Assembly (NCBI GenBank): GCA_016872495.1 | Contig: VGZT01000001.1 | Span: forward strand, 62,001 to 126,000 | Direction of reading: 5' to 3' | Length of the DNA: 64,000 bases | DNA from: SAR202 cluster bacterium | GTDB taxonomy: Bacteria; Chloroflexota; Dehalococcoidia; Lucifugimonadales; Lucifugimonadaceae | Made by a program: the position numbers and the translations under genes | The notes under the pieces: generated by a model | Databases searched by the model: none | What the model saw: the letters and a program-made list of their open reading frames with translations, nothing else | Told to the model about the DNA's origin: nothing | Shown: positions 1 to 64,000 of the stretch, piece by piece | How positions within the stretch are numbered: the first letter of the stretch is position 1 | Layout: each line of letters begins with the position of its first letter

Positions 1-854
1 GTGACCACGGAGTAGGTGGAGAGGCCGAGTGTCACGTCCTCGCCCGGTTTAAGCCCGTCTCCTGAAACCCTGCCCGCTTCCTTGAGCATCAGCACGCGCA
101 GCTCGCGTGCGCCAAACGGCAGGTTCTTCGCAAACTCCAGGGTGCTCCCGTCGTACGGCACGAAGTACTCGAACAGTAGCCGGTACTCACCGGGTGGGAT
201 CGGGTTGGTCAGGGCGAACCCGGGACCGACCTCGACAAGCTGGCCGGCCGGCAGGGGCGGGTCAACGGAGATGCCCGAGAGCCCTTCGAAGCCAGGCGGC
301 AAGCCGAAGCGGAACATGCTCAATCCGGTGACCTTGGGGTCGGTCAGGTCGGCGACAAAGGTGCGGTCGCCAGAGTTCCGAAATGTCACGTACTCCAGGA
401 TCCCCATGGCGCTGATCGAGGCGTCTGGCCGTACGACGAGCGCGTGGCTGGTTACTTCGATCGTTTCCAGCGATCGCGTCGTCTCGAAGATCTGGACCTT
501 CAGATTTGCAGGGGCTAGCTCGTCCTGCAAATTGATCGCGGAAATAACTCCCTGGTAGTCGGTCAAGACGCGATTGACGACGTCCTGGCCGGACCTGACA
601 TTGGTGAAACTGAAAACGCCCCGGGAATCGACCCGCGTGGTTTGCTGGTCCACCGGCCTTCCTTCAAGGTCGGTCGTGATCAGGACGACTTCGAAACCTT
701 CGGGTACCGAAGCGCCGGATGTTCCGTTGCTGACCACGCCACCCACCTGGCCTGCGAACTGCGCCTGCACGGAACCCGTAGATAGCCCGTCCAGGAAGAC
801 GCACAGGGCCAAGGAAAGGGTGCAAGCGACCGTGAAAGAGCGCTTGAGGGTCAT
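1..854 (-). CDS. Secreted protein of the ccm operon, C-terminus beyond window edge
   Basis: Reading the complement from an ATG at 854 gives an uninterrupted frame of 284 codons running off the left edge. The N-terminus (MTLKRSFTVACTLSLALC...) is a typical signal peptide ending near VQA. After it comes a segment like a carboxypeptidase regulatory / beta-sandwich domain (GQVGGVVSNGTSG, then VPEGFEVVLIT and DSRGVFSFTNV), followed by further beta-rich extracytoplasmic sequence. There are no CXXCH motifs in the visible part. The start overlaps the stop of the CcmI-like gene by four bases (ATGA), so it is the last visible gene of the respiratory/cytochrome operon and is probably translated by coupling. 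I do not recognise a specific function; its position suggests a role at the membrane or outside it in cytochrome maturation or electron transfer. Confidence 0.7.
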   Translation of the reverse strand, partial: MTLKRSFTVACTLSLALCVFLDGLSTGSVQAQFAGQVGGVVSNGTSGASVPEGFEVVLITTDLEGRPVDQQTTRVDSRGVFSFTNVRSGQDVVNRVLTDYQGVISAINLQDELAPANLKVQIFETTRSLETIEVTSHALVVRPDASISAMGILEYVTFRNSGDRTFVADLTDPKVTGLSMFRFGLPPGFEGLSGISVDPPLPAGQLVEVGPGFALTNPIPPGEYRLLFEYFVPYDGSTLEFAKNLPFGARELRVLMLKEAGRVSGDGLKPGEDVTLGLSTYSVV

Positions 855-1228
855 TCGTTCTTTCCCTGAATGACCTCGTGCTTGTTCTGATCGGGCCTGC
901 CACGCTTCTGTATCGTCGCCCGCGCTTGCGCGACCTCTGCCTCCAACCGGCTGTCTCCGGGTGCCATCTCAGCTTCCTGTTTGATCACCCGAGCGGCCCG
1001 GATCCGTAGATCGGCCACCTGAGCGTCGAGGTCTGCCTGCTCTATTAGCCCGGTTGCGCGATCGTGCTCGGCCTGACGGATCTGCCTGTAGATCTCAGCC
1101 TTGGATTCCTGGAGCTCACGGGCGCGTCGCCGGGCGCCGGCTTGGCTGGTGCGCGGCGGCCGGAATAAGGGCCAGACGACGACCGCGATTATGGCGATGG
1201 CCAGTACGAGGCCCAGAGCGATCCCCAT
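851..1228 (-). CDS. CcmI-like small membrane protein, cytochrome c biogenesis
   Basis: This 125-residue protein has one N-terminal membrane helix (MGIALGLVLAIAIIAVVVWP) followed by a charged, helical, coiled-coil-like region (residues about 30-110) rich in Arg, Glu and Gln. That layout matches the N-terminal part of CcmI/CycH, which presents apocytochrome to the CcmF/CcmH haem ligation complex, but the TPR part of long CcmI is missing. The ATG at 1228 lies two bases after the ccmF stop codon; upstream in-frame starts would run deep into ccmF and are unlikely. The stop overlaps the next gene by four bases. The CcmI assignment rests on topology and context, not on a diagnostic motif. Confidence 0.6.
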   Translation of the reverse strand: MGIALGLVLAIAIIAVVVWPLFRPPRTSQAGARRRARELQESKAEIYRQIRQAEHDRATGLIEQADLDAQVADLRIRAARVIKQEAEMAPGDSRLEAEVAQARATIQKRGRPDQNKHEVIQGKNE

Positions 1229-1230
1229 GG

Positions 1231-3270
1231 CTAGGCCGTCGAGCCCGGTTCCGCCTGTCCACCCGGTACGGGCCGCCTGGAGGACGGTCCTGCAGCGGCC
1301 GGCGGGCGGGCCGGGGAAGGCGCCCTGCGCGTTTCGGTAGCCGGATTCGGCCAGAGCGCCAGGGCGGTACCTGCGATGAAAACCGGCCCGGCGATCCACA
1401 GCCACCAGGCCAGCGGGTTGATGCTGACGCGCAGTACGAGGCGGCCGTCGCTCAGGAAATCGCTGGGCACCACGTAAAGATCTTCGATCGGCGTCGACCG
1501 GATCGCAGCTCGCACCGACGCCTGATTGAAGGCAGGATAAAAGGCATGCCAGGGCCGGAGCGTTTCGATCAATGTGGCGCCCTTGTAGACGTCGATTGAG
1601 CCGGTTCGCAGGACCCGATCGCTCCTCGGCGTCTCTTCGCTTCCGGTGTAAACGAGTCGGTAGTCGCCGATCGTGGCTGCTTCCCCCGGCCGCAGGGCAA
1701 AATCCCCGCGTTGATCGAAGAACTGCGTGCCAACGACACCGAAAGCCAGCAACAGGATCGCCAGGTGAACAACATAGCCACCGTGCCTGGGCCGGTTACC
1801 ATTCAAGAGCCGCCACCAGCCCAACGCCCAGTTGTCGCCCGCCCTCCGCCTGGCCAGCGTCCCCCGGATCCACTCCTCGGCGATCACCGACGCGACGAAT
1901 ACGAGAACTGCAAAGGCCAGGATCGCGATCGGCTCGCGGATCCCCGCGCTCGCCAAACCGAGCGCCGTCGCTGCGCTCAGCAGCAGCGGGATGGTCAACC
2001 ACCGGCGCACGGAGGCTCCGGACGCCTTTCTCCATGCAAGTACCGGGCCGATGCCCATGAGGGCGATAAGGACGAGGAAGAGCGGGCCGTTCACGCGGTT
2101 GAAATAGGGCGTGGCGACCGTCACCGAACCGTCGGACGCGAACTCCGTGATGAGTGGGAAGACGACGCCCCACAAAGTCACGAACACGATGCCCAGGAGG
2201 AGGAAGTTATTGACCAGGAAGGCGACTTCACGGGATAGGAACGACTCGATCGGGCGGTCGCTGCGCAGCATCGGGTAACGCCAGAAGAATACCCCGAAGG
2301 CGAACAACGCGCTCAGGATCATGAAACTGAGAAACACGGCGCCCAGGGTGGATGCTGCAAACGAATGGACGGATACGACGGGGCCGCCGCGATTGATGAA
2401 CATCCCGAATTGCGCGAGTACGAACGCGACGTTGAGCAGCACGATGTTCCACATGCGGAACATGCCTCTTCGTTTCTGCACCATGACCGAGTGGATGAAC
2501 GCGGTCATCGCCAGCCATGGCATCAGGGCCACGTTCTCGATCGGATCCCAGCCCCAGTAGCCGCCCCAGCCAAGGATGGTGTAGGCCCACCAGGCACCAA
2601 GCAGCACCCCCGAACCGAGGATTGCCCAGACCACGATCCCGCTGACGCGCGCAAGATCGAGCCACTCGTCCGCCGTCCGGCCGCTGATCAGGGCCCCGGC
2701 AGCGTAGGCAAATGGCAGTGCGATTCCAGCCAGTCCGGCCATGAGAAGCGGGGGGTGCACGAACATCGCAGGGTGCGACAGCAACGGGTTGATTCCGAGT
2801 CCGTCGGCAGCGAAGAACTCGAGCGGCGCGAATGGATTCGCAAAGACTGCGAGCACGAAGAAGAAGAAGGCCAGCACCCCCATCAGAATCGCCGAGGTGA
2901 ACGGCATGATCTCGGGGCGCTGGCGCTCGCCCACCCAGATCGCAAGGCCGGCCATGCCTGCATATACCGTTGCGATGTACAGAAGCGAGCCATCGTTGCC
3001 GGCGTAGAAAGCCACCCAGATGAACTCGCGGTCCATGACGAGGTTGCTGTGCTCGTAAACGTACTTGATGGAAAAGTCGTGATTGACGAACGCAGTGACC
3101 AGGGCGCCGGAACCGATGGCTGCCGCCGGAATGGTCATGTAGGCGGCCCTGCGTCCGCTGACCACGAGTTCCGGGATTCCGGCCAGCCTGCCGGCGACCG
3201 AACTGGCTGCCGCATAGAGGGAAAGCGCGAGCCCCAGCAGCACCGCTATCGTGCCAAGGTCAGCCATCAT
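1231..3270 (-). CDS. ccmF: Haem lyase CcmF (cytochrome c maturation)
   Basis: CcmF ligates haem b from CcmE to the CXXCH motif of apocytochromes c at the outer face of the cytoplasmic membrane. The 679-residue protein has many hydrophobic segments, and the tryptophan-rich WWD signature is visible at about residues 226-247 (GAWWAYTILGWGGYWGWDP followed by ENV), with conserved extracytoplasmic histidines nearby (HPAMFVHPP). Length is normal for the family. A soluble loop near the C-terminus (about residues 545-625) precedes the last helix. The start overlaps the ccmH stop (ATGA). A CcmF in one operon with alternative complex III makes sense because ActA and ActE together carry six c-type haems. 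Confidence 0.95.
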   Translation of the reverse strand: MMADLGTIAVLLGLALSLYAAASSVAGRLAGIPELVVSGRRAAYMTIPAAAIGSGALVTAFVNHDFSIKYVYEHSNLVMDREFIWVAFYAGNDGSLLYIATVYAGMAGLAIWVGERQRPEIMPFTSAILMGVLAFFFFVLAVFANPFAPLEFFAADGLGINPLLSHPAMFVHPPLLMAGLAGIALPFAYAAGALISGRTADEWLDLARVSGIVVWAILGSGVLLGAWWAYTILGWGGYWGWDPIENVALMPWLAMTAFIHSVMVQKRRGMFRMWNIVLLNVAFVLAQFGMFINRGGPVVSVHSFAASTLGAVFLSFMILSALFAFGVFFWRYPMLRSDRPIESFLSREVAFLVNNFLLLGIVFVTLWGVVFPLITEFASDGSVTVATPYFNRVNGPLFLVLIALMGIGPVLAWRKASGASVRRWLTIPLLLSAATALGLASAGIREPIAILAFAVLVFVASVIAEEWIRGTLARRRAGDNWALGWWRLLNGNRPRHGGYVVHLAILLLAFGVVGTQFFDQRGDFALRPGEAATIGDYRLVYTGSEETPRSDRVLRTGSIDVYKGATLIETLRPWHAFYPAFNQASVRAAIRSTPIEDLYVVPSDFLSDGRLVLRVSINPLAWWLWIAGPVFIAGTALALWPNPATETRRAPSPARPPAAAGPSSRRPVPGGQAEPGSTA

Positions 3271-3746
3271 GCACTGTCATCTCGTTCCCCGGACATCTCC
3301 TCATCGACCTTCTTCAGGTACGGCCCGAGGCCGGCCTCGGACGCGCCGGACAGGCCCGTCCCGGCGGGCTGTCGGCGGCGACGCATCTCCCTGACCACCA
3401 GGTAGAGACCGATCGCGGCTGCGGCGAACCCGACCGGCGGGACGAGCCAGACCGCCAGGCTGATGCCGCTGGTCGGGGGTTGCGCGAGTATCCGGGTGCC
3501 GTAGCGATCTACGAAGTACTGGCGGATCTCTTCTTCGGACTCGCCGGCGTTCAGGCGCTCCCGGATTACTACCTTCATGTCCCGGGCGACCTGGACCTGG
3601 GACTGGTCCAGGGTTTCACCAGGGCATACCGGGCAGATGATCTGAGACTCAAGTCGCTGCGCGCGCTGCTCCAACCCGGGCTCAGGCCTGCCACACGCCA
3701 CGGTGGCCAGGGTCAGGATCACTAGCGGTAACAGGGCTGTGCGCAT
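3267..3746 (-). CDS. ccmH: CcmH thiol-disulfide subunit, cytochrome c maturation
   Basis: The 159-residue protein begins with a lipoprotein-like signal (MRTALLPLVILTLATVAC) and carries the CcmH redox pair in IICPVCPGETL, the motif that keeps the cysteines of apocytochrome c reduced for haem ligation. The helical segment after it (RERLNAGESEEEIRQYFVDRYGTRIL) is the characteristic CcmH three-helix bundle. A single C-terminal membrane helix follows (WLVPPVGFAAAAIGLYLVV) with a basic cytoplasmic tail. The ATG at 3746 is chosen over an upstream in-frame start because it begins exactly at the signal peptide. It sits between actE and ccmF. Confidence 0.93.
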   Translation of the reverse strand: MRTALLPLVILTLATVACGRPEPGLEQRAQRLESQIICPVCPGETLDQSQVQVARDMKVVIRERLNAGESEEEIRQYFVDRYGTRILAQPPTSGISLAVWLVPPVGFAAAAIGLYLVVREMRRRRQPAGTGLSGASEAGLGPYLKKVDEEMSGERDDSA

Positions 3747-3834
3747 CTGATGAGACCCCGGCGACACGGAAGCCCAGGAACCCTGCGGTCGGCCTACTGG
3801 TGGGAATAAGGCGCCCGGAAACGAGGCTACGTCG

Positions 3835-4419
3835 CTACTTACCGAGTCCGTTCTCGGCGTCGAACATGTACGAGACCAGGTCCCAGCGCTCTTCTTCACT
3901 CAGCAACAAACCGAACTTCGGCATCACCATGATCCCGTTGGTGAGGATGGAGTAAACCGCCTGTTCGTTCAGATTCTTACGAGACTGGATCAGGTTCGGG
4001 GGCGCGTTGTACGGCCCGCCGGCGGTCGAGGCGTAGTAGCTGTTTGGCGACGTCAGGTGCGGGACGATCGAACCTTTGCCATCGCCCTTGTTCCCGTGAC
4101 AGGTTGAGCAGTTGACCCGGTACAGCTCGGCGGCAACCGCAGGCCGGTACTCGCGTGTCTTGCGGGCGGGAACTTCGAGCACTGACCTTTCGCCCAGCAC
4201 CGAGAAGGGGACGGCATCCGGAGCCGGAGCCAGTCTTGGGGGTTCCTGCGACCTGAAGGATTGCGAGTAGTGCTGCTCCGGAAACACCTCGATCGGGTAA
4301 GTACCGCGCTTCGTGATGCAGCCGGTCGTGGCGAAAGCAAGCGCCGCCAGCACGAGGACCGAGATCCACGCGATTCTGCGCATTTCAGTGCGCCCGGGCA
4401 TCCGAGAGAAGGAAGTCAT
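3835..4419 (-). CDS. actE: ActE, monohaem cytochrome c lipoprotein of alternative complex III
   Basis: ActE is the monohaem cytochrome c of alternative complex III, passing electrons from the pentahaem subunit to a downstream acceptor. The 194-residue protein has a lipoprotein signal peptide ending in ATTGC, a single CSTCH haem site in NCSTCHGNKGDGKG, and a likely axial methionine in GIMVMPKFG near the C-terminus, as in class I cytochromes c. The ATG at 4419 overlaps the actD stop codon (ATGA), so translation is probably coupled. An inner ATG at 4383 just before the hydrophobic signal is an alternative start. Confidence 0.9.
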   Translation of the reverse strand: MTSFSRMPGRTEMRRIAWISVLVLAALAFATTGCITKRGTYPIEVFPEQHYSQSFRSQEPPRLAPAPDAVPFSVLGERSVLEVPARKTREYRPAVAAELYRVNCSTCHGNKGDGKGSIVPHLTSPNSYYASTAGGPYNAPPNLIQSRKNLNEQAVYSILTNGIMVMPKFGLLLSEEERWDLVSYMFDAENGLGK

Positions 4420-4928
4420 CAAGCGGTCTTGATCTCCAGGGCCCCGGCCCGCTTCAGGACGGCCTCGACCTCCGACACCTTCTGCTCGTCGCATGCCACG
4501 GCGATGCCGATCAGTCCTTCGGAGATACGGCGGTCGTAAGCCTTCTTGCTGAAGAAGTCGGGCAAGCGCGACTCGAAAATGATGCCTACCACGGTGAAGA
4601 TCACCGCATTCAGCATCGTGAACTCGTAGAGGATGATCAACATCGCGGGTACCGCGAGGATCGGCTTGCCACCGGTTACCAGGGGCCAGGCCAACTGCGT
4701 TCCCGCGGTGTATAAGAGGGCGAGCGTGAATCCGAACATCGCGCCGAAGGCTGGGAATCTGAAGAGCCGGTGCTGGGGCACGTGCTCACCGAAGGCGCCC
4801 TCCGGGTACGGGGTTCCGGTCAGTACCTCGGTCTGGTGTGGCTCGATGCCCGCCGCGTGGAGGCCGTCGAGCGCATTCGCCCCTGCGTCCGGGCTTTCGT
4901 AGAGGCCCAGGATGCTCTTGATCGCCAT
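4419..4928 (-). CDS. actD: ActD, DUF3341 membrane subunit of alternative complex III
   Basis: ActD (DUF3341) is a peripheral/membrane subunit with two transmembrane helices that contacts the NrfD-like subunits. The 169-residue protein starts MAIKSILGLYESPDAG, typical of the family. It has two hydrophobic hairpin helices (about residues 60-80 and 90-115) and a C-terminal ferredoxin-like alpha/beta segment (IGIAVACDEQKVSEVEAVL). A Shine-Dalgarno-like AGGAG lies upstream of the ATG. It follows actC by four bases and overlaps actE. Confidence 0.92.
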   Translation of the reverse strand: MAIKSILGLYESPDAGANALDGLHAAGIEPHQTEVLTGTPYPEGAFGEHVPQHRLFRFPAFGAMFGFTLALLYTAGTQLAWPLVTGGKPILAVPAMLIILYEFTMLNAVIFTVVGIIFESRLPDFFSKKAYDRRISEGLIGIAVACDEQKVSEVEAVLKRAGALEIKTA

Positions 4929-4932
4929 TTTG

Positions 4933-6318
4933 TTACTCCTGCTCCTGTTCTCGGAGCACGGCCGGCACGGATGCTCGGCCGATTTGAATCCGCGAAGAGA
5001 ACGCCTGTGCTTCCTTCTGTTCGAACAGCGGAATCAGCGGGAAGAACCGGGCAAATAGCAGCATGTTCATACCGACGAATGCCAGCGACCAGACGATCAT
5101 CATCATTTCGGTCAGGCTCGGATGGTAGGAACCCCACGTGTACACGAACGGCTGCTTCCTGGACAGCGCCGGAACGATGATGAGGAACCGTTCGAGCCAC
5201 ATGCCGATGTTGACCGAGATCGACGTCCAGAACATCCACGGGATGCTGTTACGTACCCGCTTGAACAGCCAGGCAGGCACGGGGATGAAGAAGCCGGTGA
5301 TCAGGAACACGATGAACAGGAAGGCCCATGGCCACTGGAAGATCTGCATGTCGCGGAAGGCGAGTTCCTGGGCCTCTAGCGTGTAGAAGCTGTAGAGCAG
5401 CTCGATCAGGGTGAACGCGAACCAGGCCGTGCCCACCACGATCAGCAAGCGCGCCAGCGCGTCGAAGTGCTCGGGGCGGATGAAGTTGTCCCACTTCCAG
5501 AGCCACCGCATGAGCGCCATCATCGTCACAACGGCCGATACGCCTGAGTGGACCGCTCCGATGACGAAGTACGGGGCGAAGATCGTGGAGTGCCAGCCCT
5601 CGACGCTCGGGGTCACTGCGAAGTCCCAGCTAACGATCGAGTGTACCGACACGAAGATTGGCAGCATGAGGGCGGATAGCAGGATCCCCGCCGTGGTCTG
5701 CATTCGCCACTGCCGGGAGTTTCCGCGCCATCCCAGCGACAGCAGGGAGTAAAGCCGGTTCCTCCAGCCGACGGTCCGGTCGCGCAGGTTCCCGAGGTCG
5801 GGCAGCAACGCCACGTACAGGAACAGGATCGATCCCGTCAGGTACGTGCCGATTGCGGCAGGGTCCCAGACCAGCGGCGACCTGACGTTGGGCCAGATAC
5901 CGCGCGAGAAGTCATACGGCAAGATCCAGTAGATGATGCGCCATGGCCTCCCGGCGTGGATGACCGGGAAGGATAGCGCGGTGATGAGGGAGAAGACCGT
6001 CAACAGTTCGGCCGCGCGTGTGACGGGCCGCCGCCACTCCGCCTGTGTGAGTCGGAGGATGGCGGAGATCATGATTCCGGCGTGGCTGATGCCTACCCAG
6101 AAGACGAAGGTAGTGATCAGGGTGCCCCAGAAGACCGGACGGTTCAGACCGGTCACGCCGAGGCCCTTGTTGATCATGAAGCCGAAGGTCGAGAACCCGG
6201 CGAGGACGATGATCAGCAGCCCCAGCACCGCCCATTTCCACCAGCGCGGGGTGGCCAGCGTGCCGTTCAGGAGCTGGACGTTGATCTGCTGTTCGCTTAG
6301 CTCGCGGTGTTGCTGCAT
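4933..6318 (-). CDS. actC: ActC, NrfD/PsrC-type quinol-binding membrane subunit of alternative complex III
   Basis: This 461-residue polytopic membrane protein of the NrfD/PsrC family is the likely quinol-oxidising subunit. The stretch NRPVFWGTLITTFVFWVGIS and the following HAGIMISAILR, HAGRPW, and WPNVRSPLVWDP match ActC of characterised complexes, as I recall them, better than ActF. About ten hydrophobic helices are visible. It starts with ATG after AAGGGAAG and lies between actF and actD. In most described operons the order is ActA-B-C-D-E-F; here ActF precedes ActC, so the two NrfD genes have changed places. Confidence 0.9.
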   Translation of the reverse strand: MQQHRELSEQQINVQLLNGTLATPRWWKWAVLGLLIIVLAGFSTFGFMINKGLGVTGLNRPVFWGTLITTFVFWVGISHAGIMISAILRLTQAEWRRPVTRAAELLTVFSLITALSFPVIHAGRPWRIIYWILPYDFSRGIWPNVRSPLVWDPAAIGTYLTGSILFLYVALLPDLGNLRDRTVGWRNRLYSLLSLGWRGNSRQWRMQTTAGILLSALMLPIFVSVHSIVSWDFAVTPSVEGWHSTIFAPYFVIGAVHSGVSAVVTMMALMRWLWKWDNFIRPEHFDALARLLIVVGTAWFAFTLIELLYSFYTLEAQELAFRDMQIFQWPWAFLFIVFLITGFFIPVPAWLFKRVRNSIPWMFWTSISVNIGMWLERFLIIVPALSRKQPFVYTWGSYHPSLTEMMMIVWSLAFVGMNMLLFARFFPLIPLFEQKEAQAFSSRIQIGRASVPAVLREQEQE

Positions 6319-6324
6319 CTTCCC

Positions 6325-7704
6325 TTAGTCCGGCTTCCCGATGATCAACGCGTGTCCCCTGATGAACCGTGCCGGTCGCGTCAGGAGCCGCGAGTACTGG
6401 ATCTCCCAGAGCGAGACTGCGGGTATCAACCTGGTCGCAAGAATGAATGCAAGGGCGGCCGCTCCGAACGTCCCCAGGATGACCATGAGGTCGAAAATGT
6501 CGGGCCAGCGGGTCGCAGGTATCTCCCGCAGATACCGGTCGTTGATTCCCGTTGTCGACCACGCCGCCACGTAGATCCGAATGCGGTCCAGGAGCATCCC
6601 GCCCAGGATGATGAACGACACGATCACCGGTCCGCGGATGCTGTGCCGAACCGGGTTGAACATGAGCGTGAAGAGCGGGATTACGAACGACATCAAGAAG
6701 GTGGCGAAGAAGGCCCACCGGAAGGGACCGCTAACGAGCAGGTCGTTGGTTGCCTGGTCCGGGCCGGACCGTCCGTACCAGAAGACGATGAAGGCCGAGA
6801 AGAAGAAGTAGAACCAGAGCAGCGACGTCGCAAAAAGCAGCTTCGACATCGCCCAGAACTGGTCGAGCTCGATGTACCGCTCCAGGTGACCGTACCTGCG
6901 GATGAAATAGGCGGCAATGATGGTGCTGGCGAGCCCCGACTGCAGCCCTGTCATGGCGTGGTACATCGGGAAGATCGCGTCCTTCCAGCCCGCCACGAGC
7001 GCCATCGCGAAGTCGGCCGAAAACACGAGGTGCGTGAAGATCAGGAACAGGAAGTAGAAGGATCCGAGCACACCGATGCGCATCCGGAGGGCCTTCCACT
7101 GGGTATCAGTGCCTATGAAGCCCATGGCCAGGCGAGCAGCCCAGCGCTGGCGCCTGCCTTCACCCGACTCAGCGATCGCACGCAGGTCCGGGATCGATGA
7201 CGCCCATAACAGCGCGAGGCCGAGGAACGTCAGGCCGAAGATCGCGATCGTGCCCCAGACGTGGGGCGTATATGCCCCCGCGCCGAACCAGATTGACCGT
7301 CGTCGAACGCCCTCTTCAACCAGCGGCGGTAGCGCAAACATCAACGGGATGTGCATCAGGGCAGTGACGACGCCGACCGACGCGAAAAGCTGTGAGACGC
7401 GTGTCACGGGGCGAACCCAGCTTGCACGCGCCAGCGTGGGGGCGATCGAAACCATGGGCGCGGCGGCTGCCGTGCTCAAGAGGAATGAAACCATCGCGGC
7501 GTAGTAGCCCCAGGCCGAACGGTCGCTGTAGCCATCGATGATCCGGCCGATCACGCCGACCAGTCCGACAAGGGCAAGGGCGGCGGCGATCATGAGCCAG
7601 AGGCGCGACGCAGAAGATCCAGCGCGCACCTTCGAGACGAGCTCGCCAGCCGCTTCCTGGAACGTTGGCCGGTGGTCCGGCGCTGCCGTGATGTTGCTAG
7701 CCAT
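6325..7704 (-). CDS. actF: ActF, second NrfD-type membrane subunit of alternative complex III
   Basis: A second NrfD-like protein of 459 residues with about ten transmembrane helices; I assign it to ActF because the closer ActC match is its downstream neighbour. The first helix is near residues 38-60 and the segment APTLARASWVRPVTRVSQL is the usual cytoplasmic loop of NrfD proteins. The ATG at 7704 overlaps the end of the iron-sulfur subunit gene by eight bases; an in-frame start 72 bases upstream would extend further into that gene with a low-complexity Thr/Ser leader and is rejected. It forms the membrane core together with ActC. Confidence 0.85.
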   Translation of the reverse strand: MASNITAAPDHRPTFQEAAGELVSKVRAGSSASRLWLMIAAALALVGLVGVIGRIIDGYSDRSAWGYYAAMVSFLLSTAAAAPMVSIAPTLARASWVRPVTRVSQLFASVGVVTALMHIPLMFALPPLVEEGVRRRSIWFGAGAYTPHVWGTIAIFGLTFLGLALLWASSIPDLRAIAESGEGRRQRWAARLAMGFIGTDTQWKALRMRIGVLGSFYFLFLIFTHLVFSADFAMALVAGWKDAIFPMYHAMTGLQSGLASTIIAAYFIRRYGHLERYIELDQFWAMSKLLFATSLLWFYFFFSAFIVFWYGRSGPDQATNDLLVSGPFRWAFFATFLMSFVIPLFTLMFNPVRHSIRGPVIVSFIILGGMLLDRIRIYVAAWSTTGINDRYLREIPATRWPDIFDLMVILGTFGAAALAFILATRLIPAVSLWEIQYSRLLTRPARFIRGHALIIGKPD

Positions 7705-8437
7705 GTGCGACCTCGGCCTCGTCGTTGTCGACACGGGCCAGGTAGTAGACGTTAGGTTCGGTCCGGAGGGCGTCATTCAGCAGGCGGTATGCCCGGCGAC
7801 CATTGCGCAGCTTGGAAACCTTGCTGTTCGGGTCGTTCAGATCGCCGAAGACGAGCGTGTTCGTCGGGCAGGCCTGGACGCAGGCCGGCTGGATCTCACC
7901 GTCAGCGACCGCGCGCCCGTCGCGCTTGGCTTCGATGCGTGCCCGGCGGATGCGCTGGACGCAGAAGCTGCACTTCTCCATGACGCCACGACTGCGGACT
8001 GTCACGTCCGGGTTCAGCTGATTTCTGAGCGCCTCCGGCCAGACAGGTTCCCAGTAGTTGAAGAACCGGACCTGGTACGGGCAACCGTTGGCGCAGTACC
8101 GGGTGCCGACGCACCGGTTGTAGACCTGGACGTTCATTCCCTGGTCGTTGTGGTACGTGGCGTACACCGGGCACACCGGCTCGCACGGCGCGTTCTCACA
8201 GTGCTGGCACAGGATAGGTATGAACCGCGCCTTGATGTTCGGAAACTCGCCTTCCCAGTAACGCTCGACGCGAATCCACTCGAACGCCCGTTTCTGGTGG
8301 AAGTGCTCCTCGAGGTTGATCGGGAGGTTGTTTTCGGCCTGGCACGCGACCACGCACGCCTGGCATCCGGTGCAGCGGTCGACATCGACCGTCATGCCCC
8401 AGTGATGGGCTGCAATTTGCTGTGCTGGTTGAACCAT
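7697..8437 (-). CDS. actB2: Iron-sulfur subunit of alternative complex III (ActB C-terminal half as separate gene)
   Basis: The 246-residue protein is a NrfC/PsrB-like ferredoxin carrying four cysteine clusters: CTGCQACVVAC (C22, C25, C28, C32), CQHCENAPCEPVCP, CVGTRYCANGCP, and CSFC with the distant CVQACP. In most alternative complexes III this domain is fused to the molybdopterin-like half of ActB; here it is separate, 21 bases after the upstream gene. The third cluster, CVGTRYC, has four residues between its first two cysteines, the arrangement seen in the family. It would carry electrons from the quinol site of ActC to the haems of ActA. It has no signal peptide of its own, so export with the Tat-bearing partner is the likely route. 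Confidence 0.92.
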   Translation of the reverse strand: MVQPAQQIAAHHWGMTVDVDRCTGCQACVVACQAENNLPINLEEHFHQKRAFEWIRVERYWEGEFPNIKARFIPILCQHCENAPCEPVCPVYATYHNDQGMNVQVYNRCVGTRYCANGCPYQVRFFNYWEPVWPEALRNQLNPDVTVRSRGVMEKCSFCVQRIRRARIEAKRDGRAVADGEIQPACVQACPTNTLVFGDLNDPNSKVSKLRNGRRAYRLLNDALRTEPNVYYLARVDNDEAEVAHG

Positions 8438-8458
8438 TAACTGAGCCTCGCGTACCTG

Positions 8459-10762
8459 CTAATGGAGGACCTTGTGGCCTGCTTCGAACCGATGCTTGGC
8501 ATCTTCGGCCGACTCGCCGTCGCGCACGGTCAGAATCGGGAAGCCGGGCTCAACAGCGCGGGCTTCCTCTGCGCCGCCTTCGAACATGGGGATCTTGCGC
8601 GCACCGCCTGCCTTCCAGACCTTCACGCGGGTCGCCGCCCAGGCAAGGGCTCCGGTCTCCGCGTCCTTCTTGTCGACCAGGATGGCGAGCACGTTTGAGC
8701 CCCGCCCCTGTGCGTAGCGTCCCATCCGGGTGTGGCCCTGGCCCACCGGAATTGAGATCGTGTCGGGCGCGGCGGCGGGGTGAATGTAGACGAGGGCCTC
8801 GATTTCGCCCAGCTGCGACCGCACCATGATGCGATCGCCCTGGCGAACGTCGAGCTTTTTGGCCGTCTCCCTGCTGACCTCGGCCCACGTGGTCCACACG
8901 GCGGATGTGAGCGGGTCGGGAGTCGCCTGGGCCCACGGCTCGGCGGCATGGCGGCCGTCGCCGAGGCTCTGAGATGCGAACGGGAGCAGGTGCAGGGTTT
9001 CACCTTCAACAGCCGGCTCGGTCTGGGAGAAGTCCGCTGCTGCGTCCTTCACCACGGCGCGTAGCGCTGGCGCAGATGTCGATTGACGCGCCGACACGTC
9101 CCACCAGCCACCGCGCGCCAGGAGTCCCTGCATGAAGAGACTTGCCGACGGCGCTTTGACTGAGCCCGAGCCCTTCCCGTACAGGCCACCGGCCGCACTG
9201 TTCACGACGTCGCGCATGGTGGCGCCGCCCGCGGCGCCGCCAGAGACCTTGAGCAGGGTGTCCGCGAACCCCCGCGCGTCGGACAGTTTCGCCGTTCCAT
9301 CGCGGGTGTAGGCGGGGCCGACGACGGGTTGCTGCAGCGCTACGGCCGGGTATCCGGGGCCTGGCTCGGGGATATCGGTGCCCCAGTCTTCCAGGGCGGT
9401 GTTCTCGGGCAAGATCAGGTCTGCCAGTTCGGTCGTCTCGTCGAGTACCGTCGCAAACGCGACCACGTGCTCGACGTTGGCGAGCGCGCCGGCCGGATCC
9501 GTCGAACGGGGCAGGCCGTACACCAGGTTGGCGTCGCGAATGATCACCGTGCCCACGCTGCCGGCCCGCCAGCGTGCGAGCTCACGCTCCCACTCGATGA
9601 ACGGGGCGCCGCTGCTGGCCGCAGGTACGCCGGCAAACGGGGATGGCGGATTGAACCACACGCCACCCTTTACGCCGACCGACCCCAGCAGGATGTTGAG
9701 CGCATAGATGGCGGACAGGTTGTTGGTGCCGTTGGTGTGAGCGCCCGCAGACCCGCCCCCGAACACCAGGCTGGGGCCGTGCTTCGCGAGCGCCTCGGCG
9801 ACCTCATGGATCCGGTCCGCCGAGACCCCGGTGGTGCGGGCGACGTTTGCGAGGGTCCGTGCGTCCAGGACTGCCTTCGGTACGCCTGCTTCGAAAGCCG
9901 CGATCCGCGCCTGCGGGACTAGCTTCTTCTCGATGATTTCGTGGGCGATACCAAGCGCCAGTTCGCCCTCGGTGCCGGGCCTGACCGGCAACCAGCGGTC
10001 GGCCGCGGCGGCCGTGATGGACATGCGGGACTCGGCGTGGAAGAGCGTGCCGCGCGTGCGGCCTTCGCCCTGCCGGAACTCGCCGTATTTGACGGAGAAG
10101 CGCGTGGGCGACACCCAGGTCCCGAGCCAATCGGCGCCAATCGACAGGATCGTGTGCGCGTTCTCGATATCGAATTCCGGGAGACGGTCCTGGCCAAACA
10201 CTCGCTTGATGGCCGCGTAGAGGTTGGTCTGATCGAGCGGATCGAACGCCATGTGCTTCCCGCCGGCGTTCCTGGCGAAGTTGCCGACGACCCAGGCCGC
10301 GTGGCCCCGCATCGGGTTCGTGACGATCGTCGTGCGGTCACCGGACTCGGCGACCCAGGCCTTGAGCTGCGCTTCCGCGGCGTCCCACGAGATCGGGCGC
10401 AGCGGAGCACCCCTGGTGCGGCGGGCCATCGGGGTGGCAATGCGGTCGGGGTGGTACATGGACTGGAGGATGTACTCGGCCCGCACGTTTTGCTTGCCCC
10501 GGTTGATCGGGAAGTCAGGATTGCCAGCAACCTTCTTGGCGCGCCCTTCATTGACGCGGACCAGCACGCTGTCGCCGCCCTCCGAAGCCAGCGTCGTCGC
10601 GTACCAGGTGTCGGCGCTCCTGACCAGGTCCTCGGGGAGGCTGGACGGGCTCTGGACGACGAATTCCTCTTCCGGGATGTTGCAAGCCGCGAACACGACT
10701 GCACCGGTGGTTGAGGCACCGGCGATCGTGACGAACTGGCGTCTGGTGAATCTCTTCGTCAT
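8459..10762 (-). CDS. actB1: Molybdopterin-oxidoreductase-like subunit of alternative complex III (ActB N-terminal half)
   Basis: This 767-residue protein is related to the catalytic subunits of the DMSO reductase superfamily. It starts with a Tat signal (TRRQFVTIAGAS) followed by a lipobox-like VVFAAC. After the signal, the usual four-cysteine cluster of that superfamily is absent: the segment NPDFPINRGKQNVRAEYIL aligns with the post-cluster region but the cluster cysteines are missing, and no Ser/Cys/Sec metal ligand is evident. That is what is known of ActB, which has lost the molybdenum cofactor and is structural. GGAG precedes the ATG. It follows the pentahaem actA gene. Confidence 0.9.
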   Translation of the reverse strand: MTKRFTRRQFVTIAGASTTGAVVFAACNIPEEEFVVQSPSSLPEDLVRSADTWYATTLASEGGDSVLVRVNEGRAKKVAGNPDFPINRGKQNVRAEYILQSMYHPDRIATPMARRTRGAPLRPISWDAAEAQLKAWVAESGDRTTIVTNPMRGHAAWVVGNFARNAGGKHMAFDPLDQTNLYAAIKRVFGQDRLPEFDIENAHTILSIGADWLGTWVSPTRFSVKYGEFRQGEGRTRGTLFHAESRMSITAAAADRWLPVRPGTEGELALGIAHEIIEKKLVPQARIAAFEAGVPKAVLDARTLANVARTTGVSADRIHEVAEALAKHGPSLVFGGGSAGAHTNGTNNLSAIYALNILLGSVGVKGGVWFNPPSPFAGVPAASSGAPFIEWERELARWRAGSVGTVIIRDANLVYGLPRSTDPAGALANVEHVVAFATVLDETTELADLILPENTALEDWGTDIPEPGPGYPAVALQQPVVGPAYTRDGTAKLSDARGFADTLLKVSGGAAGGATMRDVVNSAAGGLYGKGSGSVKAPSASLFMQGLLARGGWWDVSARQSTSAPALRAVVKDAAADFSQTEPAVEGETLHLLPFASQSLGDGRHAAEPWAQATPDPLTSAVWTTWAEVSRETAKKLDVRQGDRIMVRSQLGEIEALVYIHPAAAPDTISIPVGQGHTRMGRYAQGRGSNVLAILVDKKDAETGALAWAATRVKVWKAGGARKIPMFEGGAEEARAVEPGFPILTVRDGESAEDAKHRFEAGHKVLH

Positions 10763-10802
10763 CAGGCTCCGCCAGTCCGCATTCTGGAGATGGCTTGTCG
10801 AT

Positions 10803-11522
10803 TTAGAAGTGGCATGTGATGCAGTCCGTGGGCGCGCCGTTGTCGCGGTGGCAGTTCACACACTGGCCCATCTTGAGCGCTTCAACCTGCTTGACCTTGG
10901 TCATGGTCGCGATGTCGCCGTGGCAGGTGGAACATACCTGGGCAGGCGTCACCGAGGTGGCGCTGCCGATCGTCTTATCCGGGGAATTTTCGATCGCCGC
11001 GGGGTGGGTCGTCAGATAGCGGATGTGGGGCTCGTGCACGAAGCGGACGCTGTCGGGCAGACGGTGGACGCGCTGCCAGTTGATGGCGCCTTCGATGCCA
11101 CCAAGTCCGAGTTCGCGCAGTCGCGCGAGCGTGTCCTTGTCGGCCGAGCCGATTACCTTGTGACAGGTCACGCACTGCTCGCGTGCGGGAATTCCAGCGG
11201 AAGCCGACTGCGTTACGGTGCGGTGGCAGAAGGCGCAGTCCAACCCGACGCCGTGCAGGTCGTTCCCCTGCGCGTCCTTGCGGGCCATGCCCGCTGTATC
11301 GACCAGCACCGCGGTCCCGGCATGCGCAGTGTGCGGGAAGGGGATCGGCTGTTCGGGCCCTTCGCCGAAACCGAAGACGGGCAACGGTTTTCCCAGCCAG
11401 GCGGTGATTACGAAGACGACCGCGAAGGCCAGGGCGGCGGTGACCGGCAGCCCCACGAGCGGCACGATGATCTTCACCCAGAGCGGCGTAGTTCGCCGCA
11501 TCCTGTTCATGAATTCGAGCAA
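10803..11522 (-). CDS. actA: ActA, membrane-anchored pentahaem cytochrome c of alternative complex III
   Basis: The 239-residue protein has one N-terminal transmembrane anchor (residues about 17-42) and five haem-binding CXXCH motifs: CAFCH 96-100, CVTCH 117-121, CSTCH 197-201, CVNCH 221-225 and CITCH 234-238. Extra histidines (PHTAHAG, HEPH) are candidate distal ligands. This is the expected size and haem number of ActA, which collects electrons from the iron-sulfur subunit. The start is a TTG at 11522; an ATG at 11510 (MNRMRRTTP) is equally possible because neither has a strong Shine-Dalgarno sequence. Confidence 0.93.
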   Translation of the reverse strand: MLEFMNRMRRTTPLWVKIIVPLVGLPVTAALAFAVVFVITAWLGKPLPVFGFGEGPEQPIPFPHTAHAGTAVLVDTAGMARKDAQGNDLHGVGLDCAFCHRTVTQSASAGIPAREQCVTCHKVIGSADKDTLARLRELGLGGIEGAINWQRVHRLPDSVRFVHEPHIRYLTTHPAAIENSPDKTIGSATSVTPAQVCSTCHGDIATMTKVKQVEALKMGQCVNCHRDNGAPTDCITCHF

Positions 11523-11539
11523 GTCTTTAGAGTTCCCGG

Positions 11540-11839
11540 CTATCTATAAAGATGCGGATAGATCGAGTGAACGAGGTCGCCCACACCGATCACCGCGATT
11601 ATGTAGATGAACACGGCTGCGACACCGGCGAGGCACGCGAAACCGCCCGCGTACATCATTGGCCGGAGGCGCAGCCACCTGGCTGAAAGATGGTGGCTGG
11701 CGACCGATGAAGGAATGATTGCGTGGGCTGCTAGGAACGCCTGGGCTCCGGTGAACATCAGGACCATCGAGATCCAGAGCAGCTTGATCGCAAACCCAAT
11801 ATCGGCCCATTGGGACCTGGTTAGAGGTTCAGGGTCCAT
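11540..11839 (-). CDS. Small two-helix membrane protein, first gene of the alternative complex III operon
   Basis: A 99-residue protein with two clear hydrophobic helices (about residues 16-42 and 62-90), the first with LLWISMVLMFTGAQAFLAAH and the second with GGFACLAGVAAVFIYIIAV. It has no cysteines of a cofactor type and no domain that I recognise. It is the first gene after the operon promoter and sits 17 bases before actA. I infer an accessory or extra small subunit of the complex, in the way that other complexes carry lineage-specific small subunits (ActG/ActH), but there is no motif to prove this. Confidence 0.7.
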   Translation of the reverse strand: MDPEPLTRSQWADIGFAIKLLWISMVLMFTGAQAFLAAHAIIPSSVASHHLSARWLRLRPMMYAGGFACLAGVAAVFIYIIAVIGVGDLVHSIYPHLYR

Positions 11840-11947
11840 CGACTCGGTTTTCTACTCAATCATCTCGCGCATCCCGGGCAGCGCGAGGGTTGAAGGTTCA
11901 GCTATGGAACAGATAGCAGGGCAACGCCCCGGCGAGCCATTTGTGAA

Positions 11948-11976
11948 AAGTATCATTTGCCCCTGCGAGTGTCAAG
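11948..11976 (-). promoter_or_regulatory. Sigma-70-type promoter of the alternative complex III/ccm operon
   Basis: On the minus strand a perfect -35 hexamer TTGACA (11976-11971) is followed after 17 bases by TACTTT (11953-11948), preceded by TGA like an extended -10. The predicted start would be near 11941, giving a leader of about 100 bases before the first gene. It is the best-scoring promoter by eye in the window and fits a highly expressed respiratory operon. Confidence 0.75.
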
Positions 11977-11985
11977 GCAAGTAAC

Positions 11986-12002
11986 ATTGCAAGGCGCAAT
12001 GA
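11986..12002. repeat. Perfect 6-bp inverted repeat upstream of the operon promoter
   Basis: CATTGC and GCAATG are separated by five bases (AAGGC). It lies 10 bases upstream of the -35 hexamer of the alternative complex III promoter, a classic activator position. Confidence 0.55.
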
Positions 12003-12006
12003 TGAC

Positions 12007-12047
12007 CCACTAAAATGCATTTCGCAGTCCACTGAGCATTTTAGTGG
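12007..12047. repeat. Perfect 12-bp inverted repeat in the divergent regulatory region
   Basis: CCACTAAAATGC (12007-12018) and GCATTTTAGTGG (12036-12047) are exact inverted copies separated by 17 bases. It lies upstream of the promoter of the minus-strand operon and before the plus-strand Tat-signal gene. No T-tract follows on either strand, so an operator is more likely than a terminator. In 11840-12133, between the two divergent genes, I see only this repeat, the smaller one and the promoter. Confidence 0.8.
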
Positions 12048-12133
12048 CGTCCGACAGGCACGTGGACGTCACTTACGCGGGCACCTGCATGGGTCTCCGC
12101 ACCAGCACAGAACGCAGCATTAGGAGATCCCAG

Positions 12134-12331
12134 TTGGCAGAGCCCGTTCGAACCGAAACCGAGGGAGTCAGCCGGCGCAGGTTCCTGAAGTTCACCGGCC
12201 TTGGCCTGGCGGCGGGGTTCGCGGCCTTGCTCGTCGGCAATCGAGCGAAGGGTCCCCAGCCTGTTCGCAAGTTCGACGTAGCCGAGGACTCCATGTTCCG
12301 GCCGCGGGGCGACGTCCAGAACAGGAGCTGA
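12134..12331 (+). CDS. Small Tat-signal protein of unknown function
   Basis: A 65-residue protein whose only clear feature is a twin-arginine signal, SRRRFLKFTGLGLAAGFAAL, followed by about 30 charged residues. The TTG at 12134 is chosen because AGGAG lies at 12122-12126 with ideal spacing; an upstream ATG at 12044 overlaps the large inverted repeat and lacks a ribosome site. Small Tat-signal proteins like this are often found beside molybdenum enzyme genes, where they may help export of a partner; here it faces the Tat-dependent ActB-like subunit. A role in export of that subunit is a guess. Confidence 0.65.
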   Translation: MAEPVRTETEGVSRRRFLKFTGLGLAAGFAALLVGNRAKGPQPVRKFDVAEDSMFRPRGDVQNRS

Positions 12332-12424
12332 CAGGCTCCTTTCCGCGCCTGGCGTCCCTCGAGCTCAAGACCTGATCCGCAACAAGCCGTCCGGCGTCCA
12401 CCGGGTGGGCCGGATAGCTGAGAA

Positions 12425-12453
12425 TTGCCGCTTGTTTGGGCCGATGCTAGGAT
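12425..12453 (+). promoter_or_regulatory. Candidate promoter of the E1 alpha/beta pair
   Basis: TTGCCG (12425-12430) and TAGGAT (12448-12453) are separated by 17 bases and preceded at -10 by TGC. The same -35 (TTGCCG) with 17-base spacing occurs before coaE. Start would be near 12460, about 95 bases before the gene. Confidence 0.5.
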
Positions 12454-12553
12454 TCCGGACTGGCCATACTCGTTAAGGTCCCATTGACCAGGGGGCCACG
12501 GCCTTGCCCGGTTACTCGCCGGGAAAGCGCAGATCCGGAGTAAAGATCCCGCC

Positions 12554-13546
12554 ATGCAATTCTCCCGGGAAAAGCTTCACTGGCTCTACGAGACGATGTA
12601 TCGGATCCGCAGGTTCGAAGAGCGCCTGCTGGAAGAGACCGTCAAGGGCAACGCGATGGGCGTCGCCCACACATCCGATGGCGAGGAAGCCGGTCCGACC
12701 GGGATCTGCGCGCATCTTGACGCCAGGGACTGGATCGCTTCGACCCACCGGGGGCACGGCCACTGCATCGCAAAGGGGGTCGACACCAAGCGGATGATGG
12801 CCGAGATCTTTGGTCGCTACACCGGGATGTGCAAGGGCAAGGGCGGCAGCATGCACATCGCTGACTTCTCGAAGGGAATGCTGGGGGCCAATGGCATTGT
12901 GGGCGCCAGCGTTCCTCTTGCGGTAGGCGCGGCGCTGGCCGCTCAGTACAACGGTTCAAAGGCGGTCGGTGTGGCGTTCTTCGGCGACGGCGCCACCAGT
13001 CAGGGCGTGGTGCACGAGAGCATGAACCTGGCAGCGATCTGGCGGCTGCCGGTCATCTTCGCCTGCGAGAACAACCACTACGCCGAGTCCACGCCGGTCG
13101 AATACGCCGTCGCCGGCACGGACATCGCGGACCGGGCGGCCGGTTACGGTATCCCGGGCGTGGTCGTCGACGGCATGGACGTCTTCGCCGTCTTCGAAGC
13201 GGCCGGCGAGGCGGTCCGGCGGGCACGGGCAGGGGAAGGCCCGACGCTGCTCGAGCTCAAGACTTACCGTTACCACGGGCATTACCACGCGGATGATCCG
13301 CTCAAGTACCGGCTCAAGGAAGAAGAGGACCTCTGGCGGAAGCGCGATCCGATTCCGAATTTCGAGCAGCGGGTGACCCAGCAGAAGCAGATGACCGCCG
13401 CGGAACTGGCGGCGATTCGGAAGGCGATCGATGCCGAGATCGAGGGCGCGGTGAAGTTTGCGCTTGAGAGCCCGCTGCCCCCGGTCGAGGAGCTTTACAC
13501 CGACGTGTATGTCAGCTATTCCAACTCGGTGGTGGGCCTCCGCTAG
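12554..13546 (+). CDS. Thiamine-diphosphate 2-oxoacid/acetoin dehydrogenase E1 alpha subunit
   Basis: The E1 alpha subunit binds thiamine diphosphate and decarboxylates a 2-oxoacid or acetoin. The 330-residue protein shows THRGHGHCIAKG, the ThDP motif GDGATSQGVVHESMNLA ending in ENN, and GKGGSMHIAD, which is typical of PdhA and acetoin dehydrogenase AcoA. The phosphorylation-loop-like YRYHGHYHADD is present. The start has no strong Shine-Dalgarno sequence within ten bases (a CCGGAGTAAAG lies further upstream). It is followed by the E1 beta gene. I cannot tell pyruvate from acetoin dehydrogenase by eye; the sequence style (SMHIADFSKGMLGANGIVG) leans to the Pdh/Aco group rather than to branched-chain enzymes. 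Confidence 0.88.
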   Translation: MQFSREKLHWLYETMYRIRRFEERLLEETVKGNAMGVAHTSDGEEAGPTGICAHLDARDWIASTHRGHGHCIAKGVDTKRMMAEIFGRYTGMCKGKGGSMHIADFSKGMLGANGIVGASVPLAVGAALAAQYNGSKAVGVAFFGDGATSQGVVHESMNLAAIWRLPVIFACENNHYAESTPVEYAVAGTDIADRAAGYGIPGVVVDGMDVFAVFEAAGEAVRRARAGEGPTLLELKTYRYHGHYHADDPLKYRLKEEEDLWRKRDPIPNFEQRVTQQKQMTAAELAAIRKAIDAEIEGAVKFALESPLPPVEELYTDVYVSYSNSVVGLR

Positions 13547-13592
13547 TTCCCGGACCAGGGCCTGTCAGCAGGCAGCAGGAGTACTTCACGTA

Positions 13593-14669
13593 ATGGCGAC
13601 CACGGTCAAGGAAACAACGCAGGCGAATCCGCTCGGTCCTGGCACCAACGTGCCAGGGAAGGAGATGCGGTACCGCGAGGCATTCAACAAGACGCTGCGC
13701 GACGAGCTGCGCAGGGATCCCAGTGTCTTCATCATGGGCGAGGACGTGGCTGGCGGCGCGGGGCGCGAGCACCTGGGCATCATCGACTCCTGGGGCGGGC
13801 CCTTCGCGGCGACCAAGGGGTTGATCCAGGAGTTCGGGGCCAAGCGCATCAAGGACACCCCGATCTCGGAAGCGGCGATGGTGGGAGCGGCGGTGGGCGC
13901 GGCCCTGACGGGCACCCGGCCGGTGGTCGACCTCATGTACTTCGACTTCACCACGGTGGCTTTCGACCAGTTGTTGTCCAACGCCGCCAAGAGCCGCTAC
14001 ATGTTTGGTGGCCAGACCAAGATCCCGATCACCCTCTTTGCACGCTCAGGCGCGGGCACCGGCCACGCGGCCCAGCACTCGGAGAACTTCTACTCGATCA
14101 TTGCCCACATCCCCGGCCTGAAGATCGTGGCGCCTTCCGACCCGTACACCGTGCGGGGGCTCCTGGCCGCCGCGATTCGCGACGACGACCCAGTCATCGT
14201 CTGCAACCACAAGAAGCTGATCAACCTGAGCGGGTTCGTGCCCGATGAGTCCTACGTGGTGGAGATAGGCAAAGGCAGGCGCGTGCGCGAGGGCTCCGAT
14301 GTCACGCTGGTCGGCATGTCGTGGACGACCGAGGTCTGCAAGCAGGCGGCCGACGAGCTTGCGAAGCAAGGCGTGAGCGCCGACGTAATCGACGTCCTGA
14401 GCATGTCTCCCCTTGACGAAGACATCATTCTCGACTCGGTCAAGAAGACGAACCGGGTTGTAATCGTCGACGAGGACACGCCGCGTTGCAGCATGGCGTC
14501 GGAGATCGCCGCGGTGATCGCGGACCAGGCATTCGACTACCTGGATGCGCCGGTGAAGCGAGTCACCGGTCCCCACACCCCGGTCCCGTACAGCCGGCCG
14601 CTGGAAACCGTGTTCATACCCGACGCGCCAGCGGTGGTTGCGACGACCCGGAAACTGCTGGGTCTCTAG
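13593..14669 (+). CDS. 2-oxoacid/acetoin dehydrogenase E1 beta subunit
   Basis: The 358-residue partner of the preceding E1 alpha. Recognisable blocks are RYREAFNKTLRDEL, FIMGEDVAGGAG, DTPISEAAMVGAAVGAAL, and the C-terminal transketolase domain with VVIVDEDTPRCS. An AGGAG lies upstream of the ATG at 13593, which is preferred to an in-frame start inside the E1 alpha gene. No E2 or E3 gene follows, so the complex must borrow its acyltransferase from elsewhere, or from the set at 53347. The stop codon shares the palindrome CTAG with the stop of the convergent DUF971 gene. Confidence 0.88.
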   Translation: MATTVKETTQANPLGPGTNVPGKEMRYREAFNKTLRDELRRDPSVFIMGEDVAGGAGREHLGIIDSWGGPFAATKGLIQEFGAKRIKDTPISEAAMVGAAVGAALTGTRPVVDLMYFDFTTVAFDQLLSNAAKSRYMFGGQTKIPITLFARSGAGTGHAAQHSENFYSIIAHIPGLKIVAPSDPYTVRGLLAAAIRDDDPVIVCNHKKLINLSGFVPDESYVVEIGKGRRVREGSDVTLVGMSWTTEVCKQAADELAKQGVSADVIDVLSMSPLDEDIILDSVKKTNRVVIVDEDTPRCSMASEIAAVIADQAFDYLDAPVKRVTGPHTPVPYSRPLETVFIPDAPAVVATTRKLLGL

Positions 14670-14977
14670 CTTTCGGGCGCAGCCCCGGCGCAGAGTTCGC
14701 GGAGCATTCTGAAGGGGTAGATTCCGGTCGCATGGCCGTCGCTCCACAGGAACTGGAGGGCGTACCTGCCGACCTGCATCTGGTCGACCGCGATTATGTC
14801 GAGTGGTACGGTCGCCGGGTTCAACAGGCGGCGGCCGGACATCTCCTCGATGCAGGCAGCGCAGGCGCAAGCGAGGCGCAGGTCCCGGTAGCCGTACCGG
14901 CATTCCCGGCCATCGGACCACGCGATGACGACGGAATCGGCGTCGAGTACGACGCTCAGCGGACGTTCGTTGGCCAA
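14666..14977 (-). CDS. DUF971 (GBBH-like N-terminal domain) protein
   Basis: A 103-residue protein of the DUF971 family, whose fold equals the N-terminal zinc-binding domain of gamma-butyrobetaine hydroxylase. Visible signatures are VIAWSDGRECRYGYRDLRLACACAACIEE (given here by its key parts SDG, YRDLR, CACAAC), VGRYALQFLWSDGHATGIYPF and the C-terminal LREL. The TTG start at 14977 has a strong GGAGG six bases upstream; longer starts would add an Arg-rich leader. Stand-alone DUF971 proteins are often linked with iron-sulfur assembly or cytochrome genes, but the role is not proven. Confidence 0.8.
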   Translation of the reverse strand: MANERPLSVVLDADSVVIAWSDGRECRYGYRDLRLACACAACIEEMSGRRLLNPATVPLDIIAVDQMQVGRYALQFLWSDGHATGIYPFRMLRELCAGAAPES

Positions 14978-15162
14978 ATACCCCTCCGGAATTAATTGTA
15001 TGGCGCGCTGCCGGCGTGAGTGCGCGAGCGCGTGTGCCGTCCGGTCGCCCGGCCCGCATGCCGGGACTCGACACCTGTACATGCCGCGGCTACGCTTGTG
15101 CGGTTCTGTGGCACTCGGAATTGAAACGGCCAGAGCCGACACCGCGTGGCTGGGAGGCGAAG

Positions 15163-16206
15163 ATGCCTGGTGACGACGTTCGGGTAGGAATCATCGGAGC
15201 GGGCGCGAACACCAGACTGCGCCACATACCGGGTCTCAAAGCCATCAAGGGCGTTGAGGTGGCCGCGGTCGCGAACCGGACTAGAGCGTCCGGCGAAAGA
15301 GTGGCCGGGGAGTTCGACATCGCCACCGTGTGCGACGACTGGCGCCAGATCCTTGACGACGAGTCGATCGATGCGGTCTGTATCGGCACCTGGCCTTACA
15401 TGCACTGCACGCTGACGCTCGCCGCGCTGGACGCCGGGAAGCACGTGCTGGTCGAGGCGCGCATGGCGGCCAACGCGCAGGAAGCGCGCGACATGCTGGA
15501 GGCGTCGAAGGCGAACCCCGACCTGGTGACGCAGATCGTCCCGGCGCCGCACACGCTCGAGCTGGACCGCCACATCATCGACTTGATCGCCGACGGCTAT
15601 TTAGGTGACCCGGTGGGCGTGGACATGCGCGTCTCGACGGGAAAGTTCGCCGATTTCGACTCGCCCAAGCACTGGCGGCACGACCCGTACCTCAGTGGCA
15701 ACAACATCATGCAGATGGGGATCTTCTACGAGGCGATGATGCGCTGGCTTGGCCCGGCGACGTCCGTGGCCGCGATGGGGCAGGTGGTGGTCAAGTACCG
15801 GATGACCGAAGACGGCAGGCGGTACGCGATGTCGATCCCGGACCACCTGGACATGATCGCTGCGCTTGCCTGCGGCGCCCAGGCGCGCATCAATGTCAGC
15901 GCGGTCTCCGGCTTCGCGCCCGCCGAGGACACCTGGATCTTCGGCACTGACGGAACCCTGCATATCGACCCCAAGCGGGTGCTCCACGGCGCCAAGCGGG
16001 ACGACAAGGACCTCCGGCCGATCGACGTACCGCGCGAAAAGCGCATCGGTTGGCGGGTCGAAGAGGAGTTCATAAGCGCAGTGCGCGGCGTCGAGCAGGT
16101 CACGCGCACCAACTTCTATGACGGCGTGGCATACATGGAGTTCACGGACGCGGTGAATGAGGCGTTCAGGACCGGCAAGACCGTGCCGGTGCCATCCATC
16201 GGGTAG
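15163..16206 (+). CDS. Gfo/Idh/MocA family NAD(P)-dependent oxidoreductase
   Basis: A 347-residue dehydrogenase-like protein. The N-terminal Rossmann fold shows VRVGIIGAGANTRLRHIPGL and the second block DAVCIGTWPYMHCTLTLAALDAGKHVLVE, where the usual EKP motif reads VEARMA, so the canonical lysine is replaced. The C-terminal alpha/beta domain contains DSPKHWRHDPYLSGNNIMQMG, with a candidate catalytic His/Asp region. GGGAGG precedes the ATG at 15163. The substrate, probably a sugar derivative, cannot be told, and the loss of the EKP lysine makes classical dehydrogenase activity less certain. Confidence 0.85.
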   Translation: MPGDDVRVGIIGAGANTRLRHIPGLKAIKGVEVAAVANRTRASGERVAGEFDIATVCDDWRQILDDESIDAVCIGTWPYMHCTLTLAALDAGKHVLVEARMAANAQEARDMLEASKANPDLVTQIVPAPHTLELDRHIIDLIADGYLGDPVGVDMRVSTGKFADFDSPKHWRHDPYLSGNNIMQMGIFYEAMMRWLGPATSVAAMGQVVVKYRMTEDGRRYAMSIPDHLDMIAALACGAQARINVSAVSGFAPAEDTWIFGTDGTLHIDPKRVLHGAKRDDKDLRPIDVPREKRIGWRVEEEFISAVRGVEQVTRTNFYDGVAYMEFTDAVNEAFRTGKTVPVPSIG

Positions 16207-16400
16207 CCGGGACCGATCAGAGGTCTGAGGGGCCCGCCGCACGGCTGCCATAAGGCATGCCGCCGCAGAGAGGTCAGCGGATAGGCCCGTAGCGAATCCG
16301 GGCCCCCGCGTTCGGGCTGCCAGCCGGCGATGGGATTTGCACAACCCCTCCCACTAATCTGAACAGCGGGGAGACGCCTCGCCGAGCGAGGTGATAACGA

Positions 16401-17159
16401 ATGCCCAGGTTCCCCGACCGATCACTGCCCGTGGAAACCGCGCGCTCTCAGGCAACCCGAACGGCTTTGCGCGACATGCCGGAATCGGACCGGCCGCGGG
16501 AGCGGCTACGGGATTACGGGCCGCCGCAACTTGCGAATGCCGAATTGATCGCGATCCTCCTCCGCACCGGGACCGCGGGGGAGAGCGCGTTGGCCGCCGC
16601 CGGCCGCCTACTCGCCAGGTTCAACGGGCTGGCCGGATTGGGCCGCGTCTCGTACGCCGAGCTATGCAATGAGCGCGGGTTGTCGGACGCCAAGGCGTGC
16701 CAGCTGCTCGCGGGACTGGAACTTGGGCGCCGCGTGGCCGCTCTGCGCCCGGATGATCGGTCGTCGATAAGCTCGCCTGCAGACATCGCCGCGCTGTTGA
16801 TGCCGCAGATGTCCGGACTCGAGCGCGAGCACCTGAAGGTGGTCCTCCTCAATACCAAGAACCAGGTTCTGGCCGTGCATCCGGTGTATGTGGGAAGCGT
16901 CAATGCCGCGGTGGTCCGTCCCGCCGAGGTCTTTGCGGAAGCCGTCCGCCGCGTGTGTCCGGCGCTTGTCGTCGTACACAACCACCCGTCTGGCGACCCT
17001 GCGCCCAGCACCGAAGACGTTGCCACCACCAGGCGGTTGGCGGAGGCGGGACGCATCCTGGATATCGACGTGCTGGACCACATCGTGCTTGGCCAGGGGA
17101 GATTCGTCAGCATGCGCGAACGGCGCCTGGGGTTCGACTGGCCAGGCGGCATCGGTTAG
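16401..17159 (+). CDS. radC: RadC/JAB1-family protein
   Basis: A 252-residue RadC family protein: an N-terminal helix-hairpin-helix region (PRERLRDYGPPQLANAELIA, LLRTGT) followed by a JAB/MPN-like metalloprotease fold with the metal motif HNHPSGDPAPS and a downstream Asp in DIDVLDHIVLG. The name comes from an old misassigned repair phenotype; the true role is unknown. The GAGGTGAT before the ATG is a good ribosome-binding site. It stands alone, upstream of the pxp genes. Confidence 0.93.
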   Translation: MPRFPDRSLPVETARSQATRTALRDMPESDRPRERLRDYGPPQLANAELIAILLRTGTAGESALAAAGRLLARFNGLAGLGRVSYAELCNERGLSDAKACQLLAGLELGRRVAALRPDDRSSISSPADIAALLMPQMSGLEREHLKVVLLNTKNQVLAVHPVYVGSVNAAVVRPAEVFAEAVRRVCPALVVVHNHPSGDPAPSTEDVATTRRLAEAGRILDIDVLDHIVLGQGRFVSMRERRLGFDWPGGIG

Positions 17160-17292
17160 GAGAACCGCCTCCCGATCAGGCGACGTGCCATGCCTCCCCG
17201 GCCGAGGTACGCTATGGATTCGTTTGACCCTCAGGATGACCCTGTCGGGTCGTAGGTCGGCCGCCGGCGCGGCCGCATCGGAGGTATGGCGG

Positions 17293-18084
17293 GTGGCCAG
17301 TGAGCCCAGGGGCGCAATTGACTTCAATTGCGACATGGGGGAGTCGTTCGGGACCTACAAGCTCGGGCTTGACGAAGAGGTCGTAAAGCACGTCTCCTCG
17401 GTCAATATCGCAGCCGGTTTCCATGCCGGCGACCCCGATTGGATGGCGCGTACCGTGCGGTTGGCGGAAGAGCAGGGCGCGGGCATAGGCGCGCATCCTT
17501 CGTACCCGGACCTGGCCGGGTTTGGCAGGCGCGACATGTCGTTGACGCCCGCAGAAGTGCGGAATGTCGTGACCTATCAGATCGGAGCGCTTGCTGGTTT
17601 TGTTCGCGGCCACCGGCTGCAGCACGTCAAGCCGCATGGGGCGATGTACAACAAGGCGGTACGGGACCCGGCGGAGGCGACGGCCATCGTCGAGGCTGTG
17701 AAGGCATATGACCCGTCTCTGATCCTGGTCGTGCTTGCGGGATCGCAGTGGGAGACAATTGCCCGGCGGGCCGGGCTGAAGGTCGCCCGGGAGGCATATG
17801 CCGATCGTGCGATTACTCCGCAAGGGACCCTTGTCCCAAGATCACAACCGGGTGCGGTCATACACGATGAAGAGGCGGTTGTTCGGCGAACGCTGAAACT
17901 GGCGTGTGAGGGGCGTGTCGTCACGATCGAAGGCAAAGAAATCGACTTCATCGCAGACACCATTTGCCTGCACGGTGACACCCCTGGCGCGGTGCGCCTG
18001 GCTGCGGAAGTCCGCAGAGAGCTCGGGAAGGCCGGGGTAGAGGTCAGGCCGATGGCAAGCATCATGGGTGCTCGGGCGTCTTGA
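17293..18084 (+). CDS. pxpA: 5-oxoprolinase subunit A (LamB/YcsF family)
   Basis: PxpA works with PxpB and PxpC to hydrolyse 5-oxoproline to glutamate with ATP. The 263-residue protein carries the family signatures IDFNCDMGESFG at its start, NIAAGFHAGDP, IGAHPSYPDL, VKPHGAMYN and TICLHGDTPGAV. The GTG at 17293 follows GAGG by eight bases and gives the normal length; an ATG at 17236 is possible but has a weaker ribosome site. Its stop overlaps the TTG of pxpB. Confidence 0.93.
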   Translation: MASEPRGAIDFNCDMGESFGTYKLGLDEEVVKHVSSVNIAAGFHAGDPDWMARTVRLAEEQGAGIGAHPSYPDLAGFGRRDMSLTPAEVRNVVTYQIGALAGFVRGHRLQHVKPHGAMYNKAVRDPAEATAIVEAVKAYDPSLILVVLAGSQWETIARRAGLKVAREAYADRAITPQGTLVPRSQPGAVIHDEEAVVRRTLKLACEGRVVTIEGKEIDFIADTICLHGDTPGAVRLAAEVRRELGKAGVEVRPMASIMGARAS

Positions 18085-18833
18085 CGCTGGAAGCCGGCCC
18101 GCGAGTTCGCATCCTGCCTGCGGGCGAGTCCGCGCTCGTCATCGAGTTGGGGGACGCGATCGACCCCGGCCTGAATCAGCAGGTCTATGAACTGGCGACT
18201 GCGATCGAAAGAGCGTCGGTCCCGGGCGTCCAGGAGCTGATCCCGACCTACCGCTCGTTGCTGGTGCGCTACGACCCTTTGCGGACGGGGTTTGCAGAAA
18301 TGGCCCGGAACTTCGAACAGATGGCTGCTGCGGCAGTTTCAGCACGTCCGCACAGGGAGGATCGACGGTTCGTTTTCGAGGTGCCGGTTGCGTACGGGGG
18401 CGCCGACGGACCCGACCTTCCCGAAGTTGCCAGGCATGCCGGGCTTACCGAAGAGGAGGTGATCGGGCACCACACCTTCCCGACTTACCGCGTCTACATG
18501 CTCGGGTTCGCGCCCGGATTCCCTTACCTTGGCGGGCTTGACCCGAGGATTGCCTGTCCGCGCTTGAAGACCCCGCGGACGCGCGTTCCCGTTGGCTCGG
18601 TCGGTATTGCGGAGCAGCAGACCGGAATCTATCCGCTGGCGACCCCAGGCGGGTGGCAGATCATCGGGCGGACGCCGGCGCCGTTGTTCCGCCCCGACCA
18701 CGAGCCCCCGGTAGCGATCATGCCGGGCAGCTTCATGCGATTTGTGCGAGTCAGCGCCGAGGAGGCGGATGCCGTCCGTGACCTCGTGCACGACGGCAGG
18801 TACGAGATCCCCGTACGGCGCAGAGGGTTCTGA
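18081..18833 (+). CDS. pxpB: 5-oxoprolinase subunit B (KipI family)
   Basis: The 250-residue protein belongs to the PxpB/KipI cyclophilin-like family. The blocks VRILPAGESALVIELGD, IPTYRSLLVRYDP, YMLGFAPGFPYLGGL, RVPVGSVGIAEQQTGIYP and GGWQIIGRTP are typical. The start is a TTG overlapping the pxpA stop in TTGA, indicating coupled translation. It is the ATPase/oxoprolinase partner of PxpC. Confidence 0.93.
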   Translation: MTLEAGPRVRILPAGESALVIELGDAIDPGLNQQVYELATAIERASVPGVQELIPTYRSLLVRYDPLRTGFAEMARNFEQMAAAAVSARPHREDRRFVFEVPVAYGGADGPDLPEVARHAGLTEEEVIGHHTFPTYRVYMLGFAPGFPYLGGLDPRIACPRLKTPRTRVPVGSVGIAEQQTGIYPLATPGGWQIIGRTPAPLFRPDHEPPVAIMPGSFMRFVRVSAEEADAVRDLVHDGRYEIPVRRRGF

Positions 18834-18835
18834 CC

Positions 18836-19915
18836 GTGTTGCGCGTCACCTCGGGCGGTCCTCTCGCCACGGTCCAGGACCAGGGCCGATTTGGCTTCTC
18901 CCGGTTCGGGATCTCGGTGTCCGGCGCCGTGGACGCCCACGCTCTGACGCTCGGGAACCGCCTGGTGGGCAACCCTGCGAACTCGGCGGCGATCGAGATC
19001 ACCTTTGGCGGCGCTGTCTTCGAGTTCGCCGCGGACACGGTATTTGCATTGACCGGAGCGGACCTTTCTCCGGACTTGAACGGCGTGCCCGTGCAGATGA
19101 ACCAGACGATCGCCGCGATCCCTGGTGACCGCCTTTCGATGCAGTCGCCCAGGTTCGGCCTGCGTTCGTACCTGTGCGTCGCGGGCGGATTCGAGGTGCC
19201 CCTGACGATGGGCTCGCGTTCTACATATCTCGCAGCGGGCGTCGGCGGCCACCACGGCCGGGCGTTGAAGCAGGGCGACGAGGTGCCTATCGGCACGCCG
19301 GGCCGCACTGTTCACGCCGGGCGGCGTGCCCCCGATGCGATCATCCCGCGCTACGGGGCCGAGATCAGCGTCAGGGTGGTCCCGGGGCCCCAGGAAGACC
19401 GTTTCACCGAGCGCGGCCTTGAGACGTTCTACTCATCGGTCTACACGTCGACCGACAAGTCGGATCGCCAGGGTGTGCGGTTGGACGGGCCGGCGATCGA
19501 GGCCCACGGCAAGCGTTACGACATCGTTTCCGACGCCGTGGTGACCGGTGCGATCCAGGTTCCCGGGGATGCGCGGCCGATCGTTCTGCTGGCGGACCGG
19601 CAGACGACCGGCGGCTACCCCAAGATCGGCGTTGTGGCGACCGTGGATATCCCGCTGCTTGCCCAGGCGGCTCCGGGAACCAAGATCAGGTTCTCGAAGG
19701 TCACGGTCGAAGAAGCGCAGCAAGCCACCCGCACTGCGATTGCGGGGCTGGCCGGGATGGCGTTGGAGGAGCCGGTCGTGCAGGTCACGGAGATGGTGAT
19801 CGACGGGCTTCCGGTCAGGGTGGAGATCGCAACTCCGCGCGAGCCAACCTCGTTGACCCGCCTCACGGTGGTTGAAAACGGCAGGCTCAGGGTTGCGGCG
19901 ATAGATGTGGTTTAA
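18836..19915 (+). CDS. pxpC: 5-oxoprolinase subunit C (KipA family)
   Basis: The 359-residue protein belongs to the PxpC/KipA biotin-dependent-carboxyltransferase-like family. It shows VTSGGPLATVQDQGRFGF, AGGFEVPLTMGSRSTYL, VRVVPGPQEDRFTERG and RGVRLDGP-like (QGVRLDGPAIE). The GTG start lies two bases after pxpB. C-terminal ADRQTTGGYPKIGVVATVD is typical too. The last codons overlap a TAAGAT motif that may serve the next two genes. Confidence 0.93.
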   Translation: MLRVTSGGPLATVQDQGRFGFSRFGISVSGAVDAHALTLGNRLVGNPANSAAIEITFGGAVFEFAADTVFALTGADLSPDLNGVPVQMNQTIAAIPGDRLSMQSPRFGLRSYLCVAGGFEVPLTMGSRSTYLAAGVGGHHGRALKQGDEVPIGTPGRTVHAGRRAPDAIIPRYGAEISVRVVPGPQEDRFTERGLETFYSSVYTSTDKSDRQGVRLDGPAIEAHGKRYDIVSDAVVTGAIQVPGDARPIVLLADRQTTGGYPKIGVVATVDIPLLAQAAPGTKIRFSKVTVEEAQQATRTAIAGLAGMALEEPVVQVTEMVIDGLPVRVEIATPREPTSLTRLTVVENGRLRVAAIDVV

Positions 19916-19942
19916 GATGCCCGGGCCGATGCGAGACAAATC

Positions 19943-20155
19943 ATGGTGAATCCAGAATCAATGCCCAGGGCCGGCTCGGGGGTCGACGAAGACGCCGCCC
20001 TCGCGGCCGCGATCGCGGTTGCGCTGGCGGTCGCCGAGCGAGACGTCAGGCCGGCGGCTGGCCCCGGCAACATGGCGCCGGTCGCCGGGTTGAACCCCTG
20101 GCTGCTGGACGGGCGTCGTCGTCAGATGGAGTCCCACGGCCGGGGGGTGCGATGA
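19943..20155 (+). CDS. Small OadG/gamma-like accessory protein of a biotin enzyme
   Basis: A 70-residue protein with an Ala/Val-rich helix (ALAAAIAVALAVAERD) and a short C-terminal NPWLLDGRRRQME. In anaerobe and Chloroflexota gene clusters that I recall, such small proteins with an AAIAVALA helix and a PWxLxGR tail lie before biotin carboxyl carrier genes and resemble the cytoplasmic part of OadG. It overlaps the biotin carrier gene by four bases (ATGA). It may help assemble the biotin complex; this is an inference from position and shape. Confidence 0.6.
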   Translation: MVNPESMPRAGSGVDEDAALAAAIAVALAVAERDVRPAAGPGNMAPVAGLNPWLLDGRRRQMESHGRGVR

Positions 20156-20616
20156 GTTTTCGGCGATACCGAATCGTCGTCGGCGGCAAGACCTACGACG
20201 TGGAGGTGGGGGATACTTCGAAGTCCCCGATTTCGGTCCTGGTCAACGGCGTCACCTACACGGTTGAGTTGCCGTCCCGCCCACAGCCGGCGGTCAGGCC
20301 GGTGCGTCCGAGCGTTGCGCCGCTGGTGCGTGCTCCTTCCTATTCAGCGCCGACCGCTGTTCCCGCCCCGGGTCCGGCACCGGCTGCCCCGGTAGGAGCT
20401 GGCGCGCATGCCGTGACCGCCCAGATGCCGGGGAAGGTCGTCTCGGTTGCGGCAAGGGTGGGCGATCATCTCGTGCGCGGCCAGCCGATCTGCGTGATCG
20501 AGTCGATGAAGATGGAGCTGACCATCGCCGCGCCGCGCGAATGTACCGTCAGCGCCGTGCACGTGGCGGCCGGTGAGGCTGTCAGGAGCGGCCAGGTACT
20601 CGCGGAGATCGAGTAG
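20152..20616 (+). CDS. Biotin carboxyl carrier protein (biotin/lipoyl attachment domain)
   Basis: A 154-residue protein with an N-terminal beta-rich segment (YRIVVGGKTYDVEVGD), a Pro/Ala-rich flexible linker (about residues 45-90) and a C-terminal biotinyl domain. The biotin site is ESMKME with the target lysine at residue 120; the classical AMKM has Ser in place of Ala here. MPGKVVSVAARVGDHLVRGQ is the leading half of the domain. The ATG overlaps the previous gene. No biotin carboxylase or carboxyltransferase gene is adjacent, so its partners may be the pxp proteins (PxpB/C resemble carboxyltransferase-like proteins) or enzymes coded elsewhere. Confidence 0.9.
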   Translation: MSFRRYRIVVGGKTYDVEVGDTSKSPISVLVNGVTYTVELPSRPQPAVRPVRPSVAPLVRAPSYSAPTAVPAPGPAPAAPVGAGAHAVTAQMPGKVVSVAARVGDHLVRGQPICVIESMKMELTIAAPRECTVSAVHVAAGEAVRSGQVLAEIE

Positions 20617-20635
20617 CGGGGCCCGGAGCCGGTCC

Positions 20636-21580
20636 TCAGAACACCGCGATCGGATTGCACGGAGAGCCGGTCGTGTTGGTCAGCCTGAGCGGCAGGATGT
20701 TGATCAGGAACTGCCAGCGCTTCCGTTCCCGGCACGCCTGCGCAAGGCCTTCGAGGTCGGCGTTGTCCAGGATCCACAGTCCGAGGGCGACGATCCCTAC
20801 CTGGTGGACCGGGTTGGTGAATCGGGGGTAGCCGGTCGGAGTCACGTCGTTGCCGGTATCGGAGCCCATGACGGCGACCCCGCGCGAGTGCATGAACGGC
20901 AGGATCTCGGGCAGCGGTCCGGTTGATCCGCCGGCTGCGACATGCTGCACACCCTTCTCGTTCCACTTCCTTAGCTGGCCGGTACGCATCAGAAGCACGT
21001 CGCCCGGCTCGACCTTGAATCCGCAACGGGCCTCGGCGGCCTCGATGTCAGCCATTCCGACACCATCGGGCGATTCCAGCCAGTCGACCCCACGCAGATA
21101 CGGTGCGTCGACCAGCACGCCGCGTGTGACGATCCCTTTCTTGACCAGGTCGACCGATTCCATCTTCGCCCCCTCACCGGCCGTGACCTGGGTGGAGGGG
21201 TGGCCGTTGTACATGCGGCCGTCCCAGAAGAAGTGGGCGAGGCTGTCCAGGTGCGTGATCGAATGGCCGTGAAACACCAGGCCGAAGTAGTCCATGGCCA
21301 CCTGGCGATCGGGTCCGCCGTCGCCTGGCCGGTAGGGCTCGCCGGTCATGACCATGAAGTGGTGAGGCTGGACGCGCAGATTTGGCCCTCCCTCCCAGAC
21401 GACCGGCCTGGAGCACGTGACGGTCACGCCCTCCCGGACCAGGTCGACCGCTGCCTTCGTCCTGGCTGGTGTCAGGTGGTTGAGGGTGCCGAGTTCGTCT
21501 TTGTCTCCCCAGCGGCCCCAGTTCGAGAGGGACTTCATCCAGCCGAGCAACTGGTCCTGGGTTGGCCTGGTGGAAGCCAT
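20636..21580 (-). CDS. Cyclase-family (KynB-like) metal-dependent hydrolase
   Basis: A 314-residue protein of the cyclase family (arylformamidase/KynB-like fold). The metal motif is visible as HGHSITHLDSLAHFFWDG, where the His/Asp/His pattern matches HxGTHxDxxxH with a change (I-T in place of G-T). The C-terminal part contains GLWILDNADLEGLA. The ATG at 21580 has AGGAG eight bases upstream and is preferred to a GTG 30 bases earlier. Members hydrolyse amides or lactone-like substrates; the substrate here is unknown. It converges with the biotin carrier gene. Confidence 0.85.
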   Translation of the reverse strand: MASTRPTQDQLLGWMKSLSNWGRWGDKDELGTLNHLTPARTKAAVDLVREGVTVTCSRPVVWEGGPNLRVQPHHFMVMTGEPYRPGDGGPDRQVAMDYFGLVFHGHSITHLDSLAHFFWDGRMYNGHPSTQVTAGEGAKMESVDLVKKGIVTRGVLVDAPYLRGVDWLESPDGVGMADIEAAEARCGFKVEPGDVLLMRTGQLRKWNEKGVQHVAAGGSTGPLPEILPFMHSRGVAVMGSDTGNDVTPTGYPRFTNPVHQVGIVALGLWILDNADLEGLAQACRERKRWQFLINILPLRLTNTTGSPCNPIAVF

Positions 21581-21695
21581 CGGGCGTGCTCCTGTTCGGG
21601 TCGTTTCCACGTGACCGTTTTCAAGGAGTCACATGCTACAATCCCGCAGCGTTTTCGATGCCGATTTCCAGATACGATTTGAATCCGGAGCGCAG

Positions 21696-22718
21696 ATGCC
21701 AGTCTCACCGCAGCGGCTCGACTACCTGGCGGCCCAGATCCAGGCGGTCCACCAACACCTGCGGCTCCTCGAAACCGTAGTCACATCCCCGATCGGCTTG
21801 ACCACCGACCTGCAGTCATTGCGCGAGTCGCTTCCCATCCCGGAGGCGCAGCGGGAGCGTGATCGCACTGCATTCCAGGACCTGGCACGCGACCGTGATG
21901 CAGGAAGGGTGGGACTCGCCACCCGACGTGCCCTTGCGGAAACGCTGGCGCTGGTCCGCTTGTTGACCCCGGCGGACGCCGAAGCCGGTGTCTCGATGGA
22001 CTGGCAGGGCAGGGCGCTGAAGATCCTGGAGAGGGTGGACGCCCGGCTCGGCGCTGAGGTGCGCCAGGCGAAGGCACGTGGACTGGTCGGGCTGTACGTG
22101 ATCGTCGATCCCGAGCAGACCAATGGCCGGTCGCCCATCGACGTGGCTGGCGCTGCGCTCGAGGGCGGCGCGATCGCCATACAGCTGCGCGATAAGAAGT
22201 CGGACAAGGGGGCCCAGTCGAGGATGGCGTCGGCGATCGCCCGCCTCTGCAACGACCGTAAAGCGCTCTTCTTCGTCAACGACCATGCCGACATTGCTCG
22301 AATCTGTGGCGCGGATGGCGTCCACGTGGGGCAGACCGACCTCCCCGTTGCCGGTGCGAGGCAGGTCCTGCGGGCTGATCAGCTGGTCGGTACCTCGAAC
22401 GCGCTCTTCGAGGAGGCGATCGCTTCCGAGTCGCAGTCCGCCGACTACATCGCGGTTGGCAGGATGTACGAGACAGAGAGCAAGTCGAATACCCGCCCCG
22501 CCGGGGTGGAGACCCTGCGCAAGGTAAAGGCATCGGTCGGCGTCCCGGTGCTCGCGATCGGCGGCATCAATGAGTCGAACCTGGCCCCGGTGGTCAAGGC
22601 TGGCGCAGATGCCATCTGCGTGATCGGCGCCGTTTGCAGGGCGCCCGATCCTGCCGCCGCGGCCAGGAGGCTGACCGGACTGATCGAGGCCGCCCGTCAA
22701 GGCCAGGGCTCTGGTTGA
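21696..22718 (+). CDS. thiE: Thiamine-phosphate synthase ThiE with an extra N-terminal helical domain
   Basis: The C-terminal about 205 residues are ThiE, the enzyme joining HMP-PP and thiazole phosphate: GLYVIVDPEQTNGRS, AIQLRDKKSDKGA, ALFFVNDHADIARICGADGVHVGQTDLP, GTSNALFEEA, DYIAVGRMYET and VPVLAIGGI with a terminal AGADAICVIGAV. The N-terminal about 130 residues are mostly alpha-helical (LDYLAAQIQAVHQHLRLLETV and more) and are not part of normal ThiE. Cyanobacterial ThiE proteins carry an N-terminal ThiD2-type domain, but I do not see its usual LRVIED motif here. The ATG at 21696 has GGAG at good spacing; an upstream ATG at 21633 coincides with a TACAAT promoter-like element. Confidence 0.88.
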   Translation: MPVSPQRLDYLAAQIQAVHQHLRLLETVVTSPIGLTTDLQSLRESLPIPEAQRERDRTAFQDLARDRDAGRVGLATRRALAETLALVRLLTPADAEAGVSMDWQGRALKILERVDARLGAEVRQAKARGLVGLYVIVDPEQTNGRSPIDVAGAALEGGAIAIQLRDKKSDKGAQSRMASAIARLCNDRKALFFVNDHADIARICGADGVHVGQTDLPVAGARQVLRADQLVGTSNALFEEAIASESQSADYIAVGRMYETESKSNTRPAGVETLRKVKASVGVPVLAIGGINESNLAPVVKAGADAICVIGAVCRAPDPAAAARRLTGLIEAARQGQGSG

Positions 22719-22773
22719 CCGCCTAACAGGCTGGTGGTAGGTTCGACTTTTGCGACCGTTCGTGACTGAGACG

Positions 22774-22800
22774 AAGACCTTCCCTTTGAGAAGGTTTTTT
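22774..22800 (+). terminator. Rho-independent terminator after thiE
   Basis: A stem of AAGACCTTC with GAAGGTTTT (the outer pairs include one G-T) closes a seven-base loop, followed by a run of T. It ends thiE transcription or acts as an attenuator in front of hppA, whose start is 19 bases further on. Confidence 0.75.
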
Positions 22801-22818
22801 CGCCGGGGGAACAAATAG

Positions 22819-24894
22819 ATGGAATCTGCGCAGTGGGGGCTGTACCTCTCGTTGTTTGCGGGGGTACTCGGCCTGTTGGCCGCCCTCGTCATGGCGATGG
22901 GGGTCCTTAGGAAGAGTCCGGGGAACGAGACGGTCAGGGGAATCGGTGCACTGATCCAGGAAGGCGCCATGGCCTTCCTGCGTCGCGAGTACTCGATCCT
23001 TGCAGTATTCGTCGTGGTGATGGCCGTGATTCTGGCCGTCTTCATCGACTTCAACGTCCTCAACAACGCCCAGATCGACACCCTGTTTGAGCAGGGTGGT
23101 TACCACACGAAGGGGCCATGGACGGCAGTGGCCTACGTGTTTGGCGCGATCAGCTCGGGCCTGGCCGGCTTCATTGGCATGGCGATCGCGGTGCGCGGCA
23201 ATGTCCGCACGACCACTGCCGCGCAGGAGGGCCTCAACCCGGCCCTGCGCGTGGCCTTCAACAGTGGGGCCGTCATGGGCCTCACCGTGGTCGGCATCGG
23301 CCTCCTCGGCGTGTCCGTGCTGTGGTTAATCTTCAAGGACCCGAACATCGTCGTTGGCTACGGCTTCGGCGCCTCTTCGATCGCCCTCTTCGCACGCGTC
23401 GGTGGCGGCATCTACACGAAGGCCGCCGACGTGGGTGCTGACCTGGTTGGCAAGGTCGAAGCCGGGATTCCGGAAGACGACCCGCGCAACCCCGCGACCA
23501 TCGCAGACAACGTCGGCGACAACGTTGGCGACGTTGCGGGCATGGGCGCCGACCTGTTCGAGTCGTACGTTGGATCGATCATCGCCTCGCTGGCGCTCGC
23601 GCTGACCGTGGGCGTTGCGGGCCTGAAGGCGGAATCCTTTGACGCCGGGCTCGCGCTGCTTCCGCTCATCATCTCGGGAATCGGCATCGGTGCATCGATC
23701 ATCGGCGCGATGCTCGTGCGCACCCCGCCCAAGGCTTCCATGGGGCGGCTTCTCTGGGCATTGCGCACCGGGATCTTTGGCGCCGGCGGAATCGCATTGA
23801 TCGGGACGGCGGTCGCGATCATGATCCTCGACCTTGACTTCAACCTGTTCTGGGTCGTCGTTACCGGTCTCGTGGTCGGCCAGGTGATCGGCACCGCTAC
23901 CGAGTACTTCACCGCCTACGAGTACCGTCCCGTCAAGTGGATTGCGAAGCAATCGACCACCGGCCCGGCCTCGACGATCATCGCGGGTGTGGCGATGGGT
24001 CTCCTGAGCACGGCCATCCCGGCCGTCGCCATCGTGATCGGCATCTGGGTAGCCAACTCGCTGGCAGGGCTCTACGGAGTCGGCCTCGCGGCAGTCGGCA
24101 TGCTGTCGACGCTCGGCGTGACCCTGGCGACTGACGCCTACGGGCCGGTCGCGGACAACGCGGGTGGCATCGCCGAGCAGGCGCACCTGCCTCCCGAGGT
24201 GCGCGAGCGAACCGACTCACTGGACTCACTGGGGAACACGACCGCCGCCACCGGCAAGGGCTTCGCCATTGGCTCGGCGGTACTGACCGCGCTGGCACTG
24301 ATGGTTGCCTACAAGCAGATGGTCGGGATAGAGGCGTTCGACCTGATCGACCCGAGTGTCCTGCTCGGTCTCATCGTTGGCGGATTGCTCCCGTTTGTCT
24401 TTTCCGCGCTGTCCATGCGTGCGGTCGGGGCCGCTGCGGGCCGCATGATCGACGAAGTGCGCCGCCAGTTCCGCGAGATCCCGGGGCTGCGCGAGGGCAA
24501 GCCGGGGGTCAAACCCGACGCGGCGCGTGCGGTCGACATCAGCACCCAGGGCGCGTTGAAGGAGATGATCCTTCCGGGGGTGATGGCTATCGTGGCGCCG
24601 ATCGCCGTGGGCGCATTCCTGGGGCCCGCCGCGCTCGGCGGGCTGCTCGCAGGCTCGATTGTCACGGGCTTCCTGCTGGCGGTATTCATGGCCAACGCGG
24701 GTGGCGCCTGGGACAATGCCAAGAAGTACATCGAGGCCGGCGCGCATGGCGGGAAGGGATCCGATGCCCACAAGGCTGCGGTCACCGGAGACACCGTCGG
24801 CGACCCGTTCAAGGACACCGCGGGACCTTCGATCAACATCCTGTTGAAGCTAATGGCCATCGTGTCCTTGATCTTCGGACCACTGTTCGTTTGA
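22819..24894 (+). CDS. hppA: Membrane-bound ion-translocating pyrophosphatase
   Basis: This 691-residue membrane enzyme with about 16 helices hydrolyses pyrophosphate to pump H+ or Na+. The substrate-binding signature is visible: DVGADLVGKVEAGIPEDDPRN and DNVGDNVGDVAGMGADLFES. The segment GNTTAATGKGFAIGSA carries Ala at the position (residue 476) where K+-independent enzymes have Lys, so it belongs to the K+-dependent class. Ion specificity (H+ or Na+) is not decidable by eye. GGGGGAA precedes the ATG. It would save energy from biosynthetic pyrophosphate, in line with a slow-growing or energy-limited organism. Confidence 0.95.
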   Translation: MESAQWGLYLSLFAGVLGLLAALVMAMGVLRKSPGNETVRGIGALIQEGAMAFLRREYSILAVFVVVMAVILAVFIDFNVLNNAQIDTLFEQGGYHTKGPWTAVAYVFGAISSGLAGFIGMAIAVRGNVRTTTAAQEGLNPALRVAFNSGAVMGLTVVGIGLLGVSVLWLIFKDPNIVVGYGFGASSIALFARVGGGIYTKAADVGADLVGKVEAGIPEDDPRNPATIADNVGDNVGDVAGMGADLFESYVGSIIASLALALTVGVAGLKAESFDAGLALLPLIISGIGIGASIIGAMLVRTPPKASMGRLLWALRTGIFGAGGIALIGTAVAIMILDLDFNLFWVVVTGLVVGQVIGTATEYFTAYEYRPVKWIAKQSTTGPASTIIAGVAMGLLSTAIPAVAIVIGIWVANSLAGLYGVGLAAVGMLSTLGVTLATDAYGPVADNAGGIAEQAHLPPEVRERTDSLDSLGNTTAATGKGFAIGSAVLTALALMVAYKQMVGIEAFDLIDPSVLLGLIVGGLLPFVFSALSMRAVGAAAGRMIDEVRRQFREIPGLREGKPGVKPDAARAVDISTQGALKEMILPGVMAIVAPIAVGAFLGPAALGGLLAGSIVTGFLLAVFMANAGGAWDNAKKYIEAGAHGGKGSDAHKAAVTGDTVGDPFKDTAGPSINILLKLMAIVSLIFGPLFV

Positions 24895-24918
24895 CAGACT
24901 GACCACTAATGATCGACC

Positions 24919-24940
24919 GGGGGGCGCTGCGGCGCCCCTC
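24919..24940 (+). terminator. GC-rich hairpin after hppA, likely terminator
   Basis: GGGGCGC and GCGCCCC form a perfect 7-bp stem with a TGCG loop (24921-24938), extended by outer G-C and G-T pairs. The downstream GGCGTTTCTGG has only a short T-run, so it is a weak intrinsic terminator. Confidence 0.55.
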
Positions 24941-25054
24941 GGCGTTTCTGGAATGGACGCAGGGGAGTCCACAGATCTGCAGTTGCCATCACGGCGGGTT
25001 AAGATGTCCGGGCCCGGCCGGCCGGGCCAAAGTCGTGTCTGAACGGGGGTGAAC

Positions 25055-26683
25055 GTGCGGCCGATCACCGATGTCGCCAGTGCGATGGGTCTCGACTGGA
25101 AGGACCTGGAGCCGTACGGCAGAGATCGTGCGAAGGTCCCGCTCGACGTCTTTCCGGTTTCCGGCAGGCGGGGCAAACTGATCGTCGTCACGGCGATAAC
25201 CCCGACACCGGCAGGCGAAGGCAAGACGACCACGTCGGTCGGCCTCGTGCAGGGCCTGGCCCGGATCGGCAAGAAGCCCGTGCTCACGATCCGCCAGCCT
25301 TCGCTGGGCCCGGTCTTCGGGAAGAAGGGCGGTGGGGCCGGCGGCGGCAAATCGACCGTTGAGCCGTCGATCGACATCAACCTGCACTTCAACGGCGACT
25401 TCCACGCGCTGGAGTCGGCCCATAACTTCCTGGCAGCGATGGCCGACAACGCCGCCAAAAATGGCAGCGTACCCGGCTTCGATGCTTCCGGTATCACGTG
25501 GCGCCGTGTGACCGACGCGGAAGACCGGGCCTTGCGCCGGGTGATTACCGGGATCGGCGGTCCGATGGAAGGGCCCTTGCGCGAAACCGGGTTCGACATT
25601 TCTGCCGCGTCCGAGGTCATGGCGATCCTGGCGCTGGCGCTCGACTACAAGGACCTGCGGTCGAGGCTCAGCAGCATCGTGGTCGGATGGACGTCCGATC
25701 GCAAGCCGGTGACGGCGGGTGACATCAAGGCTGTCGGCGCAATGATGGCGTTGCTGAAGGACGCCCTGAAGCCGAACCTGGTGCAGACGGCGGAGGGGCA
25801 GCCTGCGATCGTCCACACCGGGCCGTTCGGGAACATCGCGCACGGCTGCTCATCGATCGTCGCCGACCGCCTCGCCCTGGCCTGCGGCGATTACGTCGTG
25901 ACGGAGGCCGGATTCGGCGCAGACCTCGGATTCGAGAAGTTCATGGACATCAAGGTCCGCCAGGGCGGGGCCGAGCCGTCGGCGGCGGTGGTGGTCGTCA
26001 CGGTTCGAGGCATGAAGTGGCACGGAGGGGTGGATTTCAAAGAGCTCACCACCCCGGATGTCGATGCCGTGAAGCGCGGGACGGTGAACCTGGCGCACGC
26101 AATCAGGGTCGTAAACCACTACGGGCTGCCGGCGGTCGTTGCGATCAACCGGTTCCCCGACGACAGTCCGGCCGAAGTGGCCGCGGTAAAGGACGCGGCA
26201 AGGCAGGCCGGCTCCGTGGCCGTTGAATCAAAGGGCTTCGCCGAGGGAGGGGCCGGCATGACGGACCTGGCCACGGCGGTGGTCGAAGCGGCCAGCAGGC
26301 CGTCGAAGGTCAAGCTCCTTTACCCGGATGACCTGCCGATCAGCAAGAAGGTAGAGACACTGGCGTCCGAGCTCTACTACGCCGCCTCAGTCGACTGGGG
26401 CCCGATGACCCGTACCACGGCCCGAAGGTACCAGGACCAGGGGTGGAACTTCCCGATCTGCATGGCCAAGACTCACCTGTCGATCTCGGCCGACGCCAAA
26501 CTCAGGGGCGTCCCGAAGGGTCACGTGCTTCCAATCGGTGAATTACGCGTACTGGCAGGCGCTCGGCAGATAGTCACCCTCGTTGGTAACATCATGACGC
26601 TACCGGGATTGCCCGTTGAACCAAACGCGTGGGACATCGACTTGACCGAAGACGGGCAGGTGGTTGGGCTCCTGGGCGCATAA
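25055..26683 (+). CDS. fhs: Formate-tetrahydrofolate ligase
   Basis: Fhs makes 10-formyl-THF from formate, THF and ATP. The 542-residue protein shows the P-loop ITPTPAGEGKTTTSVGLVQGL, RQPSLGPVFGKKGGGAGGG, DINLHFNGDFHAL, NAAKNG and RVTDAEDRALR, and the C-terminal LPGLPVEPNAWDIDLTEDGQVVGL. The GTG at 25055 is chosen because the GGGGGTGA before it fits a ribosome site at five-base spacing; a GTG two codons earlier is possible. It stands 52 bases before a formate dehydrogenase gene, so formate metabolism and C1 folate entry are linked. Confidence 0.95.
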   Translation: MRPITDVASAMGLDWKDLEPYGRDRAKVPLDVFPVSGRRGKLIVVTAITPTPAGEGKTTTSVGLVQGLARIGKKPVLTIRQPSLGPVFGKKGGGAGGGKSTVEPSIDINLHFNGDFHALESAHNFLAAMADNAAKNGSVPGFDASGITWRRVTDAEDRALRRVITGIGGPMEGPLRETGFDISAASEVMAILALALDYKDLRSRLSSIVVGWTSDRKPVTAGDIKAVGAMMALLKDALKPNLVQTAEGQPAIVHTGPFGNIAHGCSSIVADRLALACGDYVVTEAGFGADLGFEKFMDIKVRQGGAEPSAAVVVVTVRGMKWHGGVDFKELTTPDVDAVKRGTVNLAHAIRVVNHYGLPAVVAINRFPDDSPAEVAAVKDAARQAGSVAVESKGFAEGGAGMTDLATAVVEAASRPSKVKLLYPDDLPISKKVETLASELYYAASVDWGPMTRTTARRYQDQGWNFPICMAKTHLSISADAKLRGVPKGHVLPIGELRVLAGARQIVTLVGNIMTLPGLPVEPNAWDIDLTEDGQVVGLLGA

Positions 26684-26735
26684 CCGACCCGCCGGGCCCG
26701 CTTTTGCAAACGCTAGTTCGAGGCAGGCAGCCCAC

Positions 26736-29498
26736 TTGACGACCGCAGCGAAACCCGGGACCACGAGCCATGCGCTCGTAGTCGTGAACGGGGCCGGTGT
26801 CCGGTACCGGGAGGGCGGGCGCGTGCTGGGCGCCCTCAAAGAAATCGGAGTAAAGGTCCCAACCCTCTGCTACGACGAGCGGGTCGGGCCGGTCGGCACC
26901 TGCCGGATGTGCCTGGTCGAAGTCGAGGTCGACGGCAGGAAGCAGACCGTCGCTTCATGCACCGCTTTCCAACAGCCCGGGATGAAGGTCGCGACCCACA
27001 CGCCGGAGTTGCGAGAGTATCGGCAAACCCTTCTGGAGTTGCTGCTATCGGAGACGCCATCTCCGAATGAGTGTCCGAAGTGCCAGTCCTTTGCGACCTG
27101 TGAATTTCACTCCGCAGTCAACGAGTACCGGGCCCGCTGGGACAGGTTCCCGCGGCTGAGGACTCGCCAGAAAGCGGCCGATCCCAACCCCTTCATCCAG
27201 CGCGACTACGACTTCTGCATCGCCTGTTACCGGTGCACGAACATCTGCAACGACTGGGAGATGGCCTCTGCGATCACGGTCCAGGGCCGGGGCCAGGACA
27301 GCCGGATCCACACGTTCTTCAACAACATGTTGCTCGAGAGCCCGTGCACCTTCTGCGGGCAGTGCGTGAATACCTGCCCGACGGGAGCGCTGACCGACCG
27401 CAAGATCGTGGGCAAGACCGACGCGAAGAAGGTCACTCGAACCAAGACGATCTGTCCCTACTGCGGCGTAGGCTGTGGGATTCACCTCCTTACCCAGGAC
27501 GGGAAGCTAATGGGCTCGGAGCCCGACTTCAGCGCGCCCAGTCGCGGCTCGCTGTGCGTCAAGGGTCAGTTCGGGTCCTGGGAGTTCGTCCGCAGCGAAG
27601 ACAGGCTCAAGTACCCGTTGATCCGGCGGGGTGGCAAGAACGGAACACTGGAAAGAGCGTCCTGGGACGAGGCCCTCGACCTGGTGGCAAGCCGTTTCAA
27701 GGAGATCATCGCCCGGGATGGACCGGATGCGATCACGTGCTGGTGCTCCGCCCGCTGCACCAACGAGTCGAACTACCTCCTCCAGAAGTTCACCCGCATC
27801 GCCCTCGGAACGAACAACGTCGATAACTGCTCACGTACTTGACACGCCCCGACGGTCGCCGGTCTGGCGGTCATGATAGGGCGAGGGGCGATGAGCAATT
27901 CGATCGAGGAGCTTGCGGGCGTCAGGTTCCTCCTGGTCGCGGGATCCAACACGACCGAAACGCACCCGGTGATTGCGCTCCGGATGAAGCGGGCGGTGAG
28001 GAACGGCGCCGGACTGGTTGTAATCGACCCGCGCAAGATCGAACTGACCCGGTTTGCCAGCCGTCATCTCCAGCTACGGGTCGGCACCGACATCGCGGTC
28101 CTCAACGCCATGGCGCACGTGATCATCAAGGAACGGCTCTACAACGCAGAATTTGTCAAGAACCGCACGGAGGGCTTCGAAGCCCTGGCGCGCCACGTCG
28201 AGTTGTACACCCCGGAGTACGCGGCCGAAGTGTCCGGACTCAAGGCCGAGGACATTGCGGCAACGGCCCGCGAGTATGCGGCTGCCTCCCCGAAGGCCGC
28301 GATCTGCTACACCGTTGGCATCACCGAGCACTCTTGCGGCACGCACAACGTCCAGGCGATCGCCAATCTCGCGATGCTGTGCGGCAACTTCGGGCAGCCC
28401 AACTCCGGCGTGAACCCGCTGCGCGGCCAGAACAACGTGCAGGGGACCGGCGACATGGGCGCCATTCCGACCGACCTGCCCGGATACCAGAAGCTGGAGA
28501 AGCCCGAGGTTCGCGCCAAATTCGAGAAGGCATGGGGGGTCACATTGCCCCGCAGGCGCGGCGTCACCAAGATCACGGCCATTGATCAGATGTTGCGCGG
28601 CAAGATGAAGGCCGTGTACATCATGGGCGAGAACACGGTTGTTTCCGACCCCAATGCTACGCACGTCGAGCATGCGCTCAAGAAGGTCGACTTCCTGGTC
28701 GTGCAGGACATCTTCCTGACTGAGACGGCCAGAATCGCGGACGTCGTGCTGCCCGGCGCCGCGTTTGCCGAGACCGAGGGGACGTTCGCGAACAGCGAGC
28801 GTCGGGTCCAGCGGGTGCGCAAGGCCGTGGAGCCCCCGGGGGAAGCGATGGCCGACTGGCAGATCATCCTCGAGTTGTTCAAGCGGATGGGGCATCCGCA
28901 GAAGGCAACGGAGCCGAAGGAGATTTGGAAGGAGGCGGCGTCGCTCGCCCCGATCCTCTCCGGAATCACGTACGAACGCTTGGATAAGGAGGGCGGGCTG
29001 CAGTGGCCGTGTCCGACCCCGGACCACCCGGGCACGGTCTACCTGCACACTGACGAGTTCTCAACGGGCCAGCCGGGGTTCTTCGCTCCAGTGGACCACA
29101 TACCGCCCGCGGAGGAGCCAGACCCGGAGTATCCGCTCGTGTTGACCACGGGCAGGCGTCGAGTCACCTACCACACCGGGACCCAGACGAGCCGGGCCAG
29201 CGGCTTCGAGCTCCTGGTTCCTCATGAGTGGGCGGAAATCAACCCGCACGACGCTGAGGGCGTCGGCATCGAGGACGGGGAGAGGATCGTGGTGGCGTCG
29301 CGTCGCGGCAGGGTCGAAGTGCCCGCCAAGGTGACCGACCGTTCGCCGCGGGGCGTGGTCTTCATGAGTTTTGCATTCCCGGAGCTGACACATACGAATG
29401 TGCTGACCAACGACGCCTTCGACTTCATCACCGAGACGCCCGAGTTCAAGGCATGCGCTGTGAAGATCGAAAAGTTGGCGGCGCCGGCCGCCGACTGA
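26736..29498 (+). CDS. fdhA: Selenocysteine-containing formate dehydrogenase alpha subunit (in-frame TGA at 27840-27842)
   Basis: The frame from a TTG at 26736 to 29498 is open except for a TGA at 27840-27842 (codon 369), giving 920 residues if it is read as selenocysteine. Around it the sequence reads NNVDNCSRT-U-HAPTVAGLA, the exact place of the catalytic Sec/Cys of FdhA. Domains in order: an N-terminal 2Fe-2S NuoG-like ferredoxin (VPTLCYDERVGPVGTCRMC), a His-Cys cluster (NECPKCQSFATCEFH), two 4Fe-4S clusters (CIACYRCTNICND, CTFCGQCVNTCP), then the molybdopterin part (CPYCGVGCGIHL with SLCVKGQFGSWE) and the C-terminal dinucleotide-binding domain. A SECIS hairpin follows the TGA. The gene follows fhs. 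No beta/gamma NADH-reducing subunit is adjacent. A frameshift or split gene is unlikely because both halves are complete and in one frame. Confidence 0.93.
27845..27883 (+). promoter_or_regulatory. Bacterial SECIS element of fdhA
   Basis: Two-part hairpin immediately after the Sec codon. The lower stem is CGCCC (27845-27849) with GGGCG (27879-27883), the upper stem is CGCC (27857-27860) with GGCG (27866-27869), prolonged by two G-T wobbles and a G-C pair, and the apical loop is GGTCT (27861-27865). The loop sequence GGTCT and its distance of 18 bases from the TGA are the same as those of the E. coli fdhF SECIS as I remember it. It would recruit SelB at the ribosome. Confidence 0.9.
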
Positions 29499-29505
29499 GC
29501 ACGCG

Positions 29506-30657
29506 TTACCAGGCGGTGCTTGCTTCGGCGACCCGCTGCGCTACCCCGGGGACATCGCTGCACCAGCGCGTCACCGTAACCGTGCGACGCTCGGGGTCGA
29601 TCACGATCGAATTTCCGCCGGCGCCCGACGCCGCGAACGCGGACTCGGGCAGCTGCTTTCCGTATCGCTTGTGCCGGGTGTTGAGCCACCACATGAACCC
29701 GTAGTTCGGATTCAGCGGACAGGGCTCGCGCATCATCTTCAGCCAGGCCTCCGAAAAGACCGGAGTGCTAAGCCTGCGGCTCTTGCCGGAAGGGTCCGCC
29801 GGGTTCCAGATCGCCCGGTTCAGAAACAGCAGACCGAAGCGGGCGTGGTCGTAGGCGTTGATCCAGAGGCCGCCGCCCCAGTGCGCTCCTCCGGACACGG
29901 ACTCTATCGAACGGCCGTCCGCGAGTTCGATGGTCGAGTGGCTGCCATAGCCGTGCCACTCCCAGGTCGTTGTGGCCCCGATCGGGTCCATGACCAGCCG
30001 TTTCAGGACCGCCGGCAGTGGCTCATTCCAGACGCGCAGCAGCGCGAGGGCGAGGCGATTGACCCTGACATCGTTGTATTCCCAGTGCTCACCCGGCGCT
30101 TTGCGGACATCCCGCCCGGGCTGGTCGCCGGAGTCCTGGAGGCCACGGTTCCAGTCGACCGTGTCGGGGATGCCGAAGAGCTTGCCCTCCCATTCGGAGG
30201 TCTGCTGCAACAGGTGGCGCCACGTGATGCGATTGTTGTGCGGGGGCGCGAATCCGCCGTCCGTGACGTAGTCCGCGACCCGGTCGTCGACGTCCCGGAT
30301 CAGGCCGCGTTGCAGGGCGAGGCCAGCAACTGCTGAGAGGTAGCTCTTTGTGGCGCTGAAAGTGACTTCAACCCGCTCCGGATCCCCCCACTCCGCCACG
30401 ACGTAACCGTTTTTCAGGACCAGGCCAGACGGTCCTCCCCGTGGCTTCATCGGACCCAGTTTCTGGTCGAACGGTGGCTTGTCGTTCGATACGTTTACGC
30501 CGTTCAGATCGCGCGGCCATGGCATGTCGTGGGCCTGCGCGTAGCTGACGGCCTCCCTGAGCCTCGCTGGATCGAGCTCAAGTCGCTCGGGTGGCAGGCG
30601 CTCCCAGGCTGCGGTCGCGCCCTTGGGGGGAAGATAGCCGGCCAGCGTCGTGGTCAC
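29506..30657 (-). CDS. Beta-lactamase-family serine hydrolase
   Basis: A 383-residue class C beta-lactamase/penicillin-binding-fold hydrolase (DD-peptidase or esterase type). The nucleophile motif SxxK reads SATK (in VTFSATKSYL), the YxN motif is YND in EHWEYNDVRVN, and a Trp-rich segment (GGGLWINAYDHARFGLLFLN) corresponds to the usual region before the HxG-type motif. There is no signal peptide, so it is probably cytoplasmic. The start is a GTG with GGAG upstream. Substrate unknown. It converges with fdhA, leaving seven bases between the stops. Confidence 0.85.
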   Translation of the reverse strand: MTTTLAGYLPPKGATAAWERLPPERLELDPARLREAVSYAQAHDMPWPRDLNGVNVSNDKPPFDQKLGPMKPRGGPSGLVLKNGYVVAEWGDPERVEVTFSATKSYLSAVAGLALQRGLIRDVDDRVADYVTDGGFAPPHNNRITWRHLLQQTSEWEGKLFGIPDTVDWNRGLQDSGDQPGRDVRKAPGEHWEYNDVRVNRLALALLRVWNEPLPAVLKRLVMDPIGATTTWEWHGYGSHSTIELADGRSIESVSGGAHWGGGLWINAYDHARFGLLFLNRAIWNPADPSGKSRRLSTPVFSEAWLKMMREPCPLNPNYGFMWWLNTRHKRYGKQLPESAFAASGAGGNSIVIDPERRTVTVTRWCSDVPGVAQRVAEASTAW

Positions 30658-30730
30658 TATGCTCCTCCGATGATCTCCCCGAGAGACCCGGGCAGATCGA
30701 TCCGGTTCGCTTCGATTGGGCCGGCGCTCG

Positions 30731-31435
30731 TCAGGCCTTCGCCGGCGTCTTCATCGGGCTGAACATCGAGCTCAGGATCACCGCGCCGTCGATGCCACCG
30801 AGTAGCGTTTCGACGCACCTCTCCGGATGGGGCATCATTCCAAGAACGTTGCCCCGCTCGTTCATGATCCCGGCGATGTTACCAATCGACCCGTTGGGGT
30901 TGGCTCCTGGCGTGACCTTGCCGTCCTCGGCGCAGTAACGGAACAGGATCCGGCGCTCACGCTCGAGCTCGTCGATCGTCTCCGGATCGGCCGTGTAGTT
31001 CCCTTCGCCGTGCGAAATCGGGACCCTGAGTACCTGGCCCTTCCTCGCAGTGTGGGTGAATCGAGTCTCGTTGTTTTCTACGCGCAAGTTGACCCACGAG
31101 CAACGGAACTCGAGGTGGTCGTTCATCATCAGCTGGCCGGGCAGCAAGCCGGCCTCGCAAAGGATCTGGAAGCCGTTGCAGATACCGATCACCAGCTTCC
31201 CCTGCGCGGCATGCGCTGCCACCGACTCCATGACCGGCGAGAACCGCGCGATCGCGCCGCAACGTAGATAGTCGCCGTAGGAGAAGCCTCCCGGGAGCAC
31301 GATCGCGTCGAAGCGATCGATATCACGGTCCTTGTGCCAGACGTATTCGGCCTGCTGGCCCAGCACCTTTTCGAGGGCGTGGTGACAGTCGACGTCACTC
31401 CACGTTCCCGGAAACACCACGATGCCGAAGCGCAT
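30731..31435 (-). CDS. purQ: Phosphoribosylformylglycinamidine synthase glutaminase subunit
   Basis: PurQ is the amidotransferase subunit of FGAM synthase in purine synthesis; it supplies ammonia to PurL. The 234-residue protein shows the catalytic Cys in [33 protein letters not shown] at the start, [16 protein letters not shown] and the terminal His/Glu pair in [16 protein letters not shown] precedes the ATG. A TACAAT at 31474-31479 on the complement is a possible -10. No purL or purS is adjacent. Confidence 0.94.
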
Positions 31436-31484
31436 GTCCCCTCCAGTGCGGACTCCGGATGCGAAGCTTAGCCATTGTAGTGGG

Positions 31485-31516
31485 AAGGAAAAGAAAAGGC
31501 CCTCCGATGGAGGGCC
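31485..31516 (-). terminator. Rho-independent terminator of rpsU
   Basis: On the minus strand GGCCCTCC and GGAGGGCC form an 8-bp stem with a three-base loop (31498-31516), followed by a T-rich tail CTTTTCTTTTCC. It lies 27 bases after the rpsU stop and before purQ. Confidence 0.85.
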
Positions 31517-31543
31517 ATTCTCGACCGCCAGTCAGGCGGAACG

Positions 31544-31738
31544 TCAGGCGTTCTTGCGCTGCGTCTTAACGCTCTTGCGGAGCTTGGCCGCGGCCTTCTT
31601 CTTCTTGAGGGCGCTTGGCTTCGTGAAGTGCTGCCGCCGCCGCGTCTTGGAGATTATCCCCTCTTCCTGGACGCGCTTGGTGAACCGCTTAAGTAGACTC
31701 TCAAAGCTTTCGCCGTCAGCGGCGCGAACCTCTGCCAA
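31544..31738 (-). CDS. rpsU: Ribosomal protein bS21
   Basis: A 64-residue protein of the bS21 family: AEVRAADGESFESLLKRFTK is the family start and the C-terminus is very basic (KKKKAAAKLRKSVKTQRK). The TTG at 31738 has AGGAG nine bases upstream and gives the normal S21 N-terminus; the upstream in-frame ATG at 31786 would add 16 unrelated residues. It has its own promoter and terminator. Confidence 0.9.
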   Translation of the reverse strand: MAEVRAADGESFESLLKRFTKRVQEEGIISKTRRRQHFTKPSALKKKKAAAKLRKSVKTQRKNA

Positions 31739-31817
31739 GTAGCTTGCTCCTGTGGTTAGCCCGGTACTCGCGCGCCGTCCACTCAATGTGCGACGGTGCG
31801 TTCTTATTCAAATAAAT

Positions 31818-31847
31818 AGTTTAGGTTCGACCGAAGCGCGGGGTCAA
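31818..31847 (-). promoter_or_regulatory. Promoter of rpsU
   Basis: On the minus strand TTGACC (31847-31842) is followed after 18 bases by TAAACT (31823-31818). It lies about 80 bases before the rpsU start. Confidence 0.65.
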
Positions 31848-31940
31848 GGATGCCGGATGGCCTGGCAGTGATTCCGAATCTGGCGCCTGGCGATCCCGGT
31901 CAACCCGCCGGTTCAAGCTGACAGGCAGCCGGAGGAGCGG

Positions 31941-33446
31941 CTAACCCGGTTTCCGGGCCGGCATCAGTACCGCGAGGGCGAATTGCAGCCGGCGCAGACA
32001 GGCGTCGCGGCCCAGCACTTCCATGGTTTCGAACAGCGGCGGCGCCACTTTCTTGGCGGTCAGCGCTACTCGCAGCGACCCGAACAGCTGACCGGTCTTG
32101 ATACCCAGTTCCTCAGTCAATGCGCGGAACTGCGCGTCGAGCGAAGCGTGCTCGAATGGGTCGGCCGCCTTGAGGAGGCTGATCGAGCGCTCGAATGCTG
32201 CAGCAGTTGACTCGACTGTCATGCCCTTCTGGACTATCTCGGCGGGGGCCGGATCCACGCGATCGACGTATAGGAAGTCGATCATCTCGCCGATGCGGAC
32301 CTGGTCGGCGCCGCGCAGGGTCTTAAGGCGGTCCTGCACCAGGGGCACTACTCTGGCCAGGCGGGCCAGGTCGAGCGGACGCGTTGCACTGGCCGGCAGG
32401 CCACTGTCTTCCGCCTCGAGGAAAGGGGCCACCCGCGTCGCAAGGTCGGCCGGATTCAACTGGCGCATGTACACGCCGTTCATCCACTCCAGCTTCTGCT
32501 TGTCGAAGATCGCCGGCGACTTCTGGATCCGTTCCAGTGAAAAGGCCTGGACGACCTCGGCACGCGCCATGAGTTCGCGGTCATCGCCGGGCGACCAGCC
32601 CATCAGCGCAAGGAAATTGAATAGCGCCTCGGACAACACGCCGGATTCTTCGAACTCCTGTACGGTCGTCGCGCCGTGCCGTTTGCTCAGCTTTGAGCGA
32701 TCGGGGGCCAGCAGAAGCGGCAGGTGAACCATGGAGGGCATCTGGTACCCGAGTTTTTCGTGGATAAGGATGTGGCGGGGGGTGCTGGCGATCCACTCCT
32801 CGCCGCGCAGCACATGTGAGATCTTCATCTCGTGGTCGTCGACCACCACCGCCAGGTGGTATGTCGGCAGGCCGTCTGACTTCATGATCACGAAGTCGCT
32901 TATCGTCGACCAGCTGAAGGTCACTTCGCCGCGGACTACGTCAGTGAATGACACCTCCCCGACCGGGGGGACCTTCATGCGTGTGACAACGTCGGCGCCG
33001 GCTTGCTTCGCCTTCAGGAGTTCGCCATGGTCACGCCGGCGGCAGCGGCCGTCGTAGCCGGGCGCGAGCTTCATCGCTTCCTGTTTCTTGCGGACCTCTT
33101 CGAGGCGTTCCGGCGAGCAGTCGCACAGGTAGGCGGCGCCGGCCTCGATCAGGCGGTCGGTCGCGGCCTGGTAGAGCTCGCGGCGCTCCGACTGGACGTA
33201 CGGCGCGTGTGGCCCGCCAACGTCCGGGCCCTCGTCCCAGTCCAGGCCCAGCCACCGGAGGCCATGGGCTATGTAGTCCCTCGCCTCGGCGACGAACCTC
33301 GCCTGGTCGGTGTCCTCGATGCGCAGGACGAACTGGCCGCCCATCTTGCGGGCGAACACCCAGTCGTAGAGCGCGGTCCGTACATTTCCTACATGCAGTG
33401 CGCCGGTAGGGCTCGGGGCAAAACGTACCCGAACGTCGTTAACCAT
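31941..33446 (-). CDS. gltX: Glutamyl-tRNA synthetase
   Basis: A 501-residue class I synthetase. The nucleotide-binding HIGH-type motif is HVGN (residues 18-21) in RFAPSPTGALHVGNVRTAL, and the KMSKS loop reads KLSKRHG in LLLAPDRSKLSKRHGATT. FVLRIEDTDQARF is also typical. Its length matches the discriminating or non-discriminating enzyme; which cannot be told. The ATG overlaps the end of the bicupin gene by eight bases. Confidence 0.95.
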   Translation of the reverse strand: MVNDVRVRFAPSPTGALHVGNVRTALYDWVFARKMGGQFVLRIEDTDQARFVAEARDYIAHGLRWLGLDWDEGPDVGGPHAPYVQSERRELYQAATDRLIEAGAAYLCDCSPERLEEVRKKQEAMKLAPGYDGRCRRRDHGELLKAKQAGADVVTRMKVPPVGEVSFTDVVRGEVTFSWSTISDFVIMKSDGLPTYHLAVVVDDHEMKISHVLRGEEWIASTPRHILIHEKLGYQMPSMVHLPLLLAPDRSKLSKRHGATTVQEFEESGVLSEALFNFLALMGWSPGDDRELMARAEVVQAFSLERIQKSPAIFDKQKLEWMNGVYMRQLNPADLATRVAPFLEAEDSGLPASATRPLDLARLARVVPLVQDRLKTLRGADQVRIGEMIDFLYVDRVDPAPAEIVQKGMTVESTAAAFERSISLLKAADPFEHASLDAQFRALTEELGIKTGQLFGSLRVALTAKKVAPPLFETMEVLGRDACLRRLQFALAVLMPARKPG

Positions 33447-34197
33447 TCTCGGTGAAGATGTGACGGGGACCCGGGATGGTCACGGCGAGACGAATCGATG
33501 GCTCGTTCCCGAGCGTTCGAATCGCGTGCTTCTGCCCGGCCGGTGCGAACACGATGTCCTTCTTCTTGACGCGGATCGGCTCGGCGTCGCCGATCTTCCA
33601 CTCCAGCTCGCCCTTGAGGACTACCCACCATTCGTCGAAGTCGGGGTGCCAGTGTGGCTTGTTCGACTCGCCCGGGAGCTGGTAGATCATGTTTGCCCGG
33701 TTGCGAGTGTCGAGCACGACCTCTTCCGCCCAGCCCTTCTGCGTGCCGTGCCGTTTCAGCATGAAATCCAGGGGCGTGTGGATCATGTTGGCCGGCGTCC
33801 AGTCGGTGGGTATGGGCAGCAGCCGTGACGGCGGCACGCCCTTGAGGTCGTGATTGCTGTCCGGTTTTGACACCGCGAGTCGGAAGGTCTGGACCTTCCC
33901 CTTTGGCTGGATGTCGTGGCGCTGGCCGCATGGGGCGATCACGATACCGCCTTCCCTTGCCGTGAACGGCGCCCATTCGCCCGTCTGCCATTGGATTTCG
34001 CCGCCGAGCTCGATCCACCATTCGTTGAAGTCGGGGTGCAGATGGGGGTCGGGCGGCGTGCCGGGCGGCGCCGAGATCAGGATGATCTTGTTGCGGCCGT
34101 CGTTGAATAACTGCTCGGCCCATCGCTCCTTGCCAGTGTGGCGGGCGACGATCTCGTCGAAGCGGTAGACCAGGCGTGCGGTTGTCTGCGTCGTCAT
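33439..34197 (-). CDS. Bicupin-domain protein
   Basis: A 252-residue protein with two cupin barrels. Each has a similar metal-type block: HLHPDFNEWWIELGGEIQW in the first half and HWHPDFDEWWVVLKGELEW in the second, so the two halves appear to be internal duplicates. Later His residues (GQRHDI, GQKHAI) complete the metal site in each. The ATG at 34197 is preferred to an upstream in-frame ATG because it begins the first domain. Substrate is unknown. It is transcribed with gltX. Confidence 0.85.
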   Translation of the reverse strand: MTTQTTARLVYRFDEIVARHTGKERWAEQLFNDGRNKIILISAPPGTPPDPHLHPDFNEWWIELGGEIQWQTGEWAPFTAREGGIVIAPCGQRHDIQPKGKVQTFRLAVSKPDSNHDLKGVPPSRLLPIPTDWTPANMIHTPLDFMLKRHGTQKGWAEEVVLDTRNRANMIYQLPGESNKPHWHPDFDEWWVVLKGELEWKIGDAEPIRVKKKDIVFAPAGQKHAIRTLGNEPSIRLAVTIPGPRHIFTENG

Positions 34198-34250
34198 TTC
34201 ACCAGTCCCTGGATTCTCGTATGGGTCACGAGTATAAGGGCCACCATCGG

Positions 34251-35165
34251 TCACATTTCCTTTTCGGCGCGCGCCAGCGCGGCGGCAAGGTCGTCAGGGA
34301 GAGGCGATTCGCACTCGAAGCGCTCGCCAGTGAAGGGGTGGTCGAATGCCAGGTAAGAAGCATGCAGGAACTGGCGCCGCAATCCGTATCCCGGGCGCCC
34401 GTACACGGGGTCGCCCACGATCGGAAAGCCAAGCCCGGCCATGTGCACGCGGATCTGGTGCATGCGGCCGGTCTGGAGAGTGCACAGGACAAGCGTGGTC
34501 GTCGGCAGGTAGCGGATCACGCGGTATCCCGTCCGTGCCGGACGCCCGGTGGTTGTGATCGCCTGGCGCTGCCGTTGACCGGGGTGCCGGCCGACCGGCG
34601 CATCGATCACGCCGCCTTCTGGCACAAGGCGCCCCACCACAAGCGCCGTGTAGCGGCGCAGGATAGTGCGCCCACGGATGCTGGCTGCGAGCAGCTCGGC
34701 TGACTCTGCGGTCTTCGCCACCGCGATAAGGCCGGAGGTGTCCTTGTCCAGCCGGTGAACGATCCCGGGCCGCTCAGGATCGGGGCCCGCGCCCGTGATT
34801 TCCGGGCGCATCTGGAGGAGCACGTCGACCAGCGTGTCGCCGCTGTGCCCGGCCCCGGCATGCACCGGCAGGCCGGCGGGCTTGTCGACGACGAGCATCC
34901 ACTCATCCTCGATCACGACCCGAACCGGAGAGGGAATCTGGGCGCGGGGGCCGGCCGAGAGTTCGCCTGCGACGACGCGGACCCGGGCGCCCGGCGAGAG
35001 TGACATGGCTGGTTTCTGGACGGCGACGCCGTCAACCGTGACGCGGCCGGCCCGGATCGCCTTCTGCGCCTGGGCCCTGGTCAAACCGATGCCTGCCGTG
35101 GAGAGGAAGATGTCCAGGCGGGCGCCCCCATGGGTGACCGTGAGTTCGCCCGGCTCGGTCGTCAA
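34251..35165 (-). CDS. RluA/RluD-family pseudouridine synthase
   Basis: A 304-residue rRNA or tRNA pseudouridine synthase. An N-terminal S4-type domain (RLDIFLSTAGIGLTRAQAQKAIRAG ... VTVDG) is followed by the catalytic domain with HRLDKDTSGLIAVAKT, which contains the catalytic Asp, and GRMHQIRVHMAGLGFPIVGDPVYG. Its start is a TTG overlapping the lspA stop (TTGA), so the two genes are translated together. RluD is the closest guess from the S4 domain, but the exact RNA target cannot be told. Confidence 0.92.
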   Translation of the reverse strand: MTTEPGELTVTHGGARLDIFLSTAGIGLTRAQAQKAIRAGRVTVDGVAVQKPAMSLSPGARVRVVAGELSAGPRAQIPSPVRVVIEDEWMLVVDKPAGLPVHAGAGHSGDTLVDVLLQMRPEITGAGPDPERPGIVHRLDKDTSGLIAVAKTAESAELLAASIRGRTILRRYTALVVGRLVPEGGVIDAPVGRHPGQRQRQAITTTGRPARTGYRVIRYLPTTTLVLCTLQTGRMHQIRVHMAGLGFPIVGDPVYGRPGYGLRRQFLHASYLAFDHPFTGERFECESPLPDDLAAALARAEKEM

Positions 35166-35776
35166 TCCGGTGCGCCGGTATTCGCCCCGCCGGGTAACGG
35201 CGCGTCCCGAGGGGTCGATGCCGCAGACTCCGCTCCCTGTTGGAAGGCGAAATGCCAGGCGAGGATGGCGATCCCGATGACGATCGACGAGTCCGCGATG
35301 TTGAAGATCGGCCACGGGCCTACGTCAAAAAAGTCGACCACGTAGCCCAGGCGCAACCGGTCGAGCAGGTTTCCGAGTGCGCCGCCGAGCTGCAGCCCAA
35401 GCGCGGCACGAAGCAGGGGAAAGGTCATGGCGTTGCGATAGAACCAGACGATGGCGGCGACCGCCACGAACGAGACGATCGTCAGGATCATGGCCTGATC
35501 CTGAAATAACCCGAATGCCATTCCCGTGTTCCGGGCGTAGGTGAGGCGCAGAAACCCCGATTCAGGCCAGGACTCGCCAAGGCGCATGAAGCCGACGATC
35601 AGCACCTTGGTGAACTGGTCGGCCGCGAAAACGGTGATGAGGACCGCCAGCAGCAATGGATCCGAATACCACCGCCGCGCGCGGGTGGGGACCGCTGTGG
35701 ACGTTTCGGGCCCGGTCTTTTCGGCCCCGTCGCCTGCCGGCCCCGCTGCTCCTGGATCGTTCTGGCCGGTCAACAC
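35162..35776 (-). CDS. lspA: Lipoprotein signal peptidase
   Basis: LspA cleaves prolipoproteins before the lipid-modified Cys. The 204-residue protein has four helices, the first Asp motif in LGGALGNLLDRLRLGYVVDF and the second in PWPIFNIADSSIVIG, so the catalytic pair is present. VFAADQFTKVLI and RNTGMAFGL are typical. There is a hydrophilic N-terminal tail of about 35 residues and a similar C-terminal tail. It acts on the lipoproteins of this window such as ActE, the PPIase and CcmH. Confidence 0.93.
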   Translation of the reverse strand: MLTGQNDPGAAGPAGDGAEKTGPETSTAVPTRARRWYSDPLLLAVLITVFAADQFTKVLIVGFMRLGESWPESGFLRLTYARNTGMAFGLFQDQAMILTIVSFVAVAAIVWFYRNAMTFPLLRAALGLQLGGALGNLLDRLRLGYVVDFFDVGPWPIFNIADSSIVIGIAILAWHFAFQQGAESAASTPRDAPLPGGANTGAPD

Positions 35777-35796
35777 CCGGGCACCTTCTCCGCGAT

Positions 35797-36432
35797 CTAC
35801 CGTAATGCACGGACCATGAACTGGGCTACCAGATCGCCGACCCGGCCTTCATGTCCTGCCAGGAAGTGGTCGGCCCCGGGGATCCCAACGATCTCCGGCG
35901 GCCGTGACATCGCCGCCAGCGTCGACTTCAATTCGTCGATACGAACTAGCTTATCTGATTCACCGGCGATCACCTGGCGCGCCCGCTTGTCACTGGCGAT
36001 GGATGACCCCTTGAGAGCGTTAATCGGCGGCGCCACCAGGGCGAGCGCGCGTGCGGCATCCAGATAGTCGAGGGACTTGAGGATCGCTGCCGCGCCGAAC
36101 GAGTAACCCGCCGCCCCGCACTTCTTCGAGTTTACGTGGTCCCACTGCTGGATGACCCAGAAGGCGGTCGCAACGTCGCGAGCCGCGCCGTCGCCGACCG
36201 CGGGCGAACCGTCCCCTGGACGCCGGAAGTTGAAGCGAAGGGAGGCGATTCCGGACTCCGCCAGGTGGTGGCAGATCGCGTACACGACCGGCGAGTCCAT
36301 GGTGCCGCCGAATAACGGGTGCGGGTGGCAGACGACGACCGCCGGGATCTTGCCGGCAGGCTTCACCGGGCCGGCCATGATCCCCTTGACCGCCTCGCCG
36401 TCGACCTCGAACTCAATCGCGCTCTGTCTCAA
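35797..36432 (-). CDS. Alpha/beta hydrolase (dienelactone-hydrolase-like)
   Basis: A 211-residue alpha/beta hydrolase. The oxyanion region reads CHPHPLFGGTMDSP, the nucleophile elbow is GYSFGAA and the catalytic His lies in GADHFLAGHEG; an Asp before it completes the triad (AGESDKLV). This set fits the CocE/DLH-like esterases called 'alpha/beta hydrolase, KDO2-type' in annotation pipelines, but no substrate is known. Confidence 0.85.
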   Translation of the reverse strand: MRQSAIEFEVDGEAVKGIMAGPVKPAGKIPAVVVCHPHPLFGGTMDSPVVYAICHHLAESGIASLRFNFRRPGDGSPAVGDGAARDVATAFWVIQQWDHVNSKKCGAAGYSFGAAAILKSLDYLDAARALALVAPPINALKGSSIASDKRARQVIAGESDKLVRIDELKSTLAAMSRPPEIVGIPGADHFLAGHEGRVGDLVAQFMVRALR

Positions 36433-36543
36433 ATATGACTACATTCCTAGTAGAATGCCCTGCGGCCCGCTTTCCGTAATCGTACGCCGGGGCAGCGCCG
36501 CGCCGCCTCGGTTCGAACGGCGACGATACCTGAGGAACAGACC

Positions 36544-37671
36544 ATGATTCGCGTAGACCTGCGAAGCGACACCGTCACCCACCCGACGCCCGAGATGCGA
36601 CGTGCGATGGCCAAGGCCGAGGTTGGCGACGACGTTTACGGTGATGATCCGACGACGAACCGGCTGCAGGCGCGCGCCGCCGAGATGCTGGGCAAGGAAG
36701 CCGGACTGTTCGTCACCTCGGGCACGCAGGGCAACCTCGTCTCGCTGCTGGCGCATTGCACGCGCGGCGACGCCTTCCTGGTCGGCGACAGGGCCCACAT
36801 TTACCAGTCAGAAGCCGGCGGTACCTCGGTCCTCGGCGGAATCGTGATGAAGACGGTGCCGAACAACGCCGATGGCACGCTGAACCCGGCCGATATCCGG
36901 TCGGCGGGCGCAAAGGGCGATTACCACAAGCCCCGGGTCAAGGTGCTTGCCATCGAGAACACCCAGAACCTTTGCGGCGGCGTCGCTCTTTCACCCAAGC
37001 AGGTCGCGGCCCACGTTGAGGTCGCCCGCGAAATGGGGCTGAAGGTCCACCTGGACGGCGCCCGGCTATTCAACGCCGCCATCTACCACAGGGTGGATGC
37101 CAGGAAGCTCACGGCTGGTGTCGACAGTCTCACGTTCTGCCTCTCCAAAGGCCTGTCGTGCCCGATCGGCTCGGTGATCTGCGGCTCGAAGGAGTTCATC
37201 GACGAAGCCAATCGGTGGCGCAAGATCCTGGGCGGGGGCATGCGCCAGGTCGGCATCATTGCCGCAGCGGGCCTCGTGGCTCTGGACTCGATGATCGACA
37301 GGCTTGCCGAAGATCACGAGAACGCCCGCAAGCTGGCGGCTGGGCTGGCGGAGATCGAGGGACTCGAGCTCGATCCGAAGTCGGTGCAGACGAACATCGT
37401 CAGGTTCAGTGTCCCGTCGGGGAAGGGCGTGCAGATCGCGCGGGGGCTCTATGACGAGGGCGTCTACATCAATCCGGGCGAGATGTCCCTGCGCGTCGTG
37501 ACCCACTACGGGATCGACCGCGAGGACATCGACTACACCCTGGAAGCGGCGCGCAGGGTCGTCGCCGCCGTGATGGGCAAGTCGGTGTCGAGTCCGAAGG
37601 CGGGCCGGAATGGCCGCGCGGCCGCTGGCCAGAACGGCGCTTCAGCGCGCACCGCCGCAGCAAGACGCTAG
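36544..37671 (+). CDS. ltaE: Low-specificity L-threonine aldolase
   Basis: A PLP enzyme cleaving threonine to glycine and acetaldehyde. The 375-residue protein shows [71 protein letters not shown] and the PLP lysine in [13 protein letters not shown]. The C-terminal 40 residues are an Ala/Gly-rich tail not typical of the family. A TAGAAT at 36451-36456 may be its -10. Confidence 0.94.
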
Positions 37672-37741
37672 CCTGTCCGCACCGCTTTGCATGACCCGGT
37701 GACCAGGGCTTCCAAACGGGCCCGGGTGCAGGCCGGTATAG

Positions 37742-39085
37742 CTATTCCTCAGGTTTGGGCTTTTCGTACTTCTGGCCCCACCACTTGAGCAAACGCTCCC
37801 GGATCGCGATCTCACGGCCTATTTCGGTGGGGAAGTAGTAGCGGCGGCCCGCCAGGTTCTCAGGCAGGTTGTTCGTCGGCACGAAGCCACCGGGGAAGTC
37901 GTGCGCGTACTTGTAGCCGTCGCCGTAGCCCAGATCCTTCATGAGTCCGGTCGTCGGGTTGCGAAGGTGCAGGGGCACCGGGTCGTTCCGGGTCTCGGTC
38001 ACGTCGCTCAGCGCGCGCCCGAGCGCGGCGTAAGAGGCGTTGCTCTTGGGCGCCGACGCCAGGTAGACCGTGGTGTGCGCGAGCAGGATGCGTGCCTCGG
38101 GCCAGCCGGTCAGGTGCACCCCTTGCTGGCAGGCCACCGCAATCGCCAGCGCGCCCGGTTCGGCCAGACCGACGTCCTCAGCTGCTGAGATCACGAGCCT
38201 GCGGGCGATGAATACCGGGTCCTCGCCGGCGTCGACCATGCGGGCGAGCCAGTAGAGCGCCGCATCGGGGTCGGAAGACCTGATCGACTTGATGAAGGCG
38301 GAGATGGTGTCGTAGTGAAGATCGCCCGCGCGGTCGTAGCGCGCCTGGCGTTGCAGGGCGTCCTCCATGGTCTCCAGGGAGACCGGCCGGATCGAGTCCG
38401 CTCCGGCTGCGGTCGCTGCGACCGCAAATTCCAGCGCGTCGAGCGCGACGCGGGCGTCTCCGTTGGCGATGCGGATGAGGAGTTGTCGGGCATCGTCCGC
38501 AATGCTGGCCCCGAGATCGGCCAGGCCCCGTTCTGAGTCCGCCAGCGCCCGGTCAACGAGCCGGGAGATCTGGGCGTCGTCGAGGGCATTGAGGGTAAAG
38601 ACCCGACAGCGCGACAGGAGCGGACCGACCACTTCGAACGACGGGTTCTCGGTCGTTGCGCCGATCAGCGTCACGGTCCCGCTCTCGACGTGCGGGAGGA
38701 GCGCGTCCTGCTGACCGCGATTGAAGCGGTGGATCTCGTCGACGAACAGGATCGTACGAGCGCCCTCCGACCCGAGGCGATCACGGGCGAGTTCGATCAC
38801 CTTCCGAATGTCGGCGACCCCTGAAGTCACCGCGCTGAGGGTCTCGAAATACGACTTCGTCTTCTCGGCGATGACCCGTGCGAGGGTGGTCTTGCCGCTG
38901 CCTGGCGGACCCCAGAGGATCATGGAAGGGATGCGGTCACCGTCGATCGCCATGCGCAGGGCCTTGCCCGGACCGATCAGGTGCTCCTGCCCGGCGATCT
39001 CGTCCATGGTCAGGGGGCGCATGCGCGTAGATAGTGGAGCGCTCTTCGCGAGCAGCTCCTTGCGGCGGTGCTCAAACAGGGTCAT
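37742..39085 (-). CDS. rarA: Replication-associated recombination protein RarA (MgsA)
   Basis: A 447-residue AAA+ clamp-loader-like ATPase acting at stalled forks. Walker A is GPPGSGKTTLARV, the Walker B region is LFVDEIHRFNRGQQDALLPHVE, sensor I is LIGATTENPSFEV, and the C-terminal MgsA domain shows YDTISAFIKSIRGSDP-like (RSSDPDAALYWLARMV) and NDPVPLHLRNPTTGLMK. The ATG overlaps the end of the smr gene by 14 bases. Confidence 0.95.
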   Translation of the reverse strand: MTLFEHRRKELLAKSAPLSTRMRPLTMDEIAGQEHLIGPGKALRMAIDGDRIPSMILWGPPGSGKTTLARVIAEKTKSYFETLSAVTSGVADIRKVIELARDRLGSEGARTILFVDEIHRFNRGQQDALLPHVESGTVTLIGATTENPSFEVVGPLLSRCRVFTLNALDDAQISRLVDRALADSERGLADLGASIADDARQLLIRIANGDARVALDALEFAVAATAAGADSIRPVSLETMEDALQRQARYDRAGDLHYDTISAFIKSIRSSDPDAALYWLARMVDAGEDPVFIARRLVISAAEDVGLAEPGALAIAVACQQGVHLTGWPEARILLAHTTVYLASAPKSNASYAALGRALSDVTETRNDPVPLHLRNPTTGLMKDLGYGDGYKYAHDFPGGFVPTNNLPENLAGRRYYFPTEIGREIAIRERLLKWWGQKYEKPKPEE

Positions 39086-39431
39086 GGCGGCCAGTGTCGC
39101 GCCGGGCGGCAGTCGTGCGTCTCAATTCGACGACGGTCACGCCGTCACCACCCATCCCGTACGAACCGTCGCGATATCGCACAACCAGCGGGTGCCTTGC
39201 CAGCCGTTCCCGCACGGCCTCTCTCAGGACCCCGGCGCCGTGGCCGTGCACGACATGCACCACCAGCAGGCCCGCTGCGTGACACCGTTCGAGATGCCGG
39301 TCGAGCCTGCCAAGCGCGTCGGACGGTCGCAGGCCGTGGAGGTCGACGGTCATTTCGACGTCGAAGTCGATGCGGCGGGGCTCCGGACCGCCACGACTCG
39401 ATGGCCCGGGCATGCGACGGCGGGGCGGCAT
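39072..39431 (-). CDS. Stand-alone Smr-domain protein
   Basis: A 119-residue protein with one Smr domain (MutS2-type nicking/RNA-cleaving fold). Visible blocks are TVDLHGLRPSDALGRLDRHL, VHVVHGHGAGVLREAVRERL and GGDGVTVVEL. The first about 25 residues are a basic linker. It begins four bases after selA ends and overlaps rarA, so selA, smr and rarA are one operon. Whether it is a nuclease is unknown. Confidence 0.88.
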   Translation of the reverse strand: MPPRRRMPGPSSRGGPEPRRIDFDVEMTVDLHGLRPSDALGRLDRHLERCHAAGLLVVHVVHGHGAGVLREAVRERLARHPLVVRYRDGSYGMGGDGVTVVELRRTTAARRDTGRHDPV

Positions 39432-39435
39432 GGCG

Positions 39436-40800
39436 CTACCCGGCCAGCGCGGACTTGATCGCGTCGAGTAGCTCCGCTGTCTCTTCCGGCAGAACGGTGC
39501 GCGGATCGAACAGGACTTCGTCGGCTTCGATCCGGGCCACCACCGGGCGCCCGGCCCGGCGCAGCCGGCCCACGAATGCCTCCGCTGAGCCGGGTGGCCT
39601 GATCGCCAGGACATGGGTTGGCAGCGTCTCGTCGGGCAGGCTGCCGCCGCCCACCGTTGACTTGCTGGCCCGGACCGTGGAGCCGCCGGAGCCGATCGAG
39701 GACTTCCATTCTTGAGCCCGCGCCTTGAGCGCGGAGGGGGTCGCCGAGATCATCTGCCACACGGGAAGGTCCGCCTCGGCGGTCCCACGCGAGTAGCTGA
39801 GCAGGGTCGCCGACAACGCCGCGAGCGTGACCTTCTCGACGCGTACCGCTCTGGCCAGGGGGTGTTTTGCCAGGACATCCACGTGCTTTCTTTTGCCGAC
39901 CACGATACCCGCCTGCGGACCGCCGAGCAGCTTGTCACCGGAAAAGAAGGCAAGGTCGGCGCCCTGCGCCACGCTCTCCTGGACCATGGGTTCGCGCGGG
40001 AGGCCAAAACGGGAGGTGTCGAGCAGGGCCCCGCTGCCAAGGTCGTGGAAAGCCACGAGTCCCCGCTCGGAAGCGAGCCGGGACAGGACCTGGATATCGG
40101 TCGAATGCGTGAAGCCGCGAATAGCGAAGTTGCTCTGGTGCACCTTCAGCAGGACTGCGGTTTCCGGCGTAATCGCGGCCTCGTAGTCAGCTACGTAGGT
40201 CCGGTTCGTCGTTCCTACCTCAATGAGCCGTGCGCCGGACTGGCGCAGGACGTCCGGGACCCTGAAGCCGCCGCCGATCTCAACCGCCTCGCCACGCGAG
40301 ACCACCACCGCCCGGTCCCTGGCGAAGGCGGTGAGCCCCAGCATCAACGCGGACGCGTTGTTGTTTACGACCAGGCCGGCCTCGGCGCCGGTCACCTGCG
40401 CCAGGAGTGAGGAGATGTGGGCCTGCCGCGAGCCCCTCCGGCCGGTCTCGAGGTCCAGCTCGAGGTCCGTGTAGCCGGCGGCAACCTCCGCCGCAGCTTC
40501 GACCGCCGCCCGGCTCAGCGGGGCTCGGCCAAGGTTGGTGTGCAGGATTACCCCGGTCGCGTTGATCACGCGCCGGGGCCACGGCGCCAGCGCGCGGTGA
40601 ACGCGGCTGAGGACGGCGTTCACCAGTTCCTCGATCTGTGGCGCCTCGCCGCCGGACTTGACGCCCGCCCTGGCCAGCTCAAGCTCGAGGCGGACCATTC
40701 CGGCCACGGCGTCATGCGAATAGGCGGCGGAGAGGTCACTGATCTCGCGCACGCCGAGGAGGCGTTCTACGCTCGGGAGCGACCGCAGGCGAGAATTCAT
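39436..40800 (-). CDS. selA: L-seryl-tRNA(Sec) selenium transferase
   Basis: SelA converts Ser-tRNA(Sec) to Sec-tRNA(Sec) using selenophosphate and PLP. The 454-residue protein shows RSLPSVERLL at the N-terminus, NATGVILHTNLGRAPLS, LVVNNNASALML, LLKVHQSNFAIRGF, FHDLGSGALLD and the PLP lysine in FFSGDKLLGGPQAGI. GAGGTGA precedes the ATG. It heads an operon with smr and rarA. Its presence confirms that the in-frame TGA codons of fdhA and the SelW-like gene are decoded as Sec. selB and selD, which often accompany it, are not in the window. Confidence 0.95.
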   Translation of the reverse strand: MNSRLRSLPSVERLLGVREISDLSAAYSHDAVAGMVRLELELARAGVKSGGEAPQIEELVNAVLSRVHRALAPWPRRVINATGVILHTNLGRAPLSRAAVEAAAEVAAGYTDLELDLETGRRGSRQAHISSLLAQVTGAEAGLVVNNNASALMLGLTAFARDRAVVVSRGEAVEIGGGFRVPDVLRQSGARLIEVGTTNRTYVADYEAAITPETAVLLKVHQSNFAIRGFTHSTDIQVLSRLASERGLVAFHDLGSGALLDTSRFGLPREPMVQESVAQGADLAFFSGDKLLGGPQAGIVVGKRKHVDVLAKHPLARAVRVEKVTLAALSATLLSYSRGTAEADLPVWQMISATPSALKARAQEWKSSIGSGGSTVRASKSTVGGGSLPDETLPTHVLAIRPPGSAEAFVGRLRRAGRPVVARIEADEVLFDPRTVLPEETAELLDAIKSALAG

Positions 40801-40882
40801 GGGGTCACCTCATCCGTAACGGGCAGGCTACTAGCATAGGCGCGGCAGGCCTCCGGCTGACCCGGCCCGGGACCTTCCGTGG

Positions 40883-41371
40883 TCATGCCGGTTGCTCGCT
40901 TTCTCCCGGTCCCAGGTGCACGAATACTAGCTCGGTGTCGTCCGGGCCCAGGTAGTGAAGAACGCCGCTCAGCCTCCAATCCAGCTTCCTGCGCGGCCAC
41001 TGCAACGGATGATTGGAGAGGGTGGTCGATGTCCAGAGGCGCCGCGTGCGGCAGGAGCGCCGAGCGCGTCCGGCCAGTGCGGTCGCTATCCCCTGGCGTC
41101 GGTGCGAGTCGGCGGCCCGGAGCGTCGGGATCAAGCCCTCCTCGAAGAATGAGTGCTCCAATACGCACCATCCGACCACCGTGTGGTTGTCGAGCGCGAC
41201 CTGAAGGTCCCCGTTGCCTGCCCGGCGCGTCGGGGCGTCGGCGGTAGGGAAAGGGTGAATCCCGCCTGGCCTGAATTCCCCGCACCGGCGCGCGGTGGCT
41301 ACGGTCAGCCGCTCTGTACGTGATTTTGCCCGCATCTGGCATGGCGATTCAATGATATTGCGTGGAGTCAT
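40883..41371 (-). CDS. GNAT-family N-acetyltransferase
   Basis: A protein of up to 162 residues of the GNAT fold. The acetyl-CoA loop is visible as ADSHRRQGIATALAGRARR (an RRQGIATAL A-motif); the N-terminal half gives VALDNHTVVGWCVLEHSFFEEGLI. The start is unclear: ATG at 41371 and at 41335 lie in one frame, neither with a strong ribosome site. The substrate is unknown. It lies upstream of selA but is separated by 82 bases. Confidence 0.7.
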   Translation of the reverse strand: MTPRNIIESPCQMRAKSRTERLTVATARRCGEFRPGGIHPFPTADAPTRRAGNGDLQVALDNHTVVGWCVLEHSFFEEGLIPTLRAADSHRRQGIATALAGRARRSCRTRRLWTSTTLSNHPLQWPRRKLDWRLSGVLHYLGPDDTELVFVHLGPGESEQPA

Positions 41372-41423
41372 TCCTGCATCTGGCCAGTGGCGGCGTGGAG
41401 CGCCTGAGGATCACCTCCTCGCA

Positions 41424-41452
41424 TTGCCGGATCATTCCCGCGCAGTTAGAAT
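41424..41452 (+). promoter_or_regulatory. Promoter of coaE
   Basis: TTGCCG (41424-41429) and TAGAAT (41447-41452) are separated by 17 bases. The transcript would start about 25 bases before the coaE ATG. Confidence 0.65.
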
Positions 41453-41483
41453 CCTCATTTGGCGTCTGAAGACGCTTCAAAGC

Positions 41484-42089
41484 ATGGTAGTTATCGGTCT
41501 AACGGGCGGCATAGGTTCAGGCAAAAGCGAGGCTGCTCGAATCCTGGAGCAGTTGGGTGCGGTGGTCGTCAACGCTGATCGCGTCGGCCACGCAACGTAC
41601 CGTTCCGGGACCAGTACCTGGCATGCGATCGTCCAGGCCTTTGGGCTCGAGGTCGTCGGCCATGACGGCGAGATCGACCGCAGGCGCCTGGGCGCGATCG
41701 TCTTCGGGGACCCCGGCCGGTTGAAGCGATTGAACGAGATCGTATGGCCGGCCATTCGCCAGGCGCTCGAAGCCCGGATAGCCAGGGAGCGGCACGACGA
41801 CAGCTCGGCGGCGATTGTGATTGAGGCGGCGGTCTTGCTGGAAGCCGGTTGGGACGACCTTGTCGATGAGGTCTGGGTTGTTGATGCACCCGAGCCGGAG
41901 GTACAGTCCCGTTTGGTCGCCAGGGGCATGTCCCGGGAGGACGTGCGGGCCAGGTCGCAGTTTCAGCTCTCTCGAGACGAACGCAACGGGAGGGCACAGG
42001 TCCTGATCAGGAACGACACCGACCTCAAGGGATTGGAAGTGGCCATCCGCAAAGCGTGGGACGGCCGGCTAGAAAAAAGGCGTAGGTAG
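41484..42089 (+). CDS. coaE: Dephospho-CoA kinase
   Basis: CoaE performs the last step of CoA synthesis. The 201-residue protein begins MVVIGLTGGIGSGKSEAARI, the P-loop, and shows VVNADRVGHATY, FGDPGRLKRLNEIVWP and DEVWVVDAP. The ATG at 41484 starts just before the P-loop; an in-frame ATG further upstream would overlap the promoter and the divergent GNAT gene. Two bases separate it from the MoxR-type ATPase gene. Confidence 0.93.
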   Translation: MVVIGLTGGIGSGKSEAARILEQLGAVVVNADRVGHATYRSGTSTWHAIVQAFGLEVVGHDGEIDRRRLGAIVFGDPGRLKRLNEIVWPAIRQALEARIARERHDDSSAAIVIEAAVLLEAGWDDLVDEVWVVDAPEPEVQSRLVARGMSREDVRARSQFQLSRDERNGRAQVLIRNDTDLKGLEVAIRKAWDGRLEKRRR

Positions 42090-42091
42090 GA

Positions 42092-42973
42092 ATGGCGCAA
42101 GTCCAGGCAACGAGCTACCGGGAATATCGGATCGAAGAGTACGTAGTGGCTCGAGAGCCCTTCTACGTCCCGCAGTCGGATGAGATCGAGATCTTCACGG
42201 CCGCCTACAAGCAGCGGATTCCGGTCCTCCTCAAAGGCCCCACTGGGGTCGGGAAGACCAGGTTCGTCGAGTACATGGCGTGGCGACTCGGCCAGTCGAT
42301 GGGCGGCAAGGGCAGCAAGGCCAATGGCGCCAAGCCGGGGATCCCGCTCGTGACGGTTGCCTGTCACGAGGACCTGACGGCGTCCGACCTGGTGGGGCGC
42401 TACCTCCTCGACACCGATGGCACGCGCTGGCTGGACGGTCCGCTTACCCGGGCCGTGAAGGCGGGCGGTATCTGCTATCTCGATGAAGTCGTGGAGGCCC
42501 GCAAGGACACCACGGTCATTGTTCACCCTCTCACGGACCACCGGCGCGTGCTAACGATCGACAAGCTCGGCCAGATCATCGAGGCCGACCCGGGCTTTCT
42601 GATGGTGATCTCGTACAACCCGGGCTACCAGACCGCCCTCAAGGACCTGAAGCACTCCACGCGCCAGCGATTCGTCGCGCTGGAATTCAGCTTCCCCAGG
42701 CCGGAGGTAGAGACCAAGATCATCGTCCACGAGGCTGGCGTCGACGAAGACACGGCCGAACAGCTGGCGAAGCTGGGCGAGAAGGTACGCAACCTGGGCG
42801 ACTACGGCCTTGGTGAAGGGGCCAGCACGCGTGTCCTGATCTACGCGGGTCGACTGATGAACGAGGGCGTGCCCGCCCGAAGGGCGTGCCAGGTAGCCGT
42901 CACCTGGGGAATCACCGACGACGCCCAGCTCCAGCGGAGCGTCGATGAGGTGGTCACGTCGATCTTCGCGTAG
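42092..42973 (+). CDS. MoxR-family AAA+ ATPase (CbbQ/NorQ type)
   Basis: A 293-residue MoxR AAA+ chaperone. Walker A is GPTGVGKT (about residues 49-56) in PVLLKGPTGVGKTRFVEYMA, and the Walker B region is GGICYLDEVVEARKDTT. The C-terminal domain (VTWGITDDAQLQRSVDE) resembles CbbQ/NirQ/NorQ. Such proteins form a ring with a VWA partner and remodel a client enzyme. Its partner is the large VWA protein at 43592, separated only by a Nudix gene. Confidence 0.92.
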   Translation: MAQVQATSYREYRIEEYVVAREPFYVPQSDEIEIFTAAYKQRIPVLLKGPTGVGKTRFVEYMAWRLGQSMGGKGSKANGAKPGIPLVTVACHEDLTASDLVGRYLLDTDGTRWLDGPLTRAVKAGGICYLDEVVEARKDTTVIVHPLTDHRRVLTIDKLGQIIEADPGFLMVISYNPGYQTALKDLKHSTRQRFVALEFSFPRPEVETKIIVHEAGVDEDTAEQLAKLGEKVRNLGDYGLGEGASTRVLIYAGRLMNEGVPARRACQVAVTWGITDDAQLQRSVDEVVTSIFA

Positions 42974-42975
42974 CG

Positions 42976-43599
42976 GTGGATACCCGGGCGGGATCCATGG
43001 CCCCGGCCGGCGCCCTCGACCGGCTTGAAAGGTCGATGCGCGCCATCCAGGCGGTGCACCCGAAGAGCCGCTGGCCGGAGCCGGAGGCGGCGGTCGCCGC
43101 TCTGATCTGGGACGTCAAGCGCGCTCCGTCGCTTGTGCTGATGCGGCGGTCCATGCTCGTCCACCACTACAAGGGGCACATCGCGTTTCCCGGTGGCTCC
43201 CGGGAGCGTGAGGACTCTTCGCTCCGGGATACTGCGATACGGGAAACGGTCGAGGAGCTCGGGGTAAGGTCCGAAGATATCGAGCTGTGGGGTGACCTCG
43301 ATTCGGTCACGACCAGCGACGGGATGACGGTTAGACCGTTCACGGGCCGTCTGAATCCTGCCGCGATCCTTGACCCGGACCCGGGCGAGGTCGGCTCGAT
43401 CCTGACGGTAGCCGTGCAGGACCTGATTCGCATCGATTCTGAGCGGGACGAGACGAGGCTTATCGACGGCAAGCTGATCAGCCGTCCGGCCTATTCTTAT
43501 AATGGCAACGTGGTGTGGGGCGCCACTGCTCGCATCCTTGCCCAGTTGATCCCAATCGCCCGATCGGCGTGGGAAGAAGCGGGACGACCGATTGAGTAA
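42976..43599 (+). CDS. Nudix hydrolase (CoA pyrophosphatase-like)
   Basis: A 207-residue Nudix protein. The Nudix box spans about residues 73-95 (GGSREREDSSLRDTAIRETVEELG), and the upstream HYKGHIAFPGG resembles the UPF0035/CoA box of NudL-type CoA diphosphatases. The GTG start lies two bases after the ATPase stop; its stop overlaps the VWA gene's start by eight bases, so all three are translated as one unit. Whether its substrate is CoA is inferred. Confidence 0.85.
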   Translation: MDTRAGSMAPAGALDRLERSMRAIQAVHPKSRWPEPEAAVAALIWDVKRAPSLVLMRRSMLVHHYKGHIAFPGGSREREDSSLRDTAIRETVEELGVRSEDIELWGDLDSVTTSDGMTVRPFTGRLNPAAILDPDPGEVGSILTVAVQDLIRIDSERDETRLIDGKLISRPAYSYNGNVVWGATARILAQLIPIARSAWEEAGRPIE

Positions 43600-46500
43600 C
43601 GAGCAGCAGGCGGGCCCTACCGTGCACACGATCGAGACGGAGCTAGGCCGGTTCCCGGCGCCCGTCATGGACGGCTATAAAGAAGCCCGTGTGCTCATGC
43701 AGGGCCGATTACGAGAGCAGGAGCTGGTCAACTGGGCGGCGCAGGGACTTGCGATCGCCGGCAAGACCGTCAGGTCGTGGGAAGCCGCTGCGGAGTTCTT
43801 CAAGTCCAGCCCGGCCGTGCAGCGACAGCTCTCAGGCGGCCAGTTCATGCGCTGGTCCACGGTCGGCGCCGACCTCTGCCAGGAGTCACCGTCGCTCGCC
43901 GTCGCCTATTTCAAGGCCAGTCCCGGATCCCTGCTCAGGTTGCGCCCCCGGCAGATCGACGAATGGGCGGGGCTCGGCCGATCCCTCTACCGCGGCACTT
44001 GGAAGTCGAGCACACTGGCGTGCCGGTTCTACGAGTTGACCCCGAATCTGCTCGAAACCCTCTCGTTTACCGAGATGACGCGTTTCGGGCAGTTCCTCGA
44101 AGTGCTCTCCCTGCGTTCTTACGACCTGGCCAGCCAGTGTCTCGTCGAAGGTTGCGGGCTGTTCCCGCGCCTGGGGACGGAGCGCGAAGCCTTCATCGGC
44201 GTGGCGCATGCGGTCGCCGAGCGATCCTGGCGCGACGTCCGCGCCTTCTTCGATGGTGCGACCGCGCTGGGCACAATCGATTCTGACCAGAGGTCGCGCC
44301 TCCTGGTACTGGCCCGTCGCATGGTTGCCTCCGGCGACGTCTCGGCAGGCGATTTCGTCAAGCACGGTTCAGCGGCAGTACGCGGCGTGCCGGTGGAGTA
44401 TTCCGGCCGCCTCCTGGAGATGGCGGAGGCTATCCACGCGGTCGCCCCGGTAGCGGTCACCGATTTCCTAAAGCATGCCCCCACGGTCCTGGGCCGGATC
44501 AGCTTCACGCAGTTCGAGGCCTGGCACACGGAGGGCATGGGGATCCTGAAGGAAGGGCCGGAGGCAGGTCTTTCTTACTTCCGTGGCGTTTCCGGTCGGG
44601 CGCTTGAAGTGCTCGACACCCTGGCCTCCGGCGTGGAGCTGAGTCGCATCAAGGACGTGGTACGGGTCTACTGCCGCGCGCTGGCCGGCGAGGACATCGA
44701 GCTATCGTCCACGCAGCAGCTGGTAGAGAAGAAGATCGGCTGGACCGACTCCGATATCGCGACCACCGAGGGAACCACGATCTTCCTCCCGCCGGTCGTC
44801 GACCGCTTCCCTTCCAAGGACGACAACTTCGCCTGGTACAAGGTGGTCAGCACGCACCAGGTCGGGCACATCGAGTTCGGGAGCTTCCTGTTCCGTTACG
44901 AGCGCCCTTCGACCATGTTCGAGGACCTGCGCCCGCTGCTGCTGAAGAGCAAGGCAAAGGACGCGGAGGTGGCCGAGCCAAAGGCGCAACCGCCCAGGGC
45001 CGTGCGCGCTGCGTCGCCCAAGACGGTCGCGAAGTCATCGGCCGGCAAAGAACCGGTCGCCGAAGCCGCAGCAGCGCCCGCGGCGCCGGTCACCGACATG
45101 ACACGCTTCTTCGACCTCTTCGACGACCGGACCCTTTCACACGACGTCTTCACGGTGGCCGAGGCCTGCCGGCTCGATGCCACGGTGATGTTCGAATACC
45201 GGGGCATCGTCAACTCCTACCGGAAGGTACAGGCGCGCGCTCTACAGGAGCGGCCCACAATTGAAGAGTTGCCGATGCGCGAGGCGATGGTTGAGTTCAT
45301 CATTCGGCTCAGCCTCAATCAGCAGGCCGATCTCAAGGTGCCGCGCGACTTCATGCCTACGGCGCGCAAGATCGCCCGCCTCATCCGTCGGATCGCGGAT
45401 CCCGTGGCGACGGTCGAGGATGTGTCGGAGGCAACCATCCGCATCTACGCGTTGCTGACCGATGTGCCGAACAACAAGGTGCCCGAGGACGAATTCGAGG
45501 ACTTCGACCCCGAGGAGGAGGAAGAGGAGCAGCAGGAGCAGCCCGAGGACCAGGAGTTCTACCTGAACTCCATGTCCGGGGAGGGCGAGGGCGACGAGTC
45601 CCAGGATTCCGAAGGCCAGGAAGGCGAAGAGCAGGAAGAGTACGAGTCGCCCCAGGACGTTTCCTACCGTGGCGAATTCAAGCCGGAACTGGCGCAGCTG
45701 CTTTCGCAATTGCGACTCGACCAGGACATGCTGGACGGCGCCGAGCCTGCCGATATCACCGAAGAGCAGCTGCAGGAGCTCCTGGAGAAGTCCAGCGAGA
45801 TCGAACAGCAAGAGGGCGAGGGTGAACAGCAGCAGGCCACCGAGGAGATGCTCAAGAACCTCCTCAAGGAGATGGCCAAGCGCGAGCCCAAGGACCAGGA
45901 CTCCGGGCAGGGCAAGTTCATCCACGTTGATGAAGAGGGCGGGCCCCTGGAGGCGACGGAGGAGAACTCGTTCGTGTACGACGAGTGGGACTTCCGCGCC
46001 AACGAGTACAAGCCCCGCTGGTGCCTCGTGCGTGAGAAGGAGATGGCAGAAGGGGACAACACCTTCTACCAGGACACGCTCACCAACTACGCCTCGCTCG
46101 TGCGCGACATCCACCGGCAGTTTGAGCTGGTCGTCCCCGAGGTGTACCGGAAGATCAAGCGCCTGGAAGACGGAGAAGACCACGAGCTGGACCTGGTCAT
46201 CGAGGCGATGGTCGATCGGCGCAGTGGCAACACGCCCTCGGAAAAGCTGTACTGGAAGCGCAATAAGATCGAGCGGGATATCGCGGTTGCATTCCTGCTC
46301 GACATGAGCGCGTCGACCGCCGAAGCAATCGACGAGTCAGGCAGGGACAACGACGACTGGGGGGCGCCCGACGATCCGGTCGAGTACATGGTCTGGCTGC
46401 GCTCCCGGCGGGCGGAAGGCCTGCGCCGGTCATACAAGCGGATCGTCGATATCGAGAAGGAGAGCATCGTTCTGCTCGTCAACGCGCTGGAGATGCTCGG

Positions 46501-46963
46501 CGATACCTATGGGATCTACGGCTTCTCGGGCTACGGCAGGGAGAATGTCGAGTTCTACGTGATCAAGGACCTGAAGGAGCGCTACTCAGGTGCGATCCCG
46601 CGCAGGATCGATCGCATCGCGCCGTTGCATGCCACCCGTATGGGTCCGGCGATCAGGCACGCCGGCCAGCGTCTCATGGAGTCCGAGGCCAAGTCGAAGA
46701 TCCTGTTCATGATCTCGGACGGGCGTCCCCAGGATCGCGGCTACAGCCGCGAAGGAGTCGAGAAGGAATACGCGGTCCACGACACGAAGGTCGCGCTCAC
46801 CGAGGCGAAGCGGAACGGGATCACTCCCTTCTGCCTGACCGTTGACAAGGCCGGCCATGACTACCTGAAGACGATGATGCAGGACATGAGCTACGAGGTC
46901 CTGTCGGACATCAGGTTGCTGCCCAAGCGTTTGCCTCACCTGTACAAGCGGCTGACCACCTGA
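43592..46963 (+). CDS. Very large VWA-domain protein (CbbO/NorD type)
   Basis: A 1123-residue protein, longer than most NorD/CbbO proteins (about 600-780). The N-terminal about 440 residues are repeated alpha-helical units (each of about 35 residues, e.g. FKSSPAVQRQL, FKASPGSLLRL, YELTPNLLETL). Next comes an acidic Glu/Gln/Asp stretch (about residues 630-700), a second Glu/Gln segment, and a C-terminal VWA domain from about residue 890 with the MIDAS motif LLDMSAS and FMISDGRPQDRG. The TTG start overlaps the Nudix stop. It pairs with the MoxR ATPase to activate an unknown client, probably a metalloenzyme. Confidence 0.9.
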   Translation: MSNEQQAGPTVHTIETELGRFPAPVMDGYKEARVLMQGRLREQELVNWAAQGLAIAGKTVRSWEAAAEFFKSSPAVQRQLSGGQFMRWSTVGADLCQESPSLAVAYFKASPGSLLRLRPRQIDEWAGLGRSLYRGTWKSSTLACRFYELTPNLLETLSFTEMTRFGQFLEVLSLRSYDLASQCLVEGCGLFPRLGTEREAFIGVAHAVAERSWRDVRAFFDGATALGTIDSDQRSRLLVLARRMVASGDVSAGDFVKHGSAAVRGVPVEYSGRLLEMAEAIHAVAPVAVTDFLKHAPTVLGRISFTQFEAWHTEGMGILKEGPEAGLSYFRGVSGRALEVLDTLASGVELSRIKDVVRVYCRALAGEDIELSSTQQLVEKKIGWTDSDIATTEGTTIFLPPVVDRFPSKDDNFAWYKVVSTHQVGHIEFGSFLFRYERPSTMFEDLRPLLLKSKAKDAEVAEPKAQPPRAVRAASPKTVAKSSAGKEPVAEAAAAPAAPVTDMTRFFDLFDDRTLSHDVFTVAEACRLDATVMFEYRGIVNSYRKVQARALQERPTIEELPMREAMVEFIIRLSLNQQADLKVPRDFMPTARKIARLIRRIADPVATVEDVSEATIRIYALLTDVPNNKVPEDEFEDFDPEEEEEEQQEQPEDQEFYLNSMSGEGEGDESQDSEGQEGEEQEEYESPQDVSYRGEFKPELAQLLSQLRLDQDMLDGAEPADITEEQLQELLEKSSEIEQQEGEGEQQQATEEMLKNLLKEMAKREPKDQDSGQGKFIHVDEEGGPLEATEENSFVYDEWDFRANEYKPRWCLVREKEMAEGDNTFYQDTLTNYASLVRDIHRQFELVVPEVYRKIKRLEDGEDHELDLVIEAMVDRRSGNTPSEKLYWKRNKIERDIAVAFLLDMSASTAEAIDESGRDNDDWGAPDDPVEYMVWLRSRRAEGLRRSYKRIVDIEKESIVLLVNALEMLGDTYGIYGFSGYGRENVEFYVIKDLKERYSGAIPRRIDRIAPLHATRMGPAIRHAGQRLMESEAKSKILFMISDGRPQDRGYSREGVEKEYAVHDTKVALTEAKRNGITPFCLTVDKAGHDYLKTMMQDMSYEVLSDIRLLPKRLPHLYKRLTT

Positions 46964-47053
46964 GGCCGTGAGGATGTCAGCACGAGCGGCGTATTCCAAC
47001 CGGAGCACCGCTCACCTATTGCCTGGCCTTCTTCAGATTTCCGGGGAGTCGGG

Positions 47054-47986
47054 ATGAGATTCTCAGCCAGACATACGCTGTTGCCCGCTGCGCTCTTCTT
47101 CGCCCTCGCGTTGGCCGCTGCGTGCGGCGGCGGGAATGGCGGTTCAGAAACGGGTCTCAGCGGCTCTATCGACATCGATGGATCGAGCACCGTCTTCCCG
47201 ATCACCCAGGCCGTCGCAGAAGAGTTTCGGAAGACCCAGAACAAGGTCCAGGTGCCGGTCGGCGTTTCGGGCACGGGCGGCGGCTTCAAGCGTTTCGTCA
47301 CCGGAGAAACGGTCATCAACGACGCTTCGCGGCCGATCAAGCCCTCGGAAGTGGAGGCCGCGAAGGCCAACGGCATCGAGTTCATCGAGCTGGAGGTCGC
47401 ACTCGACGGCGTTGCCATCGTGACGAACAGCCAGGCGACCTTTGTCGACTGTCTGACGGTGGCCGAACTCAGGACGATCTGGGCGCCGGGCAGCAAGGTC
47501 AACAACTGGAATCAAGTCAGGTCCAGTTTTCCTGACGCGCCCCTCCGGCTTTACGGCCCCGGCACCGACTCCGGGACGTTCGACTACTTCACCGAGGTGA
47601 TCAACGGGACCGAGGACGCCAGCCGCGCCGATTACACGGCGAGCGAAGACGACAACGTGCTGGTGCAGGGCATCTCCGGTGACAGGAGCTCGCTCGGGTA
47701 CTTCGGGTACGCGTTCTATGCCGAAAACAGCGCCCGGATCAGGCTCCTCGGGGTCGACGCCGGCAAGGGCTGCGTGAAGCCGACTCGGGAGACTATCAAC
47801 ACCGGTACCTACGCCCCCCTTTCGCGGCACCTCTACATCTATGTGAACAAGAAGTCCCTCGAGCGTCCCGAAGTGAAGGCGTTCGTCGAGTTCTACCTCA
47901 AAGAAGCGTCGATTCTCGCCGAGGAGGTCGGCTACGTGGCGTTGCCCGCCTCCGACTACCAGGCCGGCCTGTCGAAGATTCGCTAG
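47054..47986 (+). CDS. pstS: Phosphate ABC transporter substrate-binding lipoprotein
   Basis: A 310-residue PstS. The lipoprotein signal ends in ALAAAC, then GSIDIDGSSTVFPIT and VGVSGTGGGFKRFVTGE give the phosphate-binding loops; IRTIWAPG-like (LRTIWAPGSKVNNWNQV) and YGPGTDSGTFDYF are typical PstS blocks. GGGGAG precedes the ATG. I see no Pho box-like repeat upstream, so the mode of induction is not clear. Confidence 0.94.
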   Translation: MRFSARHTLLPAALFFALALAAACGGGNGGSETGLSGSIDIDGSSTVFPITQAVAEEFRKTQNKVQVPVGVSGTGGGFKRFVTGETVINDASRPIKPSEVEAAKANGIEFIELEVALDGVAIVTNSQATFVDCLTVAELRTIWAPGSKVNNWNQVRSSFPDAPLRLYGPGTDSGTFDYFTEVINGTEDASRADYTASEDDNVLVQGISGDRSSLGYFGYAFYAENSARIRLLGVDAGKGCVKPTRETINTGTYAPLSRHLYIYVNKKSLERPEVKAFVEFYLKEASILAEEVGYVALPASDYQAGLSKIR

Positions 47987-47989
47987 CCG

Positions 47990-48940
47990 ATGACGACGCG
48001 GGTTCCTACGTCGCCAGGCCGGGCGCCCGAGGGGCTGGCCCCGGCGCGCCGCCATCGGAGCCTGGCGCGCGCCGAGGAACGGGTCGTCGGCGTAGTCCTC
48101 CGGCTGGCCGCCCTCGTCTCTGTGATCACCACGGTCGCGATCCTGGCAACGCTGGTGGGGGAGAGCATCGGGTTCTTCAGGACCGTCTCACCTTGGGAGT
48201 TCCTGACGGGGACGACCTGGACGCCGCTCTTCAACCCCCAGAAATTCGGCGTTCTGCCACTGATAACCGGGACCCTGCTGGTCGCGACGATCGCGGGCGC
48301 GACGGCGCTCTCCGTGGGACTGGCCAGCGCGATCTTTCTGTCGGAGTACGCCCCTGACAGTGCCCGGCGCGTCATCAAGCCGGCGCTCGAGGTGCTGGCA
48401 GGGATTCCGACGGTCGTCTACGGCTACTTCGCGCTCACGTTCTTGACGCCGGCCCTGCAGGTCGTGTTCCCGGACATGATCATCTTCAACGCCCTGAGCG
48501 CGGGCCTGGTCATGGGGATCATGATCATGCCGATGGTATCGACGCTATCCGAGGATGCGATGGTGGCCGTGCCGCGGTCGCTGCGCCAGGCGGCTTATGC
48601 GCTGGGCGCCACGAGGTTCGACGTGGCGACCAGGGTCGTGGTTCCGGCGGCGCTGCCAGGCATCATCGCCTCGTTCATCCTGGGCTTATCGAGGGCCGTG
48701 GGCGAGACGATGATCGTGGTGATCGCGGCCGGATCGACCCCGAAACTGACATTTAACCCGCTGGAGAGCATCCAGGCGATGACCGCGTACATCGTCCAGA
48801 TCAGCCTGGGGGAGACGCCCCACGGCACGCTCGAGTTCAGGACGATCTTCGCGGTGGGCCTCCTCCTGTTCCTGATGACCCTGGCGATGAACATCCTCGG
48901 GCGCTGGCTGGTCGGCAGGTTCGCGGAGCGCTACTCATGA
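47990..48940 (+). CDS. pstC: Phosphate ABC transporter permease
   Basis: A 316-residue PstC with six or more helices. The permease motif is seen in [42 protein letters not shown], which contains the EAA-type loop. The N-terminal 30 residues are basic and proline-rich. It starts three bases after pstS and overlaps pstA (ATGA). Confidence 0.93.
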
Positions 48941-49836
48941 GCGCCCAATCGCCAGGAGGAAGCATCCGCACCGAGCGGTCCGCGCGCGCCCGCTACCGGG
49001 CGATCAGGGGCGGCGTGTTCTATGCCCTCTTCCTGGGTTCAATCCTGGTCGGGATCGCCGGGCTGCTCGCGCTGCTGATCGACGTGTTCATGGACGGCCT
49101 GCCGTGGTTGAACTGGTCCTTCATCACCAGCTATCCCTCACGGCACGCGAATCAGTCCGGGATCCTGGCGGCGCTGGTGGGATCGATGTGGGTAGTCGGC
49201 CTGACTGCGGCCTTCAGCATCCCGGTCGGGCTGGCGACGGCCGTGTACCTCGAGGAGTTTGCTGCCAGGAACTGGCTGCAGCGCGTAATCCAGGTCAACA
49301 TCGCTAACCTCGCCGGTGTTCCATCGATCATCTACGGTCTGCTGGGCCTCGCCGTGTTCGTCCAGCTGTTGTCAATGGGACGCAGCGTGCTGGCGGGCGC
49401 GCTCACGATGTCGCTGCTCGTGCTGCCCATCGTGATAATCGCGTCGCAGGAGGCCATCAGGGCGGTGCCCGGTTCCTACCGCCACGCGGCCTACGCGCTC
49501 GGCGCCACCCGGTGGCAGGTCGTGAAGGGGGTCGTGCTTCCGCAGGCGATCCCCGGCGTGATGAGCGGCATCATCCTCGCTCTCTCGCGGGCGATCGGCG
49601 AATCGGCGCCGATGATCGCCATCAGCGCGCTGGTATTCCTGACTTTCGTGCCGAACAGCCCGGGCGACAAGTTCACGGTGCTACCGATCCAGATCTTCAA
49701 CTGGATCTCCCTGCCGCAGGCCGACTTCAAGGGAGTCGCCTCCGCCGGCATCATCGTCCTGCTGGCCGTCCTGCTGACGATGAACGCTGGCGCGATCTGG
49801 ATCCGAAACAAGTACCAGAAACGCCGCAACGAGTAG
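48937..49836 (+). CDS. pstA: Phosphate ABC transporter permease
   Basis: A 299-residue PstA permease. The EAA loop is seen in [56 protein letters not shown] is also typical. The ATG overlaps the pstC stop. The next gene lies on the opposite strand, so pstB is not in this operon. Confidence 0.93.
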
Positions 49837-49906
49837 GTCGGGGATTACGCGCCAGGCGTCCCCTTGCCGCGCCGGGGCAGGGCGGTAGCCCCGCCCCCAG
49901 GGGTTC

Positions 49907-50404
49907 CTAGGCTTCCGTGATCGTGATCTGGTCGATCCGTTCGCCCGGCGCCTTCGCGGAAGCAGGGTCGCGTGGCGGGATTCCTTTTACGATGTCGAGC
50001 CCGCTGCTCACCTTTCCGAAGACGGCATGTTTGCCATCGAGCCACGGTGTCGCATCGAAGGTGATGAAGAACTGGCTGCCGCCCGTGTTGGGTCCGGCGT
50101 TGGCCATCGACAACACTCCGGGGCCGTCGTGCTTTAGCTTTGGGCTGAACTCGTCTGGGATGGTGTAGCCGGGCCCGCCGCGCCCCGACCCGGTGGGGTC
50201 GCCGCCCTGCGCCATGAAGCCCGGGATAACGCGATGGAATGTGCCGCCGTTGTAGTAGCCGCTGCGGGCGAGCGCCACGAAATTGTTCACCGTGATTGGC
50301 GCGTCCGAGGCGAAGAGCTTGACCTTGAACTCGCCCCTCGACGTCTTGAACACGGCCTCATACGACTTCTTCGGATCGATCTTCATTTCTGGCTTCGAAG
50401 GCAA
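49907..50404 (-). CDS. Cyclophilin-type peptidyl-prolyl cis-trans isomerase, cytoplasmic
   Basis: A 165-residue cyclophilin catalysing proline isomerisation. The core blocks are [57 protein letters not shown] and [11 protein letters not shown], with the catalytic Arg in FHRV. The start is a TTG with AAGGAG six bases upstream. It has no signal peptide. A related lipoprotein copy follows upstream on the same strand (50491-51150) with nearly the same DNA in the core. Confidence 0.92.
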
Positions 50405-50457
50405 CGTTAACTCCTTGCGAGTGCTTAGGGCCGGCCGATACTGTTTCTGTCAGCCTC

Positions 50458-50477
50458 GAGCCGGCAAGCGCCGGCTC
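50458..50477 (-). terminator. Perfect hairpin after the lipoprotein cyclophilin gene
   Basis: GAGCCGGC and GCCGGCTC pair over eight bases with a four-base loop, 13 bases after the stop of the gene at 50491. No T-run follows, so it is a weak or Rho-assisted terminator. Confidence 0.45.
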
Positions 50478-50490
50478 GCCTGCGAACGCG

Positions 50491-51150
50491 CTAGCGCTCG
50501 ACGATCTCGATCCTGGTAATGCGGGTGCCAGCCTGCGTGGACGGCTCCTTCGATGGGTCCCGCAGCCTGACACGGTTGACGACGTCCATGCCCTGGGTGA
50601 CCTTCCCGAAGACGGTATGTTTGCCGTCGAGCCACGGCGTCGCATCGTAGGTGATGAAGAACTGGCTGCCGCCCGTGTTGGGTCCGGAGTTGGCCATCGA
50701 CAACACGCCGGGGCCATCGTGCTTCAGTTCGCTGATCTCGTCGCGTATGACCCAGCCCGGGCCACCCGCACCCGTAGCGGTGGGGTCGCCCGCCTGCGCC
50801 ATGAACCCGGCCAGCACGCGGTGGAACGTCACGCCGTTGTAATACCCGTCCTTCGCCAGCAAGACGAAGTTGTTTACCGTGATTGGTGCCTGCCTGGGGT
50901 ACAGCTCGACTGTGAAGCTGCCCACCTCGGTCTTGAACACGGCCTCGTAGCGCCCGTCGCGATTGATCGCGAGGCCGGGGGTCGCGGTCACGACCGGGCC
51001 GCCGACGCGGGCGACCGGTTTCCCGCTGGAAGCCTGGGCGGGCTCCGCTTTTTTCGTCTCGGTCGGGGGGACCGAACTCGATGAAGGCCCGCAGCCTGCA
51101 ACGAGCACGAAGGCGGCAAGAGGCATGAGCATGAACAAGAGACGTTTCAT
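50491..51150 (-). CDS. Cyclophilin-type peptidyl-prolyl isomerase, lipoprotein
   Basis: A 219-residue extracytoplasmic cyclophilin. The ATG at 51150 begins MKRLLFMLMPLAAFVLVAGC, a lipoprotein signal; the following 40 residues are a Ser/Pro/Ala-rich linker, then the cyclophilin domain ([55 protein letters not shown]). It is the paralogue of the cytoplasmic copy at 49907 and probably folds exported proteins. Confidence 0.92.
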   Translation of the reverse strand: MKRLLFMLMPLAAFVLVAGCGPSSSSVPPTETKKAEPAQASSGKPVARVGGPVVTATPGLAINRDGRYEAVFKTEVGSFTVELYPRQAPITVNNFVLLAKDGYYNGVTFHRVLAGFMAQAGDPTATGAGGPGWVIRDEISELKHDGPGVLSMANSGPNTGGSQFFITYDATPWLDGKHTVFGKVTQGMDVVNRVRLRDPSKEPSTQAGTRITRIEIVER

Positions 51151-51271
51151 TGCTGACTCCGGAGTGAGGCGCGTCCCGTGCGCGGCACGGCCAAACCTGT
51201 TGAGTATAGCTTGCGTCACCTTGCGAATCGCGTTGACCGGCACGTTCGGACGCCGCACGCGCCCCCGGCCA

Positions 51272-51277
51272 TATAAT
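51272..51277 (+). promoter_or_regulatory. TATAAT element just before the E1 alpha gene (possible leaderless start)
   Basis: A perfect TATAAT ends six bases before the ATG at 51284, so transcription could begin at or near the start codon. There is no convincing -35 at 17 bases and no Shine-Dalgarno sequence before the ATG. Confidence 0.45.
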
Positions 51278-51283
51278 TCGGCG

Positions 51284-52309
51284 ATGCCGACGCGCCGCAA
51301 ACCTCATACGACCACCGCAGCCCGGCAGGCGGGGGCCGGGATAATCACGTCCCGCGACCTCCTCGAAATGTATCGGGTGATGGTCATGAGCCGGGTTCTG
51401 GATGAGCGGATCTGGCTCCTCAATCGCCAGGGCAAGGCTGCGATCGTTGCCTCCGCCCAGGGCCATGAAGCCGCCCAGGTGGCTTGCGTGTGGGCGACCG
51501 ACCGGGCCCGCGATCACTACTTGATCTACTACCGCGAGCTGACTACGTTGCTGGCGCTCGGACTAACCCCGCTTGACCTGCTCAAGGGTTTCCTGGCGCG
51601 CGACGGCGAGCCGCTGAGCGGGGCCCGGCAATTTCCTACACACGGGGCCCACCGCGGCGTCGACGTCTTCTCTTTCTCCAACGTCGTGGGGACCCAGCTT
51701 CCCCAGGCCGCCGGGGTGGCCCTCGCAGACAAGATGCGCGGTGAAGCGAAGGTCACCGTGGTCTACTTCGGCGACGGGGCAGCCAGCCAGGGTGACTGTC
51801 ACGAGGCGATGAACTTCGCCGGCATCCACCGACTGCCCGTAGTGTTCTTCTGCGAAAACAACCGGTACGCGATATCCGTCCCCTTGAGCAAGCAGATGGC
51901 GATCGAGGGCGTCGCAGAACGCGCCGCCGGCTACGGGATGCCCGGCGTGACCGTCGACGGCACAGACGTCGTAGCCGTCTACGAGGCGGTGCGTGCCGCC
52001 GCCGAACGCGCCCGCAACGGCCATGGGCCCTCGCTGGTCGAAGTGATGGTGGAGCGCCTCTTCCCACACACGAGTGACGACGATCACACGCGGTATCGGA
52101 CGGCCGAAGACATCAAGGGGATGCGCGAGAAGGACCCGATACCCATCATGGAGGCATTACTCGGCCGCCAACGGCTCCTCTCGACCGAAGCGCGTGAGGC
52201 CATCTGGGCGGAGGCGAAGAGGACCGTAAACGTCGCCACCGAAGAGGCTGAAGCTACGCCATTTCCATCCGCCCGGGAGTTCCGGGCGCACGTGTTCGCC
52301 GACGCCTGA
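51284..52309 (+). CDS. bkdA: Branched-chain 2-oxoacid dehydrogenase E1 alpha subunit
   Basis: A 341-residue thiamine-diphosphate E1 alpha. The ThDP motif is GDGAASQGDCHEAMNFAGI with ENN; GVDVFSFSNVVGTQLPQAAGVALA, YYRELTTLLALGL and GARQFPTHGAHRG match E1 alpha of branched-chain/2-oxoisovalerate complexes better than PdhA. The ATG at 51284 has no Shine-Dalgarno sequence and may be leaderless. The gene heads a cluster with E1 beta, E2, lipB and thrC. Confidence 0.9.
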   Translation: MPTRRKPHTTTAARQAGAGIITSRDLLEMYRVMVMSRVLDERIWLLNRQGKAAIVASAQGHEAAQVACVWATDRARDHYLIYYRELTTLLALGLTPLDLLKGFLARDGEPLSGARQFPTHGAHRGVDVFSFSNVVGTQLPQAAGVALADKMRGEAKVTVVYFGDGAASQGDCHEAMNFAGIHRLPVVFFCENNRYAISVPLSKQMAIEGVAERAAGYGMPGVTVDGTDVVAVYEAVRAAAERARNGHGPSLVEVMVERLFPHTSDDDHTRYRTAEDIKGMREKDPIPIMEALLGRQRLLSTEAREAIWAEAKRTVNVATEEAEATPFPSAREFRAHVFADA

Positions 52310-52311
52310 CC

Positions 52312-53295
52312 GTGGCAGTCAAGACCGTCATCGAGGCCGTCCGCGAGGCGATGCGCGAGGAGATGCGCAAAGACCCGCGGGTGTTCGTGCTCGGCGAGGA
52401 CATCGCCGAGCGCGGCGGGGTTTTCCTGGCCACCGACGGCTTTCTCAAGGAGTTCGGCCCCGCGCGCGTCATCGACACCCCGCTGGCCGAGTCGTCGATA
52501 GCCGGCATCGCCATCGGCGCCGCGGTGAATGGCCTGAGGCCGATCGCGGAGATCGAGTTCGCCGACTTCGTATGGCCCGCCATGAACCAGATCGTGGGAG
52601 AGGCGGCCCGGATTCGCTACGGGACGAACGGCACGAAGTTCGTGCCAATGGTCGTCAGGATGCCCTATGGCGGCGGCGTGCGCGGCGGTTTGTACCACTC
52701 GCAGACGATCGACGTCGTATTCGCCCACCAGCCCGGACTGGTGGTGATCGCGCCCTCTACGCCATACGACGCGAAGGGGCTGCTAAAGGCCGCGATCCGG
52801 TCCGACGACCCGGTGATCTTCCTCGAGCACAAGCGGACCTACCGGCTCGTCAGGGGAGAGGTTCCTGACGAGGACTATGTGGTTACGATCGGCGAGGCGG
52901 ACGTGAAGCGGAAGGGTGACGACATGACCATCGTGACCTACGGCCTCGCCGTCCACTACAGCCTGGAAGCCGCGGAGCTCGTGAAGGACGAAGGCATCAG
53001 CGTTGAGGTCGTCGATCTCAGGACGCTGGCGCCGCTCGATCGCACGACCTTTCTCGAATCAGTGCGACGGACCAGCAAGGCGCTGGTCGTCCACGAGGAC
53101 TACCACACCTACGGGGTCGGCGCGGAAGTGGCCGCGACGATTGCACAGGAAGCGTTTCACGACCTGGATGCGCCGGTCACGCGCCTGGCCGGACCTGACG
53201 TGCCGGCGATGGGATTCGCGCCCACGCTGGAAGCCGAATTCATGCTTTCGCCCGAGAAGATCGCGACCGCCATCAGGGAGCTGGCCGCCTACTGA
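52312..53295 (+). CDS. bkdB: Branched-chain 2-oxoacid dehydrogenase E1 beta subunit
   Basis: A 327-residue transketolase-like E1 beta. It shows VFVLGEDIAERGGVF, DTPLAESSIAGIAIGAA, EFADFVWPAMNQI, VVRMPYGGGVRGGLYHSQ and the C-terminal ALVVHEDYHTYGVGAE. A GTG start lies two bases after the E1 alpha stop. It forms the heterotetramer with E1 alpha. Confidence 0.93.
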   Translation: MAVKTVIEAVREAMREEMRKDPRVFVLGEDIAERGGVFLATDGFLKEFGPARVIDTPLAESSIAGIAIGAAVNGLRPIAEIEFADFVWPAMNQIVGEAARIRYGTNGTKFVPMVVRMPYGGGVRGGLYHSQTIDVVFAHQPGLVVIAPSTPYDAKGLLKAAIRSDDPVIFLEHKRTYRLVRGEVPDEDYVVTIGEADVKRKGDDMTIVTYGLAVHYSLEAAELVKDEGISVEVVDLRTLAPLDRTTFLESVRRTSKALVVHEDYHTYGVGAEVAATIAQEAFHDLDAPVTRLAGPDVPAMGFAPTLEAEFMLSPEKIATAIRELAAY

Positions 53296-53346
53296 GCCAG
53301 AACGCAGATCCAAGACGGACCTGGAGATCGAAGAGCGGGGGACGCA

Positions 53347-54720
53347 TTGCCGTTTCGCATTAAGCTGCCACAGGTGGGCGAGTCCGTCACGGAAGCCGTA
53401 ATAGGCAGGTGGCTCCGCAAGCCTGGCGACCACATCGAGAAATTCGATCCTTTGGTTGAGATCGTGACCGATAAGGTCTCGATGGAGTTCCCGGCGCCAC
53501 ACGCGGGCACGCTGACCAGGATCATTTACGCCGACGGGGCCGAGGTGCCCATGGGCACGGTCATCGCCGAGATGGACCTCGATGATCCCTCCGTCGACAC
53601 TGGTGACGAAGCCGAGGCGCAGCCTGCAGGCGCGCCGGACAGCTCGCCGGAGGAGGTGGGGCGAGTGGGCCGGATGGTGTCCGGCGCCAATGTCGGACCG
53701 ACCGGCGGAGTGTTCGCAGACGCAACCCGGAACGTAGCCCGGCAGGATGCGGAACCGGCGCAGCCCGCGCAGGCGGCGCGGCCGGACCGGGGCGACCTGA
53801 GCACCCGCTTTTCACCGGTCGTCGTCCGGCTGGCCGCACAGCATGGCGTTGACCTTTCCAGGATCGCGGGGACCGGCATCGGCGGACGTGTGACCAAACA
53901 GGATGTCATCGATGCCTCCCGGCGGGGCGCGGCCACCACCGGCGGTGAAGCCGCCGAGGCAACCCATGTGGCGGCCCGGGAACCTGGACCAGGGGAATCG
54001 GCCGCTCCAGGCGACCGCACCGTGGAGCCTTCGCCGGTGCGACGAATGATCGCGGCGCGCATGGTGCGCAGCGCGACCGAGATCCCACATGCCTGGACCG
54101 CGATCGAGGTGGACGTCACCAACATGGTCCTCGCACGGGAGGGGAAGAAGGCGGCCTTTGCCACCCGTCACAAGGCCGAACTCAGCTACGTGGCGTTCAC
54201 CCTGCACGCGATCGCACGTGCGCTCCGGAGCAATCCACTGGTCAATTCGAGCTGGCAGGACGGGAAGATCCTGGTGCGCGGCGCCGTGAACGTCGGCATA
54301 GCCGTGGCGGCGCCCCATGGACTCGTGGTCCCGGTAATCCGCGACACCGACAAGCTGACGATCGCCGGGATCGCCCGGGCGACCGCCCCCTTGGTGGAGC
54401 GGGCCCGCGCCAATCGCCTCACGCCGGCGGACGTGCAGGACGGCACATTTACGCTCAACAACACGGGCGCGCTGGGGTCCGTGCTCGGCATGGCGATCAT
54501 CAACCATCCACAGGCGGCCATCATGAACACCGAGGCGATCGTGAAGCGCCCGGTCGTGGTCTCCGGGTCGGGTGGCGACCAGATCGTGGTCAGGTCGATG
54601 ATGAACGTGACGCTGTCGTTCGATCATCGCGTGATCGATGGCGCGGAGGCGTCCCGCTTCGTCCAGGACGTCCGCCGGAATATCGAGGGATACGCGCCCA
54701 GCATGGATATCGGCGATTAG
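53347..54720 (+). CDS. bkdC: Dihydrolipoyl acyltransferase E2 of the branched-chain complex
   Basis: A 457-residue E2. One N-terminal lipoyl domain carries the lipoylated Lys in VTDKVSMEFPAP (about residue 43); the peripheral subunit-binding domain is FSPVVVRLAAQHGVDLSRIAGTG; the catalytic domain ends with LSFDHRVIDGAEASRFVQDV, including the HRxxDG active site. A Pro/Ala/Glu linker separates them. The start is a TTG. The LipB gene follows, fitting its lipoyl requirement. Confidence 0.94.
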   Translation: MPFRIKLPQVGESVTEAVIGRWLRKPGDHIEKFDPLVEIVTDKVSMEFPAPHAGTLTRIIYADGAEVPMGTVIAEMDLDDPSVDTGDEAEAQPAGAPDSSPEEVGRVGRMVSGANVGPTGGVFADATRNVARQDAEPAQPAQAARPDRGDLSTRFSPVVVRLAAQHGVDLSRIAGTGIGGRVTKQDVIDASRRGAATTGGEAAEATHVAAREPGPGESAAPGDRTVEPSPVRRMIAARMVRSATEIPHAWTAIEVDVTNMVLAREGKKAAFATRHKAELSYVAFTLHAIARALRSNPLVNSSWQDGKILVRGAVNVGIAVAAPHGLVVPVIRDTDKLTIAGIARATAPLVERARANRLTPADVQDGTFTLNNTGALGSVLGMAIINHPQAAIMNTEAIVKRPVVVSGSGGDQIVVRSMMNVTLSFDHRVIDGAEASRFVQDVRRNIEGYAPSMDIGD

Positions 54721-54784
54721 GGTGGTCCCGTCTGGCGCTGCCAGCCGCACTGTTGCTGCGTCCCCACGCGGGCAGAGCAACCGG

Positions 54785-55465
54785 GTGTTGCGTGCGAGTT
54801 GGCTTGGACGGGTCTCCTATGCGGACGGCCTGGCGCGCCAGCTGGCGCTGCACCGCCAACGGGTCTCCGGGGACGTTCCCGGCACGGTCCTCCTCCTGGA
54901 GCACGAACACGTAGTCACGCTCGGCCGGCGCGGCACACCGGGCGACCTGGTCACCGGTCGAAGCGAACTGGAAGCGATGGGCGTGACGGTGGCCGAGTCG
55001 GACCGCGGCGGACAGGCGACTTACCACGGCCCCGGTCAGCTTGTCTGCTATCCCATCCTGAGCCTCCGGGCGTTCGGCCTGCTGCCGGTCAGCTATGTCC
55101 GGCTGCTGGAGCATGTGACGATCGGCTTCCTGGCAGAGCAAGGCGTCGATGCGCATTCAGTGCCGGGAGAGACGGGCGTCTGGACTTCACGAGGAAAGAT
55201 CGCAGCGATCGGGGTTCGCATCAGCCAGGGCGTAACGACCCACGGGATCGCCATCAACATTGCGCCCGATCTGGCCTACTTTTCGCACATCGTCCCGTGC
55301 GGATCGCCTGGCATGCCGGCGGCGTCGGTCCGCTCCGAGACGGGGGCCGCTCCCACAGTGGAAGCGGCCGGGCGCTCGTGGGTGGCCCATCTTTGCGAAT
55401 CGCTCGACGCAACGCTGGAAGCAACCTGGCGGGCAACTGGCCCCAATAGCGAGGTCGACCGTTGA
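54785..55465 (+). CDS. lipB: Octanoyltransferase LipB
   Basis: LipB transfers octanoyl from ACP to lipoyl domains, the first step in making lipoate. The 226-residue protein has LLLEHEHVVTLGRRGTPGDL, RGGQATYHGPGQLVCYPIL, the Lys in RGKIAAIGVRIS and the catalytic Cys in SHIVPCG (about residue 172). The GTG at 54785 fits the domain start; earlier starts would overlap the E2 stop region. The partner lipA (lipoyl synthase) is not here. Confidence 0.92.
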   Translation: MLRASWLGRVSYADGLARQLALHRQRVSGDVPGTVLLLEHEHVVTLGRRGTPGDLVTGRSELEAMGVTVAESDRGGQATYHGPGQLVCYPILSLRAFGLLPVSYVRLLEHVTIGFLAEQGVDAHSVPGETGVWTSRGKIAAIGVRISQGVTTHGIAINIAPDLAYFSHIVPCGSPGMPAASVRSETGAAPTVEAAGRSWVAHLCESLDATLEATWRATGPNSEVDR

Positions 55466-56655
55466 GCTTTCCGGGAAGCGCTCTGACGCACCTGCAATGC
55501 AGCTACACGGGCGAGGTGGTCGAAGCCGACCGCCCGGTACGGCTCTCCCCGGCCGGCAAGGTCCTTTTCGCACGGTACGACCTCCAAAAGGCGATGCGGA
55601 CGCTAACCCGTGAGGCTTTGCGCAGCCGCCCGGCAAACATGTGGCGCTATGCCGAGATCATGCCCGTGAGGCGCCCGGAGAACGTCGTCACGCTGGGTGA
55701 GGGCTACACCCCGATTCTTACTGCGAGACGGCTTGGAAAGCTGATCGGCTCTGACCGGCTCTTTATCAAGGACGAAGGAGTGAACCCGACGGGATCCTTC
55801 AAGGCGCGCGGCCTCTCAGCGGCGGTTTCGCGCGCCAGAGAACTCGGGTTGAGCAGGCTAACGCTGCCTTCGGCAGGCAATGCCGCCGGGGCGATGTCGG
55901 CGTATTGCGCGGCGGCTGGCATGGAGGCGCACGTTTTCATGCCGAAGGACGCGCCGATCGCAAACCAGCAGGAGTGCGTGGCGTACGGGGCCCGGCTGAC
56001 GCTGGTGGACGGATTCATCACGGACGCCGGCAAGAGGTCGGCCGCGGCCGCAGAGGAGCTCGGGCTCTTCGACGTCTCGACGCTGCGGGAGCCCTACCGG
56101 GCCGAAGGCAAGAAGACGATGGGGCTCGAGATCGCCGAGCAGTTCGACTGGGAGCTGCCCGACGTGATCGTTTACCCGACCGGCGGCGGCACCGGGATCG
56201 TCGGCATGTGGAAGGCTTTCGAAGAACTCGAGCAGATGGGCTGGATCGGGAGCAAGCGGCCACGCATGATCGTGGTCCAATCGGAAGGGTGCGCGCCGCT
56301 CGTCCGGGCGTTCGAAGCGGGCAAGGAGTTCGCTGAACCATTCCCTGATCCCAGGACGCTGGCGGCCGGAATCAGGGTCCCGGCTGCGATCGGCGACTAC
56401 CTGATCCTGAGGGCGGTCAGGGCCAGTGGCGGCACTGCGCTCACCGTATCCGACACTGAGATCCTCGATTCGGTCGGCCAGATGGCGAGAACCGAGGGGA
56501 TCCTGGGCGCCCCGGAGGGCGGTGCGACCGTCGCGGGTTTGAAGAAACTGCGGGAGTCCGGCAAGGTCGCGCGCGATGAGCGGGTGCTCCTGATCAATAC
56601 AGGCTCGGCGCTCAAGTACATGGACGTGCTCGGCCCGGTATTCGAACGGCGCTAG
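55462..56655 (+). CDS. thrC: Threonine synthase
   Basis: A 397-residue PLP enzyme making threonine from O-phosphohomoserine. The PLP lysine lies in NPTGSFKARGLSAAVS, the Ser/Thr-binding segment in SAGNAAGAMSAYCA, and GEGYTPIL and VYPTGGGTGIVG are typical. The N-terminus LQCSYTGE resembles the Zn-ribbon-like start of class II threonine synthases but only one Cys remains. TTG overlaps the lipB stop (TTGA). Confidence 0.93.
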   Translation: MSFPGSALTHLQCSYTGEVVEADRPVRLSPAGKVLFARYDLQKAMRTLTREALRSRPANMWRYAEIMPVRRPENVVTLGEGYTPILTARRLGKLIGSDRLFIKDEGVNPTGSFKARGLSAAVSRARELGLSRLTLPSAGNAAGAMSAYCAAAGMEAHVFMPKDAPIANQQECVAYGARLTLVDGFITDAGKRSAAAAEELGLFDVSTLREPYRAEGKKTMGLEIAEQFDWELPDVIVYPTGGGTGIVGMWKAFEELEQMGWIGSKRPRMIVVQSEGCAPLVRAFEAGKEFAEPFPDPRTLAAGIRVPAAIGDYLILRAVRASGGTALTVSDTEILDSVGQMARTEGILGAPEGGATVAGLKKLRESGKVARDERVLLINTGSALKYMDVLGPVFERR

Positions 56656-56724
56656 CGAAGCCGGGCCGGTTCGCGCCGCGATGCTAGTATCCCGGCCTGA
56701 GAGCGTCGAGCGGAGGGTTCTCTG

Positions 56725-59097
56725 ATGGTTGATACAGCACCGCGCACGACCTACATCGGGGCGTCAACGCCCAAGGTCGATGGTGTCGACAAGGTGACCG
56801 GGGCCGCTCGCTACGGCGCCGACATGCGGCTGCCTGGGATGCTGGAGGGCCGGATCCTTCGAAGCCCGCACGCGCACGCTCGCATCAAGCGCATCGATAC
56901 CTCGAAGGCTGAGGCGGCCCCGGGGGTAATGGCGGTAGTCACGGGCAAGGATTTCCCCACGCTCAAGCCGGGCTCACATGTACAGGTCGGCGTGCTGCGC
57001 CTCGACATGTACCGGATCAGCCACAACGCCATCGCGCGCGAAAAGGTGGTGTACGCGGGGCAACCGGTCGCCGCGGTTGCGGCCACGACCCCCGAGGCCG
57101 CCCAGGCGGCGCTTGCGTTGATCGAGGTCGAGTACGAGGTTCTCCCGCACGTGATCGACGAAGTCGCCGCGATGCGTGTGGACGCACCCCTGTTGCACGA
57201 CGACCTGTTCACTTCGGGGGCCGCAGAAAAGCCGACCAGGCCGTCGAACGTCGCCCTCTACATCGAGATGGGGCGGGGCGACGTCGCGAAAGGCGAATCT
57301 GAAGCTGAGGTCGTGATCGAGCGCAGCTTCAAGACGCAAATGGTCCACCAGGGCTATCTCGAGCCGGAAGCGGAAACTGCGTGGTGGCAACTGGACGGCC
57401 GGCTCACCGTATGGGCCGACACACAGGGTCCTTTCGGGCAGCGGGCACAGCTGTCGGCATTCCTCGGGGTGCCGCAGGCCAGGATCACCGTGGTTCCCAT
57501 GGAGGTCGGTGGCGGCTTCGGCGCCAAGAACGCGTTGCGCCTGGCGCCCCTTTGTGCAGGTCTCTCGCGGAAGTCTGGCAGGCCGGTCCGTATCGTGCTG
57601 AGCAGGGACGAGGTGCTGCGGGCGACCGGTCCGGGGGTCGCGACCACTACCTTCGTCAGGGTAGGCGCCCGCAAAGACGGCACGATCACCCTGATCGACG
57701 CTCGCATGGTCTACAACGCCGGTGCGTTCCCTGGCTCTCCCTTGGCCGGCGGCACGCTGGTCGGATTCAGCGCGTACCAGACGCCAAATCTGCGCATCGT
57801 CGGTTACGACGTCGTGACCAACCGGCCGAAGGTCCAGGCATACCGCGCTCCTGGCGGCCCCCCGATCTCATTTGCGGTCGAATCGGTCATGGACGAGGTG
57901 GCCGAGCGGATCGGCATGGACCCGGTCGCGCTGCGAATCAAGAACGCCTCCAGGACGGGGGACCCGGGCCCCAACGACCTCAAGTTCAACCGGATTGGCC
58001 TCGCAGATATCCTGGAACGGGTAGCCGACCACCCCGCCTGGACCGGCCCCGTAGCGGCCCCGAAATCGGGCGGGAAGGTGGGGCGGGGCGTGGCCCTCGG
58101 CTACTGGCGCGGCGGCACCAACACATCTTCTTGCGAGCTGAACCTTCACGGTGACGGCTCGATCAGCCTGGTGACGGGCTCCGTGGACCTTTCGTCCGCG
58201 CGCACCGCCTTTTCTCAAATCGTGGCCGACCAGTTCGGGATCACGCCGGCTGACGTGACCGTCTCCACCGGCGACACCAACTCCGTCGGCTACACGGACA
58301 ACTCTGGCGGCAGCAGGGTGACCTATGTAACCGGCACGGCGGTTTTCAATGCCTGCCAGGCGGCTATCTCCATCCTGAAGAGCCGTGCCGCGCAGAAGTT
58401 AGGGGTAACGGCCGACGTGGTCGAGTTCGCAGCGGGCGTCTTCTCGGCGCGCGACATCCAGGATAAGCGGGTGACCCTGAAGGAACTGGCCTCGGACAGC
58501 GTGCGAGGCAGCGGCGTGATCAGCACCAGCGGCACTGCGACAGGCATGCAGGCGGCCCCCGCGTTTGCCGCGCACGTCGCCGACGTCGAGGTCGACCCGG
58601 ATACCGGCAAGATCCAGATCCTGAGATTCACCGCTTTTCAGGATGTCGGCAAGGCGATCAACCGCGCGCAGGTCGAAGGCCAGATCCAGGGCGGCGTCGC
58701 CCAGGGGGTCGGCTGGGCAGTGCACGAGGCTTATGTCTGGGACGACAAGGGAACGCTGCGCAACGCGAGCCTGCTCGACTACCGGATGCCGACCGCACTG
58801 GATCTCCCGGCGGTCGACGTAGAGCTGATCGAGACCCCGGCTTCCGACGGGCCGTTCGGCGTGCGCGGGGTGGGGGAGGTGCCGATCGTTCCGCCGCCCG
58901 GCGCGCTCGCCAACGCGATCTACCGGGCCGTGGGCGTGCGAATGGACGTCTTACCGATGAACCCCGAGAGCGTGCTGTCAGCCATCAAGCGCCGTGCCAG
59001 ACCGCCGGCCCGTAATCGCTGGCTGAAAGGCGTCGGCGCGATCGAGGCATCCGACGGCGGCGCCGTAGCGGGCGTAGACACTCCCAACGACGAATAG
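56725..59097 (+). CDS. Xanthine-dehydrogenase-family molybdopterin-binding subunit
   Basis: A 790-residue large subunit of the molybdenum hydroxylase family (XDH/aldehyde oxidase/CoxL). Visible blocks are TPKVDGVDKVTGAARYGAD, ILRSPHAHARI, GGGFGAKNALRLAP, QAYRAPGGPP in place of the CoxL form I AYRCSFR, and the active-site Glu in GVRGVGEVPIVPP (about residue 718). So a CO dehydrogenase of form I is excluded. No medium FAD or small 2Fe-2S subunit is adjacent. The ATG follows GGAGGGTTCTCTG. The substrate is unknown. Confidence 0.93.
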   Translation: MVDTAPRTTYIGASTPKVDGVDKVTGAARYGADMRLPGMLEGRILRSPHAHARIKRIDTSKAEAAPGVMAVVTGKDFPTLKPGSHVQVGVLRLDMYRISHNAIAREKVVYAGQPVAAVAATTPEAAQAALALIEVEYEVLPHVIDEVAAMRVDAPLLHDDLFTSGAAEKPTRPSNVALYIEMGRGDVAKGESEAEVVIERSFKTQMVHQGYLEPEAETAWWQLDGRLTVWADTQGPFGQRAQLSAFLGVPQARITVVPMEVGGGFGAKNALRLAPLCAGLSRKSGRPVRIVLSRDEVLRATGPGVATTTFVRVGARKDGTITLIDARMVYNAGAFPGSPLAGGTLVGFSAYQTPNLRIVGYDVVTNRPKVQAYRAPGGPPISFAVESVMDEVAERIGMDPVALRIKNASRTGDPGPNDLKFNRIGLADILERVADHPAWTGPVAAPKSGGKVGRGVALGYWRGGTNTSSCELNLHGDGSISLVTGSVDLSSARTAFSQIVADQFGITPADVTVSTGDTNSVGYTDNSGGSRVTYVTGTAVFNACQAAISILKSRAAQKLGVTADVVEFAAGVFSARDIQDKRVTLKELASDSVRGSGVISTSGTATGMQAAPAFAAHVADVEVDPDTGKIQILRFTAFQDVGKAINRAQVEGQIQGGVAQGVGWAVHEAYVWDDKGTLRNASLLDYRMPTALDLPAVDVELIETPASDGPFGVRGVGEVPIVPPPGALANAIYRAVGVRMDVLPMNPESVLSAIKRRARPPARNRWLKGVGAIEASDGGAVAGVDTPNDE

Positions 59098-59155
59098 CCG
59101 AACGGACGCGGGTGGAGGCCCGTCGCGGCCCAAACACGCCAGCAAGTTCCGGGTC

Positions 59156-59758
59156 TTATACCCGGTGGACCGGCCCCGAACCGGGCGCGTGCGGGTACCT
59201 GCGCTCGTAATCGGAACGGAGCATGCCCAGGATCACCGAGTTGAAGCGGGCGCCTTGATGCGGCCGGCTCTGCCGCAACGTGCCCTCATGCACGAAGCCC
59301 ACGTGCTCGAACATCTCCCTGGCGTGGGTGTTGTACTCGGGCACGTCGACCCAGGCACGGTAGAGCCCTAGCTTCGTGAAGATGTGCTCGAGAAGCGCGA
59401 TGGTCGTGCTGGTTCCATAGCCGCGATGCCAGAGATCCTTTCGTCCGATCAGGATCGAAAGCTGGGCGTCGCCAAGGGCTTCGTCGATCGCAAGCTGTGC
59501 CTCGCCTACGTGTTCGCCGGAAGACGTACGGACCGAGAAGATGTCACGGTGCGGCTGATGGTCCGGCGATTTGAATACCCGGTTCCACTCTTCTTCGTTC
59601 GCATCGACCATCTTCGCGGGGTCGTACCCGAGATGTGCCGGTTCGCCGTAGGTGTACCGTCCGAACCAGCTTTCCGATATCTCCTGGTCCTGCAACCAGG
59701 TAGCGACGCGCGCAATATCCTCGCGGGTTACTTCGGTCAATTGAACCTCGGGTAACAT
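59156..59758 (-). CDS. GNAT/RimJ-type N-acetyltransferase
   Basis: A 200-residue GNAT protein. It shows ILIGRKDLWHRGYGTSTTIALLEHIF, the acetyl-CoA loop (RGYGT), and the typical RimJ C-terminus MFEHVGFVHEGTLRQS. AAGGAGG lies upstream of the ATG. It is transcribed divergently from the SelW-like gene. Its target (an amino-terminal, antibiotic or small amine) is not known. Confidence 0.9.
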   Translation of the reverse strand: MLPEVQLTEVTREDIARVATWLQDQEISESWFGRYTYGEPAHLGYDPAKMVDANEEEWNRVFKSPDHQPHRDIFSVRTSSGEHVGEAQLAIDEALGDAQLSILIGRKDLWHRGYGTSTTIALLEHIFTKLGLYRAWVDVPEYNTHAREMFEHVGFVHEGTLRQSRPHQGARFNSVILGMLRSDYERRYPHAPGSGPVHRV

Positions 59759-59847
59759 CCAGGACCTCCTTGCGTGCCTTCTGGGTAGATGCGCCCACCA
59801 GGGAAGGAGGAGGCAAATACCCGGCCGATGGCGTCAACTTGGCGGCG

Positions 59848-59876
59848 AGTATACGAGCGACCCGACCACGCGTAAA
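59848..59876 (-). promoter_or_regulatory. Promoter of the GNAT gene
   Basis: On the minus strand TTTACG (59876-59871) is followed after 17 bases by TATACT (59853-59848). It lies about 90 bases before the start codon. Confidence 0.5.
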
Positions 59877-59944
59877 CAAGTTTGACGGGGCCAACTGGTA
59901 GCATCAAGAAAAGGTTCTGGCCATAGATCGGGAGTGGAAGTCGG

Positions 59945-60238
59945 ATGATCGAGGGAACCGTCCAGGCCGAGATCTTCTACTGCGTGCCCTGAGGCTACCA
60001 CCTCAACGCTGGCTGGATGCTCAGCGAACTGTATTCGGCGGGTGGGGCCGACGTGGCGATCAAGATCACCCCCGGTGATGCCGGCGTCTTGAAGCTGTAC
60101 CTCGATGGTGATCTGGTCTACGACAAGAACGCGGAAGGCAACCAGACGCCGTCTCTTACCAGGGTCAAGGAGTTGAAGGCGCTCCTCAGGGAGCGAATAG
60201 CAGCGAAGAAGGCGGCGGCGGGGCCGCGCGCCCACTAA
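59945..60238 (+). CDS. Selenoprotein W/Rdx family protein with in-frame TGA (Sec at codon 16)
   Basis: The frame from the ATG at 59945 to the TAA at 60236-60238 contains a TGA at 59990-59992. With it read as Sec the protein has 97 residues and begins MIEGTVQAEIFYCVPUGY. This is the CXXU thioredoxin-like redox motif of the SelW/SelT/SelH/Rdx family, which has a short beta-alpha-beta fold and reduces disulfides or oxidises thiols. The C-terminal half (VAIKITPGDAGVLKLYLDGDLVYDK) fits the family, as does the following helix. A hairpin lies at the right distance after the TGA. Without recoding only 15 residues would be made, so ordinary annotation would miss the gene. A closely similar gene with Cys in place of Sec follows. 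Confidence 0.9.
60007..60026 (+). promoter_or_regulatory. Candidate bacterial SECIS hairpin of the SelW-like gene
   Basis: CGCTG (60007-60011) pairs with CAGCG (60022-60026), extended by GC/GC with one bulged T, leaving the apical loop TGGAT, which begins 21 bases after the TGA. The G in the second loop position and the distance fit the bacterial SECIS rules as I know them. Confidence 0.7.
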
Positions 60239-60248
60239 GGAGATGACC

Positions 60249-60542
60249 ATGCCCAGGATCGGAAAGATCACCGTCGACATCGAATACTGTGTGCCCTGCG
60301 GCTACCAGAACCTCGCTGCGTGGGCCGTCAGCGAGTTCTTCCAGGCCGGCGGCACCGACGTCGCCCTGAGCCTGACCCCGGGTGACGCCGGTGTCTTCAA
60401 GGTCAAGTTCGGCGACGAGATCGTGTGGGACAAGAAGGCGATGGGCGGCAAGTCGCCCGACATCGCCCAGATGAAGGAACTGAAGGCGAAGCTGAAGAAC
60501 AAGCTCGAAGCCATCAAGCAGACTGCCGTGGCGGCCGGATAG
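60249..60542 (+). CDS. SelW/Rdx family protein with CXXC (Cys paralogue)
   Basis: A 97-residue Rdx-family protein; the redox motif is EYCVPCGY (C14 and C17) and the C-terminal half reads VALSLTPGDAGVFKVKFGDE IVWDKK in two parts. It is the Cys counterpart of the Sec-containing gene just before it: the two are similar in the motif, in the TPGDAGV block and in total length. The ATG at 60249 has AAGGAG six bases upstream; an ATG at 60243 lies too near to that ribosome site. It ends with a strong terminator. Confidence 0.92.
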   Translation: MPRIGKITVDIEYCVPCGYQNLAAWAVSEFFQAGGTDVALSLTPGDAGVFKVKFGDEIVWDKKAMGGKSPDIAQMKELKAKLKNKLEAIKQTAVAAG

Positions 60543-60566
60543 CCCTCGGCATACCAGGCACTCCGG

Positions 60567-60597
60567 GAGGCGGCCTGTCGAGGCCGCCTCTTCATTT
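60567..60597 (+). terminator. Rho-independent terminator of the SelW-like pair
   Basis: GAGGCGGCC and GGCCGCCTC form a perfect 9-bp stem with the loop TGTCGA (60567-60590), followed by TTCATTT. It lies 24 bases after the stop of the second gene. Confidence 0.8.
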
Positions 60598-60654
60598 AGA
60601 GGGTTTCATTTCGAGCGAGCGGAGAGCGAGGCGTCTTCCCCCTGCGCCGGGCGT

Positions 60655-61038
60655 TCAGCGGGGGTTGTTCTGTAGCAGCTGGAGCGTGTTGCCGTCCGGG
60701 TCATGGAAAGTGGCGAGCCAGCCCCAGCGTTCTCGCTCCGGAGGTCGAATGAAGGCGACCCCGCGTTCGGTGAGCCGGCGATGGACCGCGTGGATGTCCG
60801 TGACGAGCAGGTTGATCATCACCCGGTAGGGGTCCCTGGCCTTCCCCTTGACCTCGGAGTGGGAGCCGATCGTGAGGCGAAGGCTTCCCCACTTGAACTG
60901 GGCGCCGTCCGGGCGCTCCGAGTGTGGCGTGAAACCGAGTACGTCCTTGTAGAAACTGGCGAGCGCCTTGCTCTGCCCGCTCGTGATCACGAGCCCCGCT
61001 ACGCCGTCGATCCCTTCACCCGCCACGATTCCCTCCAT
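60655..61038 (-). CDS. VOC-superfamily (glyoxalase/dioxygenase-like) protein
   Basis: A 127-residue VOC protein. The first beta-alpha unit reads GIDGVAGLVITSGQSKALASFYKDVLGFTP and the second LLVTDIHAVHRRLTERGV with TFHDPDGNTLQLLQ. The possible metal residues (Glu in the C-terminal region and His) are only partly present. The ATG at 61038 is chosen over an in-frame start 312 bases upstream because it begins the domain. Function unknown. Confidence 0.82.
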   Translation of the reverse strand: MEGIVAGEGIDGVAGLVITSGQSKALASFYKDVLGFTPHSERPDGAQFKWGSLRLTIGSHSEVKGKARDPYRVMINLLVTDIHAVHRRLTERGVAFIRPPERERWGWLATFHDPDGNTLQLLQNNPR

Positions 61039-61221
61039 TTCCGAGCGCCCGCGCGTACGGCCGGCGGACCGGCACCCGCAGTCGTCATGGGGGCTAATAT
61101 AGGCGGACGGCCAGTGGCCGCAACCACCGCCATGTCGCCGGGCAAACACCCCGGGGGCCGCACCCCGGTGCCGGAAGTCGATCGCCCTTATCCCAGTGCT
61201 TTTCCCTGCGGGGGGCAAATC

Positions 61222-62313
61222 TTGAAAGCCGCAGTCCTTTACAAGGCAGGAGAGCCTCTGAGGGTCGAAGAGGTCCGCATGGACCCGCCCAAGAATGGCG
61301 AGGTGTTGATTCGCATCGGCGCCGCTGGCATATGCGCAAGCGACCACCACGTGATGCAGGGGACCGCGTCATTCCCGTTGCCGATCGTACTGGGCCATGA
61401 AGGCGCGGGCACGGTCGAGCAGGTCGGCCCTGGGGTCAGTCGCGTCAAACCTGGCGACCGGTGCATTTTGTCGTTTGCCCCCAGCTGCGGGTGGTGCCAC
61501 TACTGCCGGACTGGGATGGGGCAGTTGTGCGCGACCCATCGAGCGACAGGTTCCAGGATGTTCGACAACACCGTCCGATTGCACGCCGGCAAAGAGGACC
61601 TCTTCCAGATGCAGAAGCTGGGAGTGTTCGCGGAGCAGGCGGTGGTGCCGCAGGAGGCCTGCTTCCCGATCCCTGCAAAAGTCCCGATGGAGGTCGCCGC
61701 GCTCATCGGTTGTTGCGTGACAACCGGGGTCGGCGCACTGATCAACCGGCACGGGGTCGAGGCCGGCGCGACGGTCGCCGTGTTCGGTTGCGGGGGCGTC
61801 GGGTTGAACGTGATTCAGGGCGCACGGCTGTTGAGCGCCGCCAAAGTCATCGCGGTCGATATCCATGATCACAAGCTGGAGTTCGCTTACCGGTTTGGCG
61901 CCACGCACATCGTCAATGGCAAGCGCGAGGACGCGGTGGAAGCGATCCGTCGGGTAACCGGAGGCGGCGCCGACTTCGCGGTTGACAGCTTTGGCAGCCA
62001 GGTGACCACCGGCCAGGCGATCAAGGCGATCAAGACCGGGGGCACGGCCCTGATCGTCGGACTCGCGGCCGCCGGCGAGACCGTGCCGGTCGACATGGTC
62101 GACCTGGTGCGAAACCAGAAGACGGTTGTCGGCAACTATTACGGGGGTGTGAGCCCACAGGAGACGTTCGGCAAGCTGGTCGACTTCTACCTGGCCGGCA
62201 AGGTCGACGTCGAGGGCCTGATCACACGCTCGTACCCGCTGGAGAAGATCAACGAAGGGTTCGAGGCGCTCGCACGTGGCGAAGACGGACGAGGTGTTCT
62301 TGTCTTCAAGTGA
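61222..62313 (+). CDS. Zinc-dependent alcohol dehydrogenase (MDR family)
   Basis: A 363-residue medium-chain dehydrogenase. The catalytic zinc ligands are in ICASDHHVMQG and GHEGAGTVEQVG, the structural zinc Cys in CGWCHYCRTGMGQLC, and the NAD motif is VAVFGCGGVGLNVIQGARLL. The TTG at 61222 has GGGGG upstream and gives a natural start (LKAAVLYKAGEPLRVEEV). The sequence resembles class III/mycothiol-type and aryl-alcohol enzymes. The substrate is unknown. Confidence 0.9.
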   Translation: MKAAVLYKAGEPLRVEEVRMDPPKNGEVLIRIGAAGICASDHHVMQGTASFPLPIVLGHEGAGTVEQVGPGVSRVKPGDRCILSFAPSCGWCHYCRTGMGQLCATHRATGSRMFDNTVRLHAGKEDLFQMQKLGVFAEQAVVPQEACFPIPAKVPMEVAALIGCCVTTGVGALINRHGVEAGATVAVFGCGGVGLNVIQGARLLSAAKVIAVDIHDHKLEFAYRFGATHIVNGKREDAVEAIRRVTGGGADFAVDSFGSQVTTGQAIKAIKTGGTALIVGLAAAGETVPVDMVDLVRNQKTVVGNYYGGVSPQETFGKLVDFYLAGKVDVEGLITRSYPLEKINEGFEALARGEDGRGVLVFK

Positions 62314-62356
62314 CGCGCGAGGCGGAAAGTCCGCGCGCGCTGCAGGGGCCACGCGA

Positions 62357-62388
62357 TTGTGGCAAATTTCACGCAGCGGTGATATATT
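62357..62388 (+). promoter_or_regulatory. Candidate promoter of the nuo operon
   Basis: TATATT (62383-62388) makes a fair -10; TTGTGG (62357-62362) would be a -35 with a long 20-base spacer. The nuoA ATG follows 32 bases later. Confidence 0.4.
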
Positions 62389-62419
62389 CGCCGCAAGCTA
62401 ACTGGATACGGGGACGAGG

Positions 62420-62839
62420 ATGCTGGAAGACTATTTCCGGCAGTACGCGCTGATCGGAATTTTCGCTGCTGTCGCGGTCCTGGTGCCGACCGGCATGCTC
62501 TTGGCTTCCTACCTCGCGTCGCTGGCCCGCATCCGGCCCACCCGGCCCCGGCCGCCCAACTGGCGCGAGTCGCCACCGCCGTACCTGAGGACCTACGAGT
62601 CGGGACTGCAGCCGATCGGCGGCCCCTGGCGCCGGATCAACATCCGGTACTACGCGTTCGGCCTCCTGTTCGTCATCTTCGACATCGAGACCATCTTCCT
62701 GTACCCGTGGGCGGTCGAGTACGGAGTCCTGTCCGCGCGGTTCGGCATCTTCGCGTTCATCGAGGCCCTGATCTTCATAGGGATCCTTGCTATCGGCTGG
62801 GCTTATGCCTGGCGCAAGCGCGCAATGGAGTGGACGTAG
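62420..62839 (+). CDS. nuoA: NADH-quinone oxidoreductase subunit A
   Basis: A 139-residue complex I subunit with three helices. The conserved YESGLQPIG and [13 protein letters not shown] (with Asp-Glu on the cytoplasmic side) are the family signature. It starts the nuo operon and lies three bases before nuoB. Confidence 0.95.
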
Positions 62840-62842
62840 CCC

Positions 62843-63481
62843 TTGCTTGAACATCACGACCCCCTGGTCATAAGGCCGACGACCGAGAACCCGCTCTATC
62901 GCCAGACGAGCGCGCTCGACATCGAGGAAGGCGCAATCATCAATCAGATGAAGGCGACCCACGTCGAGCAGTTCCCCGACCCGGTAATCGATGTGCCGGC
63001 CGAGTTCCGGCGCAACATCTTCGTCGGCAGCATCGACGCCCTGCTCAACTGGGGAAGGAAGTCGTCGGTCTTCCCGCTGATGATGGGCCTGGCCTGCTGC
63101 TCGTTCGAGATGATCGCAGCGGCGATGTCGCGGTTCGACCTCTCCCGCTTCGGGATGGAGGTCTTCAGGGCGACGCCCCGACAGGCCGACCTGATGATCG
63201 TTTCCGGCACGGTGACCTGGAAGATGGCGCCGGTCGTTCGCAGGCTCTACGATCAGATGGCCGAGCCGCGCTGGGTGATCTCGCAGGGTGTCTGCGCAAC
63301 GTCGGGCGGGCCCTATTTCGAGTCGTATTCGGTTGTCCCCGGCGTGAATAAGATCATTCCGGTCGACGTCTACGTCCCCGGCTGCCCGCCTCGTCCTGAC
63401 GCGCTCATTTACGGGATCATGCAACTGCACGAGAAGATCAAGCGATACAGCGTGGCGGGCCGGGCGGCGGGCCGGGAATGA
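62843..63481 (+). CDS. nuoB: NADH-quinone oxidoreductase subunit B
   Basis: A 212-residue subunit carrying cluster N2. The Cys ligands are seen in [22 protein letters not shown] and [17 protein letters not shown]. The N-terminal about 55 residues (from the TTG at 62843) form an extended tail with an acidic segment. It overlaps nuoC by four bases (ATGA). Confidence 0.95.
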
Positions 63482-63924
63482 CCGCGCTCATCCCGGGCGA
63501 GCGGATCGCATCCATGATCGCCTCGATCGTGCCTGGTGCCGTTGCCGCCCAGGACCGAGGGGCGGCCTGGATCAGGGCGGAGACCTGGCCGGCGGTGGCG
63601 CGTGGTCTTCGCGACGGCGAGGAAACCGACTTCAAGTTCCTCAGCGCAGTAACCGGCGTTGATTACATCGATCACTATGAGGTCGTCTACCACCTGACCT
63701 CCTTCCGCCTGAACCACCGGGCCGTGGTCAAGGTCCGGTGCGGGGAGGGCAGGGAAGAGCCGGCGGTCCCGAGTTGTGTTCCGGTCTGGCGCGGCGCCGA
63801 CCTCCAGGAGCGCGAGGTCTATGACCTCATGGGGATCCGTTTCGACGGTCACCCGAACCTGAAGCGCGTGATGCTCTGGGAAGGCTTCCCGGGCCACCCG
63901 CACAGGAAGGACTTCCTCCGCTAG
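63478..63924 (+). CDS. nuoC: NADH-quinone oxidoreductase subunit C
   Basis: A 148-residue NuoC (30-kDa subunit). The signature [20 protein letters not shown] followed by [24 protein letters not shown] is complete. The ATG overlaps the nuoB stop codon. It is followed by nuoD after 13 bases. Confidence 0.95.
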
Positions 63925-63937
63925 TGGTGACCCGCTG

Positions 63938-64000
63938 ATGTCGATGCGCACCGAGCCCGTCACGGTAAACATCGGGCCGCACCATCCCAGCACGCACGGC
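63938..64000 (+). CDS. nuoD: NADH-quinone oxidoreductase subunit D, 5' part only
   Basis: The first 21 codons from the ATG at 63938 read MSMRTEPVTVNIGPHHPST followed by HG, the N-terminal signature of the 49-kDa subunit (GPxHPSTHG). The rest lies beyond the window. Confidence 0.9.
   Translation, partial: MSMRTEPVTVNIGPHHPSTHG

Follow-up and report, generated by a model that had tools for sequence, protein, structure and literature searches.

A predicted selenocysteine-containing SelW protein encoded beside an old cysteine paralog in a SAR202 cluster bacterium: probably a retained and diverged, possibly non-redundant pair

Why would a bacterium keep a selenocysteine (Sec) protein when a cysteine (Cys) version of it is encoded next door? 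The retention of Sec by bacteria despite the existence of Cys versions is usually studied via engineered Sec/Cys changes or by comparison of distant species. The question is raised here by two adjacent genes in a window of 64,000 nucleotides, the whole stretch of DNA analyzed, from the genome of a SAR202 cluster bacterium. The two genes appear to form one unit that encodes thioredoxin-fold oxidoreductases of the SelW-like (Rdx) type. With a probability of roughly 0.78, we read the locus as a Sec-decoded SelW gene and an old Cys paralog that have both been kept and have diverged, and that may be non-redundant.

Both genes lie on the plus strand. The Sec-type gene (59945..60238) starts with ATG at 59945, ends with TAA at 60236-60238, and has a sole in-frame TGA at 59990-59992. 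When this TGA is translated as Sec, the product has 97 residues with a CVPU site and begins MIEGTVQAEIFYCVP-U-GYHLN.... The predicted Sec codon aligns with the second Cys of the CxxC motif in Cys homologues. The Cys-type paralog (60249..60542) runs from ATG at 60249 to TAG at 60540-60542, likewise encodes 97 residues, and has CVPCG at 60288-60302. An alternative start at ATG 60243 would yield 99 residues, but ATG 60249 appears better placed relative to the Shine-Dalgarno sequence AAGGAG (60237..60242, plus strand), which overlaps the TAA stop codon of the upstream gene. A standard gene caller would overlook the Sec gene or predict it in shortened form. Under translation table 11 the first gene is indeed reduced to a remnant, as the preliminary description of this DNA had said, but the remaining open reading frame at 60017-60238 encodes 73 residues and not 74.

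Both proteins pass the curated cut-off of the Rdx family PF10262 (22.6 bits), the Sec copy with 48.8 bits (E 8e-13) and the Cys copy with 59.3 bits (E 4e-16). For TIGR02174 (SelT/SelW/SelH; cut-off 34.2 bits), the Cys copy scores 36.5 bits and the Sec copy 30.9 bits, which is slightly under. The two proteins share about 45% identity. The AlphaFold model of the Sec copy, with Cys substituted for Sec, has a mean pLDDT of 91.7 and adopts the SelW fold, in which the CxxU/CxxC site is located between strand 1 (E6-13) and helix 1 (H19-36). Its best solved matches in Foldseek are bacterial SelW-related structures, with TM scores of ca. 0.70-0.75 by query length; mouse SelW ranks below them. The two adjacent 97-residue Rdx proteins of the preliminary description, which had proposed an alignment with the Rdx/SelW families, are confirmed in coordinates and in PF10262 membership: both genes encode complete Rdx/SelW proteins, with CVP-TGA-G (59981-59992) in one and CVPCG in the other at the equivalent catalytic site.

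The TGA at 59990-59992 is very probably decoded as Sec at a CxxU site, with Cys in the downstream paralog, as had been proposed; the evidence comes from the Sec machinery, from relatives with TGA, and from a hairpin behind the codon. The host genome (98% complete) encodes SelA (TIGR00474, 535 bits), SelB (345 bits), SelD (377 bits), and a tRNA-Sec with anticodon TCA (70 bits). The gene of the selenocysteine synthase SelA lies within the window (39454..40788, minus strand), ca. 19 kb upstream of the pair. The host SelD gene (L136, G000:C38:5060-5983) has an in-frame TGA of its own at SCAG-U-AG and is a second selenoprotein gene in the genome. Rdx genes are present in 115 of the 149 genomes searched, and the loci fetched from relatives have TGA in 74 cases and Cys in 48, aligned at one and the same codon. 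As 74 Rdx genes of related genomes have TGA exactly there, its position at the catalytic codon is not due to chance. Similarity runs on past the TGA in every relative examined, contrary to the option, also raised in the preliminary description, that the TGA terminates translation throughout the related genomes. In the window's family, Rdx genes of the TGA type occur in 32/50 SelA-positive and 2/22 SelA-negative genomes, the p value of 2e-5 being indicative only because the genomes share ancestry; both of these SelA-negative genomes are incomplete assemblies. In Campylobacter jejuni, Ribo-seq and proteomics demonstrated that the UGA of SelW is read through to a full-length Sec protein (PMC11955535).

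The bacterial SECIS-like hairpin spans 60007..60026 on the plus strand, i.e. +18 to +37 relative to the UGA. It has a 7-bp stem, the loop UGGAU at 60014-60018, and a bulged U at 60021. The apical loop starts 21 bases past the TGA, the distance previously noted for it. The hairpin has a folding energy of -10.4 kcal/mol, compared with a mean of -5.0 kcal/mol for synonymous codons, and 0/300 draws are as low. This excess stability over synonymous codons is seen among Sec copies (n=74; mean z -1.88; p 0.05 or less in 39/74) and small among Cys copies (n=48; mean z -0.40; p 0.05 or less in 5/48), the z values of the two sets differing with a Mann-Whitney p of 1.4e-11. Hairpins with 4 bp or more and GG in the loop are found in 62/72 distinct Sec copies versus 6/48 Cys copies. 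Nucleotides 25-29, counted from the first base of UGA, are UGGAU in 64/72 distinct Sec sequences, although this loop by itself is no proof, as UGG doubles as the codon of a conserved Trp. The covariation score is 0.47 versus 0.25 in shuffles, none of 500 shuffles scoring as high. Pairs maintained through two-sided changes account for 21 cells versus 5.9 in shuffles, and four pairs covary. We infer that SelB and Sec-tRNA(UCA) decode the UGA as Sec with the aid of this in-frame hairpin, a case whose demonstrated part consists of the machinery, the conservation, and the covariation.

A SECIS-shaped hairpin is also located past the Cys codon of the window's paralog (60312..60335, plus strand; 9 bp, bulged U, loop UGGGC), with p 0.037 against synonymous codons. 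Both this copy and that of the genus-mate, in the window's genus g1, have such a structure (p 0.037 and 0.01), which is absent from most other Cys copies; outside g1, the loop of most Cys copies is without GG. Since these two g1 Cys copies fold too, the hairpin alone does not separate Sec from Cys in the window genome. The simplest reading is that the hairpin after the window's Cys codon is a possible remnant of a Sec ancestor; chance is the alternative at p 0.037. In a deep group of Sec SelW genes (CVPUDYVPQAV; L043, L050, L097, L098, and L100), the hairpin differs in position and the loop is AGUUA, AGUUG, or GUU, perhaps representing another SECIS type.

The Sec and Cys copies look like non-redundant isozymes, judging from their residues near the active site. 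A His directly after UGY, three residues past Sec, is found in 33/33 Sec copies of the family and in 0/37 Cys copies, which have Ala or Gln at this position. Two positions beyond, Leu is fixed in the Cys copies and Val is usual in the Sec copies. Both copies are under purifying selection, and the Cys copy looks to evolve several-fold more slowly. Specifically, in genus g12 the Sec copy shows the higher dN in 120/120 genome pairs (median 0.121 vs 0.025), a contrast that rests mainly on dN, the genome pairs being not independent and dS often near saturation. In the proposed course of events, both copies were kept and then diverged, with the Cys copy becoming much more constrained. As a tentative assignment of function, both may be thiol oxidoreductases with non-redundant roles, the Cys protein providing a selenium-independent core activity and the Sec protein a faster or differently targeted selenium-dependent one. 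If the two forms have distinct activities, lineages can lose either member.

Alternatively, the Cys copy might be no more than a backup, standing in for the Sec copy under selenium scarcity. Methanococcus maripaludis is an established case of switching between Sec and Cys forms with the supply of selenium (PMC11097638), and SelA-negative genomes that retain Rdx usually retain the Cys copy. We consider this explanation rather unlikely, because a backup is expected to be similar to and less constrained than the protein it replaces, whereas the Cys copy is the more constrained one in all pairs of g12 and differs at fixed positions close to the active site. In addition, the Cys gene follows the Sec gene in g1, and the overlap of the stop codon of the first with the Shine-Dalgarno sequence of the second suggests joint expression. 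Selenium supply alone does not account for retention either, since in g10 and most of g6 the genomes have SelA and only the Cys copy was found.

The overlap of stop codon and Shine-Dalgarno sequence recurs in the genus-mate G001 (TAGGAGG), and translational coupling of the two genes is possible. In a stronger version, the pair in the window's genus would be a selenium-sensing translational unit, in which the proportion of two functionally distinct SelW proteins would depend on Sec supply: ribosomes inserting Sec would reach the TAA that overlaps the Shine-Dalgarno sequence and restart, and ribosomes stopped at the UGA would not. We regard this model as speculative and improbable. Predicted local folding at the Shine-Dalgarno sequence gives weak 2-bp pairing only, and its sequestration by a hairpin switch is therefore not claimed. 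Directly 3' of the Cys gene, a terminator-like G+C-rich hairpin of 12 bp (60565..60592, plus strand; z -3.6) is more stable than all of 200 shuffles; a consensus terminator scan did not call it as a terminator. An Rfam scan of the region found no RNA family above chance.

The pair occupies a slot with conserved surroundings. Most genomes of the family have a reversed GNAT acetyltransferase gene, the Rdx slot, a Zn-dehydrogenase gene, and nuoA-D, in this order. In the window, as identified by Pfam and synteny, the left neighbor is the divergent GNAT gene (59156..59758, minus strand) and the right neighbor is a Zn-dependent alcohol dehydrogenase-like gene (61225..62313, plus strand) followed by nuoA-nuoC. 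An operon with the Zn-dehydrogenase gene was set aside, given a gap of ca. 150-180 bp in most genomes and the terminator-like hairpin after the Cys gene. In g1 (2 genomes) the Sec gene comes first in the slot and the Cys gene second, and in g12 (16 genomes) the order is the opposite. The slot is occupied by a Sec gene alone in g2, g3, and g9, and by a Cys gene alone in g6, g10, and g11. The genomes of g3 and g11 have the other copy at a different locus; the Sec copy alone was found in the genomes of g2 and g9, and the Cys copy alone in those of g6 and g10. These slot states would be explained by an ancestral pair whose members were repeatedly lost or relocated and whose order changed once. Among the matches listed from ca. 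300 genomes of the phylum, there is no adjacent Sec/Cys pair beyond that of the window's own genome.

The preliminary description suggested exchange between the two proteins or heteromeric redox partners. Electrons could pass between Sec and Cys proteins in a heteromeric or sequential pair, in line with the adjacency of the genes, in both orders, in two genera and with the overlapping translation signals in g1. An obligate pair, however, should rarely separate, and many relatives have a single copy (Sec in g2 and g9, Cys in g6 and g10) or split loci (g3 and g11); exchange is further disfavored by the fixed differences between the copies. The idea thus finds no support, and we consider it very unlikely. 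The Sec-only genomes together with the Cys-only SelA genomes (g10 and most of g6) fit separate roles better than an obligate pair.

The age of the pair was inspected in a tree that comprises 96 Rdx proteins and was built after masking of the catalytic column. The included Cys copies of the window's family, from g1, g3, g6, g10, g11, and g12, form one clade with support of 99/87, and a reduced tree recovers it with 85/91. The clade is nested in a larger group whose remaining members are nearly all Sec. A genus-level duplication was rejected, with p-AU 0.037 for the window copies and those of the genus-mate as one clade and 0.023 for the other paired genus. As the Cys copies form a single clade and duplication within genera is rejected, the pair predates the split of these genera. 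The Cys gene is hence seen as an old paralog that most likely arose from a Sec-containing ancestor in the family by an active-site change from Sec to Cys. This direction appears the most economical one; it rests on the nesting in a tree of 94 columns in which many forks are open and whose root was not inferred by the method. A recent tandem duplication at this locus, with a subsequent swap from Sec to Cys, would fit the adjacency of two similar proteins with CVPxGY and TPGDAGV in common. It is nonetheless highly unlikely in view of ca. 45% identity, the grouping of the Cys copy with Cys copies of other genera, and the rejected joining of copies by genus. Hence, of the tandem duplication with Sec/Cys swap suggested earlier, the adjacent Sec/Cys paralogs stand and the recent local origin does not, the reversed order in g12 and the single-copy slots also arguing against it. 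Gene conversion of short segments between the copies may have occurred. One Cys copy that belongs to a different family of the order (L045 1501-1701, genome G108) is placed inside the Cys clade of the window's family, which may reflect either horizontal transfer or a misbinned contig.

That the TGA is a true stop, where standard translation ends, leaving a pseudogene or a 15-residue peptide and the 73-residue remnant, is extremely improbable given purifying selection over the entire Sec reading frame (dN/dS ca. 0.1 in g12 and 0.26 in g1), a TGA and hairpin conserved across the order, and the complete Sec machinery.

Selenoproteins of the SelW type, SECIS elements, and conversions between Sec and Cys have all been described before, and in marine metagenomes SelW-like proteins form one of the commonest selenoprotein families (PMC2398784). 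The Sec gene resembles bacterial SelW-like selenoproteins (PF10262, TIGR02174) in fold, length, CxxU site, UGA immediately followed by a SECIS-like hairpin, and G in the small loop; the window differs by the adjacent Cys paralog. Reported Sec-to-Cys conversions with remnant SECIS-like structures (PMC1794560) are similar in that a Cys form derives from a Sec form in a Sec-decoding organism, which is also the most likely history here, and the SECIS-shaped hairpin past the g1 Cys codon may be a remnant of this kind. In those cases the Sec form was lost, whereas the window keeps both side by side. A 2026 review describes Sec-to-Cys changes as rare and as confined mainly to FdhA and SelD (PMC13188914). 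Methanococcus likewise has Sec and Cys versions of the same enzymes in one genome (PMC11097638), but these are archaeal enzymes of energy metabolism used according to selenium supply, different from small SelW-like proteins of adjacent bacterial genes. Neighboring Prx and SelW genes (PMC2398784) also pair a SelW selenoprotein gene with another redox gene; there both are selenoproteins of different families, and here one Sec and one Cys member belong to the same family. In the literature searched, we found no description of an ancient Sec/Cys SelW pair whose members have been retained side by side and have diverged in function. The locus offers a natural comparison of Sec and Cys within a single two-gene unit at a single syntenic position, and related genera carry just the one or the other. 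Few small soluble redox pairs are as directly testable for what selenium contributes, and this one was kept through the genus split.

Other arrangements were observed among the relatives. In genome G095 of the same order (L057 3844-4451), a Sec SelW gene is followed by an Rdx-fold copy without either catalytic residue, which has YSLSDGY where YCVPUGY is expected and is possibly a non-catalytic partner. Two distinct Sec SelW genes, of the CVPU and CHxU/CQDU types, are located at separate loci in four genomes: L101/L102 (G120), L111/L112 (G140), L117/L118 (G084), and L127/L128 (G141).
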